DNA from: Rhizobiales bacterium dw_265
GTDB lineage: Bacteria; Pseudomonadota; Alphaproteobacteria; Micropepsales; Micropepsaceae
Direction: 5' to 3'
Assembly (NCBI GenBank): GCA_018449595.1
Contig: JAAVUU010000003.1
Span: forward strand, 62,001 to 126,000
DNA length: 64,000 nucleotides
The translations under genes and the position numbers were made by a program. The notes under the pieces are model-generated. The model saw only the letters and a program-made list of their open reading frames with translations, made no database searches and had not been told where the DNA came from. How positions within the stretch are numbered: position 1 is the stretch's first letter; the number at the start of each line of letters is the position of its first letter. This document shows, in pieces, positions 1 to 64,000 of the stretch.

Positions 1-63
1 TTCCCGCGCAAGCGGGAATCCATCTGCGCCATAAGCCGGATGCCCGCTTTCGCGGGCATGACA
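1..63. repeat. REP-like double hairpin cut by the window edge
   Basis: Two adjacent hairpins are visible: 1-18 (TTCCCGC/GCGGGAA, loop GCAA) and 40-59 (ATGCCCGC/GCGGGCAT, loop TTTC), followed by GACA. The second hairpin resembles the right end of the TGTCATGGCCCGC intergenic elements found elsewhere in this window but lacks one C/G pair. It lies beyond the 3' end of rpoH and could serve as its terminator, although there is no U tract. Confidence 0.6.
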
Positions 64-118
64 AGAAGGAAGTGTACTTGCCGAAGGTGACGCCACAAAC
101 AACGTCAGTGCATGCTGG

Positions 119-1006
119 CTATGCCGGGGCCGGGAGTGCCGCGGTCTGCATCGCGGTTTTCATGCCTCGCTGCAGCTTTTCGAACGCCCGCACTTCTATC
201 TGGCGCACGCGCTCGCGCGACACGCCGTATTTCTGCGACAGTTCTTCCAGGGTCGCCGGCTCGTCCTGCAGGCGGCGTGCCTGGAGGATGTCGCGCTCGC
301 GGTCGGTCAGGTCCTTCATCGCGCCCACCAGCAGTTCGTGGCGGTCGCCCATCTCCTCGCGCTCGGCCAGGCGGGTTTCCTGGTCGATGGTCTCGTCGGC
401 CAGCCAGTCCTGCCACTCGCTTTCGCCGTCGCTGCGCAGGGGCGCGTTCAGCGAGGCGTCGCCGCCGGACAGGCGGCGGTTCATGTCGGTCACTTCGGTG
501 GCGGTGACGCCCAGCTGGTCCGACAGGGTCGCCAGGTGTTCGGGCGTCAGGTCGCCTTCCTCGATCGCGCCGATATTGTTCTTGGCCTTGCGCAGGTTGA
601 AGAACAGCTTCTTCTGGGCCGCCGTGGTGCCCATCTTCACCATGCTCCACGACCGCAGGACATATTCCTGGATCGAGGCCCTGATCCACCACATGGCATA
701 GGTCGCCAGGCGGAAGCCGCGATCGGGATCGAAGCGCTTGACCGCCTGCATCAGGCCGACATTGCCTTCGGAGACGATTTCGGAAACCGGCAAGCCATAG
801 CCGCGATAGCCCATGGCGATCTTGGCGACCAGGCGAAGGTGCGATGTCACCAGGCGGCGCGCCGCCTCCGGGTCTTCATGCTCCTTCCAGCGCTTGGCGA
901 GCATGAATTCGTCTTCGGGCGCCAACAGCGGAAATTTGCGAATCTCGGTGAGATACCGCGACAGGCCTGCTTCGCCCGACAGTGCGGGAAGACCCCGGCC
1001 GCTCAT
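119..1006 (-). CDS. rpoH: RNA polymerase sigma-32 factor RpoH
   Basis: Heat-shock sigma factor, 295 aa, which directs RNA polymerase to chaperone and protease promoters. Region 2 is clear (RLVTSHLRLVAKIA, then SEGNVGLMQAVKRFDPDRGFR and the WWIRASIQEYVLRSWS promoter-melting helix). The RpoH box QKKLFFNLRKAK, which separates sigma-32 from other group 3 sigmas, follows at about residues 130-141. The C-terminal region 4 helix-turn-helix ends with YGVSRERVRQIEVRAFEKL. It lies downstream of rluD on the same strand with an 85-nt gap, a pairing I recall from other alphaproteobacteria. The start codon sits in the middle of an 18-bp palindrome (separate entry), suggesting translational control. Confidence 0.97.
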   Translation of the reverse strand: MSGRGLPALSGEAGLSRYLTEIRKFPLLAPEDEFMLAKRWKEHEDPEAARRLVTSHLRLVAKIAMGYRGYGLPVSEIVSEGNVGLMQAVKRFDPDRGFRLATYAMWWIRASIQEYVLRSWSMVKMGTTAAQKKLFFNLRKAKNNIGAIEEGDLTPEHLATLSDQLGVTATEVTDMNRRLSGGDASLNAPLRSDGESEWQDWLADETIDQETRLAEREEMGDRHELLVGAMKDLTDRERDILQARRLQDEPATLEELSQKYGVSRERVRQIEVRAFEKLQRGMKTAMQTAALPAPA

Positions 1007-1014
1007 GAGCGGCC
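997..1014 (-). promoter_or_regulatory. Palindrome over the rpoH start codon, possible RNA thermometer
   Basis: The DNA GGCCGCTCATGAGCGGCC is a perfect palindrome with the rpoH ATG at its centre. In mRNA it would form a 7-bp, almost all-GC stem with a CAUG loop, hiding the start codon and part of the weak Shine-Dalgarno-like GGAUGG just upstream. E. coli rpoH mRNA is known to be controlled by start-codon pairing that melts on heating, but the structure here is different and the role is inferred. Confidence 0.45.
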
Positions 1015-1091
1015 ATCCAATAAAAGTCTACTCATACCAACCCCCTTGGTGCCGGGCAGAGCCACAGCGTATTGGGAAATAAGCTTGTACC

Positions 1092-2093
1092 TTAGTTATT
1101 CAATCCCCGCAGGGCGGTTACAAGTTCCGCGAAGTCCGCAGGCCAGGGGCTCTCGAAACGCATGGTCTTGTGCAGGCCAGGGTGCTGGAATCCCAGCACA
1201 AAAGCGTGCAGCGCCTGGCGCGGAAAATCGGCGGCCAGTGTAAACGCGGCGACCTCGGCGTCGGATTTGCCGCGCGGCGGGGTGCGGGCGCGGCCATAGG
1301 CGGGGTCGCCGATCAGGGGATGGCCCAGATGGGTCAGGTGCACCCGGATCTGGTGGGTGCGCCCGGTTTCCAGCCGGCATTCGATCAGGCTGGCGAAAGG
1401 GCGTTCGACCGGCCCGAATTTCTCCAGCACCTTGTAGCGGGTGCGCGCGCTCTTGCCGCCCGAACGCAGCACCGCCATGCGCTTGCGGTCGAACTGGCTC
1501 CTGCCGATCTGGCTTTCGATCAGGCCGGACGAGTCGCGCGGGGCGCCCCATACCACGGCGTTATAGGCGCGCTCGATGGTGTGGTTGGCGAACTGCTTGG
1601 CCAGGCTGGCCATGGCGCGTTCGGTCTTGGCGGCCACCAGAAGGCCCGATGTGTCCTTGTCCAGCCGGTGCACGATGCCCGGCCGGGCTTCGCCGCCGAT
1701 GCTGAGTTTGCCGCAATGGGCGATCAGGGCATTGACCAGGGTGCCGTCGGGATTGCCCGCCGCCGGATGCACCACCAGCCCCGCCGGCTTGTCGATCACG
1801 ATCAGGTCCTTGTCTTCGTAAACGACAGACAGCGGGATATCCTGGCCTTGCGGAATGGCGGGCGCGGTGGGGGGCACCGTGACCGTATAGGCCTCGCCCG
1901 GTTTGACCCTGTGATTGCCGTCTTTTACGGTGGCCGCGCCGGACGTCACCGCGCCTTCCGCCAGCAACTGCTGGAGCCGCGAGCGGGAAAAGTCGGGCAA
2001 GGCGGCGGCCAGGAAACGGTCCAGCCGCCAGCCGGCATGTTCGGGTCCGGCAAGCGCCGCGCGGCTATCCAGGGAGTTCTCAATGTCCGACAT
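1092..2093 (-). CDS. rluD: 23S rRNA pseudouridine synthase, RluA/RluD family
   Basis: Isomerises specific uridines of 23S rRNA to pseudouridine. The 333-aa protein has an N-terminal S4 RNA-binding domain (about 20-85, with RLDRFLAAALPDFSRSRLQQLL) and the RluA catalytic domain containing VHRLDKDTSGLLVAAKT, where the Asp is the catalytic residue. The later GRTHQIRVHLTHLGHPLIGDP block is family-typical. Length is usual. Its ATG lies inside the first codons of the divergent gene at 2083, so the two 5' ends overlap by 11 nt. RluD was chosen over RluA/RluC because of the S4 domain and the rpoH neighbour. Confidence 0.9.
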   Translation of the reverse strand: MSDIENSLDSRAALAGPEHAGWRLDRFLAAALPDFSRSRLQQLLAEGAVTSGAATVKDGNHRVKPGEAYTVTVPPTAPAIPQGQDIPLSVVYEDKDLIVIDKPAGLVVHPAAGNPDGTLVNALIAHCGKLSIGGEARPGIVHRLDKDTSGLLVAAKTERAMASLAKQFANHTIERAYNAVVWGAPRDSSGLIESQIGRSQFDRKRMAVLRSGGKSARTRYKVLEKFGPVERPFASLIECRLETGRTHQIRVHLTHLGHPLIGDPAYGRARTPPRGKSDAEVAAFTLAADFPRQALHAFVLGFQHPGLHKTMRFESPWPADFAELVTALRGLNN

Positions 2094-2457
2094 GCCGCCA
2101 CCCTATAGGACGCCGATTCCGGAAAACCAAATTCCAGAAAACCAGACTGGCGCCTACAAGGCGGCGCGGCTGGCGGTGATCGTGCTGTCTGTGCTGATCG
2201 TGCTGGCGGTGATCGCCCTGGTGGTGGGCGGCATCCGGGGGGCGCGCAAAAAGGCTGCCTATGCGGGCGCCACCGCCACCTTCCAGCTGCCGCCGGGGGC
2301 GCGCATTGTCGAGATGCAGAGCCAGCCGGGGCGGCTGATCCTGCGGGTCCGCGACGGCGCGGGCGAGGAGATCGACCTGCTCGACACCCAGGACGGCCAT
2401 CTGGTGGGGCAGGTGAAGGCGACTGTTTCAGAGAGGGGCAGTGACAAATCGCATTGA
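2083..2457 (+). CDS. Small single-pass membrane protein, possibly DUF6476-like
   Basis: A 124-aa protein with a short Pro-rich cytosolic N-terminus, one strong membrane helix (about residues 27-50, ARLAVIVLSVLIVLAVIALV), a basic stop-transfer stretch (RGARKK) and a beta-rich soluble tail that looks like a small propeller-blade strand pair (IVEMQSQPGRLILRVRDG). This resembles short alphaproteobacterial DUF6476 proteins, but the assignment is tentative. The start at 2083 is preferred over more upstream ATGs because AGGGAG lies 7 nt before it. It overlaps the next gene by 17 nt, suggesting co-translation. Function unknown. Confidence 0.7.
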   Translation: MSDMPPPYRTPIPENQIPENQTGAYKAARLAVIVLSVLIVLAVIALVVGGIRGARKKAAYAGATATFQLPPGARIVEMQSQPGRLILRVRDGAGEEIDLLDTQDGHLVGQVKATVSERGSDKSH

Positions 2458-2860
2458 ACTGCCGCCGGAACTGGCCGCCGCAATAAAGGCCCAGGCCGGG
2501 GCAGCGCAGCCGCGCGAATGTTGCGGATTGCTGGAGGGGGTCTGGGAAGGCGATGTGGCGCGGGTGCTGGCGCTGTATCCGGCGCGCAACCTGGCCGAAG
2601 CCGCCGACCGCTTTGAAATCGCGCCGCAAGACCATATCGCGGCCCAGAAAGCCGCCCGCGCCAACGGGCATGTCCTCATCGGCTGCTACCATTCCCATCC
2701 CGGCGGGCGGGCGGAACCGTCGCAAACCGACCGGGAAGACGCGGGGCAGGACGATTTTCTCTGGCTGATCGCGGCGGGCGAAACCCTGGCGGCGTTCGTC
2801 TATCTGGACGGCCGGTTCGCGGCGGCGGAACTTGCGGTTTGCGCGCCCCAGCCGCTATAA
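2441..2860 (+). CDS. JAMM/MPN+ family metallopeptidase (M67-like)
   Basis: A 139-aa stand-alone JAB1/MPN/Mov34 domain, a zinc isopeptidase fold. The motif is complete: an upstream Glu in PRECCGLLEG (about residue 27) and HSHPGGRAEPSQTD (about 83-96), giving H-x-H-x10-D with the conserved Ser. The enzyme is therefore probably active. Bacterial single-domain JAMM proteins remove small ubiquitin-like or sulfur-carrier tails or process cysteine adducts; no ThiS/MoaD partner is adjacent, so the substrate is unknown. GTG start with GAGAGGGG just upstream. It overlaps the preceding membrane-protein gene and ends 17 nt before tRNA-Glu. Confidence 0.85.
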   Translation: MTNRIELPPELAAAIKAQAGAAQPRECCGLLEGVWEGDVARVLALYPARNLAEAADRFEIAPQDHIAAQKAARANGHVLIGCYHSHPGGRAEPSQTDREDAGQDDFLWLIAAGETLAAFVYLDGRFAAAELAVCAPQPL

Positions 2861-2877
2861 GCGCCGTCCCTGGCTTG

Positions 2878-2952
2878 GCTCCCATCGTCTAGCGGTCAGG
2901 ACGCGGCCCTCTCAAGGCTGAAACCCGGGTTCGATTCCCGGTGGGAGCACCA
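2878..2952 (+). tRNA. tRNA-Glu (anticodon CTC)
   Basis: Full cloverleaf read by eye: acceptor GCTCCCA/TGGGAGC, D-arm starting GTCTAGCGG, anticodon loop CTCTCAA giving CTC, T-arm with GTTCGATTC, discriminator A and an encoded CCA at 2950-2952. The sequence directly downstream becomes lower in GC and carries gene fragments, as is common where islands integrate at tRNA 3' ends, but no integrase or repeated tRNA 3' end was found. Confidence 0.97.
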
Positions 2953-3137
2953 ATTAAATCAATGGCTTAGTTGGCGGGATGCAATCCGTGTCCAAGGAAT
3001 ATCCAATAGCCGGAAATGCACGCTCCGTTCCTAAGCGTCAGCAACGCGCCAGCAGTGGCGTTCCATTGGCCTGGATTGGGGCGAGGGCCGCGAGGGGAAA
3101 CAGCCCCAGCACGCATTCTAGCGAGTTGGCGAGGCCC

Positions 3138-3290
3138 TTAAAACATCGGCGGATGTTTGGGCTTCGGCATCAGTTCGAGAAGGCGCTTCAGATGATCCAG
3201 CGTCGGCTTCCGTTGATAGCTGGCGGCGGCGAATGAGATCGCCCGCTCATGGGCTTTGCGATTTTGTTTGGGCTTCGTTTTGCGCGGCAT
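3138..3290 (-). CDS. Small basic hypothetical protein (50 aa)
   Basis: A short ORF beginning MPRKTKPKQNRKAHERAIS and ending in a Lys/Pro/His-rich tail. The internal ATG at 3290 is chosen because AGGAAGG lies 7 nt upstream, a good ribosome binding site; the longer reading from 3326 lacks one. No family recognised. The highly basic N-terminus could bind nucleic acid, but that is only a composition argument. It is the first possible gene after the tRNA in the accessory strip. Confidence 0.4.
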   Translation of the reverse strand: MPRKTKPKQNRKAHERAISFAAASYQRKPTLDHLKRLLELMPKPKHPPMF

Positions 3291-3841
3291 GGAATATCCT
3301 TCCTGATCCGCACGGGCCGTTTCCAATGGCCGTGCTCAATCAATTGCGGACTTTCCACTCGCAGTTCAAGACGATCGTTCAGCGCCGTTAATGTGGAAGG
3401 AATTGCCGAACGACGGCAACAACACTTGTTACGCCAGAGCAGACGGCGAGAACCAGTCCGGGCCGGAAGCGCACGGCAATCGTCGCGCGCAACATGCCTT
3501 TGCTAATCGTCAGTTGGAATTTCGGTGTGGGGGGAGTCGGGGGCTGGCCGCGTTTCGGGGACATTGGGCGCAAAAATCCATTTAAGAATCTCGCGCCCCC
3601 TTCGGGGTGGATGGAGATCATCTTTTTGGGGTCGCCGTCAAGGTGGCGTTGTAAATCGCACAACTGTAACAATGTTCTTGTTATGTTTCCCGCTATATCA
3701 TGTACTGGGCAAGCAGCGAACACTAGATATAGACCAGTGATGGACCATGGCTTGACCGAAAAGGACAGTCGCTGTTCTTCGTTAATGCTCCGCGACGCAA
3801 CTGGACCGTCGAACGAACCCACGATATCCGATCCTAATAGT
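3291..3841. other. Gap in the accessory strip without a convincing gene
   Basis: This 551-nt stretch has lower GC than the flanks. Open frames exist on both strands (3388-3885 minus, 165 aa; 3494-3850 plus, 118 aa), but they overlap each other and neither shows a ribosome binding site, domain or signal I can recognise. The minus frame also runs across the 3' end of the next gene. Probably degraded DNA. Confidence 0.5.
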
Positions 3842-4720
3842 CTATTTTGAACCCGGCTGTTTATCGGTGGGCGGCGTCTTTCCATCCAAGACGTTAGATT
3901 TAGACTTCATGTCTAACTCTTTCTTGGTAAGTGAAAAACTGATCTCCGTCTGATCAGGCATTTGCGCGGCGCAATCTCGAGTGCCGTAACTCTTTACGGT
4001 TTCCCACGGTATGCCAACTAAAGTGTGGGATCTTTTAATCGGGGTAATCAATAGTTCTTTTTGAAGAGTGGCAACCAGTTCTCCCGCAATTTGACCTCCG
4101 TCTTTATCAGCGATCAATATGGTGGAGGGGCATCTACGCCGCGCATCGCCTGCAAAAACTCCTACAGAAGAAGCGCAAATAAGAAGCGCAATGCCCACAG
4201 CGCCCCACACTTTGGCTCGCTTCTTTTTTCGTTGAGAATTCTGATTACCGATCCGCATAGCAGTCTTTCGGCTGTGCAACTGAGTTGCCGTCAGATAAAT
4301 TAGGCAAATGCCCAACACCATTATCGAAAAACCAAGAACCATTTTCTCGGCATTCTGAAGCCAGCCGAGGTAAATTGATTTGATGGCCACAGTGCCACCG
4401 AACGACACGCAGAATAATCCTATCACCACAGCGACAACCGGATGCGCTAACAACCGGTGAAGCGGTGTCACCCGGATTACTACAGAAAATAGAGCCGCAG
4501 AAATGGTGAGCGGAAGCCAAGCGGCAATCGCAAGTACCGAGCCATCAACATAATCAGCAAGCGCAAGATGTGTAACGGCTTGCGGCCAACCTCTGGAAAG
4601 CAAATACGAGAATTGGAATACAACACTGATTAACAGCGAGGTTGCACTGCCGGCCGCAATCATTTCAGCAACGCTGCCAAACAACTTATTTGGCAGGTCT
4701 TGTTCGGTATCATTTTCCAT
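3842..4720 (-). CDS. Hypothetical multi-pass membrane protein
   Basis: A 292-aa protein with four hydrophobic helices in the N-terminal half (about 20-40, 60-83, 92-112 and 125-145), a basic cytosolic loop (SQRKKKRAKVWG), a fifth helix near 172-190 and a soluble C-terminal part of about 100 residues ending in a charged, Pro-rich tail. No family recognised. Codon use and GC are clearly lower than in the core genes around it, consistent with acquired DNA. The ATG at 4720 is followed at once by an acidic, polar N-terminus and seems sound. Confidence 0.65.
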   Translation of the reverse strand: MENDTEQDLPNKLFGSVAEMIAAGSATSLLISVVFQFSYLLSRGWPQAVTHLALADYVDGSVLAIAAWLPLTISAALFSVVIRVTPLHRLLAHPVVAVVIGLFCVSFGGTVAIKSIYLGWLQNAEKMVLGFSIMVLGICLIYLTATQLHSRKTAMRIGNQNSQRKKKRAKVWGAVGIALLICASSVGVFAGDARRRCPSTILIADKDGGQIAGELVATLQKELLITPIKRSHTLVGIPWETVKSYGTRDCAAQMPDQTEISFSLTKKELDMKSKSNVLDGKTPPTDKQPGSK

Positions 4721-4982
4721 TTGCCGCTCCCCAGCTAGCGAGTCGCACTATACCACACAGTTGGGGCCGGGCGTCGGATGCCACCCGGCCCCTCTGCGTC
4801 AGCGGCTACCGGCAATGGCATGCCGATAGGAAAAATGCCTGCGTCGCAGATTTCAAACCGCGTCGGCCTGTGCAGCCAGTTCGATTTCCGACGCGCGCTG
4901 GAAGTCAATCATTTCGGCAACGCTGCTCAACATTTCCGCTTTGAATTGTTCGGCGTACCCAACAAAAAGAAGAAGTCTGAGC

Positions 4983-5126
4983 ATGGCCAAAAAGACCGGC
5001 AAGGGTCCCAAACAGGTTACGGCGCTGACCCATGAGGAGGCGAAGCGTAAGAATATTCCCACCGCCGAAATGCAGTCGCTGGCCGAACGGGTGGAAGAAA
5101 TGCGGCCTGTGCCGCCCGCCCACTAA
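4983..5126 (+). pseudogene. N-terminal fragment of an adenine-specific DNA methyltransferase
   Basis: A 47-aa remnant starting MAKKTGKGPKQVTALTHEE and continuing RKNIPTAEMQS. This closely matches the conserved N-terminus of Mod-like site-specific DNA methyltransferases, where THEEA.RKNIPTAEYQS precedes the catalytic domain. Here the frame diverges after AEMQS and stops within 20 codons, so the methylase domain (DPPY and FxGxG motifs) is missing. It is read as a restriction-modification leftover in the accessory strip. The match is from memory of the family, not from a search. Confidence 0.55.
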
Positions 5127-5202
5127 GGCCGACTACTCCACCTCGTCTGGCGGAGTGCAGGTCGACTTGGCCGATATTCAAGGGACCGGAAACGGCGCTG
5201 GA

Positions 5203-5266
5203 TTAGAAGTCTTTGACGACGGTTTGGGAGGGCACGATCTTCTTATAGGTATTGAAGAGATAGACC
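5203..5266 (-). pseudogene. Possible C-terminal scrap of a protein next to the IS end
   Basis: On the minus strand a frame enters from the IS3-like end and reads VYLFNTYKKIVPSQTVVKDF before a stop at 5205-5203. It looks like a natural protein C-terminus cut off by the insertion sequence, but it is too short to identify. Downstream (5127-5202) nothing else is recognisable. Confidence 0.2.
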
Positions 5267-5690
5267 TGGCCTGCACCCGGTTCAGTTGACACGCACTTAA
5301 GCTAATCCAGCCTTCATCTCGAAGTCCATTGGGCTCTTATATCCGATTGTCGAATGCCGCCGCTTCGGGTTGTAGAGGCGTTCGATGTAGTCGAACACAT
5401 CGGCCCTGGCAGCGTCTCGTGTCCGATAGGTCTTGCGCGCCGTGCGCTCGGTCTTCAGCGAGGAGAAGAAGCTCTCCATGGCCGCATTGTCCCAGCGATT
5501 GCCGAACCGGCTCATGGAACAGATGACGCCATGATCGGCCATCAGCCGCTGGAACTGCTCGCTGGTGTACTGGCTGCCGCGATCCGAGTGGTGCAACGGA
5601 GCGCGGGGCTTTCCCCGACGCCAGATCGCCATCACCAGTTGGGCAGTCATGCTCGCGCTCATGGACCAAGTGATTGCGCGCGAATCCATC
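5264..5690 (-). mobile_element. Truncated IS3-family insertion sequence remnant
   Basis: Contains the C-terminal third of an IS3-type OrfB transposase plus its right end. The sequence after the stop codon, read on the minus strand, is GTGTCAACTGAACCGGGTGC, resembling IS3-family terminal repeats. The left end, OrfA and the N-terminal half of OrfB are absent, so the element cannot move by itself. It marks the strip behind tRNA-Glu as a region of past transposition. Confidence 0.75.
5297..5686 (-). pseudogene. IS3-family transposase OrfB, C-terminal fragment
   Basis: Readable from about ITWSMSASMTAQLV to the stop. It keeps the second Asp of the DDE triad (LHHSDRGSQYTSEQF) and the Glu (WDNAAMESFFSSLKTE), and the usual tail RRHSTIGYKSPMDFE. 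The first Asp and the helix-turn-helix are missing. Compared with the usual family text, about five codons seem deleted between TAQLV and MAIWRRGKP, possibly between two LV repeats. The frame stays open upstream to 5944, but that part is not transposase. Confidence 0.8.
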
Positions 5691-6003
5691 AAAAATCTCT
5701 TCGATCTCGCAGAAAAGAAAATGCAATGGAAGAAACACAGCCCGAAAATGCGGAGAACCGCAATGATGTTTCTGTTATCTTTGTTGGCATGAAACAAATC
5801 CATCTGCGCCTCGTGTCTGGGAAACGCAATAAGTCGGGATTTCCCGTCGCTCACGGCGAATTTACGGCGCGCTGTTGGACAAAAGGATAGCGGATATAAG
5901 CCGAGAATTTGTGCAAGTGACCGATTAACAGACGGCGTGTGCACAAAAACGTTTCAGCGCGCAGGGGCGCGTTGCCAGGACGCAAGTTTCTTTGAGAAAG
6001 TTC
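5691..6003. other. Unassigned sequence between the IS remnant and the receptor pseudogene
   Basis: About 310 nt of low-GC DNA. The minus-strand frame continuing from the transposase has no recognisable protein, and the plus strand offers only ORFs below 25 codons with plausible composition. No promoter or repeat was recognised. Confidence 0.5.
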
Positions 6004-7005
6004 ATGAGCAGTTTTGGGGTTCAGAATTTCGGTCGTGTCGGGAGGGGGCATAGCCTTGGTGGGCAGCGCCATCGTCCTGATGATGGCAAGCACGGCCCAC
6101 GTGCGGCAGTCGGCGCAGGCAACGTGGCCCGCCGATGTCGAAACCGTGCAGGTTGCCGCACCCGCGTGGTGCATGACGGCTATGGCGCGCCGGACCCTGG
6201 TCGCCGTGGTCTCGGGTCCGAGCAGGTCGAAGCCCGCGCGCTACGGAACCTGGCCGATTCGTCAACAAATTTCCCAACTTCATCGGCAGGTTCGCGGTCC
6301 CATGGCCTGGCCGGTGTCAACGCGCTGAACCTGCGTTCGCTGGGCGTCAATCGCACGCTGATCCAGGCCAATATCGAACTGGTCGGCATGCCCAAATGGA
6401 CGCCAGATGAGCGGGCGTCCACCAAGCATGTGCAGGAAGCGCTCGGCCGCAAGGTCGAGCCGCTGCTCGACAAGGTCGATCCTGTGCGCGGCGATCGTGA
6501 GGAACTCGTTCCCACCGGCGGCGGCTCCGATGATATCGGCGACATAATGTGGACGGTGCCGGCCATCACCATCCGGTTCCAATTGAACATTCCCAACATG
6601 ATCGGTCACAGCGTCACGTCGGCCATCGCCATGGCGCCCCCCATCGCGCACATGGGCGCGGTGGCCGGCGCCAAGGCCGTGGCGCTTACGGTGCTGGACT
6701 TGATGACCTCGCCCGAAGATCTGGCCAAGGCCAAAAAATTCTTCAATGAGGACCTGCAGAAATACGATCGCTGCAAGCCCTTTCTGGCCGCCACCGACGT
6801 GTCGGCTATTCACATCAACGACGATTACATGAGGACCTGCCGTCCGCCGATGGAGCCCTATTACTATGACTCCACCAAGTACCCATCCTATCTGGACCGG
6901 CTGGGCATCAAGTTTCCGAGTGGCCCGACGGGACCGATCCGCAAGATCGTTCCGCCCAAGCAGTTCACAACTCCGACGGATGCGACGTCCAGCGGCGGCG
7001 GCTGA
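6004..7005 (+). pseudogene. Chimeric pseudogene: TonB-receptor N-terminus joined to an AbgB-like M20 amidohydrolase C-terminus
   Basis: Two unrelated gene pieces are joined. The first (about 6004-6360) is a frameshifted TonB receptor start. A hydrophobic signal-like stretch (GIALVGSAIVLMMASTAH) and DVETVQV lie in one frame, TRVVHDGYGAP and EQVEARALRNLAD in the next, ending with the plug motif GVNALNLRSLGVNRTL. At about 6361 the frame enters the C-terminal domain of an AbgB-type peptidase/amidohydrolase (LVPTGGGSDDIGDIMWTVP, NIPNMIGHSVTSAIAMA, GAVAGAKAVALTVLDLM), which reads cleanly to 7005. The N-terminal metal-binding half is gone, so neither activity can remain. An intact TonB receptor follows 89 nt later. 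Confidence 0.75.
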
Positions 7006-7094
7006 TTTCACCTGGCTTCAAACAGAGTAGGCATTTTGGCGAATTCTGAGCGTCCGTCCGGGCGCTTTCAACAATCAACAATAAGGGGTTTTTA

Positions 7095-9989
7095 ATGCGT
7101 AAATCTGGCTTATTCCTGGCTTCTTCCTTTCTGGCTCTTGCCGCCGCCGGCAATGCCTTCGCGCAAGATCAAAGCAACGTCGAACAGGTCGAGGTCAGTG
7201 CCTCGCGTATTACCGTGGCCGGCTATACTCAACCGACCCCGGTGACGGTCGTGGGCGAAGCAGAACTTGAGCGCGCCGCGAAGCCCGATATCGGCGACGC
7301 CATTCGCGACCTGCCTGCGGTGGGCAGTTCTTATTCTGCCAGCAATGGGCAGGGCGCCGGTAACATCGCCAGCGGCTGGTCCGGTCTGGATACCGTCAAT
7401 CTGCGCAACCTGGGCACCAACCGCACCCTGGTGCTGTTCGATGGCCAGCGCGTGGTTTCCTCCATCCTCCTGGGCTGGACCGATCTCTCGACGATCCCCA
7501 CCTCGCTGGTGAAGCGCGTAGACGTGGTGACCGGCGGTGCCTCGGCGGTTTGGGGTTCCGATGCCGTCGCCGGCGTGGTCAACCTGGTTCTCGACAAGGA
7601 CTTTACCGGCTTCAAAGCCAATGTTCAGGGCGGTACCAACTTCAATTATCAAACCAGCAACTACAAATACGAAGGCTCCTTCGGGACCGACTTTGACGGT
7701 GGTCGCGGTCATTTCATCCTCAGCGGCGCCTACAATGCGAGCCCCGATGTTTACTTCCAGCGCCAGTCCGACTGGTATGGGCAATATGCCCTGTTTAACA
7801 ACCCGGCCTATGCGGCGGGCAACGGCCAGCCAAGGCTCATCACGCGGCTGGCAACGCTGCCGGCTACCCCGGGCGGCGTGATCACCTCGAGCGCTGCCGG
7901 TCCTGGCGCTGCCGCCAATGCCTTCCGCGGGATTCAGTTTACCGGCTCAGGCACGCCTGCGCCGTTCAATTTCGGCACGACCTCCGGTCAGGTTTCGTAT
8001 GGCGGTGACGGTTCGACCTCCTACGCCGACGTCGCGGGCCTGACGAGCGGCAACTGGAACGCCACGGTGTTTGGCTATGGCAGCTACAAGATCACCCCAG
8101 CCATCAAGGCCAGCATCCAGCTGAACTATGGCCGGAGCTATGCCGTCAACAATACCATTCCCTTCGGCAAGTTCGGCACCACTCAGACCATGCAGGCAGA
8201 CAATGCCTTTCTTAATCCCACGATCGCGGCCCAGATGCAGACCGCCGGGGTCAAGACCTTCACGCTGGCCACGACCGGCATGTTTGGCTACCCTTATAAC
8301 AACTACAGCAACCTCAGCATAAGCGCCCAAGAGGGCTCTTTGATCCCGGTCGGTGTACAGAGGCGCCAACTAACGCGTGGCGTCTTTACCCTGGAAGGGA
8401 CGCTCGGCAACGACTGGTCCTGGAATACCTATTACCAGCACGGCGAGACGCGCATCGACGTCAAAACCGTCAACAACATCATTCTTTCCAACTATAACAA
8501 GGCCATCGATGCGGTCCAAGTGACGGCAGCCAACAGGGGTACATCAGGCTTGCCGATCGGCTCCATCGCCTGCCGCACGACGCTCACCAGCCCCGGCAAC
8601 GGGTGCCAGCCGCTCGATCTGTTCGGCGACAATGCGCCTTCCGCCGCGAGCATGAACTATGTCAAGCAAGGTTCCAACAGCAACTGGGAGGACACCGTCC
8701 TGAACGAGGATGTTGTGGAAGGCTCCATGCAGGGTACGCTGCCGTGGGAACTGCCCGCCGGTAAGGTCGCTGTGGCGTTCGGCGCCGGCTACCGCAAGGA
8801 AGGCGGACGCACAAGGGTTGATGCGCTTTCGATGCAGGGGTTCACCACCGGCGTTTCGCAATATCCGGTCGGCAACTTCTCGCCCTTCGCCGGTCAGTAC
8901 AACGTCGAAGAAGGCTTCCTGGAAGTGGACGCGCCGCTGCTCAAGGACACCTTCGTCCAGTCTTTGGATTTGAATATGGCGGGTCGCATGACCAGCTATT
9001 CCACGAGCGGTCTGGTGGAGACCTATAAGTTGGGCCTGACAAGCCAGGTGATCGACGATGTCCGTCTGCGCTTCACCTACTCAAGCGACATTCGTGCGCC
9101 CAACCTGAGCGAACTGTTCAGCCAGGGCTCCACCATCGCCAATACCTTCGCCGATCCTTACCATCCCGGTCAGTCTCTGCAAGGTTACACCACCTCCCGT
9201 GGCAATCCCAACCTGCAGCCCGAAGTGGCGACCACCTTGTCGGGCGGCGTTGTCTATACCCCGGCATGGATTGACGGTTTGAGCGTGTCGCTCGACTGGT
9301 ATTCGATCCTGATCCACAATGCCATCTACACGCCGGGCACGGCAGCGGTCTCTCAACAGTGCGCGATGGGCAATGCGGTCTTCTGTTCCTTGATCTATGT
9401 GGGAACGGGCGCCGGTGACGCCACCCTTACGGCAACCAGTCTCAATGCCGCAGCGGAAACCACTTCCGGTCTGGATTTCCAGGCCGACTACGCCACTCCC
9501 TTCTTACAGGGCGATCTGGCGTTCCGCGTTGTTGGCAACTACACCGACGAGCAGACGCGCCGTGCATTGGGTGTCCTGGCTGACGGTGCCAACAGTCTGG
9601 ACTCGACGGACAGTGTCGCCGGATTCGGCGGCGCGCCCAAGTTCAGGGCGACGCTGGAGGGTACATATAGCGAAGGTCCCTACTCGTTTACGGTCCAGAC
9701 CCGTCTCATCGGTTCCGCGCATCTGGTCAATACCTGGACGAGCGGCGTAGACGTAGACAACAATGACATACCGTTCTTCGCCTATCTGGATCTGCGCGGT
9801 TCCTATAAGTTCAACGATGACTTCAACTTCTACGGCGCGGTCGACAATGTTGCCAACACGGCCCCGCCGTTCGTGCCGGTCACCGGGTCCAGCAACTCGC
9901 AGACCACGTACTTTTTCCCGCCAACCGCCGGCAGTTACTATAGCAACCTGGGCCGCCAGTATCGTATCGGCCTCCGCTTCAACTATTAA
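7095..9989 (+). CDS. TonB-dependent outer-membrane receptor
   Basis: A 964-aa receptor that would import a scarce or large substrate across the outer membrane using TonB energy. It has a signal peptide (1-24, ending NAFAQ), a TonB-box-like VEQVEVSAS, a plug domain (about 45-170, with VNLRNLGTNRTLVLFDGQR and VVTGGASAVWGSDAVAGVVN) and a 22-strand-type barrel ending in aromatic Tyr (LGRQYRIGLRFNY). The RGD-like loops and plug text resemble the large sphingomonad/Caulobacter-type receptors for plant polymers or oligomers. It heads the exported catabolic cluster; a strong terminator follows, so downstream genes probably have their own promoter. Confidence 0.95.
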   Translation: MRKSGLFLASSFLALAAAGNAFAQDQSNVEQVEVSASRITVAGYTQPTPVTVVGEAELERAAKPDIGDAIRDLPAVGSSYSASNGQGAGNIASGWSGLDTVNLRNLGTNRTLVLFDGQRVVSSILLGWTDLSTIPTSLVKRVDVVTGGASAVWGSDAVAGVVNLVLDKDFTGFKANVQGGTNFNYQTSNYKYEGSFGTDFDGGRGHFILSGAYNASPDVYFQRQSDWYGQYALFNNPAYAAGNGQPRLITRLATLPATPGGVITSSAAGPGAAANAFRGIQFTGSGTPAPFNFGTTSGQVSYGGDGSTSYADVAGLTSGNWNATVFGYGSYKITPAIKASIQLNYGRSYAVNNTIPFGKFGTTQTMQADNAFLNPTIAAQMQTAGVKTFTLATTGMFGYPYNNYSNLSISAQEGSLIPVGVQRRQLTRGVFTLEGTLGNDWSWNTYYQHGETRIDVKTVNNIILSNYNKAIDAVQVTAANRGTSGLPIGSIACRTTLTSPGNGCQPLDLFGDNAPSAASMNYVKQGSNSNWEDTVLNEDVVEGSMQGTLPWELPAGKVAVAFGAGYRKEGGRTRVDALSMQGFTTGVSQYPVGNFSPFAGQYNVEEGFLEVDAPLLKDTFVQSLDLNMAGRMTSYSTSGLVETYKLGLTSQVIDDVRLRFTYSSDIRAPNLSELFSQGSTIANTFADPYHPGQSLQGYTTSRGNPNLQPEVATTLSGGVVYTPAWIDGLSVSLDWYSILIHNAIYTPGTAAVSQQCAMGNAVFCSLIYVGTGAGDATLTATSLNAAAETTSGLDFQADYATPFLQGDLAFRVVGNYTDEQTRRALGVLADGANSLDSTDSVAGFGGAPKFRATLEGTYSEGPYSFTVQTRLIGSAHLVNTWTSGVDVDNNDIPFFAYLDLRGSYKFNDDFNFYGAVDNVANTAPPFVPVTGSSNSQTTYFFPPTAGSYYSNLGRQYRIGLRFNY

Positions 9990-10015
9990 CGAGGCGGCGG
10001 CTTGATGGCGTAACT

Positions 10016-10058
10016 CTTGCCCTTGACTGACTGGCGCCAAGGGCAAGATAGTTTTTTA
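10016..10058 (+). terminator. Rho-independent terminator after the TonB receptor
   Basis: An 11-bp perfect stem TCTTGCCCTTG/CAAGGGCAAGA (10016-10026 and 10039-10049) with a 12-nt loop is followed by TAGTTTTTT (10050-10058). It would end the receptor transcript before the DapA-like gene at 10086. Confidence 0.85.
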
Positions 10059-10085
10059 GGGCTACCCCGATAAAGGAGACAACGA

Positions 10086-11072
10086 ATGGAACACACACGT
10101 AGGGATACACTGGGCCTGATTGGCGGGGCGGCGGCAGTGGCGACGCTTGCCTCATCAGGCGCGGCCAAGGCGCAGGAGCATCTTCTGGGCAGTTCCAGCA
10201 AGACGCTGTTCTGGGTTGCATCGCTGACGCCGTGCGACAAGAACCTCAAATTTGATCCCGCCGCCTTCAAGGACATGCTGGCTTTCTTCAAGCACAATGG
10301 CGCTGACGGCATCGTGGTGCTGGGCACCACCGGCGAGTTCCCCTCCTTCACCAAGGAAGAGCGCAAGCAGGTCCTGGAAGTCGCCACCAAGAACAAGGAC
10401 GGGATGAACATCATCGTCAATCCGGGCACGCCGAATTTCCCCGACACGCTGGAACTGGCGAAACATGCCGCCGCCAATGGCGCCGACGGCCTGCTGGTGA
10501 TCCCGCCCTTCTATTACAAGAATCCGCCGCTGTCGGGCCTGATCCGTTATTATTCGATGCTGATGGATCAGGTTCATCTGCCCACCAACCTCTATCACAT
10601 CCCCCGCACCAGCGGCGTGGGCATCAGCGACGATCTGCTGAGCGCGCTGCGCCACTATCCGCACCTGGCCGGCATCAAGGACTCCAACGGCGATCCGGCG
10701 GAATATGTGGATTACGTCACCAAGTTCCCCGACCTGAACATGCGTACGGGCACCGGCAACAACCTGGAATATGCGCTGGATCACGGCATGGGCGCGATCC
10801 TGGCCGAAGGCAATGTGTTTACCAAGCTCCATGCCGACGTCTTCGCCGCCTTCCGCGCCGGGCAGGACTATCACGCGCCTCTGGCCAAGGTCCGTGAAGC
10901 TATGAAGATGATGCGGGATGGCCATGTGGGGTCCTACGGCCCCATGAAATATGCTCTCAGCCTGGAAATGGGCACCCCGCAAACCTACCAGCGGCCGCCG
11001 AATGCCGATGTGACCGACGCCGAGAAGGCCACGATCAAGTCGGCGCTCGAGCAGATCAAGGGCATGGGTTGA
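10086..11072 (+). CDS. Tat-exported dihydrodipicolinate synthase-family lyase/aldolase
   Basis: A 328-aa DapA-family TIM barrel that forms a Schiff base with 2-oxo acids. The Tat signal is clear (TRRDTLGLIGGAAAVATLAS, cleavage near AKAQ, about residue 29), which is unusual because family members are normally cytosolic. Key residues are present: GTTGEF (80-85), Tyr170 in LYHIPRTSG and the Schiff-base Lys198 in AGIKDSNGD. The AGGAGA upstream of 10086 supports the start. It is the first gene after the receptor terminator and precedes a PQQ dehydrogenase. It probably splits or condenses a 2-oxo-acid-type intermediate in the periplasm; it is unlikely to serve lysine synthesis. Substrate unknown. 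Confidence 0.88.
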   Translation: MEHTRRDTLGLIGGAAAVATLASSGAAKAQEHLLGSSSKTLFWVASLTPCDKNLKFDPAAFKDMLAFFKHNGADGIVVLGTTGEFPSFTKEERKQVLEVATKNKDGMNIIVNPGTPNFPDTLELAKHAAANGADGLLVIPPFYYKNPPLSGLIRYYSMLMDQVHLPTNLYHIPRTSGVGISDDLLSALRHYPHLAGIKDSNGDPAEYVDYVTKFPDLNMRTGTGNNLEYALDHGMGAILAEGNVFTKLHADVFAAFRAGQDYHAPLAKVREAMKMMRDGHVGSYGPMKYALSLEMGTPQTYQRPPNADVTDAEKATIKSALEQIKGMG

Positions 11073-11169
11073 GTCCGCTTGGAATAGGCTGGGCCCGCTC
11101 CCATCTCGCTGGGGGCGGGCGCCGGCCCTCTTTACGTGTATTTTCGATACTCCAACTGGATTTGGAATC

Positions 11170-13233
11170 ATGATTCGTACTGGAAAGAAGCTTGTTCTGG
11201 GTGCCAGCGCCGCTGTGCTGATGGGTGTGGTGGCGGCCGCCGCGCAAACCGGCGGGGCCAATGTCGATTGGCCCACTTACACGGGCGATATCACGGGCAG
11301 CAAATACAAGCCCCTGGACCAGATCAACGCCTCCAACTTCTCCAAGCTGGAAGTCGCCTGGCGCTTCAAGACCGACAACATCGGCAACCGGCCCGAATTC
11401 AAGCTGGAAGGCACCCCGCTCGAAGTGGGCGGCGTGATCTATGCGACCGCCGGTTCGCGCCGCGGCGTGGTCGCGCTGGATGCGGTCACCGGCGAACTCT
11501 TGTGGGTCCATGGCGAAAAGGAAGGCGCGCGCGGCGGCGCCGCGCCGCGACAGCTCTCCGGTCGCGGCGTTTCTTACTGGACCGACGGCAACAGCGCGCG
11601 CATCCTCTATGTGACGCCGGGCTATCAACTGATCGCCCTCGACGCCAAGACCGGCCAGCGCATCGCCGACTTCGGCAACAATGGCGCGGTAGACCTGAAG
11701 GCGGACAGCGACCAGCACATCATCCCCGACCTCACCACCGGCGAGATCGGCTGGCAGTCGGCCCCCACCGTGGCGGGCAACAAGGTGCTGATCGGGTCGG
11801 CTTTCCGCGAAGGCTTCACCCCCACCTCCTCCAACAACAACAAGGGCACGGCGCGCGCCTATGATGTGCTCACCGGCAAGAAGGTCTGGGAATTCCATAC
11901 CATTCCGCGCAAGGGCGAGCCGGGCTATGAAACCTGGATGGACGGCTCGGCCGAGCGTACCGGCAATGTCGGCGTCTGGACCGAGATGACCGCCGATACG
12001 GATGCGGGACTGGTCTATCTGCCCGTCGAATCCCCGACCAGCGACTTCTATGGCGGCAAGCATCCCGGCACCAATCTCTATGCCAACAGCCTGGTGGCGG
12101 TGGACATCAACACCGGCAAGATGAAGTGGTTCTACCAAGTCATCCATCACGAGGTCTGGGACTATGACATGTCCTCGGCCCCGCTGCTCATGGACATCAC
12201 CGTCGGCGGCAAGAAGATCAAGGCCGTGGCCGAGCCCAGCAAGATGGGCTATCTCTATGTGTTCGACCGCATCACCGGAAAGCCGGTGTGGCCGATCAAC
12301 GAGAAGCCCGCGCCCAAGGGCGATGTGCCCGGCGAATGGTATTCGCCCACCCAGCCCATCCCGTCCAAGCCCGTCGCCTATGCCCGTACCGGCGTCGACG
12401 AGAGCGTGCTGATCGACTTCACGCCGGAACTGCACAAGAAGGCGCTGGAAGCGGTCAAGGACTACAAGATGGGGCCGATCTATACCCCGCCGGTCCTGTC
12501 CAAGCCGGGTGAGCTGGCAACCTTGATGCTGGGCCCGGCGAGCGGCGGCACCAACTGGCCGGGCGGCTCCTTCAATCCGGAGAACCACACGGTTTACGTC
12601 TATGCCTGTAACTCCTGCCTCTCCTCCACCGGCCTGGTTCCGCCGCCTCCCGGCATGTCGGACCTGCCCTATGTGGTGGGCACCTATGGCCAGAGGGTGG
12701 TCATGATCAACGCCGCCGGCGCCAACGAAGGTGCCGACGCGCCGAAGGAGAAGAAGAGCGCCGCGCCTGCCGGCGGTGGCGGCGGTGCCCGCCGCCTGGC
12801 GGTGGATGGCCTGCCGCTGATCAAGCCGCCATACGGCACCATCAGCGCCATCAACCTGGATACCGGCAAGATCGAATGGCAGATCGCCCATGGCGAAACG
12901 CCCGATTACATCCGCGATTCTCCGGCGCTGAAGGGCCTCAATATCCCGCGCACCGGCCAGACCGGATACAACATCGGCACTTTGCTGACCAAGGATCTGG
13001 TGATCGCGGGCGATGCCTCGGTGACCACCACGCCGGATCATCCGCGTGGCGCGATGCTGCGGGCCTATGACCAGAAGACGGGCAAGGAAGTCGGCAATGT
13101 GTTGATGCCGGCCGGCCAGTCCGGCTCGCCCATGACGTATATGGTCAATGGCAAGCAGTATATCGTCGTGGCCATCAGCGGCGGCGATTACTCCGGCGAG
13201 TACATTGCCTATTCGCTGCCGGACAACGACTAA
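11170..13233 (+). CDS. PQQ-dependent dehydrogenase, glucose/alcohol-dehydrogenase type
   Basis: A 687-aa periplasmic quinoprotein that oxidises an alcohol or sugar with pyrroloquinoline quinone. The signal peptide spans about 1-25, and the rest is an eight-bladed propeller with repeated tryptophan-docking blades (for example GVVALDAVTGELLWVHGE and LIALDAKTGQRIADFG). The HHEVWDYDMSSAPLL block (326-340) corresponds to the catalytic-Asp region of membrane glucose dehydrogenase, and Lys358 in KMGYLYVFDR to the PQQ-contacting Lys. It has no transmembrane domain and no own heme. The next gene, 21 nt on, encodes a cytochrome c fusion that could take its electrons. No pqq synthesis genes are in the window. 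Confidence 0.93.
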   Translation: MIRTGKKLVLGASAAVLMGVVAAAAQTGGANVDWPTYTGDITGSKYKPLDQINASNFSKLEVAWRFKTDNIGNRPEFKLEGTPLEVGGVIYATAGSRRGVVALDAVTGELLWVHGEKEGARGGAAPRQLSGRGVSYWTDGNSARILYVTPGYQLIALDAKTGQRIADFGNNGAVDLKADSDQHIIPDLTTGEIGWQSAPTVAGNKVLIGSAFREGFTPTSSNNNKGTARAYDVLTGKKVWEFHTIPRKGEPGYETWMDGSAERTGNVGVWTEMTADTDAGLVYLPVESPTSDFYGGKHPGTNLYANSLVAVDINTGKMKWFYQVIHHEVWDYDMSSAPLLMDITVGGKKIKAVAEPSKMGYLYVFDRITGKPVWPINEKPAPKGDVPGEWYSPTQPIPSKPVAYARTGVDESVLIDFTPELHKKALEAVKDYKMGPIYTPPVLSKPGELATLMLGPASGGTNWPGGSFNPENHTVYVYACNSCLSSTGLVPPPPGMSDLPYVVGTYGQRVVMINAAGANEGADAPKEKKSAAPAGGGGGARRLAVDGLPLIKPPYGTISAINLDTGKIEWQIAHGETPDYIRDSPALKGLNIPRTGQTGYNIGTLLTKDLVIAGDASVTTTPDHPRGAMLRAYDQKTGKEVGNVLMPAGQSGSPMTYMVNGKQYIVVAISGGDYSGEYIAYSLPDND

Positions 13234-13254
13234 ACGCCAAGGATGGTATTCGAC

Positions 13255-14802
13255 ATGCGTAAGAAGCCCGCGTTTTCGATGGCGGTCATGATCGGCGCCG
13301 TGGTTTTTGCCACGGCCGCCGGCATCGGGGCCCGGGCACAGACCACTGCCTCGGTATGGGATGGCGTCTATACCGAGGCGCAGGCCACGCGCGGCCAGGC
13401 GGCTTTCGCCACGTCCTGCGCGGTCTGTCATGGCGGCAATCTGGCCGGCACGGGCGAAGCCCCGGCGCTGGCGGGCGGGCAGTTCCAGGGCGACTTCAAT
13501 GGCGAAACGGTGGGCGATATCTTCGACCGCGTCCGCACCACCATGCCGATGGACAATCCGGGCAGCCTTAGCCGCGACCAGTATGCCGACATCTTGGCCT
13601 TCATCCTGAAGTCCAACGGCTTCCCTGCCGGGGCCAAGGAACTTGACCGCCGCAGCGAATATCTGAAGGCCATCAAGTTCCAGAGCGCCAATCCGCACGG
13701 CGCGGCCCCGGCCGCGCCCGCGGGGGCCGCCGGTGCGGCGGCGGGCGGGCGGGCGCGCCCGGCCATGTTCCCGCCGTCGGACATGGCGGCATTGGACGCG
13801 GCCGACAAGGCGTCCGGCGTGCTCTCGCCCACGGCGGGCGATCCGCGCAACGCGCCCAACGCCCAGCCCAATCCCTATGTTGCCGATACCGCTTTCTTCA
13901 AGCTGCCGGCCGGCCGCAAGATGGGATCGACCAGTTCGGTGGCGGTGGACTCCAAAGGCCATATCTGGATCGCGGAACGCTGCGGGACCAATGATTGCGC
14001 CAAAAGCAGCCTCGATCCGATCATGGAATTCGACGCCAAGGGCAATTTCATCAAGGCCTTTGGCAGCGGCCAGATTCTCTTTCCGCACGGCTTCCTGATC
14101 GACGCCAAGGACAACATCTGGGTCACCGACGGCCATGTCGGCGACGGCAAGGGCGATGTCGTGCTGGAGTATGACCAGACCGGCAAGCTGCTGCGCACCT
14201 TGGGAAAGCCCGGCGTCTCGGGCAATGACCAGGCCACGTTCCACGAGCCCAATGCGGTGCTGATCGCCCCCGATGGCAGTATCTTCGTCACCGACGGCCA
14301 TAATGCCGGCCCGCGTTCCAACGCCCGCGTCGTCAAGTTCGACAAGGACGGCGCTTTCGTGAAGCAGTGGGGCGTGCATGGCATCCAGGGTGGGCAATTC
14401 GAGGTCCCGCACTGCATGGCGATGGACAGCAAGGGCCTTCTTTATGTTTGCGACCGCTGGAACAACCGCATCCAGGTGTTCGACCAGGACGGCAAGCTGC
14501 TGCAGATCCTCACCCAGTTCGGGCGTCCTAGCGGCATCTATATCGACAAGCACGATATCCTTTATTCGTCCGACTCGGAGTCGCGCGAGCCGTTCGGCTA
14601 TGGCTATCATCCGGGCTGGAAGCGCGGCATCCGTATCGGCAGCGTCAAGGACGGCATCGTCACCGCTTTTATTCCCGACACCGATCCTCATCCCGAGGCC
14701 GGCGCCACCAGCGGCGCGGAAGGCATCTGGGTCGATAATAAAGGCGTGGTCTATGGCGCCCAGGTCGAGCAGCAGGACGTCGTCCGGTATGTCAGGAAAT
14801 AG
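13255..14802 (+). CDS. Secreted cytochrome c fused to an NHL-repeat propeller
   Basis: A 515-aa two-domain protein. After a signal peptide (about 1-25, GIGARAQ), a cytochrome c domain carries the heme motif C55-A-V-C58-H59 and a likely axial Met in RTTMPMDNPG. An Ala/Pro-rich linker follows, then an NHL/six-blade propeller from about residue 210 (SSVAVDSKGHIWIAERCG, LLYVCDRWNNRIQVFDQDG). Propellers of this type occur in peptidyl-alpha-hydroxyglycine lyases, but catalytic function cannot be assigned here. The ATG at 13255 is preferred to 13243 because AAGGATGG lies at proper distance only for 13255. It is probably the electron acceptor of the adjacent PQQ enzyme. Confidence 0.88.
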   Translation: MRKKPAFSMAVMIGAVVFATAAGIGARAQTTASVWDGVYTEAQATRGQAAFATSCAVCHGGNLAGTGEAPALAGGQFQGDFNGETVGDIFDRVRTTMPMDNPGSLSRDQYADILAFILKSNGFPAGAKELDRRSEYLKAIKFQSANPHGAAPAAPAGAAGAAAGGRARPAMFPPSDMAALDAADKASGVLSPTAGDPRNAPNAQPNPYVADTAFFKLPAGRKMGSTSSVAVDSKGHIWIAERCGTNDCAKSSLDPIMEFDAKGNFIKAFGSGQILFPHGFLIDAKDNIWVTDGHVGDGKGDVVLEYDQTGKLLRTLGKPGVSGNDQATFHEPNAVLIAPDGSIFVTDGHNAGPRSNARVVKFDKDGAFVKQWGVHGIQGGQFEVPHCMAMDSKGLLYVCDRWNNRIQVFDQDGKLLQILTQFGRPSGIYIDKHDILYSSDSESREPFGYGYHPGWKRGIRIGSVKDGIVTAFIPDTDPHPEAGATSGAEGIWVDNKGVVYGAQVEQQDVVRYVRK

Positions 14803-14865
14803 CAACAGAGCCCGTCGCGCCGCAGCGCCGGGGCCATTGAGGATCGCAAACCAGGGCGCAGGATC

Positions 14866-15912
14866 ATGGGGCAATATTTTCGGGCGGCCATCAGGGCGGG
14901 CATCGCGGCCGGATGTTTCTGGAGTATGGCGACGCTTCACGCCCAGGCCGGCGATTGGCTGGACAAACGCAATGCCGCATTCGCCCAATGGCAGGCGGCC
15001 AACCCCAACATCGCCGCGCAGATCGAAGACTTGAAAGCCAAGACGGCCGCAATGGCCGCCGCTTCCGCGCGCCCGAAACCGGCCGAAGCCACACGCGATC
15101 CATCGGCACAGGAAGATACCGCCGTCGGCCAACCTTCCATGACCTGGCGCGTCCAAGGCGCGCCCACGCAAATCTGGGACAGCCCAGAAGCGCCGCTCCT
15201 CAGCGTCATTCCGGCCGGAGAGTATGCCATGGGATCGCCGGTCTCGGAGCCGAACCGTTACGACAATGAAGGTTCCCGTCACCGGGTGCGGGTCGGCTAT
15301 CCGTTCGCGACCGGCATAAACGACGTTACCCGCGCCGAATATGCCGCCTTCATCAACGACACCCATTACGTATCCAGGGACGAGGCGGGCTGCGACTGGG
15401 AGCATCCGGGGTTCACGGAAGGCGGCGACGATCCGGTGGTATGCGTGAGCTTGGGCGACGCCAATGCCTATGCCGCGTGGCTCAGCCGCAAGACCGGGCA
15501 TACATACCGGCTGCTCAGTGAGGCGGAGTGGGAATATGGCGCGCGCGCCGGTACCGCCACGGCTTACTATTGGGGACAGCAAGTGGGCACAGGCAACGCC
15601 AACTGCGACGGTTGCGGCGGCGCCTGGGACAATAAGGGGCCCTCGCCGGTGGGGTCGTTGCCCGCCAATCCCTTCGGCCTCGCCGATATGGCCGGCAACG
15701 TCTGGCAATGGACAAATGACTGCTGGGACAGGAACTATGCGGGCGCGCCCGCGGACGGAAGCACCCGGCAATCGGGTGATTGCGGCTTCCGCATGCTGCG
15801 CGGCGGATCATGGTTCAATTTTGCCGGGGTCGCACGCGCCGCCAGCCGCACCTGGTTGGGCGCATCGGGGCGAAGCGCCATCGTCGGGTTTCGCGTGGCC
15901 CGAACGCTGTAA
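14866..15912 (+). CDS. Exported SUMF1/FGE-fold protein lacking the catalytic cysteines
   Basis: A 348-aa protein with a signal peptide (about 1-28), a helical Ala/Lys-rich spacer (to about 85) and a SUMF1 (formylglycine-generating-enzyme-like) domain: VIPAGEYAMGSP, LSEAEWEYGARAGT, NPFGLADMAGNVWQWTNDCW, MLRGGSWFNF and VGFRVART. In genuine FGE two cysteines follow the GGS motif; here that segment (FAGVARAASRTWLGAS) has none, and no sulfatase is encoded nearby, so sulfatase activation is unlikely. SUMF1 domains also serve as substrate-binding or iron-enzyme modules. It lies 63 nt after the cytochrome-NHL gene in the same cluster. Confidence 0.85.
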   Translation: MGQYFRAAIRAGIAAGCFWSMATLHAQAGDWLDKRNAAFAQWQAANPNIAAQIEDLKAKTAAMAAASARPKPAEATRDPSAQEDTAVGQPSMTWRVQGAPTQIWDSPEAPLLSVIPAGEYAMGSPVSEPNRYDNEGSRHRVRVGYPFATGINDVTRAEYAAFINDTHYVSRDEAGCDWEHPGFTEGGDDPVVCVSLGDANAYAAWLSRKTGHTYRLLSEAEWEYGARAGTATAYYWGQQVGTGNANCDGCGGAWDNKGPSPVGSLPANPFGLADMAGNVWQWTNDCWDRNYAGAPADGSTRQSGDCGFRMLRGGSWFNFAGVARAASRTWLGASGRSAIVGFRVARTL

Positions 15913-16007
15913 TCGGTTGAAGATTTTTTCGGCGGGTTTTGTCTCTCGTTGACTCAAAATCCGTTTCTTGCGCTACTGACTTATTCGCTGGGACAAGGGG
16001 ACTTCAG

Positions 16008-17498
16008 ATGTCGGATAATATCGAAGCCAACAGGCGGCAAATTCTTGCAGGTGTCGGCATGGGCTCGGTCGCGCTGATGATGCAGCAGGCAAGCGCCCAG
16101 GCGAAGGGCCGCGCCGTCGTATTCACCCATGTCTCCGTGGTGAATCCGGACGGTACGCAAGACGATGTGGCGCTTGCCGTGCAAGGCAACAGGATCGCCG
16201 CCATCGGCCCCACCGCGACGGTGGTGCCTGCCTATCCAGGGGCGGATATTTACGACGGTCGCGGCAAGGCGCTCATCTCGGGACTGGTCAATTGCCACGC
16301 CCATTTGTCGGCGACGCTCGAGCGTGGCTTCAACGAGGATTTCGGGTTTCCCAACGCCCTGAAACTGCCCGTCCGGCCCGCCAGCTTGCTGAGTGGCGAG
16401 GAAAGGACGCTGATGATCATGATCGGCGCCTTGGAAGCGATCAAGACCGGCACCACCTCGCTGGTTCAGTTCGAAGGCAACATCGCCCCCTATGCCGGGC
16501 CGCTGACGAAGTCGGGCCTGCGCATGATCCTGATGGAATCGATCGCCGACAACGACTCGGTTGCCGGCGCGCTCTCGCCGGACGGGGCCGCGCATCTGCC
16601 GGCGCCGGTCTGGTCTCCCAAGCGCCGCGACGAAGGCATGCAGCGCATTCACGATTTGTATTCCGCATGGCACGGCAAGAACAACGGCCGCGTCATGGTC
16701 TTTCCGGCCGCATCCCTCGCTGAAACCAGTTCGCCGGAACTGCTCAAGGCCGTGCGCGGCTTCGCCGATGCCCACGAGCTGGGCTACTCGATCCATCTGT
16801 CGCAAAGCCATGCCGAAGTGGATTACATGGTCAAGCATTTGGGCCTGCGCCCGCCAGCCTTCCTGGACAAGTCGGAGTTTCTGGGGCCGCGGTTGTTCGC
16901 CGCCCACTGCCGCTACATGGACGATAACGATATCGCCCTTTTGGGCCGCACCAAGACCATGATTTCCCATCAGGCCAACATGGCGGCGTGCCGCGGCGTG
17001 ATTCCGCCCATTCCGGCCTTGCGGGCAGCGGGTTCCCCGATCGCCCTGGGCACCGACAACAACACCAACGACCTGATGTCGGTGATGCGCACCGCGCTGC
17101 TGACCGAGCGGATCAAGCGCGACGATCCCTTCCCGGGCACGCTGCCGCAGCCGGAGGACTCGCTCGAAGACGCCACGCTGGGCGGCGCCAGGGCTCTGGT
17201 CAAGGAAAAGGAACTGGGCACGCTTGAGGTCGGCAAGATCGCGGACCTCATCGTCGTCGACACCATGCGTCCTTATCTGGTGCCCGCGGGCCGTTTCATT
17301 TCGGCCTGGATACACAATGGCCAACCCTCGGACGTCGAATCGGTGATGGTGGACGGCGAGTTCATCATGCGCGACCGCAAGGTTCTGACGCTGGACGAAG
17401 CCGCCCTGCTCGCCGAGGCCGACAAGGTCGGCAAGCGTGTCTGGAATAAGGTCAAGGCAGCCGGCCCCATTCCCATTCCCCGCGTGATCCGCGCGTAA
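16008..17498 (+). CDS. Tat-exported amidohydrolase, TrzN/AtzB/MTA-deaminase-like
   Basis: A 496-aa metal-dependent hydrolase of the amidohydrolase superfamily. It has a Tat-type signal (NRRQILAGVGMGSVALMMQQ, cleavage near SAQA). Metal ligands are in place: H97-x-H99 in NCHAHLS, His in IHLSQSHAE, His in FAAHCRYM and Asp in ALGTDNNTND. The layout matches the subgroup of chlorohydrolases and S-adenosylhomocysteine/cytosine-type deaminases with a single metal. Start at 16008 supported by AAGGGG upstream; the longer frame from 15939 lacks this. Last gene of the exported cluster; it would cleave a C-N or C-X bond of the imported compound or an oxidation product. Confidence 0.9.
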   Translation: MSDNIEANRRQILAGVGMGSVALMMQQASAQAKGRAVVFTHVSVVNPDGTQDDVALAVQGNRIAAIGPTATVVPAYPGADIYDGRGKALISGLVNCHAHLSATLERGFNEDFGFPNALKLPVRPASLLSGEERTLMIMIGALEAIKTGTTSLVQFEGNIAPYAGPLTKSGLRMILMESIADNDSVAGALSPDGAAHLPAPVWSPKRRDEGMQRIHDLYSAWHGKNNGRVMVFPAASLAETSSPELLKAVRGFADAHELGYSIHLSQSHAEVDYMVKHLGLRPPAFLDKSEFLGPRLFAAHCRYMDDNDIALLGRTKTMISHQANMAACRGVIPPIPALRAAGSPIALGTDNNTNDLMSVMRTALLTERIKRDDPFPGTLPQPEDSLEDATLGGARALVKEKELGTLEVGKIADLIVVDTMRPYLVPAGRFISAWIHNGQPSDVESVMVDGEFIMRDRKVLTLDEAALLAEADKVGKRVWNKVKAAGPIPIPRVIRA

Positions 17499-18154
17499 TC
17501 CGCCAGGTTGCACGCCGCGCGATAATCGGAAAGACGCCTCGTAAAGGCGGATCGCCGCCTATTTTGGTGCCTTTGCCTGCAAAGATATTGCAGCATGGCC
17601 CGTGCTTGGTGCGTGCAGCCTCCCCGACAATGATCGATATTCACATCGGTAGAAGCGCGATTGATAGAAAACAGCCGCTTACCGGCATCGAATTAACAGC
17701 TTTGTGCGCAGACCGGAAGCAGCGGGAAGATTTGCACGGGCTGACCACTGATCCGAAGACCGGAAAAGCCAAAGTTCTTGAACTCGGTCCAAAGGCATCG
17801 TCCACAGATTTGAAAACATCTGTCGCTGAAAACTCGACGCTTAATCCGCCAGATTTTCCCTCGCATCTATTTGATGATAATAACTATTTCATATGAAATT
17901 CATACTATCGGCCGTGGTTGGAATCCTGAAAAAGCCGGATTTCCCAGTTCTCGTTTCCTTCCTCTAGGGCGCACCATTCTTTATCGCTCACGCCGGTCAT
18001 GCTTCGCATCACGGCTCCGCGGCGGACAACCGCCGGGGCGCGGTCGCGCCCTTGTGTAACCGGGTTCCCAGTTTCATCCTGCCGGCCGCGCCATTTCTCT
18101 TGTTGCGGCGCGGCGCACGCCTTCCCATATCGGGAGTGATCCAGGAGAAACGCC
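17499..18154. other. 656-nt region with no firm gene; possible short ORF remnant
   Basis: Between the amidohydrolase and a DUF427 gene. A plus-strand frame from an ATG at 17630 to 17896 (88 aa; begins MIDIHIGRSAIDRKQPLTG and continues IELTALC) vaguely recalls the start of a ubiquitin-like multiubiquitin domain, but it lacks a ribosome binding site and degenerates towards the end. Its composition is AT-richer than the neighbours. The rest (17897-18130) holds nothing recognisable except a weak leader for the next gene. Likely a decayed insertion. Confidence 0.4.
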
Positions 18155-18529
18155 ATGACCAAGCCCGTGAAAATCCCCGGCCCCGACCATCCCATCGCCA
18201 TCGCCCCCACCGCCGGGCGTGTCGTCGTGCGGCTGGGCGATGTGGTGATCGCCGATACCCGCGCCGCGCTGACCCTGCAGGAGGCGCATTATCCCCCGGT
18301 GCAATATATTCCGCGCCGGGATGCCGACATGACGAAGCTGGAACGCACCGACCATGCCACCTATTGCCCCTACAAGGGCGACTGCAGCTATTTCACCATC
18401 GCCGCCGGGGACATGCGGGCGGAAAATGCCGTATGGAGCTATGAACAGCCTTATGAAGCGGTGGCCGTGATCCAGGGCCATCTGGCCTTCTACCCCAACC
18501 GCGTCACAATCGAACTATTGCCGGACTGA
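18155..18529 (+). CDS. DUF427 family protein
   Basis: A 124-aa protein with the family's signature blocks: the paired beta-strand RVVVRLGDVVIADTR, YPPVQYIPRRD, THATYCPYKGD-like text (here DHATYCPYKGDCSYF) and AENAVWSYEQPYEA. The domain is small, cytosolic and compact; its biochemical role is not known. AGGAGAAA upstream fixes the start. The stop lies 3 nt before the DedA-rhodanese gene, so the two are almost certainly one transcript. Confidence 0.9.
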   Translation: MTKPVKIPGPDHPIAIAPTAGRVVVRLGDVVIADTRAALTLQEAHYPPVQYIPRRDADMTKLERTDHATYCPYKGDCSYFTIAAGDMRAENAVWSYEQPYEAVAVIQGHLAFYPNRVTIELLPD

Positions 18530-18532
18530 CCG

Positions 18533-19480
18533 ATGCACGAGATCGCCCACCTCATCGCCGCCTATGGCCTGCTGGCGATCTTCGTCAATGTGCTGCTGGA
18601 CGAGGGCGGCCTGCCGCTGCCCTCCTATCCGCTGCTGGCGGTGGCGGGGGCGCTGACGGTGACGACGCGCCTGAGCCTGCCCGAAGTCATGGCGGCGGCG
18701 CTGGCGGGGTCGGCCATCGCCGACAACAGCTGGTACTGGGCCTCGCGGCGCTATGGCCGCCGCGTGCTGTCCCTGTTGTGCAAGGTGTCGCTGTCGCCGG
18801 ATTCCTGCGTGCGCCAGACCGAGACGGTCTTCACCCGCATCGGGCCGCCCGCCTTGCTGTTCGCCAAGTTCGTGCCGGGGCTGGGCAATATCGCGGTGGC
18901 GCTGTGCGGCATCACCCGCGTCTCGCCCGTGCTGTTCATGCCGCTGCAGGTCGTGGGCGCGGCCATTTATCTGGGCCTGCCGGTGCTGCTGGGGCGGCTG
19001 TTCTACAATGCGGTGGACGACATCCTCAGAACCCTGGCGGCCTGGGGCGAAATCGGCGCCGGTGTGATCGTGGTGGCGCTGCTGGGCTGGCTGGGCCTGC
19101 GCTGGTGGCAGCGCGCGGCCTTCATCCGCCAATTGCGCATGGACCGCATATCGGTCGAGGAACTGGCGGCGCTGCTGGACGATGACAAGACCCGGCCGCT
19201 GCTGCTGGATGTGCGCTCGGCGGAATCGCGGCGGCGCGACGGCATCATTCCCGGCGCCATCGCGGCGCATCCCCAAGATATGAATAAGGACATGCATCCG
19301 CTGCTGAAGGATCACAGCCGCGACGCCGAGATCGTGATCTATTGCGCCTGTCCCAACGAGGCGACCGCGGCGCTGGCCGCCAAGCATCTGCGCCGCGCCG
19401 GCTTCCGCCGCATCCGCCCGCTGCTGGGCGGGATCGACGCCTGGGAAAAGTCAGGCCGCGCGCTGCATTTCGCGCACTAG
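18533..19480 (+). CDS. DedA-family membrane protein fused to a rhodanese domain
   Basis: A 315-aa inner-membrane protein. Residues 1-200 form a DedA/SNARE-associated domain with several helices and the conserved FVPGLGN (here FAKFVPGLGNIAVALCG) linked to lipid flipping or proton-coupled transport. Residues 205-310 form a rhodanese domain (LLLDVRSAESRRRDGIIPGA, then CACPNEATAA with the active-site Cys). The rhodanese loop suggests thiosulfate or persulfide chemistry at the membrane. The fusion is known in proteobacteria, function unsettled. The 3' end faces a 101-bp palindromic element and a convergent gene. Confidence 0.9.
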   Translation: MHEIAHLIAAYGLLAIFVNVLLDEGGLPLPSYPLLAVAGALTVTTRLSLPEVMAAALAGSAIADNSWYWASRRYGRRVLSLLCKVSLSPDSCVRQTETVFTRIGPPALLFAKFVPGLGNIAVALCGITRVSPVLFMPLQVVGAAIYLGLPVLLGRLFYNAVDDILRTLAAWGEIGAGVIVVALLGWLGLRWWQRAAFIRQLRMDRISVEELAALLDDDKTRPLLLDVRSAESRRRDGIIPGAIAAHPQDMNKDMHPLLKDHSRDAEIVIYCACPNEATAALAAKHLRRAGFRRIRPLLGGIDAWEKSGRALHFAH

Positions 19481-19497
19481 GGGCTGTACGTAAAAGT

Positions 19498-19598
19498 TGT
19501 CATGGCCCGCCTGAGAGCGGGCCACCCAGTTGGTGCGCATAGGATGCCGGCATGGGAGTCTGCGTCACCTGGGTGGCCCGCAGTCGCGGGCCATGACA
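19498..19598. repeat. 101-bp palindromic intergenic element, copy A
   Basis: Begins TGTCATGGCCCGC and ends GCGGGCCATGACA, a 13-bp terminal inverted repeat. Each end forms its own GC hairpin (GGCCCGC/GCGGGCC), and inner CACCCAG/CTGGGTG arms are also inverted. It lies between two convergent genes, where it could act as a bidirectional terminator. Nearly identical in layout and length to copy B at 38370. Confidence 0.85.
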
Positions 19599-19637
19599 AG
19601 TTGTTGATTTGATTGTCGGCGATGGAGTCCGGCCCTG

Positions 19638-20093
19638 CTAATCCGCCTTCATCAGCTTGGCGGCGGGGTTCACCGTCACGCTCTGGAACGCGATCTTGCC
19701 GCCGCGCACCACGAAGACATCATAGCCGCTGACTTCCTGCGTCGTGCCCTGAAACTGCACCCAGTGCATGATGGCGGTATCGGGCGCCACGCTGTCATAG
19801 CGCGTCTTCATGGTCTTGTTGCCCGGCACATGATCCTTGTCGGTCAGGACGCGGAACAGCTTGCTTGTGTCCTTGCCGACAAAGACGCCGCTGCCCGGAG
19901 CGGCCATGCCCGGCGGCGTCACCACCACGGCATCGGGCGCATAGTCCGACAGCACGCCCTCGGTATTGCCGCTTTTCATGTTGGCGACGTGATGGTCCAT
20001 GATCTGGGTGACGGCATCGGCCCAGGCTGGCGTTATGGCTGGAGCAGTGCCCATCAGGGCCAACAGCATTGCGGCATGCAGTATCTTCGGCAT
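19638..20093 (-). CDS. Exported SnoaL/NTF2-fold protein
   Basis: A 151-aa protein with a signal peptide (about 1-25, ending PAWADA) and a nuclear-transport-factor-2-like domain: VTQIMDHHVANMKSGN, then YAPDAVVVTPPG and YDVFVVRGGKIAFQSVT. This fold is used by ketosteroid isomerases, polyketide cyclases and many small scavenger proteins; catalytic residues cannot be assigned. It stands alone between copy A of the repeat and the divergent MFS gene. Confidence 0.8.
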   Translation of the reverse strand: MPKILHAAMLLALMGTAPAITPAWADAVTQIMDHHVANMKSGNTEGVLSDYAPDAVVVTPPGMAAPGSGVFVGKDTSKLFRVLTDKDHVPGNKTMKTRYDSVAPDTAIMHWVQFQGTTQEVSGYDVFVVRGGKIAFQSVTVNPAAKLMKAD

Positions 20094-20177
20094 AGCGTTT
20101 CCCCATAAATTATCTTGGCGAAGGCTAGATCAGGCCATCAAGAGCCGCAACGGCCCGGTTAAAAGGGAGATAAAGCC

Positions 20178-21422
20178 TTGAATCGCCGCTGGACCGTGCT
20201 GATGCCGGTCGTCTTCGTCACCTACAGCCTGGCCTATCTGGACCGCGCCAATTTCAGTTTCGGCGCTGCGGCGGGCATGGCGGCCGACCTGCATATCTCG
20301 CCCGCCCAGTCGTCGCTGCTGGGGTCGCTGTTCTTCCTGGGCTATTTCCTGTTCCAGATTCCGGGCGCGGTCTATGCCCAGAACCGCAGCGTCAGGAAAC
20401 TGATCTTCGCCGGCCTGATCGGCTGGGGCCTGCTGGCGGCTTCGATGGGGCTGATAAGCGACATCCGGTTTCTCTATGCCACGCGCTTTTTGCTGGGGGT
20501 GGTGGAAAGCGCGGTGCTGCCGGCGCTGCTGATCCTGCAGGCGCGCTGGTTCACCCGCCCCGAGCGGGCCCGCGCCAATGCCCTGCTGGTGATGGGCAAT
20601 CCCGCCACGCTGTTGTGGATGTCGGTGCTGTCGGGCTATCTCGCCGCCGGGCTGGGCTGGCGCCTGATGTTCGTGATCGAGGGCCTGCCGCCGATCATCT
20701 GGGCCTTTGTCTGGTGGCGGCTGGTGGCCGACCGGCCCGGCGAGGCGCGCTGGCTGGCCCCCGCCGACCGCACGGTGCTGGAAGACCGGCTGGCGCAAGA
20801 GCAGGGCGCCATCGCGCCGGTGAAGAATTATGCCGCCGCCTTCCGCAGCCCGCGCGTCATCGCTTTGTCGCTGCAGTATTTCCTGTGGAGCCTGGGGCTG
20901 TACGGCTTTGTGATCTGGCTGCCGTCCATGCTCAAGACGCATGCGATGGGCCTGGTGACCCTGGGCTGGCTGGCGGCGGCGCCCTATCTGGCGGCGCTGG
21001 CGGCGGAGTTCGGCAATGCCGCCTGGTCGGATCGGGTGGGACGCCGCTGCATCGCCATCTGGCCCTGGCTGGCGCTGGGAGCGCTGGCTTTTTATGGCTC
21101 CTATCTTTTGGGCCCGTCGCATTTCGGCATCGGCCTGGCGCTGCTGATCCTGGCGGGCGCGGCGATGTATGCGCCCTATGGGCCCTTCTTCGCCTATATC
21201 GCCGAAACCCTGCCGGGCAATGTCGCGGGCGGCGCCATCGCCCTGATCAACAGCATGGGCGCGCTGGGCAGCTTTGTCGGCGCCTATGCCGTGGGTCTTC
21301 TGAACGGCGCGACCGGCAATCCCGGCATGTCGTACCTGCTGATGGCGGCGGCGCTGCTGGCCGCCGCCGCCATCACGCTTTTCCTGCCGGAGAAGCAGCT
21401 TCCTCCCCCGCGCGCGCTTTAG
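20178..21422 (+). CDS. MFS transporter, anion:cation symporter type
   Basis: A 414-aa, twelve-helix major-facilitator protein. The N-terminal LDRANFSFGAAAGMAADLHIS and the loop pattern GYFLFQIPGAVYAQ resemble the ACS family (tartrate, 4-hydroxyphenylacetate, hexuronate carriers), which import organic anions with protons. Start codon is TTG at 20178, supported by AAAGGGAG upstream; no better ATG exists. The final codons overlap a hairpin that may terminate transcription. The substrate cannot be read from the sequence. Confidence 0.88.
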   Translation: MNRRWTVLMPVVFVTYSLAYLDRANFSFGAAAGMAADLHISPAQSSLLGSLFFLGYFLFQIPGAVYAQNRSVRKLIFAGLIGWGLLAASMGLISDIRFLYATRFLLGVVESAVLPALLILQARWFTRPERARANALLVMGNPATLLWMSVLSGYLAAGLGWRLMFVIEGLPPIIWAFVWWRLVADRPGEARWLAPADRTVLEDRLAQEQGAIAPVKNYAAAFRSPRVIALSLQYFLWSLGLYGFVIWLPSMLKTHAMGLVTLGWLAAAPYLAALAAEFGNAAWSDRVGRRCIAIWPWLALGALAFYGSYLLGPSHFGIGLALLILAGAAMYAPYGPFFAYIAETLPGNVAGGAIALINSMGALGSFVGAYAVGLLNGATGNPGMSYLLMAAALLAAAAITLFLPEKQLPPPRAL

Positions 21423-21468
21423 CGCGCTCGCATAGGGGGAGGTGGTCGTAGCTGGGCCTCGGCCCAGC
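21402..21468. terminator. Hairpins between convergent MFS and cupin genes
   Basis: Two hairpins lie at the convergence. One spans 21402-21442 (CCTCCCCC...GGGGGAGG around a GCGCGCGCTTTAGCGCGC core), overlapping the MFS stop; the other is 21451-21468 (GCTGGGCC/GGCCCAGC). No U tract follows either, so termination would be Rho-assisted or bidirectional by structure. Confidence 0.5.
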
Positions 21469-21483
21469 GAAGACCGGAGGGGG

Positions 21484-21933
21484 CTACTTCTTGACTTCAG
21501 CCTGGGTCGCGGTCAGCGGACAGTCCATGAAGATGGCGATGGTGGCGTCGCCTGTCGCGGGCTTGGCGCCGTCATAATGCACGCCATTGACCAGGTCGGT
21601 GATCACCGAGCCCTTGGGAAAAGGCACGGTGTTGTTGTCGGGGTCATAGACATTGGAGGTCGAGACCCACCAGGTGCCTTCCATCACCACGCCATAGCGG
21701 GCATGGGGATGCGAATGGGGATGGCTGAAATGGCCGGGATGCCATTTGATCAGTTCCAGGCAGGCGCCCGGCTTGTCCTTGTCGCCGATCGGCCAGGCCT
21801 GGTCGCTGGCCTCGCTCTTCTGCCACTGGATCTGGTCCGGGGTCAGCGCGACGGCGTGGGTGGGATCTATGGCGGCGGCGGCGAAGGCCGGTGACGCCAT
21901 CAGCATGGACGCGGCAAGCAGATGTCGAAGCAT
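21484..21933 (-). CDS. Secreted cupin-domain protein
   Basis: A 149-aa protein with a signal peptide (about 1-20, ending SPAFAA) and a single cupin barrel. The metal-site motif is HFSHPHSHPHARYGVVMEG, richer in His than usual, followed by the second cupin strand PKGSVITDLVNGVHYDG. It resembles ChrR-like periplasmic cupins, which bind metal or small oxidised ligands. AGGGAGAAA before the ATG at 21933 fixes the start. It follows another periplasmic cupin-like gene on the same strand, 35 nt upstream, so they are probably co-expressed. Confidence 0.82.
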   Translation of the reverse strand: MLRHLLAASMLMASPAFAAAAIDPTHAVALTPDQIQWQKSEASDQAWPIGDKDKPGACLELIKWHPGHFSHPHSHPHARYGVVMEGTWWVSTSNVYDPDNNTVPFPKGSVITDLVNGVHYDGAKPATGDATIAIFMDCPLTATQAEVKK

Positions 21934-21968
21934 GTCTTTTTCTCCCTGATTTTTGGTCCTGTTTGTTG

Positions 21969-22619
21969 TTATTTCAGTTCCAGCATGATGGCGCTTTGCG
22001 TTCCCTTGACCAGTTCCTCGGAATGGGCGCGGCCCGCCGGATTGTCGGCGATGTCGCCGGTGCCGCGATGGCTCACCGTGCTTTTGCCGTCGGGCGTGAC
22101 GTTGCGGATGTCGCCGTCGCCGCGATAGGCCACCAGCACCTCGGTATTGTGGAAATGCATGTTGGTGGGCTGATCCAGGGTCCAGGCATAGTTCCACACG
22201 ATGACGCGGTCGGTTTCCAGGATTTTCCTGCCGCCCTGGCGCGGAAAGGCGTTGGGCAGGCCGCTGGTGTTGGGCAGCGTGCTGGAGGGCGCATCCTTCA
22301 GTTCGACCACGATCTCGCGCGCGGGACCGTCCAGCGCGGTATCGCTGGTGGCGCCGCCATGCCCGGCAAGGGCATCGCCCGCGGGATGACCGGCGGTCTT
22401 GCCGTCGCCGCCGCGGATGCGTCCGCCATCGAAGTAGAGCACCACATAGTCGCCGGCATGGCTGATGGCCGGGCCGGGCACGCCCTTCTCCAGATGCACG
22501 TCGCGCACGGTGACGCGCGCATTGTCCACCACCGGGGCGGGAGCCTGCGCCAGCGCCCCTGTTGAGACAAGGGCAGCGGCGAGGATGGCGGCGGCGAGAC
22601 AATAAAGCGGGCGGGTCAT
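21969..22619 (-). CDS. Secreted cupin-like protein
   Basis: A 216-aa protein with a signal peptide (1 to about 26, STGALAQ) and two beta-rich halves. The second contains MHFHNTEVLVAYRGDGDIRN, a cupin-like strand with the metal-ligand His pair. The first half has a Gly/Asp-rich loop (GGRIRGGDGKTAGHPAGD), perhaps an insertion. ATG at 22619 is preferred to the upstream 22646 because AAGGAAA precedes it. It is the upstream partner of the 149-aa cupin; substrate unknown. Confidence 0.7.
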   Translation of the reverse strand: MTRPLYCLAAAILAAALVSTGALAQAPAPVVDNARVTVRDVHLEKGVPGPAISHAGDYVVLYFDGGRIRGGDGKTAGHPAGDALAGHGGATSDTALDGPAREIVVELKDAPSSTLPNTSGLPNAFPRQGGRKILETDRVIVWNYAWTLDQPTNMHFHNTEVLVAYRGDGDIRNVTPDGKSTVSHRGTGDIADNPAGRAHSEELVKGTQSAIMLELK

Positions 22620-22736
22620 GGCGGCGTTTCCTTGTTTTATGGCCAAACTCTAGCAGAATCGGGCGTTTGGGCCAGACCGCGGGCGGCTTGTTTGGCGCCG
22701 CCGCGCCCTGTAGTTTCCCACCGATTTCCCACGAGT

Positions 22737-23708
22737 ATGCCCATGCCGTTGCTGCGGTTCATCCCCGAGACGACCAATGTCAATTTCGTCAAATGGCGCT
22801 ATGTCGCCTTCACGATCGACGGCTTGCTGCTGCTGGTCTCGGTCGTCTCGATCCTGTGGCACGGCTTCAACCTGGGCATCGATTTCACCGGCGGCGTGCT
22901 GATGGAAGTCAAGCAGGCACAGGTGATCGACGTGAGCAGGCTGCGCGGCGAGATCATCGGCCTGGGCTTCAACGATCCGGTGGTGCAGACCTTCGGCGGC
23001 GGCGTCTGCGACACCCCGGCCGGCAGCTGCGCCATGATCCGCGTCCAGCCCAAGGCCGCGGCCCCCGGCGCCGACCAGAACAATGCCGACCAGGCGGTGG
23101 TGCGCCTGATCAAGGGCAAGCTGGGCGGGGCCTATGAATACCGCCGTACCGAGGTGGTGGGGCCCAAGGTCTCGGGCGAACTGCTGAATGACGGCATCCT
23201 GGCCACCATCCTGGCGGTGGCGATGATCTCGATCTATGTCGCGGTGCGCTTCGAATGGCAGTATGGCGTCGGCGCCCTGATCGCCACCGGCCATGACGTG
23301 TTCGTCACCGCCGGCTTCTTCTCGGTGCTGGGACTGGATTTCAACATCAACACCGTGGCCTCGCTGCTGCTGCTGGCGGGCTATTCGATCAACGATACGG
23401 TGGTGGTGTTCGACCGCATCCGCGAGAACCGGCGTAAATACAAGCGCATGTCGCTGATCGACATGATAAACCTCTCCACCAACCAGATCGCCACCCGCAC
23501 CACGCTGGTGTCGGCGGCGACCGCTTTGTCGGTGATCCCGCTGCTGTTCGGCGGGCCGGTGCTGCTGAATTTCTCCATCGCCATCCTGTTCGGCATCGTG
23601 GTGGGCACCTTCTCGTCCACCTATGTCGCGGCGATGCTGCTGCTCTACATGCCGGCGGTCGGCGGCGGCGGCGCGGTCGAAGGCAAGGCCGAAGAAGCCA
23701 CGGCTTAA
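22737..23708 (+). CDS. secF: Protein translocase subunit SecF
   Basis: A 323-aa component of the SecDF proton-driven export booster in the inner membrane. It shows helix 1 (YVAFTIDGLLLLVSVVSILW), the GIDFTGGVLMEV motif, a periplasmic domain and the conserved pair of helix regions GYSINDTVVVFDRIRENRRK and TTLVSAATALSVIPLLFGG. Length is normal. SecD and YajC, which usually sit directly upstream, are missing here; the upstream neighbour is a divergent cupin gene. The start could be 22737 or 22743. The stop overlaps the convergent eipA gene by 4 nt. Confidence 0.95.
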   Translation: MPMPLLRFIPETTNVNFVKWRYVAFTIDGLLLLVSVVSILWHGFNLGIDFTGGVLMEVKQAQVIDVSRLRGEIIGLGFNDPVVQTFGGGVCDTPAGSCAMIRVQPKAAAPGADQNNADQAVVRLIKGKLGGAYEYRRTEVVGPKVSGELLNDGILATILAVAMISIYVAVRFEWQYGVGALIATGHDVFVTAGFFSVLGLDFNINTVASLLLLAGYSINDTVVVFDRIRENRRKYKRMSLIDMINLSTNQIATRTTLVSAATALSVIPLLFGGPVLLNFSIAILFGIVVGTFSSTYVAAMLLLYMPAVGGGGAVEGKAEEATA

Positions 23709-24319
23709 AGCGGAAACCAGTCGCGCTTGTCGGTATAGACCTGATACTGCGCGTTGACGCCGGCGCGCAGGCCGATGCCGGTGCGCATCGGCGCCAGCGT
23801 CACGCCGCCCGAGCGCTGGTAATTGATCCCCAGCCCCGCCACCAGATAGAAGCTGCCTTCCACCGCCGGGAAGCGCTGGAACAGGCGGCGGTCTTCGCGC
23901 AGGTCGTAGATCAGGGTGAAGCATTTGGAGGCGTTGCCGCCGACATCGAACCCCACCGACGGCCCGCGCCAAAAGACCTGCAGCGGCTCGCGCGTCTTGC
24001 GCACCAGCCAGCCCGAACCGTATTTGAGGCCCACCACGAAAGCGCCGGAGCCTTCGTCGCCCTTGATATAGGCATCGGGCTCGCCCAGGTCGCCGAACAC
24101 ATGCTGCACGCCCTTGGCCATCGTCTCGGTGGCGATGCCGAAGAAATCCGCGCCCGCCTGGGTGATCTCGTTGGCGGTGTATTTGGCGTCCTTGGAGAAA
24201 TGGCTTTCATGCTCGTCGCTGTCGGCGGCGCGGGCCGGCAGCGCGCCGACCAGGGTTCCCATGGCGGCGGGCGTCGCGCCCAGGGCCATCAGGCCGGTGA
24301 TGAACTTTTTGCGGTCCAT
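23705..24319 (-). CDS. eipA: EipA-like envelope integrity protein (DUF1134)
   Basis: A 204-aa periplasmic protein with an N-terminal signal (about 1-32, ALPARAA). The DUF1134 core is easily recognised: ANEITQAGADFFGIATETMAKG, VFGDLGEPDAYIKGDEGSGAFVVGLKYG, VFWRGPSVGFDVGGNASKCFTLIYDL, and GSFYLVAGLGINYQRSGGVTLAPMRTGIGLRAG. In Brucella, EipA is linked to cell-envelope stability. Convergent with secF, with a 4-nt overlap of their stops. GGAGCAAACG before the ATG at 24319 supports the start. Confidence 0.88.
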   Translation of the reverse strand: MDRKKFITGLMALGATPAAMGTLVGALPARAADSDEHESHFSKDAKYTANEITQAGADFFGIATETMAKGVQHVFGDLGEPDAYIKGDEGSGAFVVGLKYGSGWLVRKTREPLQVFWRGPSVGFDVGGNASKCFTLIYDLREDRRLFQRFPAVEGSFYLVAGLGINYQRSGGVTLAPMRTGIGLRAGVNAQYQVYTDKRDWFPL

Positions 24320-24391
24320 GGCGTTTGCTCCTTCACGACGAATCACATGCCCACCCGTGCGGAATCTTGAAGCAGATTGGGGCTTTTTTAC

Positions 24392-24670
24392 ATGCGGAAT
24401 GAGATTAGAGTCGGTTCGGGAATGGAAACGCCGCAGGACAAAGGGAACAACAAGCTCACCGCCGCCGGCTGGCTGGCGCTGGCCGTGCTGCTGGGATTTT
24501 TCGGCGTGTCGCTCTGGTATGCGGTGAAGGTGTGGTCCGCGATGGCCGGCACCCATATGAGCGGTTTCGGCTGGCTGTTCCTGGTGCTGGGCGTGGTGGT
24601 CACCATCGGGCTCGGTGCGGGCCTGATGTTCCTGGTTTTCTATTCCAGCCGCCACGACATGGATCAGTAG
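24392..24670 (+). CDS. Small two-helix membrane protein
   Basis: A 92-aa protein with two transmembrane helices (about 25-47 and 58-83; LTAAGWLALAVLLGFFGVSLW and GWLFLVLGVVVTIGLGAGLM) and a short polar tail ending SSRHDMDQ. No family recognised. The start could instead be the ATG at 24422 (82 aa). It is divergent from eipA and convergent with cysQ, so transcribed alone. Confidence 0.65.
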   Translation: MRNEIRVGSGMETPQDKGNNKLTAAGWLALAVLLGFFGVSLWYAVKVWSAMAGTHMSGFGWLFLVLGVVVTIGLGAGLMFLVFYSSRHDMDQ

Positions 24671-24686
24671 CGCCCTCTGGCGATGC

Positions 24687-25448
24687 CTACTTGCCCCTGG
24701 CGATAAAAGGCCCGTTGCGGAAGTCCGGTTTGCCGTAAAGGAACGGCGTGCCGTCCCAGTTGGTGACGCTGCCGCCCGCGGCCGCCAGCACGGCATGGCC
24801 GGCGGCGGTATCCCATTCCATGGTGGTCCCGGCGCGGGGATAGATGTCGGCCTCGCCCGCCGCCACCAGGCAGAATTTCAGCGACGACCCGGCATTGGTA
24901 TGGCCCTTGACGGTCAAGGTCTTGAGCAGTTCGTCGGTGCGCGCATCGGGATGGGAACGGCTGGACACCGCCACCAGGCCGTCGGGGGCGGGGGCGCGAA
25001 CAGCGATCGGCCGAACACTGTTCACGGAAAGCTCGAACGCGCCATGGCCCGCCTGGCCCACGAACAGCCGTCCGATGGCCGGCGCGAAAACCACGCCGCT
25101 GACCGGGCGGCCATCGACGATCTCGCCGATGTTCACGGTGAACTCGCCGCCGCGCTTGACGAATTCCTTGGTGCCGTCCACCGGGTCCACCAGGAAGAAG
25201 CGCCCAGCCACCTTGGCGATGCGGCCCGCCGCGGCCTCTTCCTCCGCCACCACCGGCACATCGGGGAAAGCCGTGGCCAGTTCCGCCAGGATCAGCCGTT
25301 CGGCCTCCTCATCGGCGTCGGTGACGGGCGAGCGGTCGGCCTTCATGCGGGCGTCGCACCCCGCCTCATAGTGGTGCATCACCACCACGCCGGCGGCGCG
25401 CGCGATCCGCACCAGGGTTTGCATATGCGAGGTGAGCGTTGCGCTCAT
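24687..25448 (-). CDS. cysQ: 3'(2'),5'-bisphosphate nucleotidase CysQ
   Basis: A 253-aa magnesium-dependent phosphatase of the inositol-monophosphatase family. It hydrolyses 3'-phosphoadenosine-5'-phosphate to AMP during sulfate assimilation. Metal and phosphate motifs are present: VAEEEAAAG, FFLVDPVDGTKEFVKRGGEFTVNIG and AGTTMEWDTAAGHAVLAAAGG. The conserved KADRSPVTDADEEAE at the N-terminus is typical of CysQ. It is divergent from chpT; the 69-nt shared control region contains CtrA boxes, one of which starts right after the cysQ ATG. Confidence 0.93.
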   Translation of the reverse strand: MSATLTSHMQTLVRIARAAGVVVMHHYEAGCDARMKADRSPVTDADEEAERLILAELATAFPDVPVVAEEEAAAGRIAKVAGRFFLVDPVDGTKEFVKRGGEFTVNIGEIVDGRPVSGVVFAPAIGRLFVGQAGHGAFELSVNSVRPIAVRAPAPDGLVAVSSRSHPDARTDELLKTLTVKGHTNAGSSLKFCLVAAGEADIYPRAGTTMEWDTAAGHAVLAAAGGSVTNWDGTPFLYGKPDFRNGPFIARGK

Positions 25449-25449
25449 G

Positions 25450-25493
25450 TTAAGAATTCCTTAAGACCGCTGCGCAAATTAACCAATTGCTAA
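25450..25493. promoter_or_regulatory. Two CtrA-type boxes between cysQ and chpT
   Basis: A perfect TTAA-N7-TTAA (25450-25464, spacer GAATTCC) and a near match TTAA-N7-CTAA (25479-25493) lie 25-68 nt before the chpT start. CtrA binding to TTAA-N7-TTAA is well established in Caulobacter relatives. ChpT passes phosphate to CtrA, so this arrangement suggests feedback. The first box also lies immediately upstream of the cysQ ATG. Confidence 0.6.
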
Positions 25494-25517
25494 CCAGTAA
25501 GGCCGCATTCAGACGCC

Positions 25518-26132
25518 ATGAACGAGATCGAATTCGCCGCTTTGCTGGTCAGCCGCGTGTGTCACGACCTTGTCGGGCCTTTGGGGGCCGTGGTCAACGG
25601 CATGGAAGTGCTGGAGGACGAACGCGACCCCGCCATGCGCGCCGACGCCATCAAGCTGGTGACCATGAGCGCCGACCAGGCCCTGGCCCGCATCCAGTTC
25701 ATGCGCATCGCTTTTGGGGCTGCCGGCTCCGCCGGCGCCGAGTTGGATTTGGGCGAGATCGGCCGGCTGATGGCGGGCCTCCTGGACGGCGGCAAGGTCC
25801 GGCTGGAATGGAACGTGCCGCGCGCCTATTGGCCCAAGGACTGGGCCAAGCTGATCATGAATGCAACCTTGCTGGCCGCCGACTGCCTGCCGCGCGGCGG
25901 CCTGGTGACGGTGGAGGCGGGCGCCGACCCGGCCGCCCCGTCCTTCCATATCCGCGCCGCCGGCCTCAACGCCCGCGTCACCGAGGAGATGGACCGGGCG
26001 CTGCGCGGCGAGGCGCTGAACGTGGATGCCCGCCATGTGCAGCCCTTCCTGACCCACAAGCTGTCGCGCACGGTCAATGCCGCGCTGACCATCGCGCCGC
26101 TGGAAGGCGCCGTCGAAATCATCGGCGGGTAA
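25518..26132 (+). CDS. chpT: Histidine phosphotransferase ChpT
   Basis: A 204-aa protein that relays phosphate from the CckA kinase to CtrA and CpdR in the alphaproteobacterial cell-cycle circuit. The N-terminal helix pair has the phosphoacceptor H16 in SRVCHDLVGPLGAVVNGMEVL; the rest is a degenerate GHKL-like domain (WAKLIMNATLLAADCLPRGG in place of a working N-box), as in known ChpT dimers that do not bind ATP. Two CtrA boxes lie upstream. It is followed by a response regulator (72 nt) and cheR, an arrangement seen in related genomes. Confidence 0.93.
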   Translation: MNEIEFAALLVSRVCHDLVGPLGAVVNGMEVLEDERDPAMRADAIKLVTMSADQALARIQFMRIAFGAAGSAGAELDLGEIGRLMAGLLDGGKVRLEWNVPRAYWPKDWAKLIMNATLLAADCLPRGGLVTVEAGADPAAPSFHIRAAGLNARVTEEMDRALRGEALNVDARHVQPFLTHKLSRTVNAALTIAPLEGAVEIIGG

Positions 26133-26204
26133 GAGGCTGTTTACCCTGTTGGCCTAGAGTAACCATGCAAGGCCGCCGCTTCCGGGGGCCTGCCCAGGGG
26201 TGCC

Positions 26205-26573
26205 ATGAAACATTGCCTGATCGTGGATGACAGCCGCGTGATCCGCACGGTCGCGCGCAAGATCATGGAAGACCTGCACTATGCCGTGGACGAAGCCGAA
26301 GACGGCATGGGCGCGCTGCGCCAGTTGCGCGAAAAGATGCCCGACCTGATCTTCCTGGACTGGAACCTGCCCAGCATGAAGGGCGTGGAATTCGTGCGCA
26401 GCGTGCGCGGCCAGCAGGATGGCGGCCGTCCCGTGATCCTGTTCGCGACCACCGAAAGCGACGCCGGCGACATCGCCAACGCCATGGCGGCCGGTGCCAA
26501 CGAATATGTCATGAAGCCGTTCGACGCCCCGGCGGTGCGCGCCAAGCTGGCCGATATCGGCGTCACCGTCTGA
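26205..26573 (+). CDS. Single-domain response regulator (CheY-like)
   Basis: A 122-aa receiver domain without output domain. The acidic pocket DD at 8-9, phospho-acceptor D52 in FLDWNLPSMKG, the switch Thr in FATTESD and Lys in EYVMKPFDAP are all present. It could transmit a signal to flagella, act as a phosphate sink, or regulate the CheR-type enzyme encoded 5 nt downstream. No chemotaxis core genes (cheA, cheW, mcp) are within the window, so the circuit is unclear. Confidence 0.9.
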   Translation: MKHCLIVDDSRVIRTVARKIMEDLHYAVDEAEDGMGALRQLREKMPDLIFLDWNLPSMKGVEFVRSVRGQQDGGRPVILFATTESDAGDIANAMAAGANEYVMKPFDAPAVRAKLADIGVTV

Positions 26574-26578
26574 GCGCC

Positions 26579-27394
26579 ATGGCGCCCGACGATTTCGCGT
26601 TCCTTGCCCGCCTGCTGCGCCGCCGCTCCGGCCTGCAGCTTCCCCTGGAGAAGCGCGCCCTGATCGAGCGCCGCCTGGCCCCGGTGATGCGCCGGTTCGA
26701 TTTCCGCGACCTGGAAGGGCTGCTGCGGGAACTGCGTCTGGGCCGCGAGGCGCTGGCCGAGGCGGTGACCGAAGTCATGACCGTCAACGAGTCCAGCTTT
26801 TTCCGCGACCCCGCCCTGTTCGCCGCCTTCGAAAGCCGCGTGCTGCCGCGCCTGCTGGCGGCGCGCGACAGGCGGCTGCGCATCTGGTCGGCGGCCTGCG
26901 CCTGCGGCCAGGAAGCCTATTCCATCGCCATCCTGCTGGCGCAAATGGGCCTGGCGCGCCAGGGCTGGAGCATCGAACTGGTCGCCACCGATCTTTCGGC
27001 CGACGCCATCGCCCGCGCCGAGGCCGGGCGCTATGCCGCGTGCGAGATCGCGCGCGGGCTAAATGCCCATGCCCTGCGCTGGTTCCGCCGCGACGGGACG
27101 GAGTGGGTGGCCGATGACGCGCTGCGCCGCATGGTGAGCTTTCGCCGCTTCAACCTGCTGGATTCCTATGGCTGGCTGGACGATCTGGACATCGTCTTCT
27201 GCCGCAATGTCCTGATGTATTTCGATCCGTCCACCCGGATGGACGTGCTGGCGCGCATGGCCGACGCCATGGCGCCCGACGGCGTGCTGCTGCTGGGCGA
27301 AACGGAAATGCCGGAAGGCGCGGTGTTCCAGCCCAGCGGCGATGGCGAGGGCATTTACACCAGGGGCCGCGCCGCGTTGGCGCGGGCTTCCTAA
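26579..27394 (+). CDS. cheR: CheR-type protein-glutamate O-methyltransferase
   Basis: A 271-aa S-adenosylmethionine-dependent methyltransferase that methylates glutamates of chemoreceptors or related signalling proteins. The CheR N-terminal helical domain (FAFLARLLRRRSGLQLPLEKR) and the SAM domain (VNESSFFRD, IWSAACACGQEAYSIAILL, FCRNVLMYFD) are complete. It lies 5 nt after the response regulator. Its 3' end overlaps the convergent kdoO gene by 4 nt. In the absence of other che genes it may belong to a noncanonical signalling pathway. Confidence 0.92.
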   Translation: MAPDDFAFLARLLRRRSGLQLPLEKRALIERRLAPVMRRFDFRDLEGLLRELRLGREALAEAVTEVMTVNESSFFRDPALFAAFESRVLPRLLAARDRRLRIWSAACACGQEAYSIAILLAQMGLARQGWSIELVATDLSADAIARAEAGRYAACEIARGLNAHALRWFRRDGTEWVADDALRRMVSFRRFNLLDSYGWLDDLDIVFCRNVLMYFDPSTRMDVLARMADAMAPDGVLLLGETEMPEGAVFQPSGDGEGIYTRGRAALARAS

Positions 27395-28257
27395 GCCACG
27401 CTTTCGCCGCGCAGCCGTTCCAGCACCTTGATCGGCGCCTTCGCGGGGTCGGCCATCTGCCCGACATCGAGATGGAACGTCTGCTCCAGGGCGAATTCCC
27501 CGCCCAGCGCCGCGTGCAGCACCACATCGGTAAAGACCAGCCAGCAGCTTCCCGGCGGAAAGCTGATGGCGTCCTGCGGGCTGGTCTGTTGGAACGCATC
27601 GTCGCGCTTGGCCGCGTCATGCAGCGACAGCATGGTCTCGTCATAGCGCGAGCGCCTGCCGCGGGTGACGCCCAGCTTGTCGTACAGCCAGGACCGGCCG
27701 GGCGGATGCGGGGTGAGGCGCGGCAGGAAGGCCCGCGCGAAATCCTCGAAGGGTTCGCCGACATGCCAGTGGCGTGGGCTGTCCGGCGCGACATTGGCGA
27801 AGAAGCGCAGGATGCGCCGCCCGTCCCGCATCGGCCGCGACGGAAAGGCATCGACATGCAGCAGCCGGTCGTCGCTGATCTTCGAGTAACTGCGGCCCTT
27901 CACCTGCACCGGGCGGAACGAGGTGCGGGCGCGTTCGACCTCGCGGTACGGCAGCAGATCGCGCACCAGCGACGCGGCGCCCGCGCCGAAGCGTTCGATC
28001 ATCGCCGCCAGCGCCTGCGCCTTGTCGCCGGTCAGCGACGAGGCCTGCATCCTGCCGGTCGTATGGTCGAGCGAGATGTTCTTGGCCTTGCCGTCGGCGA
28101 CACCGGCGGTCAGGAATTGGGTTTCGGAATTCAGCAGCCGGAACGGCAGGCGGGGGAAGAACAGCACCGCGCCGGATTCCAGCGCCGCCACGGCGCGCGC
28201 CTTCGTGTCCGCGTCATACGGGCCTTTCCATTGCGTCAGCGGCAGTTCTTCAAGCAT
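27391..28257 (-). CDS. kdoO: Kdo 3-hydroxylase KdoO-like Fe(II)/2-oxoglutarate dioxygenase
   Basis: A 288-aa member of the Kdo_hydroxy family, which converts a Kdo sugar of lipopolysaccharide core to Ko. Expected iron-site text: LLHVDAFPSRPMRDGRRILRF (H-x-D) and a distal His in VVLHAALGGEFALEQTF; the substrate-domain block WLYDKLGVTRGRRSRYDETML is also typical. It starts 8 nt inside the end of the upstream beta-lactamase-fold gene, so translation is likely coupled. Assignment to the family is good; the exact LPS substrate in this species is inferred. Confidence 0.85.
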   Translation of the reverse strand: MLEELPLTQWKGPYDADTKARAVAALESGAVLFFPRLPFRLLNSETQFLTAGVADGKAKNISLDHTTGRMQASSLTGDKAQALAAMIERFGAGAASLVRDLLPYREVERARTSFRPVQVKGRSYSKISDDRLLHVDAFPSRPMRDGRRILRFFANVAPDSPRHWHVGEPFEDFARAFLPRLTPHPPGRSWLYDKLGVTRGRRSRYDETMLSLHDAAKRDDAFQQTSPQDAISFPPGSCWLVFTDVVLHAALGGEFALEQTFHLDVGQMADPAKAPIKVLERLRGESVA

Positions 28258-29449
28258 AGCTTTGCGTCATCGCGCCATAGATCAGCGTCCGCAGGTCGCG
28301 CCGCAGCCGCACCCGCCGCGCCGTATCGGTAATCACCTGGGTCATGAACACCACCGCCATGTCTTCCCGGGGATCGACAATGAAGGCGGTGGAGGCCATG
28401 CCGCCCCAGGCGAATTCTCCCGCCGTGCCGGGAATGCCGGTGCGCGCCGGGTCCAGCGTCACCGCCACGCCCAGGCCGAAGCCGACGCCGCGATAGCCGC
28501 TTTCATTGAAGGCATCGGCGGCGGGCGACAAGTCCGCGATCTCCTTGCCGTCCGGCAGCTGGTTCGCCGTCATCAGCGCCACGGTCTTGGGCGACAGCAG
28601 CCGCACGTCTTCCAACGCGCCCCCGTTCAGCAGCATGCGGCAGAAGCGCAAATAATCGGAGGCGGTGCCCGCCAGGCCGCCGCCGCCGGATTCCAGCTTG
28701 GGGGCCGCGAAGTATTTCTCGTTGGGATAGGCGGTGAATAATTCCAAACCGCCCCCTGCATTGGCCGGTTGCTGCAGGTAACAGGCGGCGAAGCGGTCGC
28801 GCTTGCCGTCGGGCACCAGGAAATCGGTGTCGGTCATCTTCAGCGGCGCCAGAATCCTCTGGCGCACGAAATCAGCATAGGACTGGCCGGCAATGATCTG
28901 GATCAAATAGCCCGCCACATCGGTCGCCACCGAATAGATCCAGGCTTCGCCCGGCGCATATTCCAGCGGCAGTTTCTGCAGTTGCGCGATCATCGCCGGC
29001 AAGCCGCCTTCGGTATCCATCTCCGAAATGCGCTGGGCGCGATATTGGGCATCCACCGGCGTGCGGTTGTGGAAACCATAGGTCAGCCCGGAGGTATGAC
29101 GCAGCAGGTCCAGCACGGTCATGGGTCGGGTCTGCGGCTTCAGGTCGGAAAAACCGGGGATGAATTTCGCCACCGGATCGTCCAGCGCGACGCGGCCTTC
29201 CTCCAGCAGCATCAGCAGCGCCACCGTGGTGACCGGCTTGGTCATGGAATAGAGGCGGAAGATCGTGTCGGCCTGCATCGGGGCCTGGCGCGCGATGTCG
29301 CGCACACCGGCCAGGCTCAGATGCGCGACCCTGCCGCGCCGCCAGATCAGGGTCAGCGCCCCGGGCAGCGCCCCCGCCGCGACCTGGCCTTCCAGGAAGC
29401 GGGGGATACGCGCCAGTCTTTCGCCGGAAAATCCCGATTGCTCATCCAT
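28250..29449 (-). CDS. Serine hydrolase of the class C beta-lactamase fold
   Basis: A 399-aa protein related to EstB-type esterases and DD-peptidases. The nucleophile motif S68-M-T-K71 lies in FRLYSMTKPVTTVALL, the Tyr motif is WIYSVATDVAGYL, and the third block is near FAWGGMASTAFIVDP. It has no signal peptide, so a cytosolic esterase is more likely than a secreted beta-lactamase. Start at 29449; it is divergent from the acyl-CoA ligase gene with only 24 nt between start codons, so the promoters overlap the coding ends or the 5' regions are leaderless. It overlaps kdoO by 8 nt. Confidence 0.88.
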   Translation of the reverse strand: MDEQSGFSGERLARIPRFLEGQVAAGALPGALTLIWRRGRVAHLSLAGVRDIARQAPMQADTIFRLYSMTKPVTTVALLMLLEEGRVALDDPVAKFIPGFSDLKPQTRPMTVLDLLRHTSGLTYGFHNRTPVDAQYRAQRISEMDTEGGLPAMIAQLQKLPLEYAPGEAWIYSVATDVAGYLIQIIAGQSYADFVRQRILAPLKMTDTDFLVPDGKRDRFAACYLQQPANAGGGLELFTAYPNEKYFAAPKLESGGGGLAGTASDYLRFCRMLLNGGALEDVRLLSPKTVALMTANQLPDGKEIADLSPAADAFNESGYRGVGFGLGVAVTLDPARTGIPGTAGEFAWGGMASTAFIVDPREDMAVVFMTQVITDTARRVRLRRDLRTLIYGAMTQSYA

Positions 29450-29473
29450 GGCGTGGGTTATACTCGCTGCACC

Positions 29474-31141
29474 ATGAATGACAAAAGCTGGCCTGTGCTG
29501 TCCCTTGCCGACGCCCATGCGCGCCTGACCGCGCCGGGGGCGCCGTTCGAGACTGTTCCCGCGACGGTGCGCGGCGTGCCCATGCTGGTGTGGAAGCATG
29601 TCCCCGCCACGGCGGCGGCGGTGTTCGCCCAGGCGCGGGCCCATGGCGCACGCGAATTCCTGGTGCATGAAGACGAGCGCGTCACCTATGAGGGCTTCTG
29701 CCGCGCCGCTGCCCATGTCGCGGCAATGCTGACCGAACGGGGCCTGCGCAAAGGCGACCGGGTTGCGCTGGCGATGCGCAACCTGCCGGAATGGCCGGTG
29801 GTGTTCATGGGCGCTCTGCTGGCGGGCGCGATCGCGGTGCCGCTGAACGCCTGGTGGAGCGCCGCCGAACTGGCCTATGGCGTCCGCGATTGCGGGGCGC
29901 GCTTTGTCTTTGCCGATGCCGAGCGGCTGGCGCGGCTGAAGGATATGCCGCCGCCGGTGGAACAGGTCTTCGTCACCCGTGGCGGCGGCGCGGCGGCGCT
30001 GGAAGATATCATCGGCGCGCCGGCGCAATGGCGGGATCTGCCCGATGTCGCGTTGCCGGATGTGGCGCTGGAGCCCGAAGACGACGCCACCATCTTCTAC
30101 ACCTCCGGCACCACCGGCGCGCCGCGCGGGGCGCTGGGCACGCACCGTTCGCTGACCACCAACATCTTCGCCGCGCCGTTCGTCGTGGCGCGCAACGCCC
30201 TGCGCCGGGGCGCGGAGCCGCCGCCGCCGGGCAAGCAACGCGTTACGTTGCTGGCCGTGCCCTTCTTCCATGTCATCGGCAGTCTCTCGGTGCTGCTGCC
30301 CAACATGGCGGCGGGCGGCAAGCTGGTGCTGATGCGCAAGTTCGATCCCGCCGCCGCCGCCCGGCTGATCGCGGCGGAAAAAGTCACGGTGGCGGGCGGC
30401 GTGCCGGCCATCCCGCTGTCCCTGCTGGAACAGGAGGGCGATTTCTCCTCGTTGGAACTCATCACCTTTGGCGGCGCGCCGTCGCCGCCGTCGCTGGCGG
30501 CGCGCGTCCGCGACCGGCTGGGCGCGATGCCGGGCCAGGGCTGGGGCATGACCGAAACCTCGGCCACCTGCACCACCCATTCGGCCGAGGATTACCTGCA
30601 CCGCCCGCACAGTTGCGGCCCGGCGCTGCCGGTCAGCCGCATCAAGGTCATGAAGGACGGCGTCGAAGCGCCGCCCGGCATGGTGGGCGAGTTGTGGGCC
30701 TTCGGTCCCAATATCGCCAAGGGCTATTGGAACCGGCCCGGCGCCGCGAGCCTTGTCGACGGCTGGCTGAAGACCGGCGACCTGGCCAGCCTGGACACCG
30801 AAGGCTTCTGCACCATCCTGGACCGCGCCCATGACATGCTGATCCGCGGCGGCGAGAACATCTATTGCATCGAGGTCGAGAATGTCCTGATCCAGCATCC
30901 CGGCGTCGCCGATGCGGCGCTGGTGGGGCTGCCGCATCCCCGGCTGGGAGAGGTGCCCGCCGCCCTGGTGCAGGCGCGGCTGGGCGCCGCCGTGACGCCG
31001 CAGATGCTGCGCGCCTTTGTGGGCGAGCGGCTGGCGGCCTTCAAGGTGCCGGTCGAAATCCTGGTGTCGGACCTGCCGCTGGCCCGCAATGCCGGCGGCA
31101 AGCTGGTGAAAAGCGAGTTGCGCAAGGCGTTCGGCGCATGA
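29474..31141 (+). CDS. Acyl-CoA synthetase (AMP-forming, ANL superfamily)
   Basis: A 555-aa ligase that activates a carboxylic acid to its CoA thioester through an acyl-AMP. Core motifs are complete: IFYTSGTTGAPRGALGTHRS (P-loop), GWGMTETSATCT, WLKTGDLASLDTEGF and the hinge followed by GENIYCIEVENVL; the C-terminal Lys region is NAGGKLVKSELRKAF. It resembles medium/long-chain acyl-CoA ligases; chain length is not predictable. Start at 29474, divergent from the serine hydrolase. The stop overlaps arfB by 4 nt (ATGA). Confidence 0.92.
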   Translation: MNDKSWPVLSLADAHARLTAPGAPFETVPATVRGVPMLVWKHVPATAAAVFAQARAHGAREFLVHEDERVTYEGFCRAAAHVAAMLTERGLRKGDRVALAMRNLPEWPVVFMGALLAGAIAVPLNAWWSAAELAYGVRDCGARFVFADAERLARLKDMPPPVEQVFVTRGGGAAALEDIIGAPAQWRDLPDVALPDVALEPEDDATIFYTSGTTGAPRGALGTHRSLTTNIFAAPFVVARNALRRGAEPPPPGKQRVTLLAVPFFHVIGSLSVLLPNMAAGGKLVLMRKFDPAAAARLIAAEKVTVAGGVPAIPLSLLEQEGDFSSLELITFGGAPSPPSLAARVRDRLGAMPGQGWGMTETSATCTTHSAEDYLHRPHSCGPALPVSRIKVMKDGVEAPPGMVGELWAFGPNIAKGYWNRPGAASLVDGWLKTGDLASLDTEGFCTILDRAHDMLIRGGENIYCIEVENVLIQHPGVADAALVGLPHPRLGEVPAALVQARLGAAVTPQMLRAFVGERLAAFKVPVEILVSDLPLARNAGGKLVKSELRKAFGA

Positions 31142-31566
31142 GCGGCGCTTTTGTCGAACCGCTGGTCGTCAACGACCGCATCGCGATTCCGCAAAGCGAG
31201 CTGGAAGAAAGCTTCATCCGCAGCTCCGGCCCCGGCGGGCAGAATGTCAACAAGGTCGCCAGCGCCGTGCAGTTGCGTTTCAACGTCCTGACCTCGGCCA
31301 GCCTGACCGACTGGGCGCGCGAGATGCTGCTGCGCGGCGGGCGGCTGACCAATGACGGGGTGCTGGTGATCACCGCCCAGCGCTTCCGCGAGCAGGAGCG
31401 CAACCGCGCCGATGCCCGCGCCCGGCTGGTGGCGATCGTGGCCGCCGCCGCCAAGCCGAGGGTCCAGCGCCGCCCCACCAAAGTGCCCAGGGCCAGCAAG
31501 AAGAAGCGGCTGGACACCAAGAAGCACCGCGCCGAGATCAAGCGCGGCCGCACCCGCCCGGACTGA
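31138..31566 (+). CDS. arfB: Alternative ribosome-rescue factor ArfB (peptidyl-tRNA hydrolase)
   Basis: A 142-aa class I release-factor relative that frees ribosomes stalled without a stop codon. The catalytic GGQ (33-35 in SSGPGGQNVNKVAS) sits in the globular domain, and a long basic C-terminal tail (RRPTKVPRASKKKRLDTKK) is the part that enters the empty mRNA channel. Both are intact, so it should be functional. ATG overlaps the stop of the acyl-CoA ligase gene. It is followed by the pilus operon after 76 nt. Confidence 0.95.
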   Translation: MSGAFVEPLVVNDRIAIPQSELEESFIRSSGPGGQNVNKVASAVQLRFNVLTSASLTDWAREMLLRGGRLTNDGVLVITAQRFREQERNRADARARLVAIVAAAAKPRVQRRPTKVPRASKKKRLDTKKHRAEIKRGRTRPD

Positions 31567-31642
31567 GGCCGCACGTCCCGGCCGTTAACCTTTAGGTAGG
31601 TTGTTTACTGCAATTATACTCGTATAAGTTGCAGGAGCGGCT

Positions 31643-32134
31643 ATGCGGGTACAAAGGATTTTGGGGGGCATCTGGGCGGCCGGGTTGCTGGCCGGCTGTC
31701 CGGCCTGGGCCGGCACCGCCACCACCACCTTCAATGTCACCGCCACGGTGCTGCAAAGCTGCGCCGTCAGCGCCAGCGACCTGGCCTTCGGCAGCTATGA
31801 TGCCGGTTCGGGCGCGCCGGTCACCGCCACCACCATCCTGCAGGTCACCTGCACCAATGCCCTGGCCTATGCCGTGGCGCTGGATGGCGGCACGACCACC
31901 CACGATCCGGTCAACCGCGCCATGAGCGACGGCACCCACAACCTGACCTACGGCCTCTACACCACCAGCGGCTATGGCACGATCTGGGGCGATGCCTCGG
32001 CGGGCACCTCCACTGTGTCGGGCAACGGCAGCGGCATGGCCCAGCCGCTGACGGTCTATGGCCGCATCCCCACCGCGCAATTCGTGACGCCCGGCAGTTA
32101 CGCCGACCGCGTCACCGTCACCGTCACATATTAG
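31643..32134 (+). CDS. Spore-coat-U/CsuA-type pilin subunit
   Basis: A 163-aa secreted protein with a signal peptide (1 to about 23, GCPAWAG) and an SCPU (spore coat U) domain: FNVTATVLQSCAVSASDLAFGSYD near the start, two cysteines, and the terminal YGRIPTAQFVTPGSYADRVTV followed by a Tyr-ending beta strand. This is the pattern of archaic (sigma, Csu-type) chaperone-usher pilins. First gene of the pilus operon, 8 nt before the chaperone; GCAGGAG before the ATG. A TTAACC half-site lies in the leader. Confidence 0.9.
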   Translation: MRVQRILGGIWAAGLLAGCPAWAGTATTTFNVTATVLQSCAVSASDLAFGSYDAGSGAPVTATTILQVTCTNALAYAVALDGGTTTHDPVNRAMSDGTHNLTYGLYTTSGYGTIWGDASAGTSTVSGNGSGMAQPLTVYGRIPTAQFVTPGSYADRVTVTVTY

Positions 32135-32142
32135 AGGCAAGG

Positions 32143-32802
32143 ATGAACCGGGGACATCTGCTGGCACTGCTTCTGGCGGCCTCGCCGGTTATGGTTAGCG
32201 AAGCGTCAACCACCGCCATGGATGTCGCGCCGACCACCCTGGAGCTCAAGCCCGGCGCCGCCGGTCTGTTCTATGTGACCAATCACGGCGCCAATCCGGT
32301 GACGGTGCAGATCGAGGCCGCCGACTGGACCCAGGACCAGGGCCGCGACGTGCTGACCCCCAGCAGCGAATTCTTCGCCAGCCCGCCTTTCGCCAAACTC
32401 GCGCCCGGCGCGCGCCAGACCGTGCGGGTGATGGCCAGGCCATCGGGCGGCGGCGAGCATGCCTATCGCCTGCTGGTCAGCGAACTGCCCGACGATACGG
32501 GCGGCGACGGCGTGCATGTGATGCTGCAATTTTCCGTGCCGGTGTTCGTGCGCGTCACGCCGCCCGCGCCGCCGTCGCTGTCCTGGTCGGCGCGGGGCGG
32601 GGTGCTCAGCGCCACCAACAGCGGCGGCGAGACCGTCAAGCTCAACGGCGTCAGCCTGGACGGCAGGACGCGGGAAACCGGCCTGGTTTACCTGCTGCCG
32701 GGCGCGATGCATGCCTTCGGCGCGGCGCCGCCGGCCCCGGCGCATGTCAGCGCCCGCGATGCCCGCAGCGGGCGCGATCTTGCCGCCGATGTCGCGCCGT
32801 GA
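32143..32802 (+). CDS. Csu-type periplasmic pilus chaperone
   Basis: A 219-aa PapD-like chaperone of two immunoglobulin domains. The signal peptide is about 1-21. The N-terminal domain starts with VAPTTLELKPGAAGLFYVTNHG (the family's leading edge), has PFAKLAPGARQTVRVMARP as the pilin-binding strand and HAYRLLVSELP near the domain junction. It would hold the two SCPU subunits by donor-strand complementation before delivery to the usher. It overlaps the usher start by 14 nt. Confidence 0.9.
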   Translation: MNRGHLLALLLAASPVMVSEASTTAMDVAPTTLELKPGAAGLFYVTNHGANPVTVQIEAADWTQDQGRDVLTPSSEFFASPPFAKLAPGARQTVRVMARPSGGGEHAYRLLVSELPDDTGGDGVHVMLQFSVPVFVRVTPPAPPSLSWSARGGVLSATNSGGETVKLNGVSLDGRTRETGLVYLLPGAMHAFGAAPPAPAHVSARDARSGRDLAADVAP

Positions 32803-35086
32803 CATGCGCGCGCTCCTGCTGGGCCTCGTCATGACCTGCCTTTTCATGACCTCTTTGGCCGGGGCCCAGGCCGTCGCGGCGGCGCGGCTGCTGGAAGCCA
32901 GCGTCAACGGCCGGGACAGCGGCATCGTCATTCCCGTCACGGCGGAAGCCGATCACCTGTTCATCGCCGCCGGGGATTTGCGCAAACTCCCTCTTGCCGT
33001 CACGGCGCGCGCGGATGCGGACGGCCGCATCGACCTGGCGCATGCCGGCGGCCTCAGCGCCCATGTCGACGAGGCGGGCCAGCGGCTGCTGCTGACTCTC
33101 GCCGCCGCCGCGCTGCCGCGCCAGGTTTACGACCTGGGCGCGGGCGCGGCGATGCCGGCGGCGCGTTCCGACAGCGGCGCGATCTTTCACTATGATCTGT
33201 CCGCCACGGCAGGCGACGCACAAGTCTTGGGCCGCAGCCTGTCGGGCGGGGCTTCGCTGGGGCTGGATGTTTTCACGCCTGACGCCCGCATCGCCAACAG
33301 CGGCTTTGTCACCGGCAACAGCAGCGGCTGGCGCGGCGTGCGGCTGGACAGTGCGGTGATCCTGGATCGTCCCGACAGCCTGACGCATCTCATCCTGGGC
33401 GATGCCATCAGCGTCACGCCCGACTGGGGCCGCGCCGTGCGCTTCGGCGGCGTGGAATGGGCCAGCGATTTCGGCCTGCGCCCGGGCCTGGTGACCCAGC
33501 CGCTGCCCGCCTTCTTCGGCCAGAGCGAAGTCCCCGCCACGGTGGATGTGTTCAGCGGCGCGGCCAAACTGTATCAGCAGGATGTCGCGCCCGGACCTTT
33601 CGAGTTGCGCGACCTGCCCATCGTCACCGGCGGCGGCAGCGCCACCGTGGTGACCCATGACGTGCTGGGCCGCGAAACCACCCAGACCATCGCGCTCTAT
33701 ACCGATGCGGGGCTGCTGGCGCCGGGGCTGGAGTCCTATGCCCTGGATGCGGGCTTCCTGCGCCGTGGCTATGGCCAGAACTCCCTGGGCTATGACACGC
33801 CGCTGCTGTCGGCCAACTGGCGGCACGGCTTTACCGACACGCTGACGGTCGAGGCGCATGGCGAGGCCGCGCCCGGTCTGGCATTGCTGGGCGGCGGCGC
33901 GGAGTGGGGCTTCGGCTTCGGCTCCCTGACCGCCGACCTGGCCGGCAGTGGCGGCGACCATGAAGGCAATATGGCGTCCTTCTCGGCCCATGCCGTGGCG
34001 GGTGCCTTCAACCTGTACGGCCAGGGCTGGTTCGCCAGCAGCGGCTGGCGCGACCTGGCCAGCCTCGATGGCGGCGGCGTGGCGCCGGCGCGGCAGCGCT
34101 GGCAGGGCGGCATCACCGCCGACCTGGCGCCGTTCGGATTCCAGGACGGCGGCACCCTGGGCGTAAGCTGGATCAGCAGCAAATATGCCGGCCAGCCGGC
34201 GACGGCGCTGCTGTCGGCCTCCTGGACCCTGCCTTTGCCCGATGGCGCCTTCGCGGCCCTGAGCGGCTTGCGCGATTTCCAGACCGGGTCGTTGAGCGGG
34301 CAATTCTCCTTCAACATTCCGCTGGGCCCGCATGGCCTGGCCGGGGTGTCCGCCACCAACGACTCGGCGCTGGCGCTATACGACAGCCCCGCCGACCCCG
34401 ATGGCGGCTTCGGCTACCGGCTGGCCAGCGGCTGGCAGGATGGCGGCCGCTTCCAGGGCGAGGCCGACTGGATCGGCCCGCGCGTCGCGCTGGACGGCGC
34501 GGTGTCGGTGGAGCAGGGCATCGCCAGCCTGCGCACCGATGCCTCCGGCGCGCTGGTCTGGCTGCGCGGCAGCCTTTTTGCCGCCCACGATCCGGGGGGC
34601 GCGGTGGCGCTGGTGCAGACCGGCGAGAAGGATATTCACATCTATCGCGAGAACCGCCCGGTGGCGGTGAGCGACGATGCGGGCGAGGCGCTGCTGACCG
34701 GGCTGGATGCCTGGTCGCCCAACCATATCGCGGTGGAATCGCGCGACTATGCCTTCGACACCCTGGTGGAAAAGACCGACGACATCGTGGTGCCGCGCGC
34801 CTCAAGCGGCGTGGTGGTGGATCTCAAACCCCGCGCCCATCATCCGCTGCTGGCGATGGTGACGCTGGGGGCTTCGCCGCCGCCGCCCGGCGCGCGGGTG
34901 CTGCTGGATGGCGAGCCCCAGGCGATGCCGCTCGGCCGCGACGGCCAGTTGTTCATTGCCGAACTGGACCATCCGCGCGGCGCGGTGATCGAAAGCGGCG
35001 GCCTGCGCTGCCGCGTCTTCATCGAGCCGCGGAAACCGGGCGGCCAGCCGCTGCTTTGTCTGCGCGAGGCCAAGGGTGCGTATTAA
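32789..35086 (+). CDS. Outer-membrane usher of a chaperone-usher pilus
   Basis: A 765-aa fimbrial usher that exports and assembles pilin subunits. It has a signal peptide, an N-terminal chaperone-binding domain (about 30-130), a plug/barrel region with SEVPATVDVFSGAAKLYQQDVAPGPF, a long series of beta strands and C-terminal beta sandwich domains (PRASSGVVVDLKP). The internal domain GPFELRDLPIVTGGGSATVVTHDVLGRE is a usher hallmark. Shorter than FimD-type ushers, as in archaic systems. Start could be 32789 or 32804; the earlier is preferred for close packing with the chaperone gene. Confidence 0.92.
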   Translation: MSRRDMRALLLGLVMTCLFMTSLAGAQAVAAARLLEASVNGRDSGIVIPVTAEADHLFIAAGDLRKLPLAVTARADADGRIDLAHAGGLSAHVDEAGQRLLLTLAAAALPRQVYDLGAGAAMPAARSDSGAIFHYDLSATAGDAQVLGRSLSGGASLGLDVFTPDARIANSGFVTGNSSGWRGVRLDSAVILDRPDSLTHLILGDAISVTPDWGRAVRFGGVEWASDFGLRPGLVTQPLPAFFGQSEVPATVDVFSGAAKLYQQDVAPGPFELRDLPIVTGGGSATVVTHDVLGRETTQTIALYTDAGLLAPGLESYALDAGFLRRGYGQNSLGYDTPLLSANWRHGFTDTLTVEAHGEAAPGLALLGGGAEWGFGFGSLTADLAGSGGDHEGNMASFSAHAVAGAFNLYGQGWFASSGWRDLASLDGGGVAPARQRWQGGITADLAPFGFQDGGTLGVSWISSKYAGQPATALLSASWTLPLPDGAFAALSGLRDFQTGSLSGQFSFNIPLGPHGLAGVSATNDSALALYDSPADPDGGFGYRLASGWQDGGRFQGEADWIGPRVALDGAVSVEQGIASLRTDASGALVWLRGSLFAAHDPGGAVALVQTGEKDIHIYRENRPVAVSDDAGEALLTGLDAWSPNHIAVESRDYAFDTLVEKTDDIVVPRASSGVVVDLKPRAHHPLLAMVTLGASPPPPGARVLLDGEPQAMPLGRDGQLFIAELDHPRGAVIESGGLRCRVFIEPRKPGGQPLLCLREAKGAY

Positions 35087-35546
35087 GGTTACGCTCGTGA
35101 CGCTGTTGCTGGCGCCGTCGCCCGCCTTCGCGCTTCTGTGCGGCACCATATTGGACCCCATGTCGGTCAGCGCCACGCCCCTGATGTTTGGCAGCTATAC
35201 GCCCGCCAGCGCCAGCGCCTCCAGCACCAGCATCGCGATATCCTGCGGCCTGCTGGGGCTGGACCTGTTGCCCGACTTCGCGGTTTCCCTGTCGGCGGGC
35301 AACGCGGCGACCCCGTCGGGCCGCTATCTGGCGATGTCCGGCAGCCATCTTGGCTATAATATCTATACCGGCGCGGGTTACGCGACCGTCTGGGGCGACG
35401 GCAGCAACGGGTCCGTGACCCAGAGCTTCAACAGCATTCTCTCGCTGGGCAGCATCGGCTTTACCGGCTATGGCCGCATCCCGGCGGGCCAGTATGTCGC
35501 CGCTGGACCGTATACGGACAGAATAACCGTCACGGTAAGCTACTAA
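35076..35546 (+). CDS. Second SCPU-domain pilin, possible tip subunit
   Basis: A 156-aa secreted protein with a signal peptide ending PAFAL and a spore-coat-U domain: DPMSVSATPLMFGSYTPAS and the closing YGRIPAGQYVAAGPYTDRIT plus a terminal Tyr. It is more divergent from the first subunit than paralogues made by recent duplication would be. The position after the usher matches the tip adhesin of Csu operons, but that role is inferred. GTG start at 35076 lies 11 nt inside the usher gene. Confidence 0.85.
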   Translation: MRIKVTLVTLLLAPSPAFALLCGTILDPMSVSATPLMFGSYTPASASASSTSIAISCGLLGLDLLPDFAVSLSAGNAATPSGRYLAMSGSHLGYNIYTGAGYATVWGDGSNGSVTQSFNSILSLGSIGFTGYGRIPAGQYVAAGPYTDRITVTVSY

Positions 35547-35587
35547 ACGCGTTACCCAACCGTCGCAATCGCGGCTAATATAGTCCG

Positions 35588-36862
35588 ATGGTGGAATCGC
35601 TCGGACGGCTGCGCGCCACGGCCTGGCCCCTGGTCATCGGGAGCATCGCGGGCGGCGCTATCGTGCTGTTCGGCGGGCCGGGATTGTTCTGGGCGCTGGT
35701 GGCCTTCGCCCTGGCGGCGATGCTGATCGCCCAGTTCGTCAATTTCCAGGAACCCATCCTGCGCCCCGCCGAACAGGCGGCCGACGATCCCCTGGCGGCG
35801 CTGCCGCCCATGACGCGGGTGCTGATGGACCAGCTTCCCATTCCCGTGATGCTGCTGGACGATGACGAGCGGGTGCTGTTCGTCAACCGCTCGATGCGCG
35901 ACGTGCTGGGGCCGGGGCTGGACCGCAAGCGCGCGTCCAGCGTGCTGCGCAACCCTGACGTGCTGGCGGTGATCGCCGAGGCCGCCCAGGGTGTCAGCGC
36001 CAATGTCCCCTTCAGCCTGCCGGTGCCGATCGAACGCCACTTCCAGGCCTATGCCGCGCGCATCAGCATGTCGCCCCCGGTCACCGCGCTGTTGCTGCAC
36101 GACCTGACCCTGGTGCGCCGCAGCGAGCAGATGCGCGCCGACTTCATCGCCAATGCCAGCCACGAGTTGCGCACGCCCCTGGCGGCGGTGTCGGGGTTCA
36201 TCGAGACCCTGCGCGGCCATGCCAAGGCCGACGAGGCGGCGCGCGAGCAGTTCCTCGACATCATGGCGACCGAAGCCGCGCGCATGCGCCGGCTGATCGA
36301 GGATCTGCTGTCGCTCAGCCGCATCGAGATGAACGAGCATGTCAAGCCGGAGGGGCGTATCGCCCTGGAAGGCGTGGTGCGCCAGGCCGCCGCCGCCCTC
36401 AAGCCGCTGGCGGCGCAAGACGGCATCACCGTGACGATCGAGGCGGCGCCGGGCCTGCCGGTGGTGATCGGCGAGCATGACGAACTGGTGCAACTGTTCC
36501 AGAACCTGGTCCAGAACGCGATCAAGTATGGCCGGGAGAACGGCAAGGTGCAGGTCGCCATCGCCGCCCGCGACGGCCAGATCGTCACCACGGTGAAGGA
36601 TGACGGCGAAGGCATCGCGCCCGGCGCCATCCCCCGCCTGACCGAGCGTTTCTACCGGGTGGACGTCAAGCGCTCGCGCGAACGCGGCGGCACCGGGCTG
36701 GGGCTGGCCATCGTCAAGCACATCGTCAGCCGCCACCAGGGCCGGCTGAGCATCGAGAGCAAGCTGGGCGAGGGCAGCACTTTCACCGTCCTGCTGCCCG
36801 TCGCGCCGGGGGAAATCACACCGAAAACGTCCCAGCCGGAGCCTGTCACGGAAATGTTATAA
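35588..36862 (+). CDS. phoR: Phosphate-starvation sensor histidine kinase PhoR
   Basis: A 424-aa membrane kinase. Two N-terminal helices (about 10-50, LFGGPGLFWALVAFALAAML), a PAS-like domain (about 80-175), the dimerisation/phosphoacceptor helix with H192 in NASHELRTPLAAVSGFIETL and a full HATPase domain (QLFQNLVQNAIKYG, KDDGEGIAP, RGGTGLGLAIVKHI). It phosphorylates PhoB when phosphate is scarce, restrained by PhoU and the Pst transporter. The 3' end overlaps a Pho-box-like sequence ahead of phoU. The pstSCAB genes usually found between phoR and phoU are absent. Confidence 0.94.
   Translation: MVESLGRLRATAWPLVIGSIAGGAIVLFGGPGLFWALVAFALAAMLIAQFVNFQEPILRPAEQAADDPLAALPPMTRVLMDQLPIPVMLLDDDERVLFVNRSMRDVLGPGLDRKRASSVLRNPDVLAVIAEAAQGVSANVPFSLPVPIERHFQAYAARISMSPPVTALLLHDLTLVRRSEQMRADFIANASHELRTPLAAVSGFIETLRGHAKADEAAREQFLDIMATEAARMRRLIEDLLSLSRIEMNEHVKPEGRIALEGVVRQAAAALKPLAAQDGITVTIEAAPGLPVVIGEHDELVQLFQNLVQNAIKYGRENGKVQVAIAARDGQIVTTVKDDGEGIAPGAIPRLTERFYRVDVKRSRERGGTGLGLAIVKHIVSRHQGRLSIESKLGEGSTFTVLLPVAPGEITPKTSQPEPVTEML
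36843..36860 (+). promoter_or_regulatory. Possible Pho box ahead of phoU
   Basis: CTGTCAC-GGAA-ATGTTAT matches the paired heptamer pattern of PhoB sites (CTGTCAT, 4-nt gap, CTGTCAT) in 6 and 5 of 7 positions. It lies at the end of phoR, 66 nt before phoU, and could give phoU-phoB its own promoter. Confidence 0.35.
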
Positions 36863-36926
36863 AACAGTCGCATAGGATTGGTGCGAACCGCCTAGCTAGG
36901 GTTCTGACCAGATTGGAAACCGCGCG

Positions 36927-37642
36927 ATGAATGACCATACCGTCAAATCCTTTGGGGAGCAGCTTGACGCCCTTGCCGCGCTGGTGGCCCAGATGGGCGG
37001 CCTGGCGGAAGCCCAGTTCGCGGCCGCCGTCGAGGCCATTGCCCGCCGCGATTCGACCGCGGCGGAACGCGCCGTGGGCGGCGACATCCGCATCGACGAG
37101 ATTCAGCAGGACATCGAGGACCGCGCCCTGAAGCTGCTGGCGCTGCGCCAGCCCATGGCGGTGGACCTGCGCGAGACCCTGGCCGCGATCAAGACCGCCG
37201 CCGAACTGGAGCGCATCGGCGACCTGGCCAAGAATATCGCCAAGCGCGCCATGGTGCTGAACCGCGAACCGCCGATCCGCCTGACCCAGAGCCTCGCCCG
37301 CATGGGCAAGGCGGCGCAGATCCAGCTCAAGCAGGTGCTGGACGCCTTTTCCAGCCGCAATGCGGAGGAAGCCGAAGCGGTGTGGAACCGCGATGGCGAG
37401 ATCGACGAAATCTACAACAGCCTGTTCCGCGAACTGCTGACCTACATGATGGAAGACCCGCGCACCATCGGCCTGTGTACCCATCTTCTGTTCGTCGCCA
37501 AGAACATCGAGCGTTGCGGCGACCATTGCACCAACATCGCCGAGGTGGTGTACCACATGGTGCGCGCCGGCCATCTCGCCAACAACCGCCCCAAGGCGGA
37601 CACCACCAGCGAAACCGCCGTGCCCTACGAGAATCACGCCAA

Positions 37643-37646
<4 letters not shown>
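36927..37646 (+). CDS. phoU: Phosphate transport regulator PhoU
   Basis: A 239-aa helical protein of two PhoU domains (each a three-helix bundle): about 15-110 and 120-215. Conserved acidic/metal-cluster text VDLRETLAAIKTAAELERIGDLAKNIAKR and its second-domain copy FVAKNIERCGDHCTNIAEVVYHMV are intact. PhoU couples Pst activity to PhoR and dampens the regulon. Its stop overlaps the phoB ATG (ATGA). An AT-rich leader with a Pho-box-like site precedes it. Confidence 0.95.
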
Positions 37647-38356
<710 letters not shown>

Positions 38357-38369
38357 TTCAGACACCGTC

Positions 38370-38470
38370 TGTCATGGCCCGCCGGAGAGCGGGCCACCCA
38401 GTTGGTGTGCATACGATGTCGGCATGGGAGTCTGCGTCACCTGGGTGGCCCGCTTTCGCGGGCCATGACA
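38370..38470. repeat. 101-bp palindromic intergenic element, copy B
   Basis: Same length and near-identical sequence to copy A (19498), with the TGTCATGGCCCGC/GCGGGCCATGACA ends. It fills most of the 146-nt gap between convergent phoB and the glutathione peroxidase gene. Confidence 0.85.
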
Positions 38471-38502
38471 GTTTTATTTTGAATTTCAATTGTGTGCAGA
38501 CC

Positions 38503-38979
<477 letters not shown>

Positions 38980-39079
38980 GCGGAGAGATTGGCATGCGAT
39001 CCGTGACAGACGCTAGTGCCACCTGCCGCTCGCGGCGTTGGATGGTCTGGCCTCGATTTCTGCCAATAAATCCAAAATT

Positions 39080-39225
39080 TGTCATGGCCTGCAAATGCGG
39101 GCCACCCAGGTGACACCGGCAAAAATCCAGCAATTTGGTCGATATTCAATTCGGAAGCGGGGTGCTTTACGCCCAACTGGGTGGCCGTTCGCACGCTGTC
39201 GCTACGAACCCGGCGGGCCATGACA
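39080..39225. repeat. Long-form palindromic element, copy C, with a nested 23-nt hairpin
   Basis: Starts TGTCATGGCCTGC and ends GGGCCATGACA, in the reverse orientation relative to copies A, B and E. The middle matches copy D (GGTGACACCGGC..., CAATTTGGT, TTCGGAAGC, GCCCAACTGGGTGG). It is about 16 nt longer because a 23-nt hairpin (39187-39209, GTTCG...CGAAC) interrupts the right arm. It lies between two genes on the same strand. Confidence 0.8.
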
Positions 39226-39244
39226 ACAATGGACGGGTCGCAAC

Positions 39245-39709
39245 TCACCCCGCCATCCGGCCCTTATGGTCGCTGCGCCGCGCCTGCTGCGGCTGATAGG
39301 CCTTGCGGGCATGGGCCTCGCAATAGGGCGATCCCGCCTTGGGGCTGTGGCCGCAGAAGTGGAACTCGGTGGCGGCGGGATCGCCGATCGGCCAGCGGCA
39401 CATCCGGTCGCTGATGGTCAGCACGGTGGCATGGCTGCCGTCTTCCAGCTGCAGGGGATCTTCCTCCACCACTGGGGCAGCGGGAACATGGCTCCTCACG
39501 CTGGGCACCTTGGGCGCCATGGGCAGGCGCGGGCGTTCCGAGCGCGACGGGCTGGCGCGGCCCGCCAGGCCCAGCCGGTGCACCTTGCCGATCACGGCAT
39601 TGCGGGTGACGCCGCCCAGGGCGCGGGCGATCTGGCTGGCGGAAAGGCCCTCCGTCCATAATGTCTTGAGCTGTTCAACCCGGTCGTCGGACCAGTTCAT
39701 CGCTGTCAT
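39245..39709 (-). CDS. gcrA: Cell-cycle transcription regulator GcrA
   Basis: A 154-aa alphaproteobacterial regulator that works with sigma-70 at methylated GANTC promoters in S-phase. N-terminal domain text WSDDRVEQLKTLWTEGLSAS-QIARALGGVTRNAVIGKVHRLGL is diagnostic; the C-terminal part (CRWPIGDPAATEFHFCG and PYCEAHARKAY) carries the cysteine-rich sigma-contact domain. TAGGAG 8-9 nt before the ATG at 39709 fixes this start; an internal ATG at 39700 would give the shorter form seen in relatives. A GTTAACC...GGTTACC palindrome lies 30-45 nt upstream. Divergent from argD. Confidence 0.95.
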   Translation of the reverse strand: MTAMNWSDDRVEQLKTLWTEGLSASQIARALGGVTRNAVIGKVHRLGLAGRASPSRSERPRLPMAPKVPSVRSHVPAAPVVEEDPLQLEDGSHATVLTISDRMCRWPIGDPAATEFHFCGHSPKAGSPYCEAHARKAYQPQQARRSDHKGRMAG

Positions 39710-39943
39710 GGCTGTCGCTCCTAGGCTGGTGGGCCGTCGTTAACCCCCCGGTTACCAAATACAGTAGCGCGACGGTTGCGGCACACAAGCATTACGGGAT
39801 AGCCCCCACGCCTTGTCCACATGATTCGAGGGCCTACTCGCAAGGCCGCGATGCGCCGCCGGGGGTAGTCAAACCGCCACGGAAAGCCGATAAACAGGTT
39901 TTCCAGCACCAGCTTGTAATTTTGTTTCGTGAAGGAGTGCGTC

Positions 39944-41137
39944 GTGTCCGCTTCGGCTTTGTTTCCCACCTATAACCGGGCGGACATCGCGTTCGTCCGT
40001 GGCGAAGGTTCCTACCTTTTCGCCGAGGATGGGAAGCGATACCTGGACCTGGGGGCCGGCATCGCGGTCAACGCCTTCGGCCATGCCAATCCCACCCTGG
40101 TCGCGGCCCTGACCGAGCAGGCCGGCAAGCTGTGGCATGTCTCCAACCTTTACACCGTGCCCGGCCAGGAAAGCCTGTCGAAGAAGCTGGCCGAGAACAG
40201 CTTCGCCGACGTCGCCTTCTTCACCAATTCCGGCGCGGAAGCCATCGAACTCGCCATCAAGACGGCGCGGCGCTACCAGTTCGTCAGCGGCCATCCCGAA
40301 CGTTTCCACATCATCACCTTTGAAGGCGCCTTCCATGGCCGCACCTATGGCGCGGTGAATGCGACGGGAAACGAAAAATATCTCGAAGGCTTCGGCCCCA
40401 AGATGGAAGGCTTCGACCATATTCCGGTCGAGGACATCGACGCCCTGAACAAGGCGGTGGGGCCGCAGACCGCCGCCATCCTGATCGAGCCGGTGCAGGG
40501 CGAGGGCGGGGTGCATGCGGTGGCGCCCGACTTCCTGCGCCATCTGCGCAAGCTGTGCGATGAAAAGGGGTTGCTGCTGATCCTGGATGAAGTCCAGACC
40601 GGCATCGGCCGCACCGGCAAGCTGTTCGCGCATGAGTGGGCGGGCATCACGCCCGACATCATGACCGTGGCCAAGGGCATCGGCGGCGGCTTTCCGCTGG
40701 GCGCGGTGCTGGCGACGCGCGAAGCCGCCAAGGGCATGACCGCGGGCACCCATGGCACCACCTATGGCGGCAATCCGCTGGCCATGGCGGTGGGCAATGC
40801 CGCGCTCGACCTGGCGCTGGCGCCGGGCTTCCTGGATCATGTCAACAAAGCCGCCAATTACCTGCACCAGCAACTGGGCGCGCTGGTGGCGAGCCATCCC
40901 GGCGTGTTCGAAAGCGTGCGCGGGCAGGGGCTGATGGTGGGGCTGAAGGCCAAGGTGGCCAATACCGACTTCATCAAGGCGGCGCGGGCCAACGGCCTGG
41001 TGGTGCTGCCGGCCGGCGACAATGTCGTGCGGCTGCTGCCGCCTTTGACCATCACCCTGGAGGAATTGCGCGAAGGCATCGCGCTGCTCGACAAGACCGC
41101 CTCCGACATGGAAATGCAGAAAGCCGCCGCCCAATGA
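39944..41137 (+). CDS. argD: Acetylornithine/succinyldiaminopimelate aminotransferase ArgD
   Basis: A 397-aa class III PLP enzyme making N-acetylornithine in arginine synthesis (and perhaps acting in lysine synthesis). Motifs: [57 protein letters not shown] and the PLP Lys244 in [17 protein letters not shown] at 39944 is preferred over 39929 because AAGGAG precedes it at 7-8 nt. It begins the argD-argF-hslO operon, overlapping argF by 4 nt. Confidence 0.95.
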
Positions 41138-42072
41138 ACGCCCCCGTCACAGTGAAGCCGAAACATTTCCTCGACCTGTCGGACCATGACAGCGCCACCC
41201 TGAAGGCGATGATCGCCGACGCCAAGGCGCGCAAGGCGGCGCGCGCCGGCCGCTCCAAGGGGGCGCTGGACGACGACCGCCCGCTGGACGGCAAGGTGCT
41301 GGCGATGATCTTCGACAAGCAGAGCACCCGCACGCGCATCTCCTTCGACATGGCGGCGCGGCAGCTTGGCGGCTCGGCCCTGATGCTGACCGGCAACGAG
41401 ATGCAGCTGGCGCGCGAGGAAACCATCGCCGATACCGCCCGCGTGATCTCGCGCTATGTCGATGCGGTGATGATCCGCCTTTTGGATCACGAGATGATCG
41501 AGGAACTGGCGGCCAACGCCACCATTCCCGTCATCAACGGCCTGACCAAATGGTCCCATCCCTGCCAGGTGATGGCGGATGTGCTGACTTTCGAGGAACA
41601 TCGCGGCTCCATCGCCGGGGCCACCGTGTGCTGGTCGGGCGACGGCAACAATGTGCTGACCAGCTGGGTGCATGCGGCGGTCAAGTTCGGCTTCAAGCTG
41701 AACGTCGCCAGCCCCCGCGAACTGATCGTGGACCAGGAAACCCGCGACTGGGCCGCCGGCAATCCGCTGGTGAGTTTCACCACCGATGCCGAAGCCGCCG
41801 CCGCGGGCGCGGATTGCGTGGTGTCGGATGCCTGGGTCTCGATGGGCGACGACAACGCCACCAAGCGCCACAACCTGCTCAAGCCCTATCAGGTCAACAA
41901 GCACCTGATGGGCCTGGCCAAGAAGGACGCCATCTTCATGCACTGTCTCCCCGCCCACAGGGGCGAGGAAGTGACCGACGACGTGATCGACGGCCCGCAA
42001 TCGGTGGTGTTCGACGAGGCGGAAAACCGCCTGCATGCCCAGAAGGCGATCCTGGCCTGGGCGCTTTCTTGA
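41134..42072 (+). CDS. argF: Ornithine carbamoyltransferase ArgF
   Basis: A 312-aa enzyme joining ornithine and carbamoyl phosphate to citrulline. The carbamoyl-phosphate motif is [13 protein letters not shown], the [14 protein letters not shown] block aligns residues for both substrates, and the catalytic Cys lies in [16 protein letters not shown]. Length is normal. Start overlaps argD stop (ATGA). It is the second step gene of the operon; hslO follows after 31 nt. Confidence 0.95.
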
Positions 42073-42103
42073 AAGTGGGCGCCTAAAGGCCATATTGTCG
42101 GGC

Positions 42104-43030
42104 ATGCCTGACAAACTGGAACAGCCCGCGCCCTATGGCGACTTCGTCCTGCCGTTCGACATCGCCCAGGCGGGCGTGCGCGGGCGGCTGGTCCGGCTGG
42201 ATGCCGCCTCGGCCCGGGCGCTGGGCGCCCATGCCCTGCCGGAACCCGCCGCCCGGGTGGCGGGCGAGGTGGTGGCGCTGGGCGCGCTCTTGGGAACCGC
42301 GCTGAAGCTGGACGGGCGGCTGACCATCCAGACCAAGGGCGACGGCCCGCTGGACCTGGTGACCGCCGACTATTACGGCGCCGACGAGAACCGCCATCGC
42401 GGCGTGCGCGGCTATGCCCGGGTGGATGCCGAACGCTTCGGGGCGCTGGAGGGCCGGGAATTCGACAAGCTGGCGGGCAAGGGCGCGCTGGCCATCACCA
42501 TCGAGCCGCAGCGCGGCGGCAAGACCTACCAGGGCATTGTCGAACTGTCGCCCGACGGCATCGCCGCCAGCGCCGAGACCTATTTCGCCCAGTCCGAACA
42601 GTTGCCCACCGTGATCCGGCTGGCCGCCGCGCCGCTGTACCTGGCCGGGGAGAAGGAGCCGCACTGGCGCGCCGGCGGCATCATGCTGCAGATGACGCCC
42701 GATGCCGCCAGAGAGGGCGTCGAAAGCAAATCCGACGACTGGGAGCGGCTGTCGCTGCTGCTGAAGACGGTGGAAGACCTGGAACTGGTGGACACCACCC
42801 TGGCGCCGGAAACCCTGCTGTGGCGGCTGTTCCATGAAGACGAAGTGCGGGTGCAGCCGCCCGAGCCGGTGATCTTCCGCTGCGATTGCAATGCCGACCG
42901 CATCATCACGGTGTTGAAAAGCTACGCCCCGGAAGACCGCGCCGGCCTGGCCGATCCCGACGGCGTGATTAGAGCTAGGTGTGAATTCTGCGGGAAGACG
43001 CATGAAATTGGACCTGACAGTTTGGCGTAG
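42104..43030 (+). CDS. hslO: Redox-regulated chaperone Hsp33 with a codon-recoded C-terminal tail
   Basis: A 308-aa chaperone that traps unfolded proteins under oxidative stress; zinc release from four cysteines turns it on. The substrate domain (1 to about 230) and redox domain with C-x-C (FRCDCNADRI) and C-x-x-C (RCEFCGK) are present. From codon 288 (att at 42968) to the stop, codons switch abruptly to AT-rich rare forms (aga, agg, tgt, gga, cct, agt), unlike the rest of the gene. A second copy of the same tail with normal GC-rich codons lies downstream at 43119-43163 and overlaps the next ATG, as a native stop would. Length is near the usual. The current end probably came from an insertion. 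Confidence 0.9.
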   Translation: MPDKLEQPAPYGDFVLPFDIAQAGVRGRLVRLDAASARALGAHALPEPAARVAGEVVALGALLGTALKLDGRLTIQTKGDGPLDLVTADYYGADENRHRGVRGYARVDAERFGALEGREFDKLAGKGALAITIEPQRGGKTYQGIVELSPDGIAASAETYFAQSEQLPTVIRLAAAPLYLAGEKEPHWRAGGIMLQMTPDAAREGVESKSDDWERLSLLLKTVEDLELVDTTLAPETLLWRLFHEDEVRVQPPEPVIFRCDCNADRIITVLKSYAPEDRAGLADPDGVIRARCEFCGKTHEIGPDSLA

Positions 43031-43163
43031 GTTGCTGCGTTGCCGCTCGCTTTGGCTCGCGGCGTTCGGCGCTCAAATCGGTCCACTGGACCGATTTGCC
43101 CCTCCGGGTCGCGCCTCACTCTGCGGCAAGACCCATGAGATCGGGCCGGAGTCGCTGACATGA
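43031..43163 (+). other. Insertion remnant and orphan native hslO tail
   Basis: After the hslO stop, a GC-rich palindromic segment (about 43040-43062, GCCGC...GCGGC; then 43074-43096 with the perfect arms AAATCGGTCC/GGACCGATTT) is followed by a readable tail LCGKTHEIGPESLT and stop at 43161-43163. That tail differs from the current hslO end mainly at synonymous positions. The native stop TGA overlaps ATG at 43160. The two stops are 133 nt apart. Confidence 0.7.
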
Positions 43164-43360
43164 AAGCGGAGCGCGCCGTCGCGCATTTCGCCGCCCGCCG
43201 CATCGCGCCGCGCCTGCTGGGCCGCCTGGGCCTGCGGTTCCTGCCGGGCGGGCTGGTGGCGATGCTGCTGGCGGAAGGCCTGCTGCTGGCCTGGCGCGAG
43301 TTGCGCAAGCGGCCCGACCTCAGGAAGCGGTTGTTGGGCCAACTTGTGAGGTCTTTTTAA
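43160..43360 (+). CDS. Small basic hypothetical protein
   Basis: A 66-aa Arg/Leu-rich protein with one amphipathic or short transmembrane helix (LRFLPGGLVAMLLAEGLLLAW) and a basic tail RKRPDLRKRLLGQLVRSF. No family recognised. Its ATG overlaps the orphan native stop of hslO (ATGA), showing it was the third or fourth gene of the argD-argF-hslO operon before the insertion; it now starts 130 nt after the present hslO stop. Followed at once by repeat copy D. Confidence 0.55.
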   Translation: MKAERAVAHFAARRIAPRLLGRLGLRFLPGGLVAMLLAEGLLLAWRELRKRPDLRKRLLGQLVRSF

Positions 43361-43361
43361 T

Positions 43362-43491
43362 TGTCATGGCCCGCAAATGCGGGCCACCCAGGTGACACCG
43401 GCGCAAATCTAACAATTTGGTTCGATATTTGCTTCGGAAGCAGGGTGCTTCATGCCCAACTGGGTGGCCCGCTCTCCGGCGGGCCATGACA
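43362..43491. repeat. 130-bp palindromic intergenic element, copy D
   Basis: Intact long-form element with ends TGTCATGGCCCGC and GCGGGCCATGACA (left arm spacer AAAT), same orientation as copy C. Its length equals that of copy E exactly. It fills the gap between the convergent small-protein and argE genes. Confidence 0.85.
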
Positions 43492-43492
43492 T

Positions 43493-44635
43493 TTATGTTG
43501 AAGCCTTCGCGATCACCTTGCGCAAAAACGCCTCGCAGGCTTCCAACTCGCTCAACGCGCAGAACTCGTCGGGCCGGTGCGCCTGTTCGATGGAGCCGGG
43601 GCCGCAGATCACCGCCGGAATGCCGTAGTTCTGGAAATGCCCCGCCTCGGTGCCATAAGCCACCGCCTCGACCTGGTTGGCGCCGGTCAGTTCGCGCGCC
43701 AGGCGGATGGCGGGCGAGTCTTCGTCCATCACCAGGCCGGGATAATGCGCATGCAGGGCGGTGTTGAACGCGGCCTCGGCGGCGCGGCGCTGGTATTTGG
43801 GCAGTACTTCGGCAGCGGCGCGATCTTTCACCCGCGCCACGATCCTGGCCGGATCGCGGTCGGGCAGGTAGCGGTATTCCCAGGTCACTTCGGCTTCCTT
43901 CGCCAGGATGTTCACCGCCGTGCCGCCATGCACCACCGTCGCCTGCACCGTGGAAAAGGGCGGATCGAAACGCGCATCGGTGTCGGGCCGCAACTCGTCC
44001 TGCACGCTTTCCAGCAGGGCCATGAATTCGCCCGCCATCATCACGGCATTGGCGCCCTTGTCCGGCGCGCTGGAATGGCCTTCCTTGCCGCAGCAGGTGG
44101 TGACCAGCTTGGCCCCGCCCTTGTGGGCGCCGACGATCTTCATCAGCGTCGGCTCGCCGATGATCGCCAGCGCCGGCTTGATGTTTTCGGCTTTGAGATC
44201 GTCCAGCAGGCACTTGACGCCGACACAGCCGACTTCCTCGTCGTAAGACAAGGCGAAATGGATCGGCCGCGCCAGCTTCGCCCCGGCGATCTGCGGCAGA
44301 AGATGCAGCGCGGTGCCGACAAAGCCCTTCATGTCGCAAGCGCCGCGCCCATACAGCAAGCCGCCGCGCACTTCCGGCTTGAACGGATCGCTCGACCAGT
44401 CCTGCCCGTCCACCGGCACCACATCGGTATGGCCCGACAGCACAAAGCCGCCATCGCCGTCGGGGCCGAGAGTGGCGAACAGGTTGGCTTTTTTGCCCGT
44501 CGCGTCATACGAACGCCGGCAGCGCGCCCCCGCCTGTTCCAGCAGCGCCTGGGCGTAATCGATCAGCGCCAGGTTCGAGCCGCGGCTGGTGGTGTCGAAC
44601 GCGATCAGTTCCTTCACCAGGTCGAGCGCGGCCAT
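43493..44635 (-). CDS. argE: Acetylornithine deacetylase ArgE
   Basis: A 380-aa M20-family zinc hydrolase that releases ornithine from N-acetylornithine. Metal-site text: LSGHTDVVPVDGQDWSSDPF, YGRGACDMKGFVG, YDEEVGCVG and the closing CGPGSIEQAHRPDEF with His. The dimer-domain block HKGGAKLVTTCCGKEGHSSAP is typical of M20A ArgE rather than DapE. It sits on the opposite strand to the argDF genes. folE follows upstream with 1 nt between. Confidence 0.92.
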   Translation of the reverse strand: MAALDLVKELIAFDTTSRGSNLALIDYAQALLEQAGARCRRSYDATGKKANLFATLGPDGDGGFVLSGHTDVVPVDGQDWSSDPFKPEVRGGLLYGRGACDMKGFVGTALHLLPQIAGAKLARPIHFALSYDEEVGCVGVKCLLDDLKAENIKPALAIIGEPTLMKIVGAHKGGAKLVTTCCGKEGHSSAPDKGANAVMMAGEFMALLESVQDELRPDTDARFDPPFSTVQATVVHGGTAVNILAKEAEVTWEYRYLPDRDPARIVARVKDRAAAEVLPKYQRRAAEAAFNTALHAHYPGLVMDEDSPAIRLARELTGANQVEAVAYGTEAGHFQNYGIPAVICGPGSIEQAHRPDEFCALSELEACEAFLRKVIAKAST

Positions 44636-44636
44636 C

Positions 44637-45227
44637 TCAGCGGTCTTCGCGGCTGGCGGGATTGCCGATGAAGCGCAGGAATTCGCGCCGCGTGTCGGAA
44701 TTCTCGCGGAAGGCCCCCAGCATGGATGACGTGACCATGGTGACGCCGGTCTTGTGGACGCCGCGCGTGGTCATGCACTGGTGCGCCGCCTCGATCACCA
44801 CCGCCACGCCCTTGGGCTGCAGGATCTTGTCAATCGTGTTGGCGATCTGGGCATTGAGCTTTTCCTGCACCTGCAGCCGCCGGGCATAGGCTTCCACCAC
44901 CCGCGCCAGCTTGGAGATACCCACCACCCGCTTGGTCGGCAGATAGCCGACATGGGCGCGCCCGATGATGGGGGCCAGGTGATGCTCGCAATGGCTTTCG
45001 AAGCGGATGTCCTTCAGCACCACCATGTCGTCATAGCCTTCGATCTCCTCGAAGGTGCGGGTGAGATATTCCTCGGGGTCCTGACTGTAGCCGCTGAACC
45101 AGTCCTCGAAAGCGCGGGCGACGCGGGCGGGCGTGTCGGTCAGGCCCTCGCGGGCGGGATCGTCGCCGGCCCAGCGCAACAGGGTATGGACGGCCTGTTC
45201 GGCCTCTTGGCGGCTTGGCTTGGTCAT
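44637..45227 (-). CDS. folE: GTP cyclohydrolase I FolE
   Basis: A 196-aa zinc enzyme that makes dihydroneopterin triphosphate for folate. The signature [22 protein letters not shown] (zinc Cys and His) and [17 protein letters not shown] are intact. Length is normal for the type IA enzyme. It runs into argE with a 1-nt gap, so co-transcribed. The upstream gene apaG is 44 nt away on the same strand. Confidence 0.95.
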
Positions 45228-45271
45228 GGGAAAGTTTCGCGCGGCCGGAGGCGCGTTTCAACCACTATAGG

Positions 45272-45709
45272 TTAGTGGATTTGGCGGCGTTCATAGGGGC
45301 TTTCCAGCAGGAAAGCCGGGATTTCCGCCTCGAAGCTTTCGCCCGACGCGCTCATCATCTGGTAGCGGCCGCTCATCGTGCCCGAGGCGGTCTCCAGCGG
45401 GCAGCCCGAGGTGTACTGGAAACTTTCGCCCGGCGCGATCACCGGCTGGACGCCGACCACGCCGGCGCTGCGCACTTCCTGCACCCGGCCGACGCCGTCG
45501 ATGATGCTCCAATAGCGCGACAGAAGCTGCACCGGCTCTGGGCCCTTGTTCTCGATGGTGACGGTGTAGGACCAGACATAGCGGTCGTCTTCCGGGTCCG
45601 ACTGGTCGTCGAGATAGGCCGGCTTCACCGCGACGCGGATGCGGCGCGTTTCCAGTTCATACTGGTGCGCGGACTTGGCGGTGAAGGGGATCTGGTCGGG
45701 CTCGTACAT
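45272..45709 (-). CDS. apaG: ApaG-family protein
   Basis: A 145-aa fibronectin-III-like beta protein of the ApaG family, implicated in Co2+/Mg2+ efflux and as F-box-type partner in eukaryotes; its bacterial role is not settled. Core motifs: WSYTVTIENKGPEPVQLLSRYW, VGVQPVIAPGESFQYTSGCPL and GTMSGRYQMM. The ATG at 45709 gives the standard length; the longer frame to 45811 adds a non-conserved extension. It is read towards folE. Confidence 0.92.
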   Translation of the reverse strand: MYEPDQIPFTAKSAHQYELETRRIRVAVKPAYLDDQSDPEDDRYVWSYTVTIENKGPEPVQLLSRYWSIIDGVGRVQEVRSAGVVGVQPVIAPGESFQYTSGCPLETASGTMSGRYQMMSASGESFEAEIPAFLLESPYERRQIH

Positions 45710-45805
45710 CGGCCGAGTATCGGGCCGCCTCCGGTTCCATGCAAGCGACAATGTGGCGCAATGGACTTTGTTGATTAACCCCTCCGCCCTTCGCAGCGCA
45801 AGCGC

Positions 45806-45828
45806 GTTCATACGCTGCCGCTATGAAC
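45806..45828. repeat. Second copy of the 23-nt hairpin
   Basis: Stem GTTCATA/TATGAAC around CGCTGCCGC. The same-length version nested in element copy C (39187-39209) has GTTCG/CGAAC, a paired change that keeps the base pair. It is followed by CCGGG-type sequence in both places. Confidence 0.55.
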
Positions 45829-45834
45829 CGGGCG

Positions 45835-45874
45835 CCTCCCCTTTTATGCGTGCTTGCGCACGCAAAAGGGGAGG
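45835..45874. terminator. Hairpin upstream of the apaG/OsmC gap
   Basis: CCTCCCCTTTT(AT)GCGTGC pairs with GCACGCAAAAGGGGAGG, a stem of about 17 bp with a 2-nt bulge and a 4-nt loop. It sits just beyond the 3' end of the OsmC gene and could end its transcript; the AAAA/TTTT part is within the stem. Confidence 0.55.
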
Positions 45875-45876
45875 GC

Positions 45877-46314
45877 TTAGCGCGGCTCGACGGAAATGTC
45901 AGTCTTCACAGAATTGGCGATGAAGCAGGCTTCATGCGCCAGATGATGGATATGCGCCAAGGTCTGCGCATCGGCGCCGCAATCCACCCTGGGCCGCAGG
46001 ATCACCTTGGTGATCCAGAGTTTTTCGCCGTCATTTTCCAGAAAGCCTGTGGCATCATCCTGGTAAGATTTCACCGTCACCTTCTTCTTGGTGCAGATGG
46101 CGAGGAAACTCAGCATGTGACAGGACGACAGCGCCGCCACCAGCATGTCTTCGGGGTCCACATGCTTGCCGTCGCCCTTGTAGGCGGGCGCGGCGCTGGC
46201 CGTCACGGTTTGCCGGCCGTCCTTGAAAACGATCTCATGCTCGCGCGGATAGGCCTCATAGGTGAAGGGCTTGCCGCCGTCATGCCAGGTCAGCTTGATC
46301 TTGTGCTCGGCCAT
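45877..46314 (-). CDS. OsmC-family peroxiredoxin
   Basis: A 145-aa OsmC/Ohr-fold protein that reduces organic hydroperoxides. The two active-site cysteines are in ALSSCHMLSFLAI and HEACFIANSV. The ATG at 46314 shares one base with the metZ stop (TAATG), indicating translational coupling. A hairpin terminator lies at its 3' end. OsmC versus Ohr cannot be separated safely; the long central helix with KKKVTVKSYQDDATGF suits the YhfA/OsmC side. Confidence 0.88.
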   Translation of the reverse strand: MAEHKIKLTWHDGGKPFTYEAYPREHEIVFKDGRQTVTASAAPAYKGDGKHVDPEDMLVAALSSCHMLSFLAICTKKKVTVKSYQDDATGFLENDGEKLWITKVILRPRVDCGADAQTLAHIHHLAHEACFIANSVKTDISVEPR

Positions 46315-47507
46315 TATGCGACCTTGAGCGCCTGATCCAGGTCTTCGCAAAGATCATCGGCGTCTTCCAGACCGACCGAAATCCGTAGGGTTCCCGATGT
46401 GATGCCCAGGCTGGCGCGCGCTTCCGGCGCCACCTTGGAATGGGTGGTGGTTTCGGGATGGGTCATCAGCGACTTGGAGTCGCCCAGATTGTTGGAGATG
46501 TCTATCAGCTTCAGCGCATCGGCCAGGCGGAAGGCGGCCGCCTTGCCGCCGCTGACATCGAAGGTCACCACGCCGCCGCCGCCGTCCATCTGCGCCCTGG
46601 CCAGGTTGTGTTGCGGATGATCGGGGCGGAACGGATACAGCACCCGCGTCACCTTCTTGTGACCGGCCAGGAAGCCGGCCACCCGCAGCGCATTCTCGCA
46701 ATGCTGGCGCATGCGCAGGTCCAGGGTCTCCAGGCTTTTCAGATGCAGCCAGGCATTGAACGGGCTGATCGAAGGCCCGGTGTTGCGCAGGAAGACCTGC
46801 AGATGGTCTTCCAGGAAATCCTCATGGCACAGCACCACGCCGCCCAGCGCCCGGCCCTGGCCGTCAATATACTTGGTCGAGGAATGGATCACGATATGGG
46901 CGCCGAACTCCATCGGCCGCTGCAGTGCGGGCGTCGCGAAGGCATTGTCCACCGCCAGCCGCGCGCCGCCTTTTTCCGCGATCTTCGCCACCGCGGCGAT
47001 GTCCACCAGCGACAAGGTGGGATTGGACGGCGTTTCCAGGAACAGCAGCCGCGTCTCGGGCCGCATCGCCGCTTCCCATTGCGCGGTATCGGCGCCGTCC
47101 ACCAGGGTATGGGTGATGCCGAAGCGCGGCAGGATCTGCTCCACCACATGCAGGCACGAGCCGAACATCGCCCTGGCGGCCACCACATGGTCGCCGGTCT
47201 TCAGCGAGGACAGGAACACCGCCGACACCGCCGCCATGCCGGTGGCGGTGGCGCGCGCCACGGGCGCGCCTTCCAGGAGCGCCATGCGCTCCTCGAACAT
47301 CGAAATGGTGGGATTGCCGAAGCGGGAATATTGATAGCCGCCGATCTCGCCCTTGAAGCGGGCCTCGGCTTCCTCCGCCGCCTCATAGGCATAGCCGGAG
47401 GTGAGATAGAGGGCCTCGGATGTTTCCTGGAACGGCGAGCGCACCTGGCCGCCGCGCACCGCCAGGGTGCGCTTCCTCCAGTTGCCGGGTTTCTTGTTCG
47501 TCGCCAT
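46314..47507 (-). CDS. metZ: O-succinylhomoserine sulfhydrylase MetZ
   Basis: A 397-aa PLP enzyme of the Cys/Met-metabolism family, making homocysteine directly from sulfide. N-terminal RTLAVRGGQVRSPFQETSEA-LYLTSGYAY, the catalytic-Tyr region GYQYSRFGNPT, DNAFATPALQRP and the PLP Lys212 in HSSTKYIDGQGRALGG are family-defining; SNNLGDSKSLMTHPETTTH occurs near the C-terminus. Leader: the 60-70 nt before the ATG contain a GC hairpin region, but I could not match it to a SAM riboswitch class. It overlaps the OsmC start. Confidence 0.93.
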   Translation of the reverse strand: MATNKKPGNWRKRTLAVRGGQVRSPFQETSEALYLTSGYAYEAAEEAEARFKGEIGGYQYSRFGNPTISMFEERMALLEGAPVARATATGMAAVSAVFLSSLKTGDHVVAARAMFGSCLHVVEQILPRFGITHTLVDGADTAQWEAAMRPETRLLFLETPSNPTLSLVDIAAVAKIAEKGGARLAVDNAFATPALQRPMEFGAHIVIHSSTKYIDGQGRALGGVVLCHEDFLEDHLQVFLRNTGPSISPFNAWLHLKSLETLDLRMRQHCENALRVAGFLAGHKKVTRVLYPFRPDHPQHNLARAQMDGGGGVVTFDVSGGKAAAFRLADALKLIDISNNLGDSKSLMTHPETTTHSKVAPEARASLGITSGTLRISVGLEDADDLCEDLDQALKVA

Positions 47508-47603
47508 TAACGCCTTGCCTTTTAACGATGTTTTTGTCGCGCGGTTGCCCCCTCGCGGTCAAGAACATAAGCTTTATGCGGAATTCGCAAGGCCAAATGC
47601 CTG

Positions 47604-48122
47604 ATGAAGCGCCTGTTTCTGCTCCGACATTCCAAGGCCCAGCCGGCCGACGGCGGCATCGAGGATTTTGGTCGCACCCTGATGCTGTCGGGCATGCAGG
47701 ACGGCGCGGGCGTCGCGCGCTGGCTGCGCAAGAACGACTATCGGCCCGACCTGATCCTGTGCTCGGCGTCGGCCCGCACCACCCAGACCGCCGAACTGGT
47801 GCTGCAGGAGATGGATTGCGAGATCGTCTATCGCGACACTCTCTACCTGGCCGAGGCGCCCAGGATCGTCGCCGCGGTGCGCGGTGCCCCGGCCAAGGTC
47901 GCGGGCCTGATGGTGGTGGGCCACAATCCGGGACTGGAAGCCGCCGCCACCCAGCTGGCGCGCGAGCCGGTGCGGCGCAAGGAACGCGCCCGGCACGAGG
48001 CGCTGGAAGAGAAATTCCCCACCAGCGCGCTGGCCATCCTGGATTTCGACGTCAACCGCTGGCGCGACGTGGCGCTGGGAAGCGGCAAGCTGGTGGATTT
48101 CGTGCGACCGAAGGACTTATGA
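47604..48122 (+). CDS. SixA-type histidine phosphatase
   Basis: A 172-aa protein of the phosphoglycerate-mutase/SixA branch. The phosphate loop LLRHSKA (R8, H9) begins it, with the second Arg in CSASARTTQTAEL and the late His in MVVGHNPGLEAAATQL. SixA removes phosphate from histidine phosphotransfer proteins; many SixA-like proteins act elsewhere, so the partner is unknown here. It overlaps the next gene by 4 nt. Confidence 0.9.
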   Translation: MKRLFLLRHSKAQPADGGIEDFGRTLMLSGMQDGAGVARWLRKNDYRPDLILCSASARTTQTAELVLQEMDCEIVYRDTLYLAEAPRIVAAVRGAPAKVAGLMVVGHNPGLEAAATQLAREPVRRKERARHEALEEKFPTSALAILDFDVNRWRDVALGSGKLVDFVRPKDL

Positions 48123-48481
48123 GCAAGATCAACCTGGACGACAAATTTTCCCTGTTCCACGAGCATTGGCGGCCAAAGGTGATCGCCGCGCTCAATGGGC
48201 AGGAGATCAAGCTGATCAAGGTCGAAGGCGAATTCCCCTGGCACAGCCATGCCACGGAAGACGAATTCTTCCTGGTGTGGAAGGGCCGCTTTCGCGTCGA
48301 ATATCGTGACCGGATCGTGGAAATGGGGCCGGGCGAATGTTGCGTCGTGCCGCGCGGGGTGGAACACCGCACCGCCGCCGATGCCGAAGCGGAAATCCTG
48401 TGCTTCGAGCCCGCCGGCGTGCGCAATACCGGCGATGTCGAGGATGCGGCCTTCACCGCGCCGCAGGGCGTGGTCCTTTAG
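48119..48481 (+). CDS. Cytosolic cupin-domain protein
   Basis: A 120-aa single-domain cupin. Conserved strands: GEFPWHSHATEDEFFLVWKG (metal-ligand H-x-H and E) and GPGECCVVPRGVEHRTAADAEA. No signal peptide. This type resembles mannose-6-phosphate-isomerase-like cupins of unknown substrate. Start ATG overlaps the SixA stop (ATGA), so the two are translated together. The following gap (48482-48571) is AT-rich and may hold a promoter. Confidence 0.88.
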   Translation: MSKINLDDKFSLFHEHWRPKVIAALNGQEIKLIKVEGEFPWHSHATEDEFFLVWKGRFRVEYRDRIVEMGPGECCVVPRGVEHRTAADAEAEILCFEPAGVRNTGDVEDAAFTAPQGVVL

Positions 48482-48571
48482 GGAACCCGGTTCAACAAAG
48501 CGCAAAATCTTTTTAAAAACGCGATGCGCCCGCCAACCGATGCTTTCCATTTGCGCCCCTAGGCTTGGGCC

Positions 48572-48775
48572 ATGGTCAGGGACGAACATATCGAGCGGGT
48601 TCTGCGCTGCCGCAAATGCTATCGCAGCGGCATGGCGACCTGGGAAACCACGCCGACCGGGGCGCGGGCGCTGCTGGCGCTGTCGCAAGGCTTTCACCGC
48701 CGTGGGCGCATTCCCCTCAGCCTGCCGCCGCAAATCGTCTGCGATTGCGGCCAGGCGCAGCCGGATCACGACTGA
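48572..48775 (+). CDS. Small Cys-rich protein, possible zinc knuckle
   Basis: A 67-aa protein with two Cys pairs (VLRCRKCYRSG near the start and IVCDCGQAQ near the end) that could bind one metal ion. The N-terminal MVRDEHIERVLR is acidic/basic and looks helical. No family recognised. It ends 3 nt before the convergent acetyltransferase stop. The coding call rests on composition and the paired motif. Confidence 0.55.
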   Translation: MVRDEHIERVLRCRKCYRSGMATWETTPTGARALLALSQGFHRRGRIPLSLPPQIVCDCGQAQPDHD

Positions 48776-48778
48776 CCC

Positions 48779-49330
48779 TCAGGATTGGGTGGTCCGCGTC
48801 TGCTTTTTCGTCGCCAGCCGCTTCCAGCCGAAGCCGACCTCCGGCGTCAGCTCGCCCATCAGCCGGGTGGTACGGGTGGCGACGCGCCGTCCGCCCATCG
48901 CCTCATAGAAGAAACAGGCATTGTTTTTCGCATGCGCCCAGATCAGGCAGGAGCGCAGCTTGCGATCCTTGAAGACCTCGAACGCGCCGGCCAGCAGGGT
49001 GCGCCCGGTGCCGCGCCCCAGGAAAGCCGGGTCCACATAGAGGGTATAGATTTCGCCGTCGAAGCCCAGCCCGCCGTCGCGCACCGCGCCCAGGCTGCAC
49101 AGGCCGATGGCGCCATGGGTCGCGTCCTCCGCCACCAGCACCGCGCCGCGGTCATTGCCCTTGATGGCGGCCTGCCAGCGCGCGGTATGGCCCTTGAGCG
49201 ACATGGCGGCCAGCAGCGCATGGGAAATGGTGCCCGCGTAGGTGTCCTGCCAGGATTCAATATAGATGCGCGCAAGGTCTGCGGCGTCTTCAGGCCGCGC
49301 AAGCCGGACGCTCAGCGCGAGGTCGTTCAT
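48779..49330 (-). CDS. GNAT-family N-acetyltransferase
   Basis: A 183-aa acetyltransferase. The acetyl-CoA loop is GEIYTLYVDPAFLGRGTGRTLL, followed by the helix and LIWAHAKNNACFFYEAMGGRRV, typical of the RimI-like branch. N-terminal VRLARPEDAADLARIYIESWQDTY is the common GNAT opening. Start ATG at 49330 is preferred over the longer 49366 form. Substrate unknown. Convergent with the Cys-rich protein gene. Confidence 0.9.
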   Translation of the reverse strand: MNDLALSVRLARPEDAADLARIYIESWQDTYAGTISHALLAAMSLKGHTARWQAAIKGNDRGAVLVAEDATHGAIGLCSLGAVRDGGLGFDGEIYTLYVDPAFLGRGTGRTLLAGAFEVFKDRKLRSCLIWAHAKNNACFFYEAMGGRRVATRTTRLMGELTPEVGFGWKRLATKKQTRTTQS

Positions 49331-49385
49331 GACTGCAAGCGTGCGGCAGTTCGTGCTGCGCCGCAAGAGTCATTTCGTCATAAAA

Positions 49386-49415
49386 GGAAAAAATTGTGAC
49401 GCGGTGTTACGCGTC
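49386..49415 (-). terminator. Rho-independent terminator after the SDR gene
   Basis: Read on the minus strand, GACGCG/CGCGTC (49398-49415) with a 6-nt loop is followed by a T-rich run, TTTTTTCC. It overlaps the SDR stop codon and would end that transcript before the acetyltransferase gene. Confidence 0.75.
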
Positions 49416-50325
49416 AGCCGAGCAACGGCTTTTCCTGCGTGCGGGCCAGGAATTTCGCGCTCTGTTCACCACCCTGGCTGTAATGCTTGGTGCTCTCCCA
49501 ATCCGCGATCTGCGCGAAATGCGCCGCGATATCGTCGGCGGTCGCGCCATGGCCCAGGTTGACGCCGTCCGTCTCCACCATCCGGGCGGCGGCGAACACG
49601 CCGGCCGCCGCCGTCAGGATCATGCCGGTGGGCGCGTCCTCGCTGGCCAGATAGGCGACGGCGGGCGAGACGAATTCCGGCTTGAGCATCTCGATGATCG
49701 CCGGCGGCAGCAGGGCCTGCGTCATGCGGGTGGCGGCGACCGGACACACCGCATTGACCTTGATATTGTCCTTGGCGCCTTCCAGCTTCAGCGACTGCAT
49801 GAAGCCGACCAGCGAGGCCTTCGCCGCGCCATAATTGGTCTGGCCGAAATTGCCGTACAGGCCGGTGGAGGAGGTGGTGACCACGATCCGGCCATAGCCC
49901 TGCGCCTTCATGATCTCCCACACCGCCTTGGCCGGCTTGACCGTGCCCATCAGGTGCACATCCACCACGGCGGCGAAATCCTTCAACTCCATCTTGCCGA
50001 AGCTCTTGTCGCGCAGGATGCCCGCGTTGGCGACCAGCACGTCGATGCGGCCATACGCATCCATGGTCTGCTTGACCAGGTGCGCGACGCCTGCGTCATC
50101 GCTGACCGAGGCGCCATTGGCTATTGCCGAGCCCCCCGCCGCGACGATTTCCGCCACCACGCTCTCTGCCGCCGCCGAATTGCCGCCGCTGCCGTCCAGC
50201 GAACCGCCCAGGTCGTTGATCACGACTTTCGCGCCCAGCCTGGCCAGGTGCAGGGCGTGCGCCCGGCCCAACCCGCCACCCGCGCCTGTGACGATGACGA
50301 CCCTGTCCTGGAAGGAAATGGCCAT
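49414..50325 (-). CDS. Short-chain dehydrogenase, 3-hydroxyacyl-CoA/HSD17B4-like
   Basis: A 303-aa NAD(P)-dependent oxidoreductase. The nucleotide loop is VIVTGAGGGLGRAHALHLARLG, the catalytic set is Ser in TSSTGLYGNF plus YGAAK, and the C-terminal extension (ADDIAAHFAQI, KHYSQGGEQSAKF) is the one seen in beta-oxidation-type 3-hydroxyacyl-CoA dehydrogenases with MFE2-like domains. Substrate not certain. A terminator follows its stop. The upstream acyltransferase gene is 32 nt away on the same strand. Confidence 0.88.
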   Translation of the reverse strand: MAISFQDRVVIVTGAGGGLGRAHALHLARLGAKVVINDLGGSLDGSGGNSAAAESVVAEIVAAGGSAIANGASVSDDAGVAHLVKQTMDAYGRIDVLVANAGILRDKSFGKMELKDFAAVVDVHLMGTVKPAKAVWEIMKAQGYGRIVVTTSSTGLYGNFGQTNYGAAKASLVGFMQSLKLEGAKDNIKVNAVCPVAATRMTQALLPPAIIEMLKPEFVSPAVAYLASEDAPTGMILTAAAGVFAAARMVETDGVNLGHGATADDIAAHFAQIADWESTKHYSQGGEQSAKFLARTQEKPLLG

Positions 50326-50357
50326 GGCGAAGCTCCCTGATTTTTCTTAAGCTGCGC

Positions 50358-51554
50358 TCAGGATGGCGTCGGGATGCCGCGCGGGTCAAGGCGGCGTCCG
50401 AACCAGGCGCGCAAGGCTGCCGCCGCCGGCAGTTCGATGCATGTTGCCAGCAATCCGCCCCACAGCACGCAGACCGTCACCAGGCCCAGGGGTTCCAGCC
50501 ACCAGATCAGGGTGGAAAAGCGCAGGCCCAGCACCATGGCATCGGGCGCGGGATAAAACCGCTGCTCCAGGAAGCGGATCGCCAGCAGCCAGGCGGTCTG
50601 GCCCAGATAGACGGCATAGGACCATTCGCCCAGCACCTGCGGCAGGCGCATCTGCAGGCCCCGCGCGACGATGCCGCGGTCGAAGGCCAGCGCGAACACC
50701 AGCGCCATCAGCGGCAGCACGGTGAAGATGTCCATGCCGGTGTGCGACCAGCCGGTATGCATCACCACATAACCCAGCAGCGCCAGCAGCATCAGCTGCA
50801 GCGCCGAATGCAGCCATTCCGGCAGCCGGTCGCGCGGCTTGATGCGGCGGAACAGCACCGCCATGCCGATGCCGATCGAGAAATCGGCGCATCCCCGCAG
50901 CACGCCATTGTGAAAGGTGATGTCCAGGCCATGTTTCGAGGAGAGCAGCAGCGCCACCAGCCCGGCCAGCCCCGCCGCCATCATCGCCAAACCCCGCCAC
51001 GGCTTTCCCTCCGCCAGCCACAGCAGCGGGGGAAACAGCAGGCACAGCGCGAACTCGACACTGACGAACCAGGACACGCCGTTCCAGGTCAGCGTGTTCA
51101 TGGTGTTCCAGGCCTGCACCAGCACCAGGCTGAGCCAGAAGCCCTTGGCGCTGACATCCTGGTGATAGCGGGCATCGAAGATCGAGAGATAGCCGCCCTT
51201 CGCCGCCAGGAAGCGCAGCACCATCACCATCGCCAGCAGCCACAACAGCATGAACAGATGCAGCGGATAGAGCCGGATCAGGCGGGCGCGCAGGAAGGCC
51301 AGATAGCCGCCCGGCTTCAACAGGTCGCGCAACCGCGCCCAATAGGCGTAGGTGAGAATGAAGCCCGACAGCACGAAGAAGAACTCGACCCACAGGTAAC
51401 CGCGGGTGGCGAGGAAATCCAGCGGCCGCCAGCCGCTGTAATGATGGCCTTCGCTGAAGTGGAACATCACCACCATCAGGGGCGGAAAGGCGCGGGCCCC
51501 CGCCAGCGCCCCGATCGTGCCTGCCTTGGTATGCTGGGCCGGTTTGCCGGTCAT
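50358..51554 (-). CDS. Membrane acyltransferase (Acyl_transf_3/OafA-like)
   Basis: A 398-aa protein of about ten transmembrane helices. The catalytic His is in VVMFHFSEGHHY, and the later WVEFFFVLSGFILTYAYW and LIRLYPLHLFMLL are characteristic of the family that moves acetyl or succinyl groups onto lipopolysaccharide, peptidoglycan or glycans. No attached SGNH domain. Substrate unknown. Divergent from the nucleoside transporter. Confidence 0.88.
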   Translation of the reverse strand: MTGKPAQHTKAGTIGALAGARAFPPLMVVMFHFSEGHHYSGWRPLDFLATRGYLWVEFFFVLSGFILTYAYWARLRDLLKPGGYLAFLRARLIRLYPLHLFMLLWLLAMVMVLRFLAAKGGYLSIFDARYHQDVSAKGFWLSLVLVQAWNTMNTLTWNGVSWFVSVEFALCLLFPPLLWLAEGKPWRGLAMMAAGLAGLVALLLSSKHGLDITFHNGVLRGCADFSIGIGMAVLFRRIKPRDRLPEWLHSALQLMLLALLGYVVMHTGWSHTGMDIFTVLPLMALVFALAFDRGIVARGLQMRLPQVLGEWSYAVYLGQTAWLLAIRFLEQRFYPAPDAMVLGLRFSTLIWWLEPLGLVTVCVLWGGLLATCIELPAAAALRAWFGRRLDPRGIPTPS

Positions 51555-51684
51555 CTTTTTCCTCTGTAGCCGAGTCTATCCGAAGCCGCGTCCTTCTGTC
51601 ATGCCGCGGCCAAAGAGGGAAATCAGGATAGAAAAGGGGGGGAAATCGTGTAGCGTCCCTGCCGGGGTTCCTGGCCGGGTTTGC

Positions 51685-52944
51685 ATGTCCGAGGTGTTGC
51701 CGCATCTGCAATCGCTGCTGGGCATTTGTGTCATCATCGCCGCCGCCTGGGCCCTGTCCGAGGACCGCCGCGCCTTTTCCTGGCGCATCGCGGCGGGCTC
51801 GCTGCTGCTGCAGGCCGCCATCGCGCTGCTGCTGCTCAAGGTGCCGATGATCCGCGACGCGCTGTTCAGCCTCAACAGCGTGGTGGGGGCGCTGACCACC
51901 GCCACCAACGCCGGCACCACCTTCATCTTCGGTTACCTGGGCGGCGGGCCCGCGCCCTTCACCGTCACCCATCCCGCCAACATGATAAACCTGGCCTTCT
52001 CGATCCTGCCGCTGGTGATGGTGATCAGCGCGCTTTCGGCGATGCTGTGGCACTGGCATGTGCTGCCCATGATCGTGAACGCCATGGCGGCGGTGCTGAA
52101 AAGGACCCTGGGGCTGGGCGGCGCCGTCGGCCTGGGCGCGGCCGCCACGGTGTTCCTGGGCAATATCGAGGGCCAGCTGGTGATCCGGCCCTATCTGGCG
52201 CGGCTGAACCGCACCGAGATCTTCATCCTGATGACGGTGGGCCTGTCGGTGATCGCGGGCACGGTGTTCGTGCTCTATGCCACCATATTGAAGGACGTGC
52301 TGCCCGGGGCGCTGGCGCATATCCTGGTGGCCTCGATGATGTCGCTGCCGGCGGGCATCCTGATCGCGCGCATCATGGTGCCGGGCCATCCCGACACCGA
52401 CATCACCGAACAGCAGGGCAGCGTGCATTACCGCTCCACCATGGATGCGATGGCGCAGGGCACCGAGGACGGCCTGAAAATCTATCTCCAGATCATCGCC
52501 ATGCTGGTGGTGACGACCTCGCTGGTGGCGCTGGCCAATGTCATCCTGGCGCAGTTTCCGCACCTGTGGGGCACGCCTGTAACCCTGGAGCGGATGCTGG
52601 GCTGGATCTTCGCGCCCTTTGTCTGGCTGTTGGGCGTGCCGGCGGCGCAGGCGGGGGCGGCGGGCTCGCTGATGGGGATCAAGATCGTGCTGACCGAACT
52701 GATCGCCTATCTGCGGCTGGCGGCGTCGCCGCCGGGCATGCTGGACCCGCGCAGCACCCAGATCATGGTCTATGCCATGTGCGGTTTCGCCAATCTCGCC
52801 AGTGTCGGCATCCTGATCGCGGGCATGAGCGCCCTGATGCCGGAGCGGCGGGGCGAGGTGGTGTCCCTGGCGCTGAAGGCGCTGGTGGCGGGGACCATGG
52901 CCAGCGGGCTTTCCGGGGCGATGATCGGGTTGCTGCCGTTCTGA
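51685..52944 (+). CDS. Concentrative nucleoside transporter (NupC/CNT family)
   Basis: A 419-aa inner-membrane permease importing nucleosides with protons or sodium. Family text: FLGNIEGQLVIRPYLARLNR and EIFILMTVGLSVIAGTVFVLYA in the transport core, and the C-terminal SLMGIKIVLTELIAYL and IMVYAMCGFANLASVGILIAG. The ATG at 51685 is chosen as the usual length; the upstream longer frame (from 51517) has no support. It is followed after 20 nt by a PAS protein. Confidence 0.9.
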   Translation: MSEVLPHLQSLLGICVIIAAAWALSEDRRAFSWRIAAGSLLLQAAIALLLLKVPMIRDALFSLNSVVGALTTATNAGTTFIFGYLGGGPAPFTVTHPANMINLAFSILPLVMVISALSAMLWHWHVLPMIVNAMAAVLKRTLGLGGAVGLGAAATVFLGNIEGQLVIRPYLARLNRTEIFILMTVGLSVIAGTVFVLYATILKDVLPGALAHILVASMMSLPAGILIARIMVPGHPDTDITEQQGSVHYRSTMDAMAQGTEDGLKIYLQIIAMLVVTTSLVALANVILAQFPHLWGTPVTLERMLGWIFAPFVWLLGVPAAQAGAAGSLMGIKIVLTELIAYLRLAASPPGMLDPRSTQIMVYAMCGFANLASVGILIAGMSALMPERRGEVVSLALKALVAGTMASGLSGAMIGLLPF

Positions 52945-52964
52945 GGGGGATTTACAGTTCCGCC

Positions 52965-53483
52965 ATGGTGGATTTCTGGATGCCGGACGAATCCTCGGGC
53001 GAGATCGTGGCCTTCGACCGGCTGGAGGCCCAAAGCGTGCGCGCCGGCATGATGCGCTGGCTGGCCGAAAAAGGCCCGCGGCGCATTCCCCAATCGCCCG
53101 ATACCGTGTTGGCGGCGGGCAATGCCGTGCTGATCGAGGTGCTGGACGGCGGCAACGACTATCACTATCGCAGCGTCGGCCCGGCCTTGCAGGGCAGCTT
53201 CGGCGAGGATTTTTCCGGCCGCCGCCTCAGCGACATCGTCGCCACCACGCCGCGCTTCGGCATCGGGCTGCGCATGCTCTATGACATGGTGCGGACATCG
53301 GGCGAGCCGCTGTTCTATCGCGGCTGGGTGGGACAGGATTTGCCGGACGCGCAATTCGTCTATCACGAGAGCGCCATTCTCCCCTTCGGGCTTGAGGAGG
53401 TGGACCATATCATCGTGGTCAGCGCGCTGGTGCCGCGCGACCGGCATTATCCCCCCACGGCGCAACCGCCTCAGCAGGTGTGA
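52965..53483 (+). CDS. PAS-domain protein (alphaproteobacterial PAS_5-like)
   Basis: A 172-aa single-domain protein. It has a PAS-like fold with strands VLIEVLDGGNDYHYRSVGPALQ, GRRLSDIV and a long FG-like loop; the alphaproteobacterial PAS_5 family has this size and no output domain. It could be a cytosolic sensor or protein-interaction module. Its stop overlaps the ATG of the lipoprotein hydrolase (TGATG). Confidence 0.75.
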   Translation: MVDFWMPDESSGEIVAFDRLEAQSVRAGMMRWLAEKGPRRIPQSPDTVLAAGNAVLIEVLDGGNDYHYRSVGPALQGSFGEDFSGRRLSDIVATTPRFGIGLRMLYDMVRTSGEPLFYRGWVGQDLPDAQFVYHESAILPFGLEEVDHIIVVSALVPRDRHYPPTAQPPQQV

Positions 53484-54643
53484 TGCGTGTCGTCTGCGCC
53501 CTGCTGCTGGCCATGTTCGCGGCATCCTGTGCGCCCACGCTGGCGCCCGCCGGGGCGATGCGCGTGACACCGGCGCTGGCCGGCGATGCCATCGTGGCGC
53601 GCGACGGCACGCGCCTGCCGCTGCGCCGCTGGGATGCGGACGGCGGTGCGCCTCGCGCGGTGATCGTGGCGCTGCACGGCATGAGCGATTATTCCAACGC
53701 CTTCGCCATGCCCGGCGCGGTGTGGGCGAAAGCCGGCATCACCACCCTGGCCTATGACCAGCGCGGCTTCGGCAACAGCGACAATCCCGGCCTGTGGGCG
53801 GGGGCCGATGTCATGCGCGCCGACCTGCGGGACGCGGTGGCGGCGGCCAGGGCGCGCTATCCCGGCGTGCCGGTGTTCGCGCTGGGCGAAAGCATGGGCG
53901 GGGCGGTGCTGCTGACGGCGCTGGCGTCGGACAACCCGCCCGTCCTGGACGGCGCGATATTGGTCGCGCCCGCCGTCTGGTCGCGCGCCGACATGCCGCT
54001 CAGCTATCGCGTGGCGCTGTTTTTGGGGGCGCATCTGCTGCCCGGCATGATCCTGTCCAACAGCGCCGCCAGCCATGTCGTGACCATCACGCCGTCGGAC
54101 AATGTGCCCATGCTGCGGGCGCTGGGGCGCGATCCCCTGTTCCAGAAAAACACGCGCACCGACGCGGTGTTCGGGCTGGTGAACCTGATGGACGAAGCGC
54201 GCCGGGCGGTGCCGCCGCAGCCGCCGCCGATCCTGTTTCTGTATGGGGCCAACGACCAGATCATCCCCGCCAAACCCACCCAGGCGGTGATCGCGGCGCT
54301 GGGGTCCAGGGCAACCGCCCATCGCTATGCGCGGGGCTATCACATGCTGCTGCGCGACCTGGAGGGCGAGGCGGTCGATCGCGACGTGGCGGACTGGGTT
54401 CTGAAACTCTCCGGCTCCCAAGTCGTTACCGCTCCCGAACACAGTCAGGAGACGATCATGGCCGATATCAAGAAGCACGACCTGCGCGACGGAAATCCGG
54501 GCGAAGACGCCAACACCAATGCCACGCTGGCCGGTCACACCGCCCAGAGCATGCCGACATCGGCCCAGGACGAAAATCTCGTCAATCCGGGCATCGGCAG
54601 CAAGGGCGGCGTCGCCGAGGGCCAGGTCACCAAGTCGAACTGA
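53483..54643 (+). CDS. Alpha/beta-hydrolase lipoprotein with an extra 61-aa C-terminal tail
   Basis: A 386-aa protein with a lipoprotein signal (lipobox AASC, about residue 17) and a monoglyceride-lipase-type fold: VALHGMSDYSNAFAMPGAVW, ALGESMGGAVLLTALAS (nucleophile elbow) and FLYGANDQIIPAKP. The hydrolase domain ends near VLKLSGSQ. The last 61 codons (from an in-frame ATG at 54458 with AGGAGACGATC directly before it) look like a separate small acidic protein (DLRDGNPGEDANTNATLAGH). Either read-through fusion or an independent gene in the same frame. The first codon may also be the GTG at 53480. Confidence 0.85.
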   Translation: MRVVCALLLAMFAASCAPTLAPAGAMRVTPALAGDAIVARDGTRLPLRRWDADGGAPRAVIVALHGMSDYSNAFAMPGAVWAKAGITTLAYDQRGFGNSDNPGLWAGADVMRADLRDAVAAARARYPGVPVFALGESMGGAVLLTALASDNPPVLDGAILVAPAVWSRADMPLSYRVALFLGAHLLPGMILSNSAASHVVTITPSDNVPMLRALGRDPLFQKNTRTDAVFGLVNLMDEARRAVPPQPPPILFLYGANDQIIPAKPTQAVIAALGSRATAHRYARGYHMLLRDLEGEAVDRDVADWVLKLSGSQVVTAPEHSQETIMADIKKHDLRDGNPGEDANTNATLAGHTAQSMPTSAQDENLVNPGIGSKGGVAEGQVTKSN

Positions 54644-54713
54644 CCGGGGCGGGGCGGTCTTTTAAACAGACGGTTTTGCGGGCATAACGGGCGCGATTTC
54701 AGCGGATCGCGCC

Positions 54714-55889
54714 ATGAGTCTCGCCTCTCCCAAAGTGGTCAATGTCAAGGATTTGCGCCGCCTGGCGCGCGCCCGGCTGCCCGACGCGGTGTTCGACTAT
54801 CTCGACGGCGGCGCCGACGACGAGGTGACACTGAAGGACAGCGAGCGCGCCTTCCGCGAAGTGCTGTTCAAGCCGCGCTTCGCGGTGGCGACGCCGGCCT
54901 GCGAGCTGTCGGTGACGGTGCTGGGGCAGAAACTCGACCTGCCGTTCCTGCTCGCCCCCATCGGCTATTCGCGGCTGATGCATCCGCGCGGCGAACTGGC
55001 GGCCAGCGCGGCGGCGGGGCGGCACGGCACCGCCTATATCCTGTCCACCATGTCGGGCCACACCATCGAAAATGTGAAGGCGCAGTCGCCGGGCCCGACC
55101 TTCTATCAATTGTATCTGGCGGGCGGACGCGGCGCGGCGGAGGCTGCTATCGCGCGCGCGAAGAAGGCCGGATACAAGGCGCTGTTCGTCACCATCGACA
55201 CGCCGGTGGCGGGCAACCGCGAAAAGGACTTCCGCAACGGGATGAAGGCATTGATGGGCCCCAACCCCTTCGCCAAGCTGCCCTATCTGCCCAACATCCT
55301 GGCGCACCCGCGCTGGCTGGCAGGCTTCATCGCCGACGGCATGACACGGCCTTTCCCCAATATCGTGGTGCCCGGTTCTGGTCCGCTGGCGGCGGTGGAT
55401 GTGGCGGCGGCGCTGGAATCGGCCCAGGTGTCGTGGACCGACCTCAAATGGATTCGCGAGATCTGGGACGGGCCTATCGTCATGAAAGGTGTCATGACCG
55501 CCGACGACGCGCGCCGCGCGGTGGACGAGGGGGCGCAGGGCATCGTCGTCTCCAGCCATGCCGGCCGCCAGCTGGACGGCGTCGCGGCCCCGCTGCGCGT
55601 GCTGCCGGGGATTGTGGAAGCGGTGGGCAACAGGACCGAGGTGCTGTTCGACGGCGGCATCCGCCGCGGCGCCGACATGGTGCGCGCCATGGCGCTGGGC
55701 GCCAAAGCCGTGCTGCTGGGACGCGGCTATGCCTACGGCATGGCGGCGGCGGGCGACGCCGGGATCGAGCGCGCCATCGAGATTTTCCGGGCCGATATCG
55801 TGCGCACTTTGAAGCTGCTGGGTTGCGCGCGGATCGCAGACGTCAGCGCCGACCATGTGGCGCTACGTCCGGGATTCCGGGTGGACTAA
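54714..55889 (+). CDS. FMN-dependent alpha-hydroxy acid dehydrogenase (LldD/GOX family)
   Basis: A 391-aa TIM-barrel flavoenzyme that oxidises L-lactate, glycolate or a related acid. FMN and substrate text: APIGYSRLMHPRGEL, TFYQLYLAGGRGAAEAA, VMKGVMTADDARRAV and the catalytic-His region VVSSHAGRQLDGV, which differs from the usual SNHGGRQLDG but keeps His and Arg. No membrane segment, so probably soluble or loosely bound. Starts after the lipoprotein-tail gene with a 70-nt gap; repeat copy E begins 6 nt after the stop. Confidence 0.9.
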   Translation: MSLASPKVVNVKDLRRLARARLPDAVFDYLDGGADDEVTLKDSERAFREVLFKPRFAVATPACELSVTVLGQKLDLPFLLAPIGYSRLMHPRGELAASAAAGRHGTAYILSTMSGHTIENVKAQSPGPTFYQLYLAGGRGAAEAAIARAKKAGYKALFVTIDTPVAGNREKDFRNGMKALMGPNPFAKLPYLPNILAHPRWLAGFIADGMTRPFPNIVVPGSGPLAAVDVAAALESAQVSWTDLKWIREIWDGPIVMKGVMTADDARRAVDEGAQGIVVSSHAGRQLDGVAAPLRVLPGIVEAVGNRTEVLFDGGIRRGADMVRAMALGAKAVLLGRGYAYGMAAAGDAGIERAIEIFRADIVRTLKLLGCARIADVSADHVALRPGFRVD

Positions 55890-55895
55890 CCCCAT

Positions 55896-56025
55896 TGTCA
55901 TGGCCCGCCGGAGAGCGGGCCACCCAGTTGGGCGTAAAACGCGGTTTCAATGAATGGAATATCGACCGAAGCTGCGCATGCCGATGTGATGTCACCTGGG
56001 TGGCCCGCTTTTGCGGGCCATGACA
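55896..56025. repeat. 130-bp palindromic intergenic element, copy E
   Basis: Same length as copy D but opposite orientation: CACCCAGTTGGGCG side first, then ATCGACCGAAGC and TGTCACCTGGGTGG. Ends TGTCATGGCCCGC/GCGGGCCATGACA are intact. Located between convergent FMN dehydrogenase and hemC genes. Confidence 0.85.
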
Positions 56026-56037
56026 TCGGAGTTTGAT

Positions 56038-56964
56038 CTACCAGCCGCCATCGCCGAAATGCGCCTTATAAAGCGGTCCAGCCTCGGCGACGATTTCCGC
56101 GCCCAGCTTCAGGCCCAGCGTGTGGGCGATGGCCGTGGCGTCGCCGCCCAGCGCCACCGTCTCATGTCGCCGCCAGCGATGCTTGCCGTCCGGCGTCAGC
56201 ACTTCGCCCAAAAAAGAGAGCACGCCGTTTTCGATCCGCGCCAGCGCCGCGATGGGCGTGCGGCAGGAGCCATCCAGCGCCTGCAGGAAAGCGCGTTCCG
56301 CCGTGGTGGCGATGGCATGTTCGGCGATATTCAGCGATGTCAGCAATGCCAGCGTCTTTTCATCGCCGGCCCGCGCGGTGATCGCCAGCGCGCCCTGCGC
56401 CGGGGCGGGCGGCATGGCCTCGGCATCCACCACCGAGGCGGCATGCTGTTCCAGTCCCAGCCGCTTCAGGCCCGCCAGCGCCAGATAGGTGGCATCGAAC
56501 ACGCCGCTTTCGATTTTCGCCAGCCGCGTCTCGACCCGGCCGCGCAGCAGTTCCACCTTCAAATCCGGGCGCAGGTGCAAGGTCTGGGCCTGGCGGCGCA
56601 GCGATGCCGTGCCCACCGTCGCACCCGCAGGCAATTCCATCAGCGTCCTGGCGCGCAACGCGATGAAGCCGTCGCGCGGGTCTTCGCGGGCAGGCACCGC
56701 CGCCAGCGCGATGCCAGCCGGCATCCGCGTCGGCAGGTCTTTCATGGAATGCACGGCGCAATCGATGCGGCCGTCCAGCAGCGCCTCGTCCAGTTCGCGG
56801 GTGAACAGGCCCTTGCCGCCCTGGTCCTGCAGGCGGCCCTGAATTTTGTCGCCGCTGGTGACGAAGGTACGGATGGCGCTGTCGTCCAGCCCCAACAGCC
56901 CGGCCACGAAACGCGCCTGCACCAGCGCCAGCGGCGAACCGCGCGAACCAATTTTCATTTCCAT
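56038..56964 (-). CDS. hemC: Hydroxymethylbilane synthase HemC
   Basis: A 308-aa enzyme that joins four porphobilinogen units in heme synthesis. Typical text: [19 protein letters not shown] at the start, [40 protein letters not shown] and the dipyrromethane-carrying Cys234 in [13 protein letters not shown]. Length is normal. It follows hemF on the same strand with a 10-nt overlap, so the two steps of heme synthesis share a transcript. A long palindromic element lies beyond its stop. Confidence 0.95.
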
Positions 56965-57833
56965 TCCGCAACCGGCGGCATGGACGACAATATGGCTTCG
57001 ATATTGCCGCCGACCTTCAGCCCGAAGGTGGTGCCGCGGTCATAGAGCAGATTGAACTCGACATAGCGGCCGCGCCATTTGGCCTGTTCGTCGCGTTCTT
57101 CCGGCGTCCAGCGTTCGGCCATGCGGCGGCGGATGATCTGCGGCTGGATGTCGAGAAACGCCTTGCCGACCTCCTGGGTGAAGGCGAAGTCCCGCTCCCA
57201 GTCGCCGCTGTCATGCTGGTCGTAGAAGATGCCGCCGACGCCGCGCGGCTCGCCGCGATGCGGCAGCCAGAAATAGGTGTCGGCCCATTTCTTGTATTTG
57301 GGAAACCAGTCGGTATTGAAACCGTCGCACGCCTTCTTCAGCCGCGCATGGAAATCCACCGTGTCGGGATGGCGCGGGCTGCGCGAGAATTCCAGCGTCG
57401 GATTGAGGTCGGCGCCGCCGCCGAACCAGCTTTGCGTGGTCACGATCATGCGGGTGTTCATGTGCACCGCCGGCACGCGCGGATTCTTCATATGGGCGAT
57501 CAGGCTGATGCCGCTGGCCCAGAAGCGCGGATTGTCCCTGGCGCCGGGCATCTGCCTGGCGAACTCCTCCGAGAAGCTGCCGTACACCGTGGAGGTATGG
57601 ACGCCCACCTTCTCGAACAGCCGGCCGCGCATCATGCCCATCACGCCGCCGCCTTCGTCCTCGCCGCGGCTCCAGGGCGTCTTGACGAAACGCCCCGCCG
57701 CGCCGGGATAGAGATCGGCCGGGGCGTCGTCCTCCAGCCTTTCGAAGGCCGACACGATTCCGTCACGCAGGCTTTCGAACCAGGCGCGGGCCCGGGCCTT
57801 GCGGTCTTCCAGCAACTGAAGGGCTTGGGTCAT
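56955..57833 (-). CDS. hemF: Oxygen-dependent coproporphyrinogen III oxidase HemF
   Basis: A 292-aa enzyme that decarboxylates coproporphyrinogen III in air. Diagnostic text: [52 protein letters not shown] and [20 protein letters not shown]-like ending. The ATG at 57833 gives the usual N-terminus ([16 protein letters not shown]); the frame stays open to 57899 and would add about 22 residues with no conservation, so the longer start is possible but less likely. It ends inside the first codons of hemC. Confidence 0.94.
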
Positions 57834-57925
57834 GCCCGCGGCTTTTAGCCCGTCCGCCGCGGCCGCACCATTGTTTTTGGGGTCGCGCCCCGCCATCATT
57901 GATCCAAAATAATAAGGGAAGCGCC

Positions 57926-58849
57926 ATGGAAAATATGACACGCCGCGCCGCGATGGCGACGGGCCTGGCGCTTGCCGCCGCCCCGGCCCTGGCCAAGGAC
58001 GCCAAGGTCGGCTTCGCCGTGCCCGACGGCGCCGCCGATTGCCATCACCATATCTACGATCCGCGCTTTGCCTACCAGCCCGGCGCCAAGCTGAAGCCGC
58101 CTTTCGCCACCGTCGCCGACTACCGCAAACTGCAGCACCGGCTGGGCACCAGCCGCAATGTCATGGTGCAGCCCTCCACCTATGGCACCGACAACAGTTG
58201 CCTGCTGGATGTGCTGGTCCAGATGGGCGAGAACAGCCGCGCCGTCTGCGTGGTCAACAGCCATGTAACCGATGCGGAACTGAAAAAGCTGCACGCCGCC
58301 GGGGTGCGGGGCGTGCGGGTGCAGTTCGGCCTGGGCAATCCGGTCGCCGCCGGCGAGGTGCTGCCGCTGGCGCGGCGCATCCATGACCTGGGCTGGCACA
58401 TGCAGTTCAACATGCCGCCGGAAGACCTGGTGAAGATGGAGGCGCTGCTGCTGTCCCTGCCGGTGCCGGTGATCATCGACCATTTGGGCCGGGCGGTGGA
58501 CACCACGGGGCCGCAATATGTCACCGTGCGCCGGCTGCTCGACAGCGGCCACGGCTGGGTGAAACTGTCCGGCGCCTACCTTTATGGCAAGGAGGGCCCG
58601 CCCGGCTATGCCGATGCCGGCGCGGCGGCGATGGGCTATCTCAAGGCGGCGCCGGAGCGTTGCGTGTGGGGCAGCGACTGGCCGCATCCCGACGCCACCT
58701 CGGGCCGGGTGGCGATGCCCGACGATGCGATCCTGCTGAATTTGCTGGCGAAGTGGGCGCCCGATGCGGGCCTGCGCCATCGCATCCTGGTGGAGAATCC
58801 GGAAAAGTTTTACGGCTTCGACGCGGCAAAACGGCCCAAGCCATTGTAG
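57926..58849 (+). CDS. Tat-exported amidohydrolase_2-family metal hydrolase
   Basis: A 307-aa TIM-barrel hydrolase. A Tat-like signal ([20 protein letters not shown]) precedes the domain. Metal text: [12 protein letters not shown] (H-x-H type), a His in [11 protein letters not shown] and the late [11 protein letters not shown]. The layout is that of 2-pyrone-4,6-dicarboxylate lactonase/LigI-like enzymes, but substrate residues cannot be checked by eye. AAGGGAAGC precedes the ATG at 57926. Divergent from hemF. It is the second exported amidohydrolase of the window, not linked to the first cluster. Confidence 0.88.
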
Positions 58850-58924
58850 GCACCGTACGCGATGGAACAAATCCCGCGTTCCGTGCTTAAATAAGCGGAG
58901 CGGCATTTGATCGGCAGGTATTTC

Positions 58925-59398
58925 ATGCGGAAGTTTCTTCTCGGCGCGGCGGCGGTCGCGGCACTCACCGGCATCGCCGTTCCGGCGGCCGACGCGCAAC
59001 TCATCAACGGCGTCTACACCAGCGACCAGCAGGCGATGCTGCTGCCGGTGCAGCTCTTTGTCTTTGGCGGCCGCAATTACTGCTGGTACGACGATGGCTG
59101 GCACGGTCCCGGCTATTACTGGTGCGGCTATCGCTATCGCCGCGGCTTCGGCTGGGGCGGCGGCTATGGCTGGAACGGCTGGAGCGGCGGGCATCGCGGC
59201 GGCGGCTTCCACGGCGGCGGTCATGGCGGTTTCCATGGCGGCGGACATGGCGGCGGCGGCTTTCATGGCGGTGGCCATGGCGGCGGTCACGGCGGCGGCG
59301 GTCACGGTGGCGGTGGTCATGCCGGCGGCGGCGGTCATGCCGGCGGTGGCGGTGGTCATGCCGGCGGTGGCCATGGCGGCGGCGGCGGGCACCACTAA
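58925..59398 (+). CDS. Secreted Gly/His-rich low-complexity protein
   Basis: A 157-aa protein. After a signal peptide (about 1-24, ADAQ) there is a short globular part (LPVQLFVFGGRNYCWYDDGW, YYWCGYRYRRGFGWGG) with two cysteines and many aromatics. The last about 80 residues are repeats of GGGHGG, HAGGGG and FHGGG. The His density suggests Ni/Zn/Cu binding or a structural role; nothing can be proved. The ATG at 58925 is preferred over the TTG at 58907. The stop overlaps that of the convergent glycosyltransferase gene by 4 nt. Confidence 0.75.
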   Translation: MRKFLLGAAAVAALTGIAVPAADAQLINGVYTSDQQAMLLPVQLFVFGGRNYCWYDDGWHGPGYYWCGYRYRRGFGWGGGYGWNGWSGGHRGGGFHGGGHGGFHGGGHGGGGFHGGGHGGGHGGGGHGGGGHAGGGGHAGGGGGHAGGGHGGGGGHH

Positions 59399-61317
59399 AT
59401 CTTCAGCATCGCTTCATAGGCGGCTTCGATATTCGCGGTGAAGCGGGCGCTGTCATACAGCGGCGTTGTCGTGCGATTGCGCTGGAGCTTGTCGCGCGTG
59501 GCCTTGAGCAGCGCCGGGTCGCGCGCCAGTTCCAGCGCCAGCGCCTCATAGGCCTGGGGCGTCGCGGTCACCAGTTCGGGCAGGTCCATCGCCTTGAGCA
59601 GGCTGGCGGCGACGCGGCCCGCGAAGGATTTGCCGATGCAGGTGACCAGCGGCAGCCCCGCCCACAGCGCGTCGCTGGCGGTGGTGTGGGCATTGTAGGG
59701 CAGGGTATCCAGGAACAGGCCGGCCAGCCGGTGGCGCGCCAGGTGCGCGTCCGGTGGCGCCCGCCTGGCAAAGACAAGCCGGCCCGCCGCCAGGCCGCGC
59801 GCCGCCGCTTCGCCGCGCAGTGTTTCGGCATGCGGCCCGTCCAGCAGCCACAACAGGCTGCCGGGCACCCGCGCCAGCAGCCGCATCCAGATGTCGAAGA
59901 CATCGCGCGTGATCTTCCAGCCATTGTTGAAGCAGCAGAAGACAAAGCCCTCCGGCGGCAGGCCGGCCTCGGCGCGTGACGGCGCGGCGCCCACGCGGCT
60001 GGTGGCGTCATTGGCCTGATAGCAGTCGGGCAGGTACGCGATGGTCTCGCTGAAGAAAGGCTGCTGGTCCGGCGGCAGCACCACCCGGTCGGCCAGCACG
60101 AAATCCATGTAGGGCGCGCCGGTGGTGCCGGGATAGACCAGGTAATTCACCTGCACCGGCGCGGGCCGCCAGGCCAGGATGCCGGGGCGCGCATCCTGGG
60201 TGTGGCCGTTCAGATCCACCGCGATATCCACTTCCATTTCGCGCAGCAGGCGGGCGACTTCATGATCGCTCCTGCCCCGCACATCCAGGAAGTGGTCGAA
60301 CGCCTTTTGCATCCGCGCCCGCATCGGGCTTTTGTCGTCGGGGCCGAAGGCGACCGCCGTCACCTCGAAACGGCTGCGGTCATGGCGCTCGAACAGTTCC
60401 GCCATCAGTTGCGCCGTGGGATGCTGGTGGAAATCCGCCGACAGATAGGCCAGCCGAATCCTGTCGTGACCATATCGCCCGCGATCCGACAAGGGCGGGC
60501 GCGGCGGCGCGATGCGATGCACATAGTTTGCGGCGCAGCGCCGCAGCAAGGCGGCATCGTCGCTATAGCCCAGCATCACGAAGGGCTGGATCAGGCTTTT
60601 GCCCGCGGCGATGTCGTCCTTCAGCCGGGGCGTCAGCGCCGCCACCAGATTCCAGTCGCACAGCACGCCCGCCATCTGGGCCACGCCGTTCAGGGCATAG
60701 GGATGGTCCGGGGCCGCCGCCAGGGTGCGCCGGTAGCTGTCCAGCGCCTCGCGCGGGCGGCCCAGGTCGCGCAGCGTGTTGGCCCGCACATACAGCGCCT
60801 CGGCGAAATCGGGCTTCCTGGCCAGCACGCGGTCGCTCTCGGCCAGCGCCGCCTCGAAGCGTTTCAGATCCCACAGCACGATGGCGCGGTTGGTCATGGC
60901 GTTGAGATGGTTCGGGTCCAGCGCCGCGGCGCGCTCGAAACTGACCAACGCCGCCTCCAGCCGCTGCAACTGGCGCAAGGCGGTGCCGCGATTGTTCCAT
61001 ACGCTGGGCAGGTCCTGGCGCAAGGTCAGCACCCGCTCATAACTGGCCAGGGCGTCGTCGGGGCGGCGGACTTCCAGCAACACATTGCCGCGGTTGAACC
61101 AGGCTTCCACGAACTGGGGCCTGACCGCCAATGCCTGGTCATACAGGCCCAGCGCCTCGTCATGCCGCCGCTGGCGCGCCAGGATATTGCCCAGGTTGAC
61201 CAGCGCCTCGGGCGCCGGCGCCAGCGCCAGGGCGTGGCGGTAGAGCCGTTCGGCCTCGGCCAGGTTGCCGCTTTGCTGCGCGGCGGCGGCCTGGTCGTGG
61301 AGTTGCTGCGGATTCAT
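59395..61317 (-). CDS. TPR-containing GT41 (SPINDLY/OGT-like) glycosyltransferase
   Basis: A 640-aa protein with about six TPR units (residues 1-225; NLAEAERLYRHALALAPAPEA, VWNNRGTALRQLQRLEAAL) and a glycosyltransferase 41 catalytic half: RLAYLSADFHQHPTAQLMAE, VDLNGHTQDARPGILAWRPA, FVFCCFNNGWKITRDVFDIW and LFLDTLPYNAHTTASDALWA. It would add sugars (GlcNAc or fucose in relatives) to proteins bound by the TPRs. Bacterial targets are often flagellin or adhesins, but none is next to it. Confidence 0.9.
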   Translation of the reverse strand: MNPQQLHDQAAAAQQSGNLAEAERLYRHALALAPAPEALVNLGNILARQRRHDEALGLYDQALAVRPQFVEAWFNRGNVLLEVRRPDDALASYERVLTLRQDLPSVWNNRGTALRQLQRLEAALVSFERAAALDPNHLNAMTNRAIVLWDLKRFEAALAESDRVLARKPDFAEALYVRANTLRDLGRPREALDSYRRTLAAAPDHPYALNGVAQMAGVLCDWNLVAALTPRLKDDIAAGKSLIQPFVMLGYSDDAALLRRCAANYVHRIAPPRPPLSDRGRYGHDRIRLAYLSADFHQHPTAQLMAELFERHDRSRFEVTAVAFGPDDKSPMRARMQKAFDHFLDVRGRSDHEVARLLREMEVDIAVDLNGHTQDARPGILAWRPAPVQVNYLVYPGTTGAPYMDFVLADRVVLPPDQQPFFSETIAYLPDCYQANDATSRVGAAPSRAEAGLPPEGFVFCCFNNGWKITRDVFDIWMRLLARVPGSLLWLLDGPHAETLRGEAAARGLAAGRLVFARRAPPDAHLARHRLAGLFLDTLPYNAHTTASDALWAGLPLVTCIGKSFAGRVAASLLKAMDLPELVTATPQAYEALALELARDPALLKATRDKLQRNRTTTPLYDSARFTANIEAAYEAMLKI

Positions 61318-61408
61318 CGTCCGCCATTATACCGCGCGGCGGCGGGGGCGCCATCGGCTGCGGCGTTGCCGGGCTGGAAAGGCGCGGCCGGGGTTGTAAA
61401 CTCGTGCC

Positions 61409-62836
61409 ATGACGCAGAACTCCTCCATGGCCTCCGTCGTGATCGTGGGTGGCGGGTTTTCCGGCGCCCTGTTCGGGCTGAAGCTGCACCGCGCCCGGCC
61501 CGGCTGGCGCATCACCGTGGTGGAGCCCAAAAAGAAGCTGGGACGCGGCATCGCCTATGGCGCCTGCGGGCCCAACCATCTGCTCAATGTGCCGGTGTCG
61601 CGCATGGAGGTGGGGCTGACGCCCGGCTTCGCGCAATGGCTGGAGCCCGCCGCCATCGCCGAGGCGCTGGTGGAAAGCGATCTCGACCTGGCGGACGCTT
61701 TCGTGCCGCGCCGGCTGTTCGGTGATTACATGGAGGAGCGCGTCAGCGAGGCCCTGTCGCTGAAAAGCCGCAGCGGCTTCACCGCCGTGCGCGGCGAGGC
61801 GGTGCGGCTGGTGGAGGACGGCCATGGCGTGCTGTTGACCGATGGCCGCGAAATCCGCGCCGACAGGGTGGTGCTGGCGATGGGCAACCTGCCGCCGCGC
61901 CCGCCCGGCGGGCCCGACCGCTGGCTGTATGACACCGGCTTCTTCATTCCCGATCCCTGGGCGCCCGACGCTTTCAGCGACGTGGACAAGGGCGAGCCGC
62001 TGCTGCTGATCGGCGCCGGCCTGACCACGGTGGACGTGGCGCTGCGCCTGACGCAGGAAGGCCATCGCGGCCCCATCCTGGCGGTGTCGCGGCGTGGCCT
62101 GCAGCCGCGCCAGCACAGGGCGGGCGGCGCCTGGGCGGAATTCCTGCATGACAGGATACCGGCCTCGCCGCTCACGCTGCTGCGGCTGATGCGGTCGGAG
62201 ATCGCCCGTGCCGCGGCCCAGGACATTCCCTGGCAGCGGGTGTTCGACGCCGCCCGCCCCGCCGTGGCGGCGGTATGGGAAGGCTGGAGCGACCGCCATC
62301 GCCGCCAGTTCCTGCGCCATCTGCGGCCGCGCTGGGACGTGCATCGCCACCGCACCGCGCCGCGCATCGGCACGGCGCTGGAAAAACTGGTCCAGGAAGG
62401 CCGGCTGGAAACCGTATCGGGGCGGATCGGCGGCTATGCCGAAGCCGGCGACCATGTGAACGTGACCATCCGGCTGCGCGGCGGCGGCACGCGGGCGTTC
62501 CGCGCCGGCCATATCGTCAACTGCACCGGCCCCGGCGCGGACTTCGACAAGATCGCCATTCCCCTGATCGCGGACATGCGCGAGCGGCGGCTGGCGGTGC
62601 CCGATCCGCTGGGCCTGGGGTTCGAGACCCGCGACTGCGCCGTGGTGGATGCGGCGGGCAAGCCATCGTCCTGGCTGTTCGCGCTGGGGCCGCTGACCAA
62701 GCCGGCCTGGTGGGAGATTGTGGCGGTGCCCGAGATCAACCTGCAGGTCGAACGGCTGGTGGCGCAGATCACCAGCGAAAAGCCGCCGGAACGGCTGACC
62801 ACCGCCGATTTCCTGGGCATGGGCGAGGGCATCTGA
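61409..62836 (+). CDS. FAD/NAD(P)-binding protein (HpaA/SidA-like NAD_binding_9 family)
   Basis: A 475-aa flavoprotein. Rossmann FAD loop SVVIVGGGFSGALFGLKLHR, followed by GRGIAYGACGPNHLLNVPVSRM, a second nucleotide region (LLIGAGLTTVDVALRL), and HIVNCTGPGADFDKIAIPLI near the middle. This pattern belongs to a family of uncharacterised FAD-dependent reductases or hydroxylases with a C-terminal redox domain. Substrate not assignable. Start at the first ATG (61409), divergent from the TPR gene. Confidence 0.85.
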   Translation: MTQNSSMASVVIVGGGFSGALFGLKLHRARPGWRITVVEPKKKLGRGIAYGACGPNHLLNVPVSRMEVGLTPGFAQWLEPAAIAEALVESDLDLADAFVPRRLFGDYMEERVSEALSLKSRSGFTAVRGEAVRLVEDGHGVLLTDGREIRADRVVLAMGNLPPRPPGGPDRWLYDTGFFIPDPWAPDAFSDVDKGEPLLLIGAGLTTVDVALRLTQEGHRGPILAVSRRGLQPRQHRAGGAWAEFLHDRIPASPLTLLRLMRSEIARAAAQDIPWQRVFDAARPAVAAVWEGWSDRHRRQFLRHLRPRWDVHRHRTAPRIGTALEKLVQEGRLETVSGRIGGYAEAGDHVNVTIRLRGGGTRAFRAGHIVNCTGPGADFDKIAIPLIADMRERRLAVPDPLGLGFETRDCAVVDAAGKPSSWLFALGPLTKPAWWEIVAVPEINLQVERLVAQITSEKPPERLTTADFLGMGEGI

Positions 62837-62938
62837 AATGTCCATAAAGGCCGCTTGACCGTTTTCGCCATGCGGCAAAGACTGTCATACCCTCTTTCTA
62901 ACATTCCGCCCGCATAGTCCCGACAAGGAGAATTCCCC

Positions 62939-63769
62939 ATGCCCTTCGTGACCGCACAGGACGGCGTCGATATCTTCTACAAGGACTGGGGCACCGGCCA
63001 GCCCATCGTGTTCAGCCATGGCTGGCCGCTGTCGGCCGATGACTGGGACAACCAGCTGCTGTTTTTCCTGGGCCTGGGCTATCGCGTCATCGCCCATGAC
63101 CGGCGCGGCCATGGCCGTTCCAGCCAGGGCGCCGAGGGCCATGATATCGCCCATTACGCCGCCGACCTGGCGGTGCTGGCCGAGGCGCTGGACCTGAAAG
63201 ACGCCATCCATGTCGGCCATTCCACCGGCGGCGGCGAAGTCGCGGCCTATGTCGCGCGCCATGGCGAGCCGCAGGGCCGCGTCGCCAAGGCGGCGCTGAT
63301 CAGCGCCGTTCCGCCCCTGATGGTCAAGACCGAGGCCAATCCGCTGGGCCTGCCCAAGGAGGCGTTCGACGGCCTGCAGGCGCAACTGGCCGCCAACCGC
63401 TCCAAATTCTACCGCGACCTGCCGGAAGGGCCCTTCTATGGCTACAACCGGCCGGGTGCCAAGCCAATCGAAGCGGTGATCGCCAACTGGTGGCGCCAGG
63501 GCATGATGGGCGGGGCCAAGGCGCATTACGACGGCATCGTCGCCTTCTCCCAGACCGACTTCACCGGCGACCTGCAGAAGATCACCGTGCCGACCCTGGT
63601 GATGCACAGCGAGGACGACCAGATCGTGCCCTATGTCGCGGCCGGCCCGCTCAGCGCCAAGCTGCTGAAGAACGGCAGGCTGATCACCTACAAGGATTTC
63701 CCCCACGGCATGCCCACCACCCATGCCGATGCGATCAACGCCGACCTGCTGGCCTTCATCAAGGAATGA
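62939..63769 (+). CDS. Alpha/beta hydrolase, arylesterase/chloroperoxidase type
   Basis: A 276-aa enzyme of the cofactor-free haloperoxidase/arylesterase subgroup. The oxyanion motif is [16 protein letters not shown], the nucleophile S95 lies in [14 protein letters not shown], Asp is in [11 protein letters not shown] and His in [19 protein letters not shown] before ATG. No signal peptide; cytosolic. Natural substrate unknown. ATG of the next gene overlaps the stop (ATGA). Confidence 0.9.
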
Positions 63770-64000
63770 TCGGCCGCGTCCTGCTTGCGCTGCCGGTTCT
63801 GCTGGCGCTGGCCGCGCCGGCGCGGGCGGCGGAAGACGCGCTCGGCCCGGCGGCCAACACCGCCTTCCTGGCGGCCAATGCCAAAAAGCCCGGCACCGTG
63901 CTGCGGCCCAGCGGGCTGCAGTACCGGGTGCTGCATGCCGGTTTCGGCCGCCGGGTGGGCGCCGACGATGTGGCGCAGCTTTCCTATAGCGTCAGCCTGG
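63766..64000 (+). CDS. FKBP-type peptidyl-prolyl isomerase, N-terminal part
   Basis: Only the first 78 codons are in the window. A signal peptide (about 1-22, PARAAE) is followed by [29 protein letters not shown], the conserved entry into an exported FKBP domain (Mip/FkpA type) that helps periplasmic folding. The frame is open to the last base. It starts inside the stop of the upstream hydrolase gene. Confidence 0.8.

Follow-up and report, generated by a model that had tools for sequence, protein, structure and literature searches.

The last 20 codons of hslO, the gene of the chaperone Hsp33, have been replaced in Rhizobiales bacterium dw_265 by an imported and recoded copy that encodes nearly the same protein, and the original, native end of the gene lies 89 bases downstream, behind a copy of a dispersed palindromic repeat. 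We designate the imported end tail 1 and the stranded native end tail 2 (Table 1; the window is the whole stretch of 64,000 nucleotides that was analyzed). The locus is a clear natural example in which a gene has exchanged its end for a recoded version while the old one stays in place. It is probably (roughly 55%) the relic of an integrative element of the e14/icd type, which targets gene 3' ends and which would have supplied the recoded tail before being deleted.

Table 1. Features of the hslO 3' region, in window coordinates.
Feature	Coordinates	Strand	Description and basis
hslO	42104-43030	+	308 aa; Pfam HSP33 (E 7e-61); chaperone Hsp33
hslO body, codons 1-288	42104-42967	+	Host codon usage, GC3 0.89; Pfam HSP33, codon profile
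Tail 1	42968-43030	+	20 recoded codons and TAG; includes the last Hsp33 CxxC pair
Spacer GTTGCTGCGTT	43031-43041		11 nt from the tail-1 stop to the repeat; sequence
Dispersed palindromic repeat, complete copy (GTGAGGCGCG...GGTCCAGTGGACC...GAACGCCGCGAGC...GAGCGGC)	43042-43119	-	Alignment with other copies
Central palindrome CAAATCGGTCCACTGGACCGATTTG	43074-43098		Sequence
Open 53-codon frame	43002-43163	+	Begins inside tail 1, spans the insert and enters the native tail-2 frame without a stop; translation
Tail 2, stranded native hslO 3' end (TCTGCGGCAAG...ACATGA)	43120-43163	+	Truncated on the left; junction without insert in relative G059, low synonymous divergence
66-aa ORF	43160-43360	+	ATGA overlap with the tail-2 stop; ortholog directly 3' of hslO in G059

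The codon usage along hslO, a profile that the first-pass annotation had proposed to plot, breaks sharply at codon 289 (ATT, 42968), where GC3 falls from 0.89 in codons 1-288 to 0.45 over the final 20 (ATT AGA GCT AGG TGT ... TTG GCG). The abrupt switch to rare codons described in that annotation is therefore real, with its position corrected from codon 288, and the recoded stretch does take in the last cysteine pair of Hsp33, as had been read. Given its amino acids, tail 1 has a codon likelihood that was not attained once when host usage was simulated 200,000 times. Among the hslO genes of 70 family members, tail 1 is the strongest codon-usage outlier, with z = -6.2 when the tails are anchored on the CxxC motif and referred to codon usage pooled from the hslO genes of 69 relatives. 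The tail ranked second has a z of -3.15, and among 15,047 body windows of hslO there is no value as extreme as that of tail 1. Natural variation of hslO tails was considered as an explanation and rejected: 6 relatives are mildly odd over their last 20 codons, and with motif anchoring the window alone is outlying.

Two minor observations concern the tails of relatives. The last 20 hslO codons of L229 (G006), L230 (G023), and L211 (G039) are AT-rich or oddly coded, an oddity that lies mostly in C-terminal extensions, because it is much weaker when the tails are anchored on the CxxC motif. The hslO tail of G025 (L021/L048) shares with tail 1 the rare arginine codons AGA and AGG, both in matching positions, and is otherwise host-like, which is perhaps due to chance or to an exchanged tail that has since ameliorated.

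The protein encoded by tail 1 is the standard version for the clade, with a mean of 1.8 amino-acid differences to the relatives, compared with 2.7 among the relatives themselves. Over the full 20 codons, 72% of the same-amino-acid codons of tail 1 carry synonymous changes, compared with 42% among the relatives. Tail 2 was described at first reading as a second, host-like copy of the same protein text 133 nt further on, and this description is accurate: the distance from the TGC of tail 1 (42989) to the TGC of tail 2 (43122) is 133 nt, and the codon usage of tail 2 is ordinary under the host-usage simulations. The 2 tails overlap in 13 codons with 11 shared amino acids, 8 of which are spelled differently, in agreement with the estimate of about eight synonymous codons. 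Over the same 13 codons, the synonymous divergence from relatives is 25% of the shared-amino-acid codons for tail 2 and 67% for tail 1.

Alignment of hslO 3' ends and the following small ORF, as the first-pass annotation had suggested, revealed the ancestral junction in the relative G059 (L012/L041). In this genome, hslO runs uninterrupted to a tail ending in GGGCCGGAGTCGCTGGCATGA, without the insert, and the stop (TGA) shares bases with the ATG of a small ORF, a homolog of the 66-aa ORF of the window; tail 2 ends in the same way. Therefore, tail 2 is the native end and tail 1 came later, and the overlap of the second stop with the next ATG is an original operon junction, as had been surmised. 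Neither a second tail nor the same insert was found at the other family hslO loci examined; a second tail downstream of hslO occurs at none of 82 loci, some of which are one genome counted twice. Tail 2 is little decayed although it now lies outside hslO, which argues that the divergence of tail 1 is older than the exchange. Judged from these sequence comparisons, tail 1 probably diverged under selection at the protein level before its arrival, and the arrival would be recent, tail 2 having barely decayed. Two tandem tails in the same orientation could also result from duplication in place, with the front copy then diverging, but here the front copy is far diverged and the non-coding back copy is not, which is the reverse of in-place decay and makes such an origin extremely unlikely. 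An assembly chimera, for its part, is highly unlikely: it would need a donor hslO seen nowhere and a precise in-frame join, and the genome is assembled in 21 contigs with 98.6% completeness and 0.39% contamination.

The stop of tail 1 is separated from tail 2 by 89 nt, made up of the 11-nt spacer and a complete minus-orientation copy of the repeat, which abuts tail 2 exactly and has the architecture of its family (GTGAG..GGTCCAGTGGACC..GAACGCCGCGAGC..GAGCGGC). The central palindrome, reported at first as a perfect 10-bp stem, has 12-bp arms (CAAATCGGTCCA-C-TGGACCGATTTG). Members of the repeat family are present in 25 of 96 family genomes, every one in this genus, and 5 pattern copies are present in this genome. 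The 86 copies listed from these 25 genomes (L084-L168) have a unit of about 90 nt with the GGTCCAGTGGACC core. All eight pairs of the central hairpin are kept in 84-85 of 85 copies, and the outer four pairs, which show compensatory changes, are alone informative because the copies were chosen by the exact GTCCASTGGAC core. A search of Rfam gave sub-threshold matches only (Brucella CI153, 21 bits), the family being unnamed there, and nothing was found in the literature on the palindrome sequence. The proposal that the palindrome is an excision scar is thus not supported, as it belongs to a whole copy of a genus-wide repeat, and no duplicated tail accompanies the other copies.

The repeat might itself be mobile and carry gene tails along, given that it is dispersed, that the window copy adjoins tail 2 exactly, and that in 43 of 85 copies its 5' border lies at the stop codon of an upstream ORF of 100 codons or more, compared with 4-11 of ~82 control segments. 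However, no duplicated gene tail flanks the other copies tested, where the only higher-scoring pairs were low-complexity or a DNA repeat, and no gene facing (convergent with) another copy has a GC3 drop near -0.40. Because no duplicated or comparably recoded tail occurs at the other copies, the repeat alone cannot account for the swap, and tail carriage by the repeat, largely refuted by these tests, is very unlikely. Equally long odds apply to the idea of a minimal gene-free mobile unit of ~150 bp, made up of the tail plus the palindromic repeat, which would dock at the hslO end with a recoded rescue tail and use a recombinase supplied in trans.

The integrative element that we prefer as the source of tail 1 would have targeted the hslO 3' end and integrated in the conserved block around codons 280-288 (GCCGATCCCGACGGCGTGAT). 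The copy of the last 20 codons that it carried would have kept the Hsp33 protein intact, the codons of this copy having long diverged with the protein sequence held by selection, and the native tail would have been displaced downstream. A later deletion would have removed the interior, together with the far junction and some 20 nt of the native tail, with a copy of a resident palindromic repeat now filling the gap. An integrative element with its own tail explains why the codon switch is abrupt and the tail recoded, why the protein is preserved, and why the native tail lies displaced. It requires several steps, because nearly all of the insert is a repeat that belongs to the chromosomes of the genus.

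Because donor, integrase, and att core were all not found, we infer the mechanism, and with it the element, a recombinase, and the later deletion. Neither an integrase nor any other element gene nor an att core lies in the 89-nt insert, which contains only the spacer and the dispersed repeat, and an att core identical at both ends is absent, as tail 2 starts with TCTGCGG and has no left crossover block. The search for a donor of tail 1 did not extend to metagenome contigs, the likeliest place for one. No donor was found in the genome itself; DNA searches of the family genomes returned ordinary hslO genes and chance matches only; plasmids and phages held neither a donor nor an intact element with tail 1; viral contigs including IMG/VR gave 17 and 6 pattern matches, none of them an Hsp33 tail; and no hslO among the 69 relatives has the same tail and flank. 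The first-pass annotation had attributed the recoded tail to a mobile or recombined segment. Of this, a native tail 2, a tail 1 imported already recoded, and a pattern that fits 3'-end integration are borne out; element, integrase, att core, and donor did not turn up. Among the observations that it had named in advance as counting against the idea are a donor element that is never found, which so far speaks against it, and relatives with the AT-rich tail but no insert, none of which was found, so that the idea survives this second test.

The main rival is one-sided (homology-facilitated illegitimate) import from an unsampled relative, in which the hslO tail, its 3' UTR, and the palindromic repeat arrived together by homologous recombination within hslO on the left and a short-homology join on the right. 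A single event would be enough, which is simpler in steps than an integrative element; the insert is a chromosomal repeat of the genus type, and the strongly conserved block before codon 289 offers homology for the crossover. However, no sampled relative of the 69 has a tail nearly so recoded, the repeat is absent from the 180 nt after hslO in 29 genus genomes, and the crossover would have had to hit the edge of the recoded stretch exactly, by chance. We regard such an import as possible but rather unlikely.

hslO was also considered as an integration hotspot, and this was rejected: no genome with 2 Hsp33 tails was found in the family, order, or class samples, the order-level sample being the same genomes as the family sample. 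A double tail occurs in none of the 105 genomes with a motif match among 385 alphaproteobacterial genomes; therefore, hslO is no known hotspot, and the papers searched do not report it among such integration sites. The host genome has 11 Phage_integrase matches, by coordinates none inside the window; tRNA genes are present at 2 of 7 host integrase loci checked, and no tie to hslO was found.

As far as the account of prophage e14 in PMC6379469 (citing Hill et al. 1989) goes, the element supplies an alternative 3' end to Escherichia coli icd, leaving the native 3' piece downstream and the protein nearly unchanged. At hslO we likewise find an alternative 3' end, diverged in DNA but conserved in protein, and downstream of it, in unchanged orientation, the displaced native end. 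By contrast, no element or recombinase survives at hslO, the target is a different gene, and most synonymous positions of the 20-codon tail are changed. The att test would likewise be negative for a relic without its far end; therefore, we say that the locus works like the e14/icd type, its membership being unproven.

Genomic islands and ICEs that target gene 3' ends (guaA, prfC, and mnmE types) bring a tail that restores the host gene. The restoration is alike, but no att repeat or integrase was found at hslO. In tail-carrying homing elements of fungal mitochondrial genes (e.g., Allomyces atp6), a recoded end serves to protect or restore the targeted gene; the hslO case shares the recoded gene end but lies on a bacterial chromosome and has no endonuclease gene. 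The repeat in the insert is, like REP/BIME and RIME-type palindromes, a short dispersed palindrome often located right after a gene; its family differs in having no Rfam name (sub-threshold matches only) and is found near stop codons. If an integrative element was indeed the source of tail 1, hslO joins the genes used as docking sites, and an abrupt codon switch accompanied by an orphan native tail would be a genome-wide signature of lost integrative elements.

The open 53-codon frame could sustain translational coupling to the 66-aa ORF, or may be a chance feature of the sequence. Further downstream, between the 66-aa ORF and argE (43345-43492), there are inverted copies of another repeat (GTCATGGCCCGC..GCGGGCCACCC / GGGTGGCCCGC..GCGGGCCATGACA), and text resembling it also occurs near 38900-39250.
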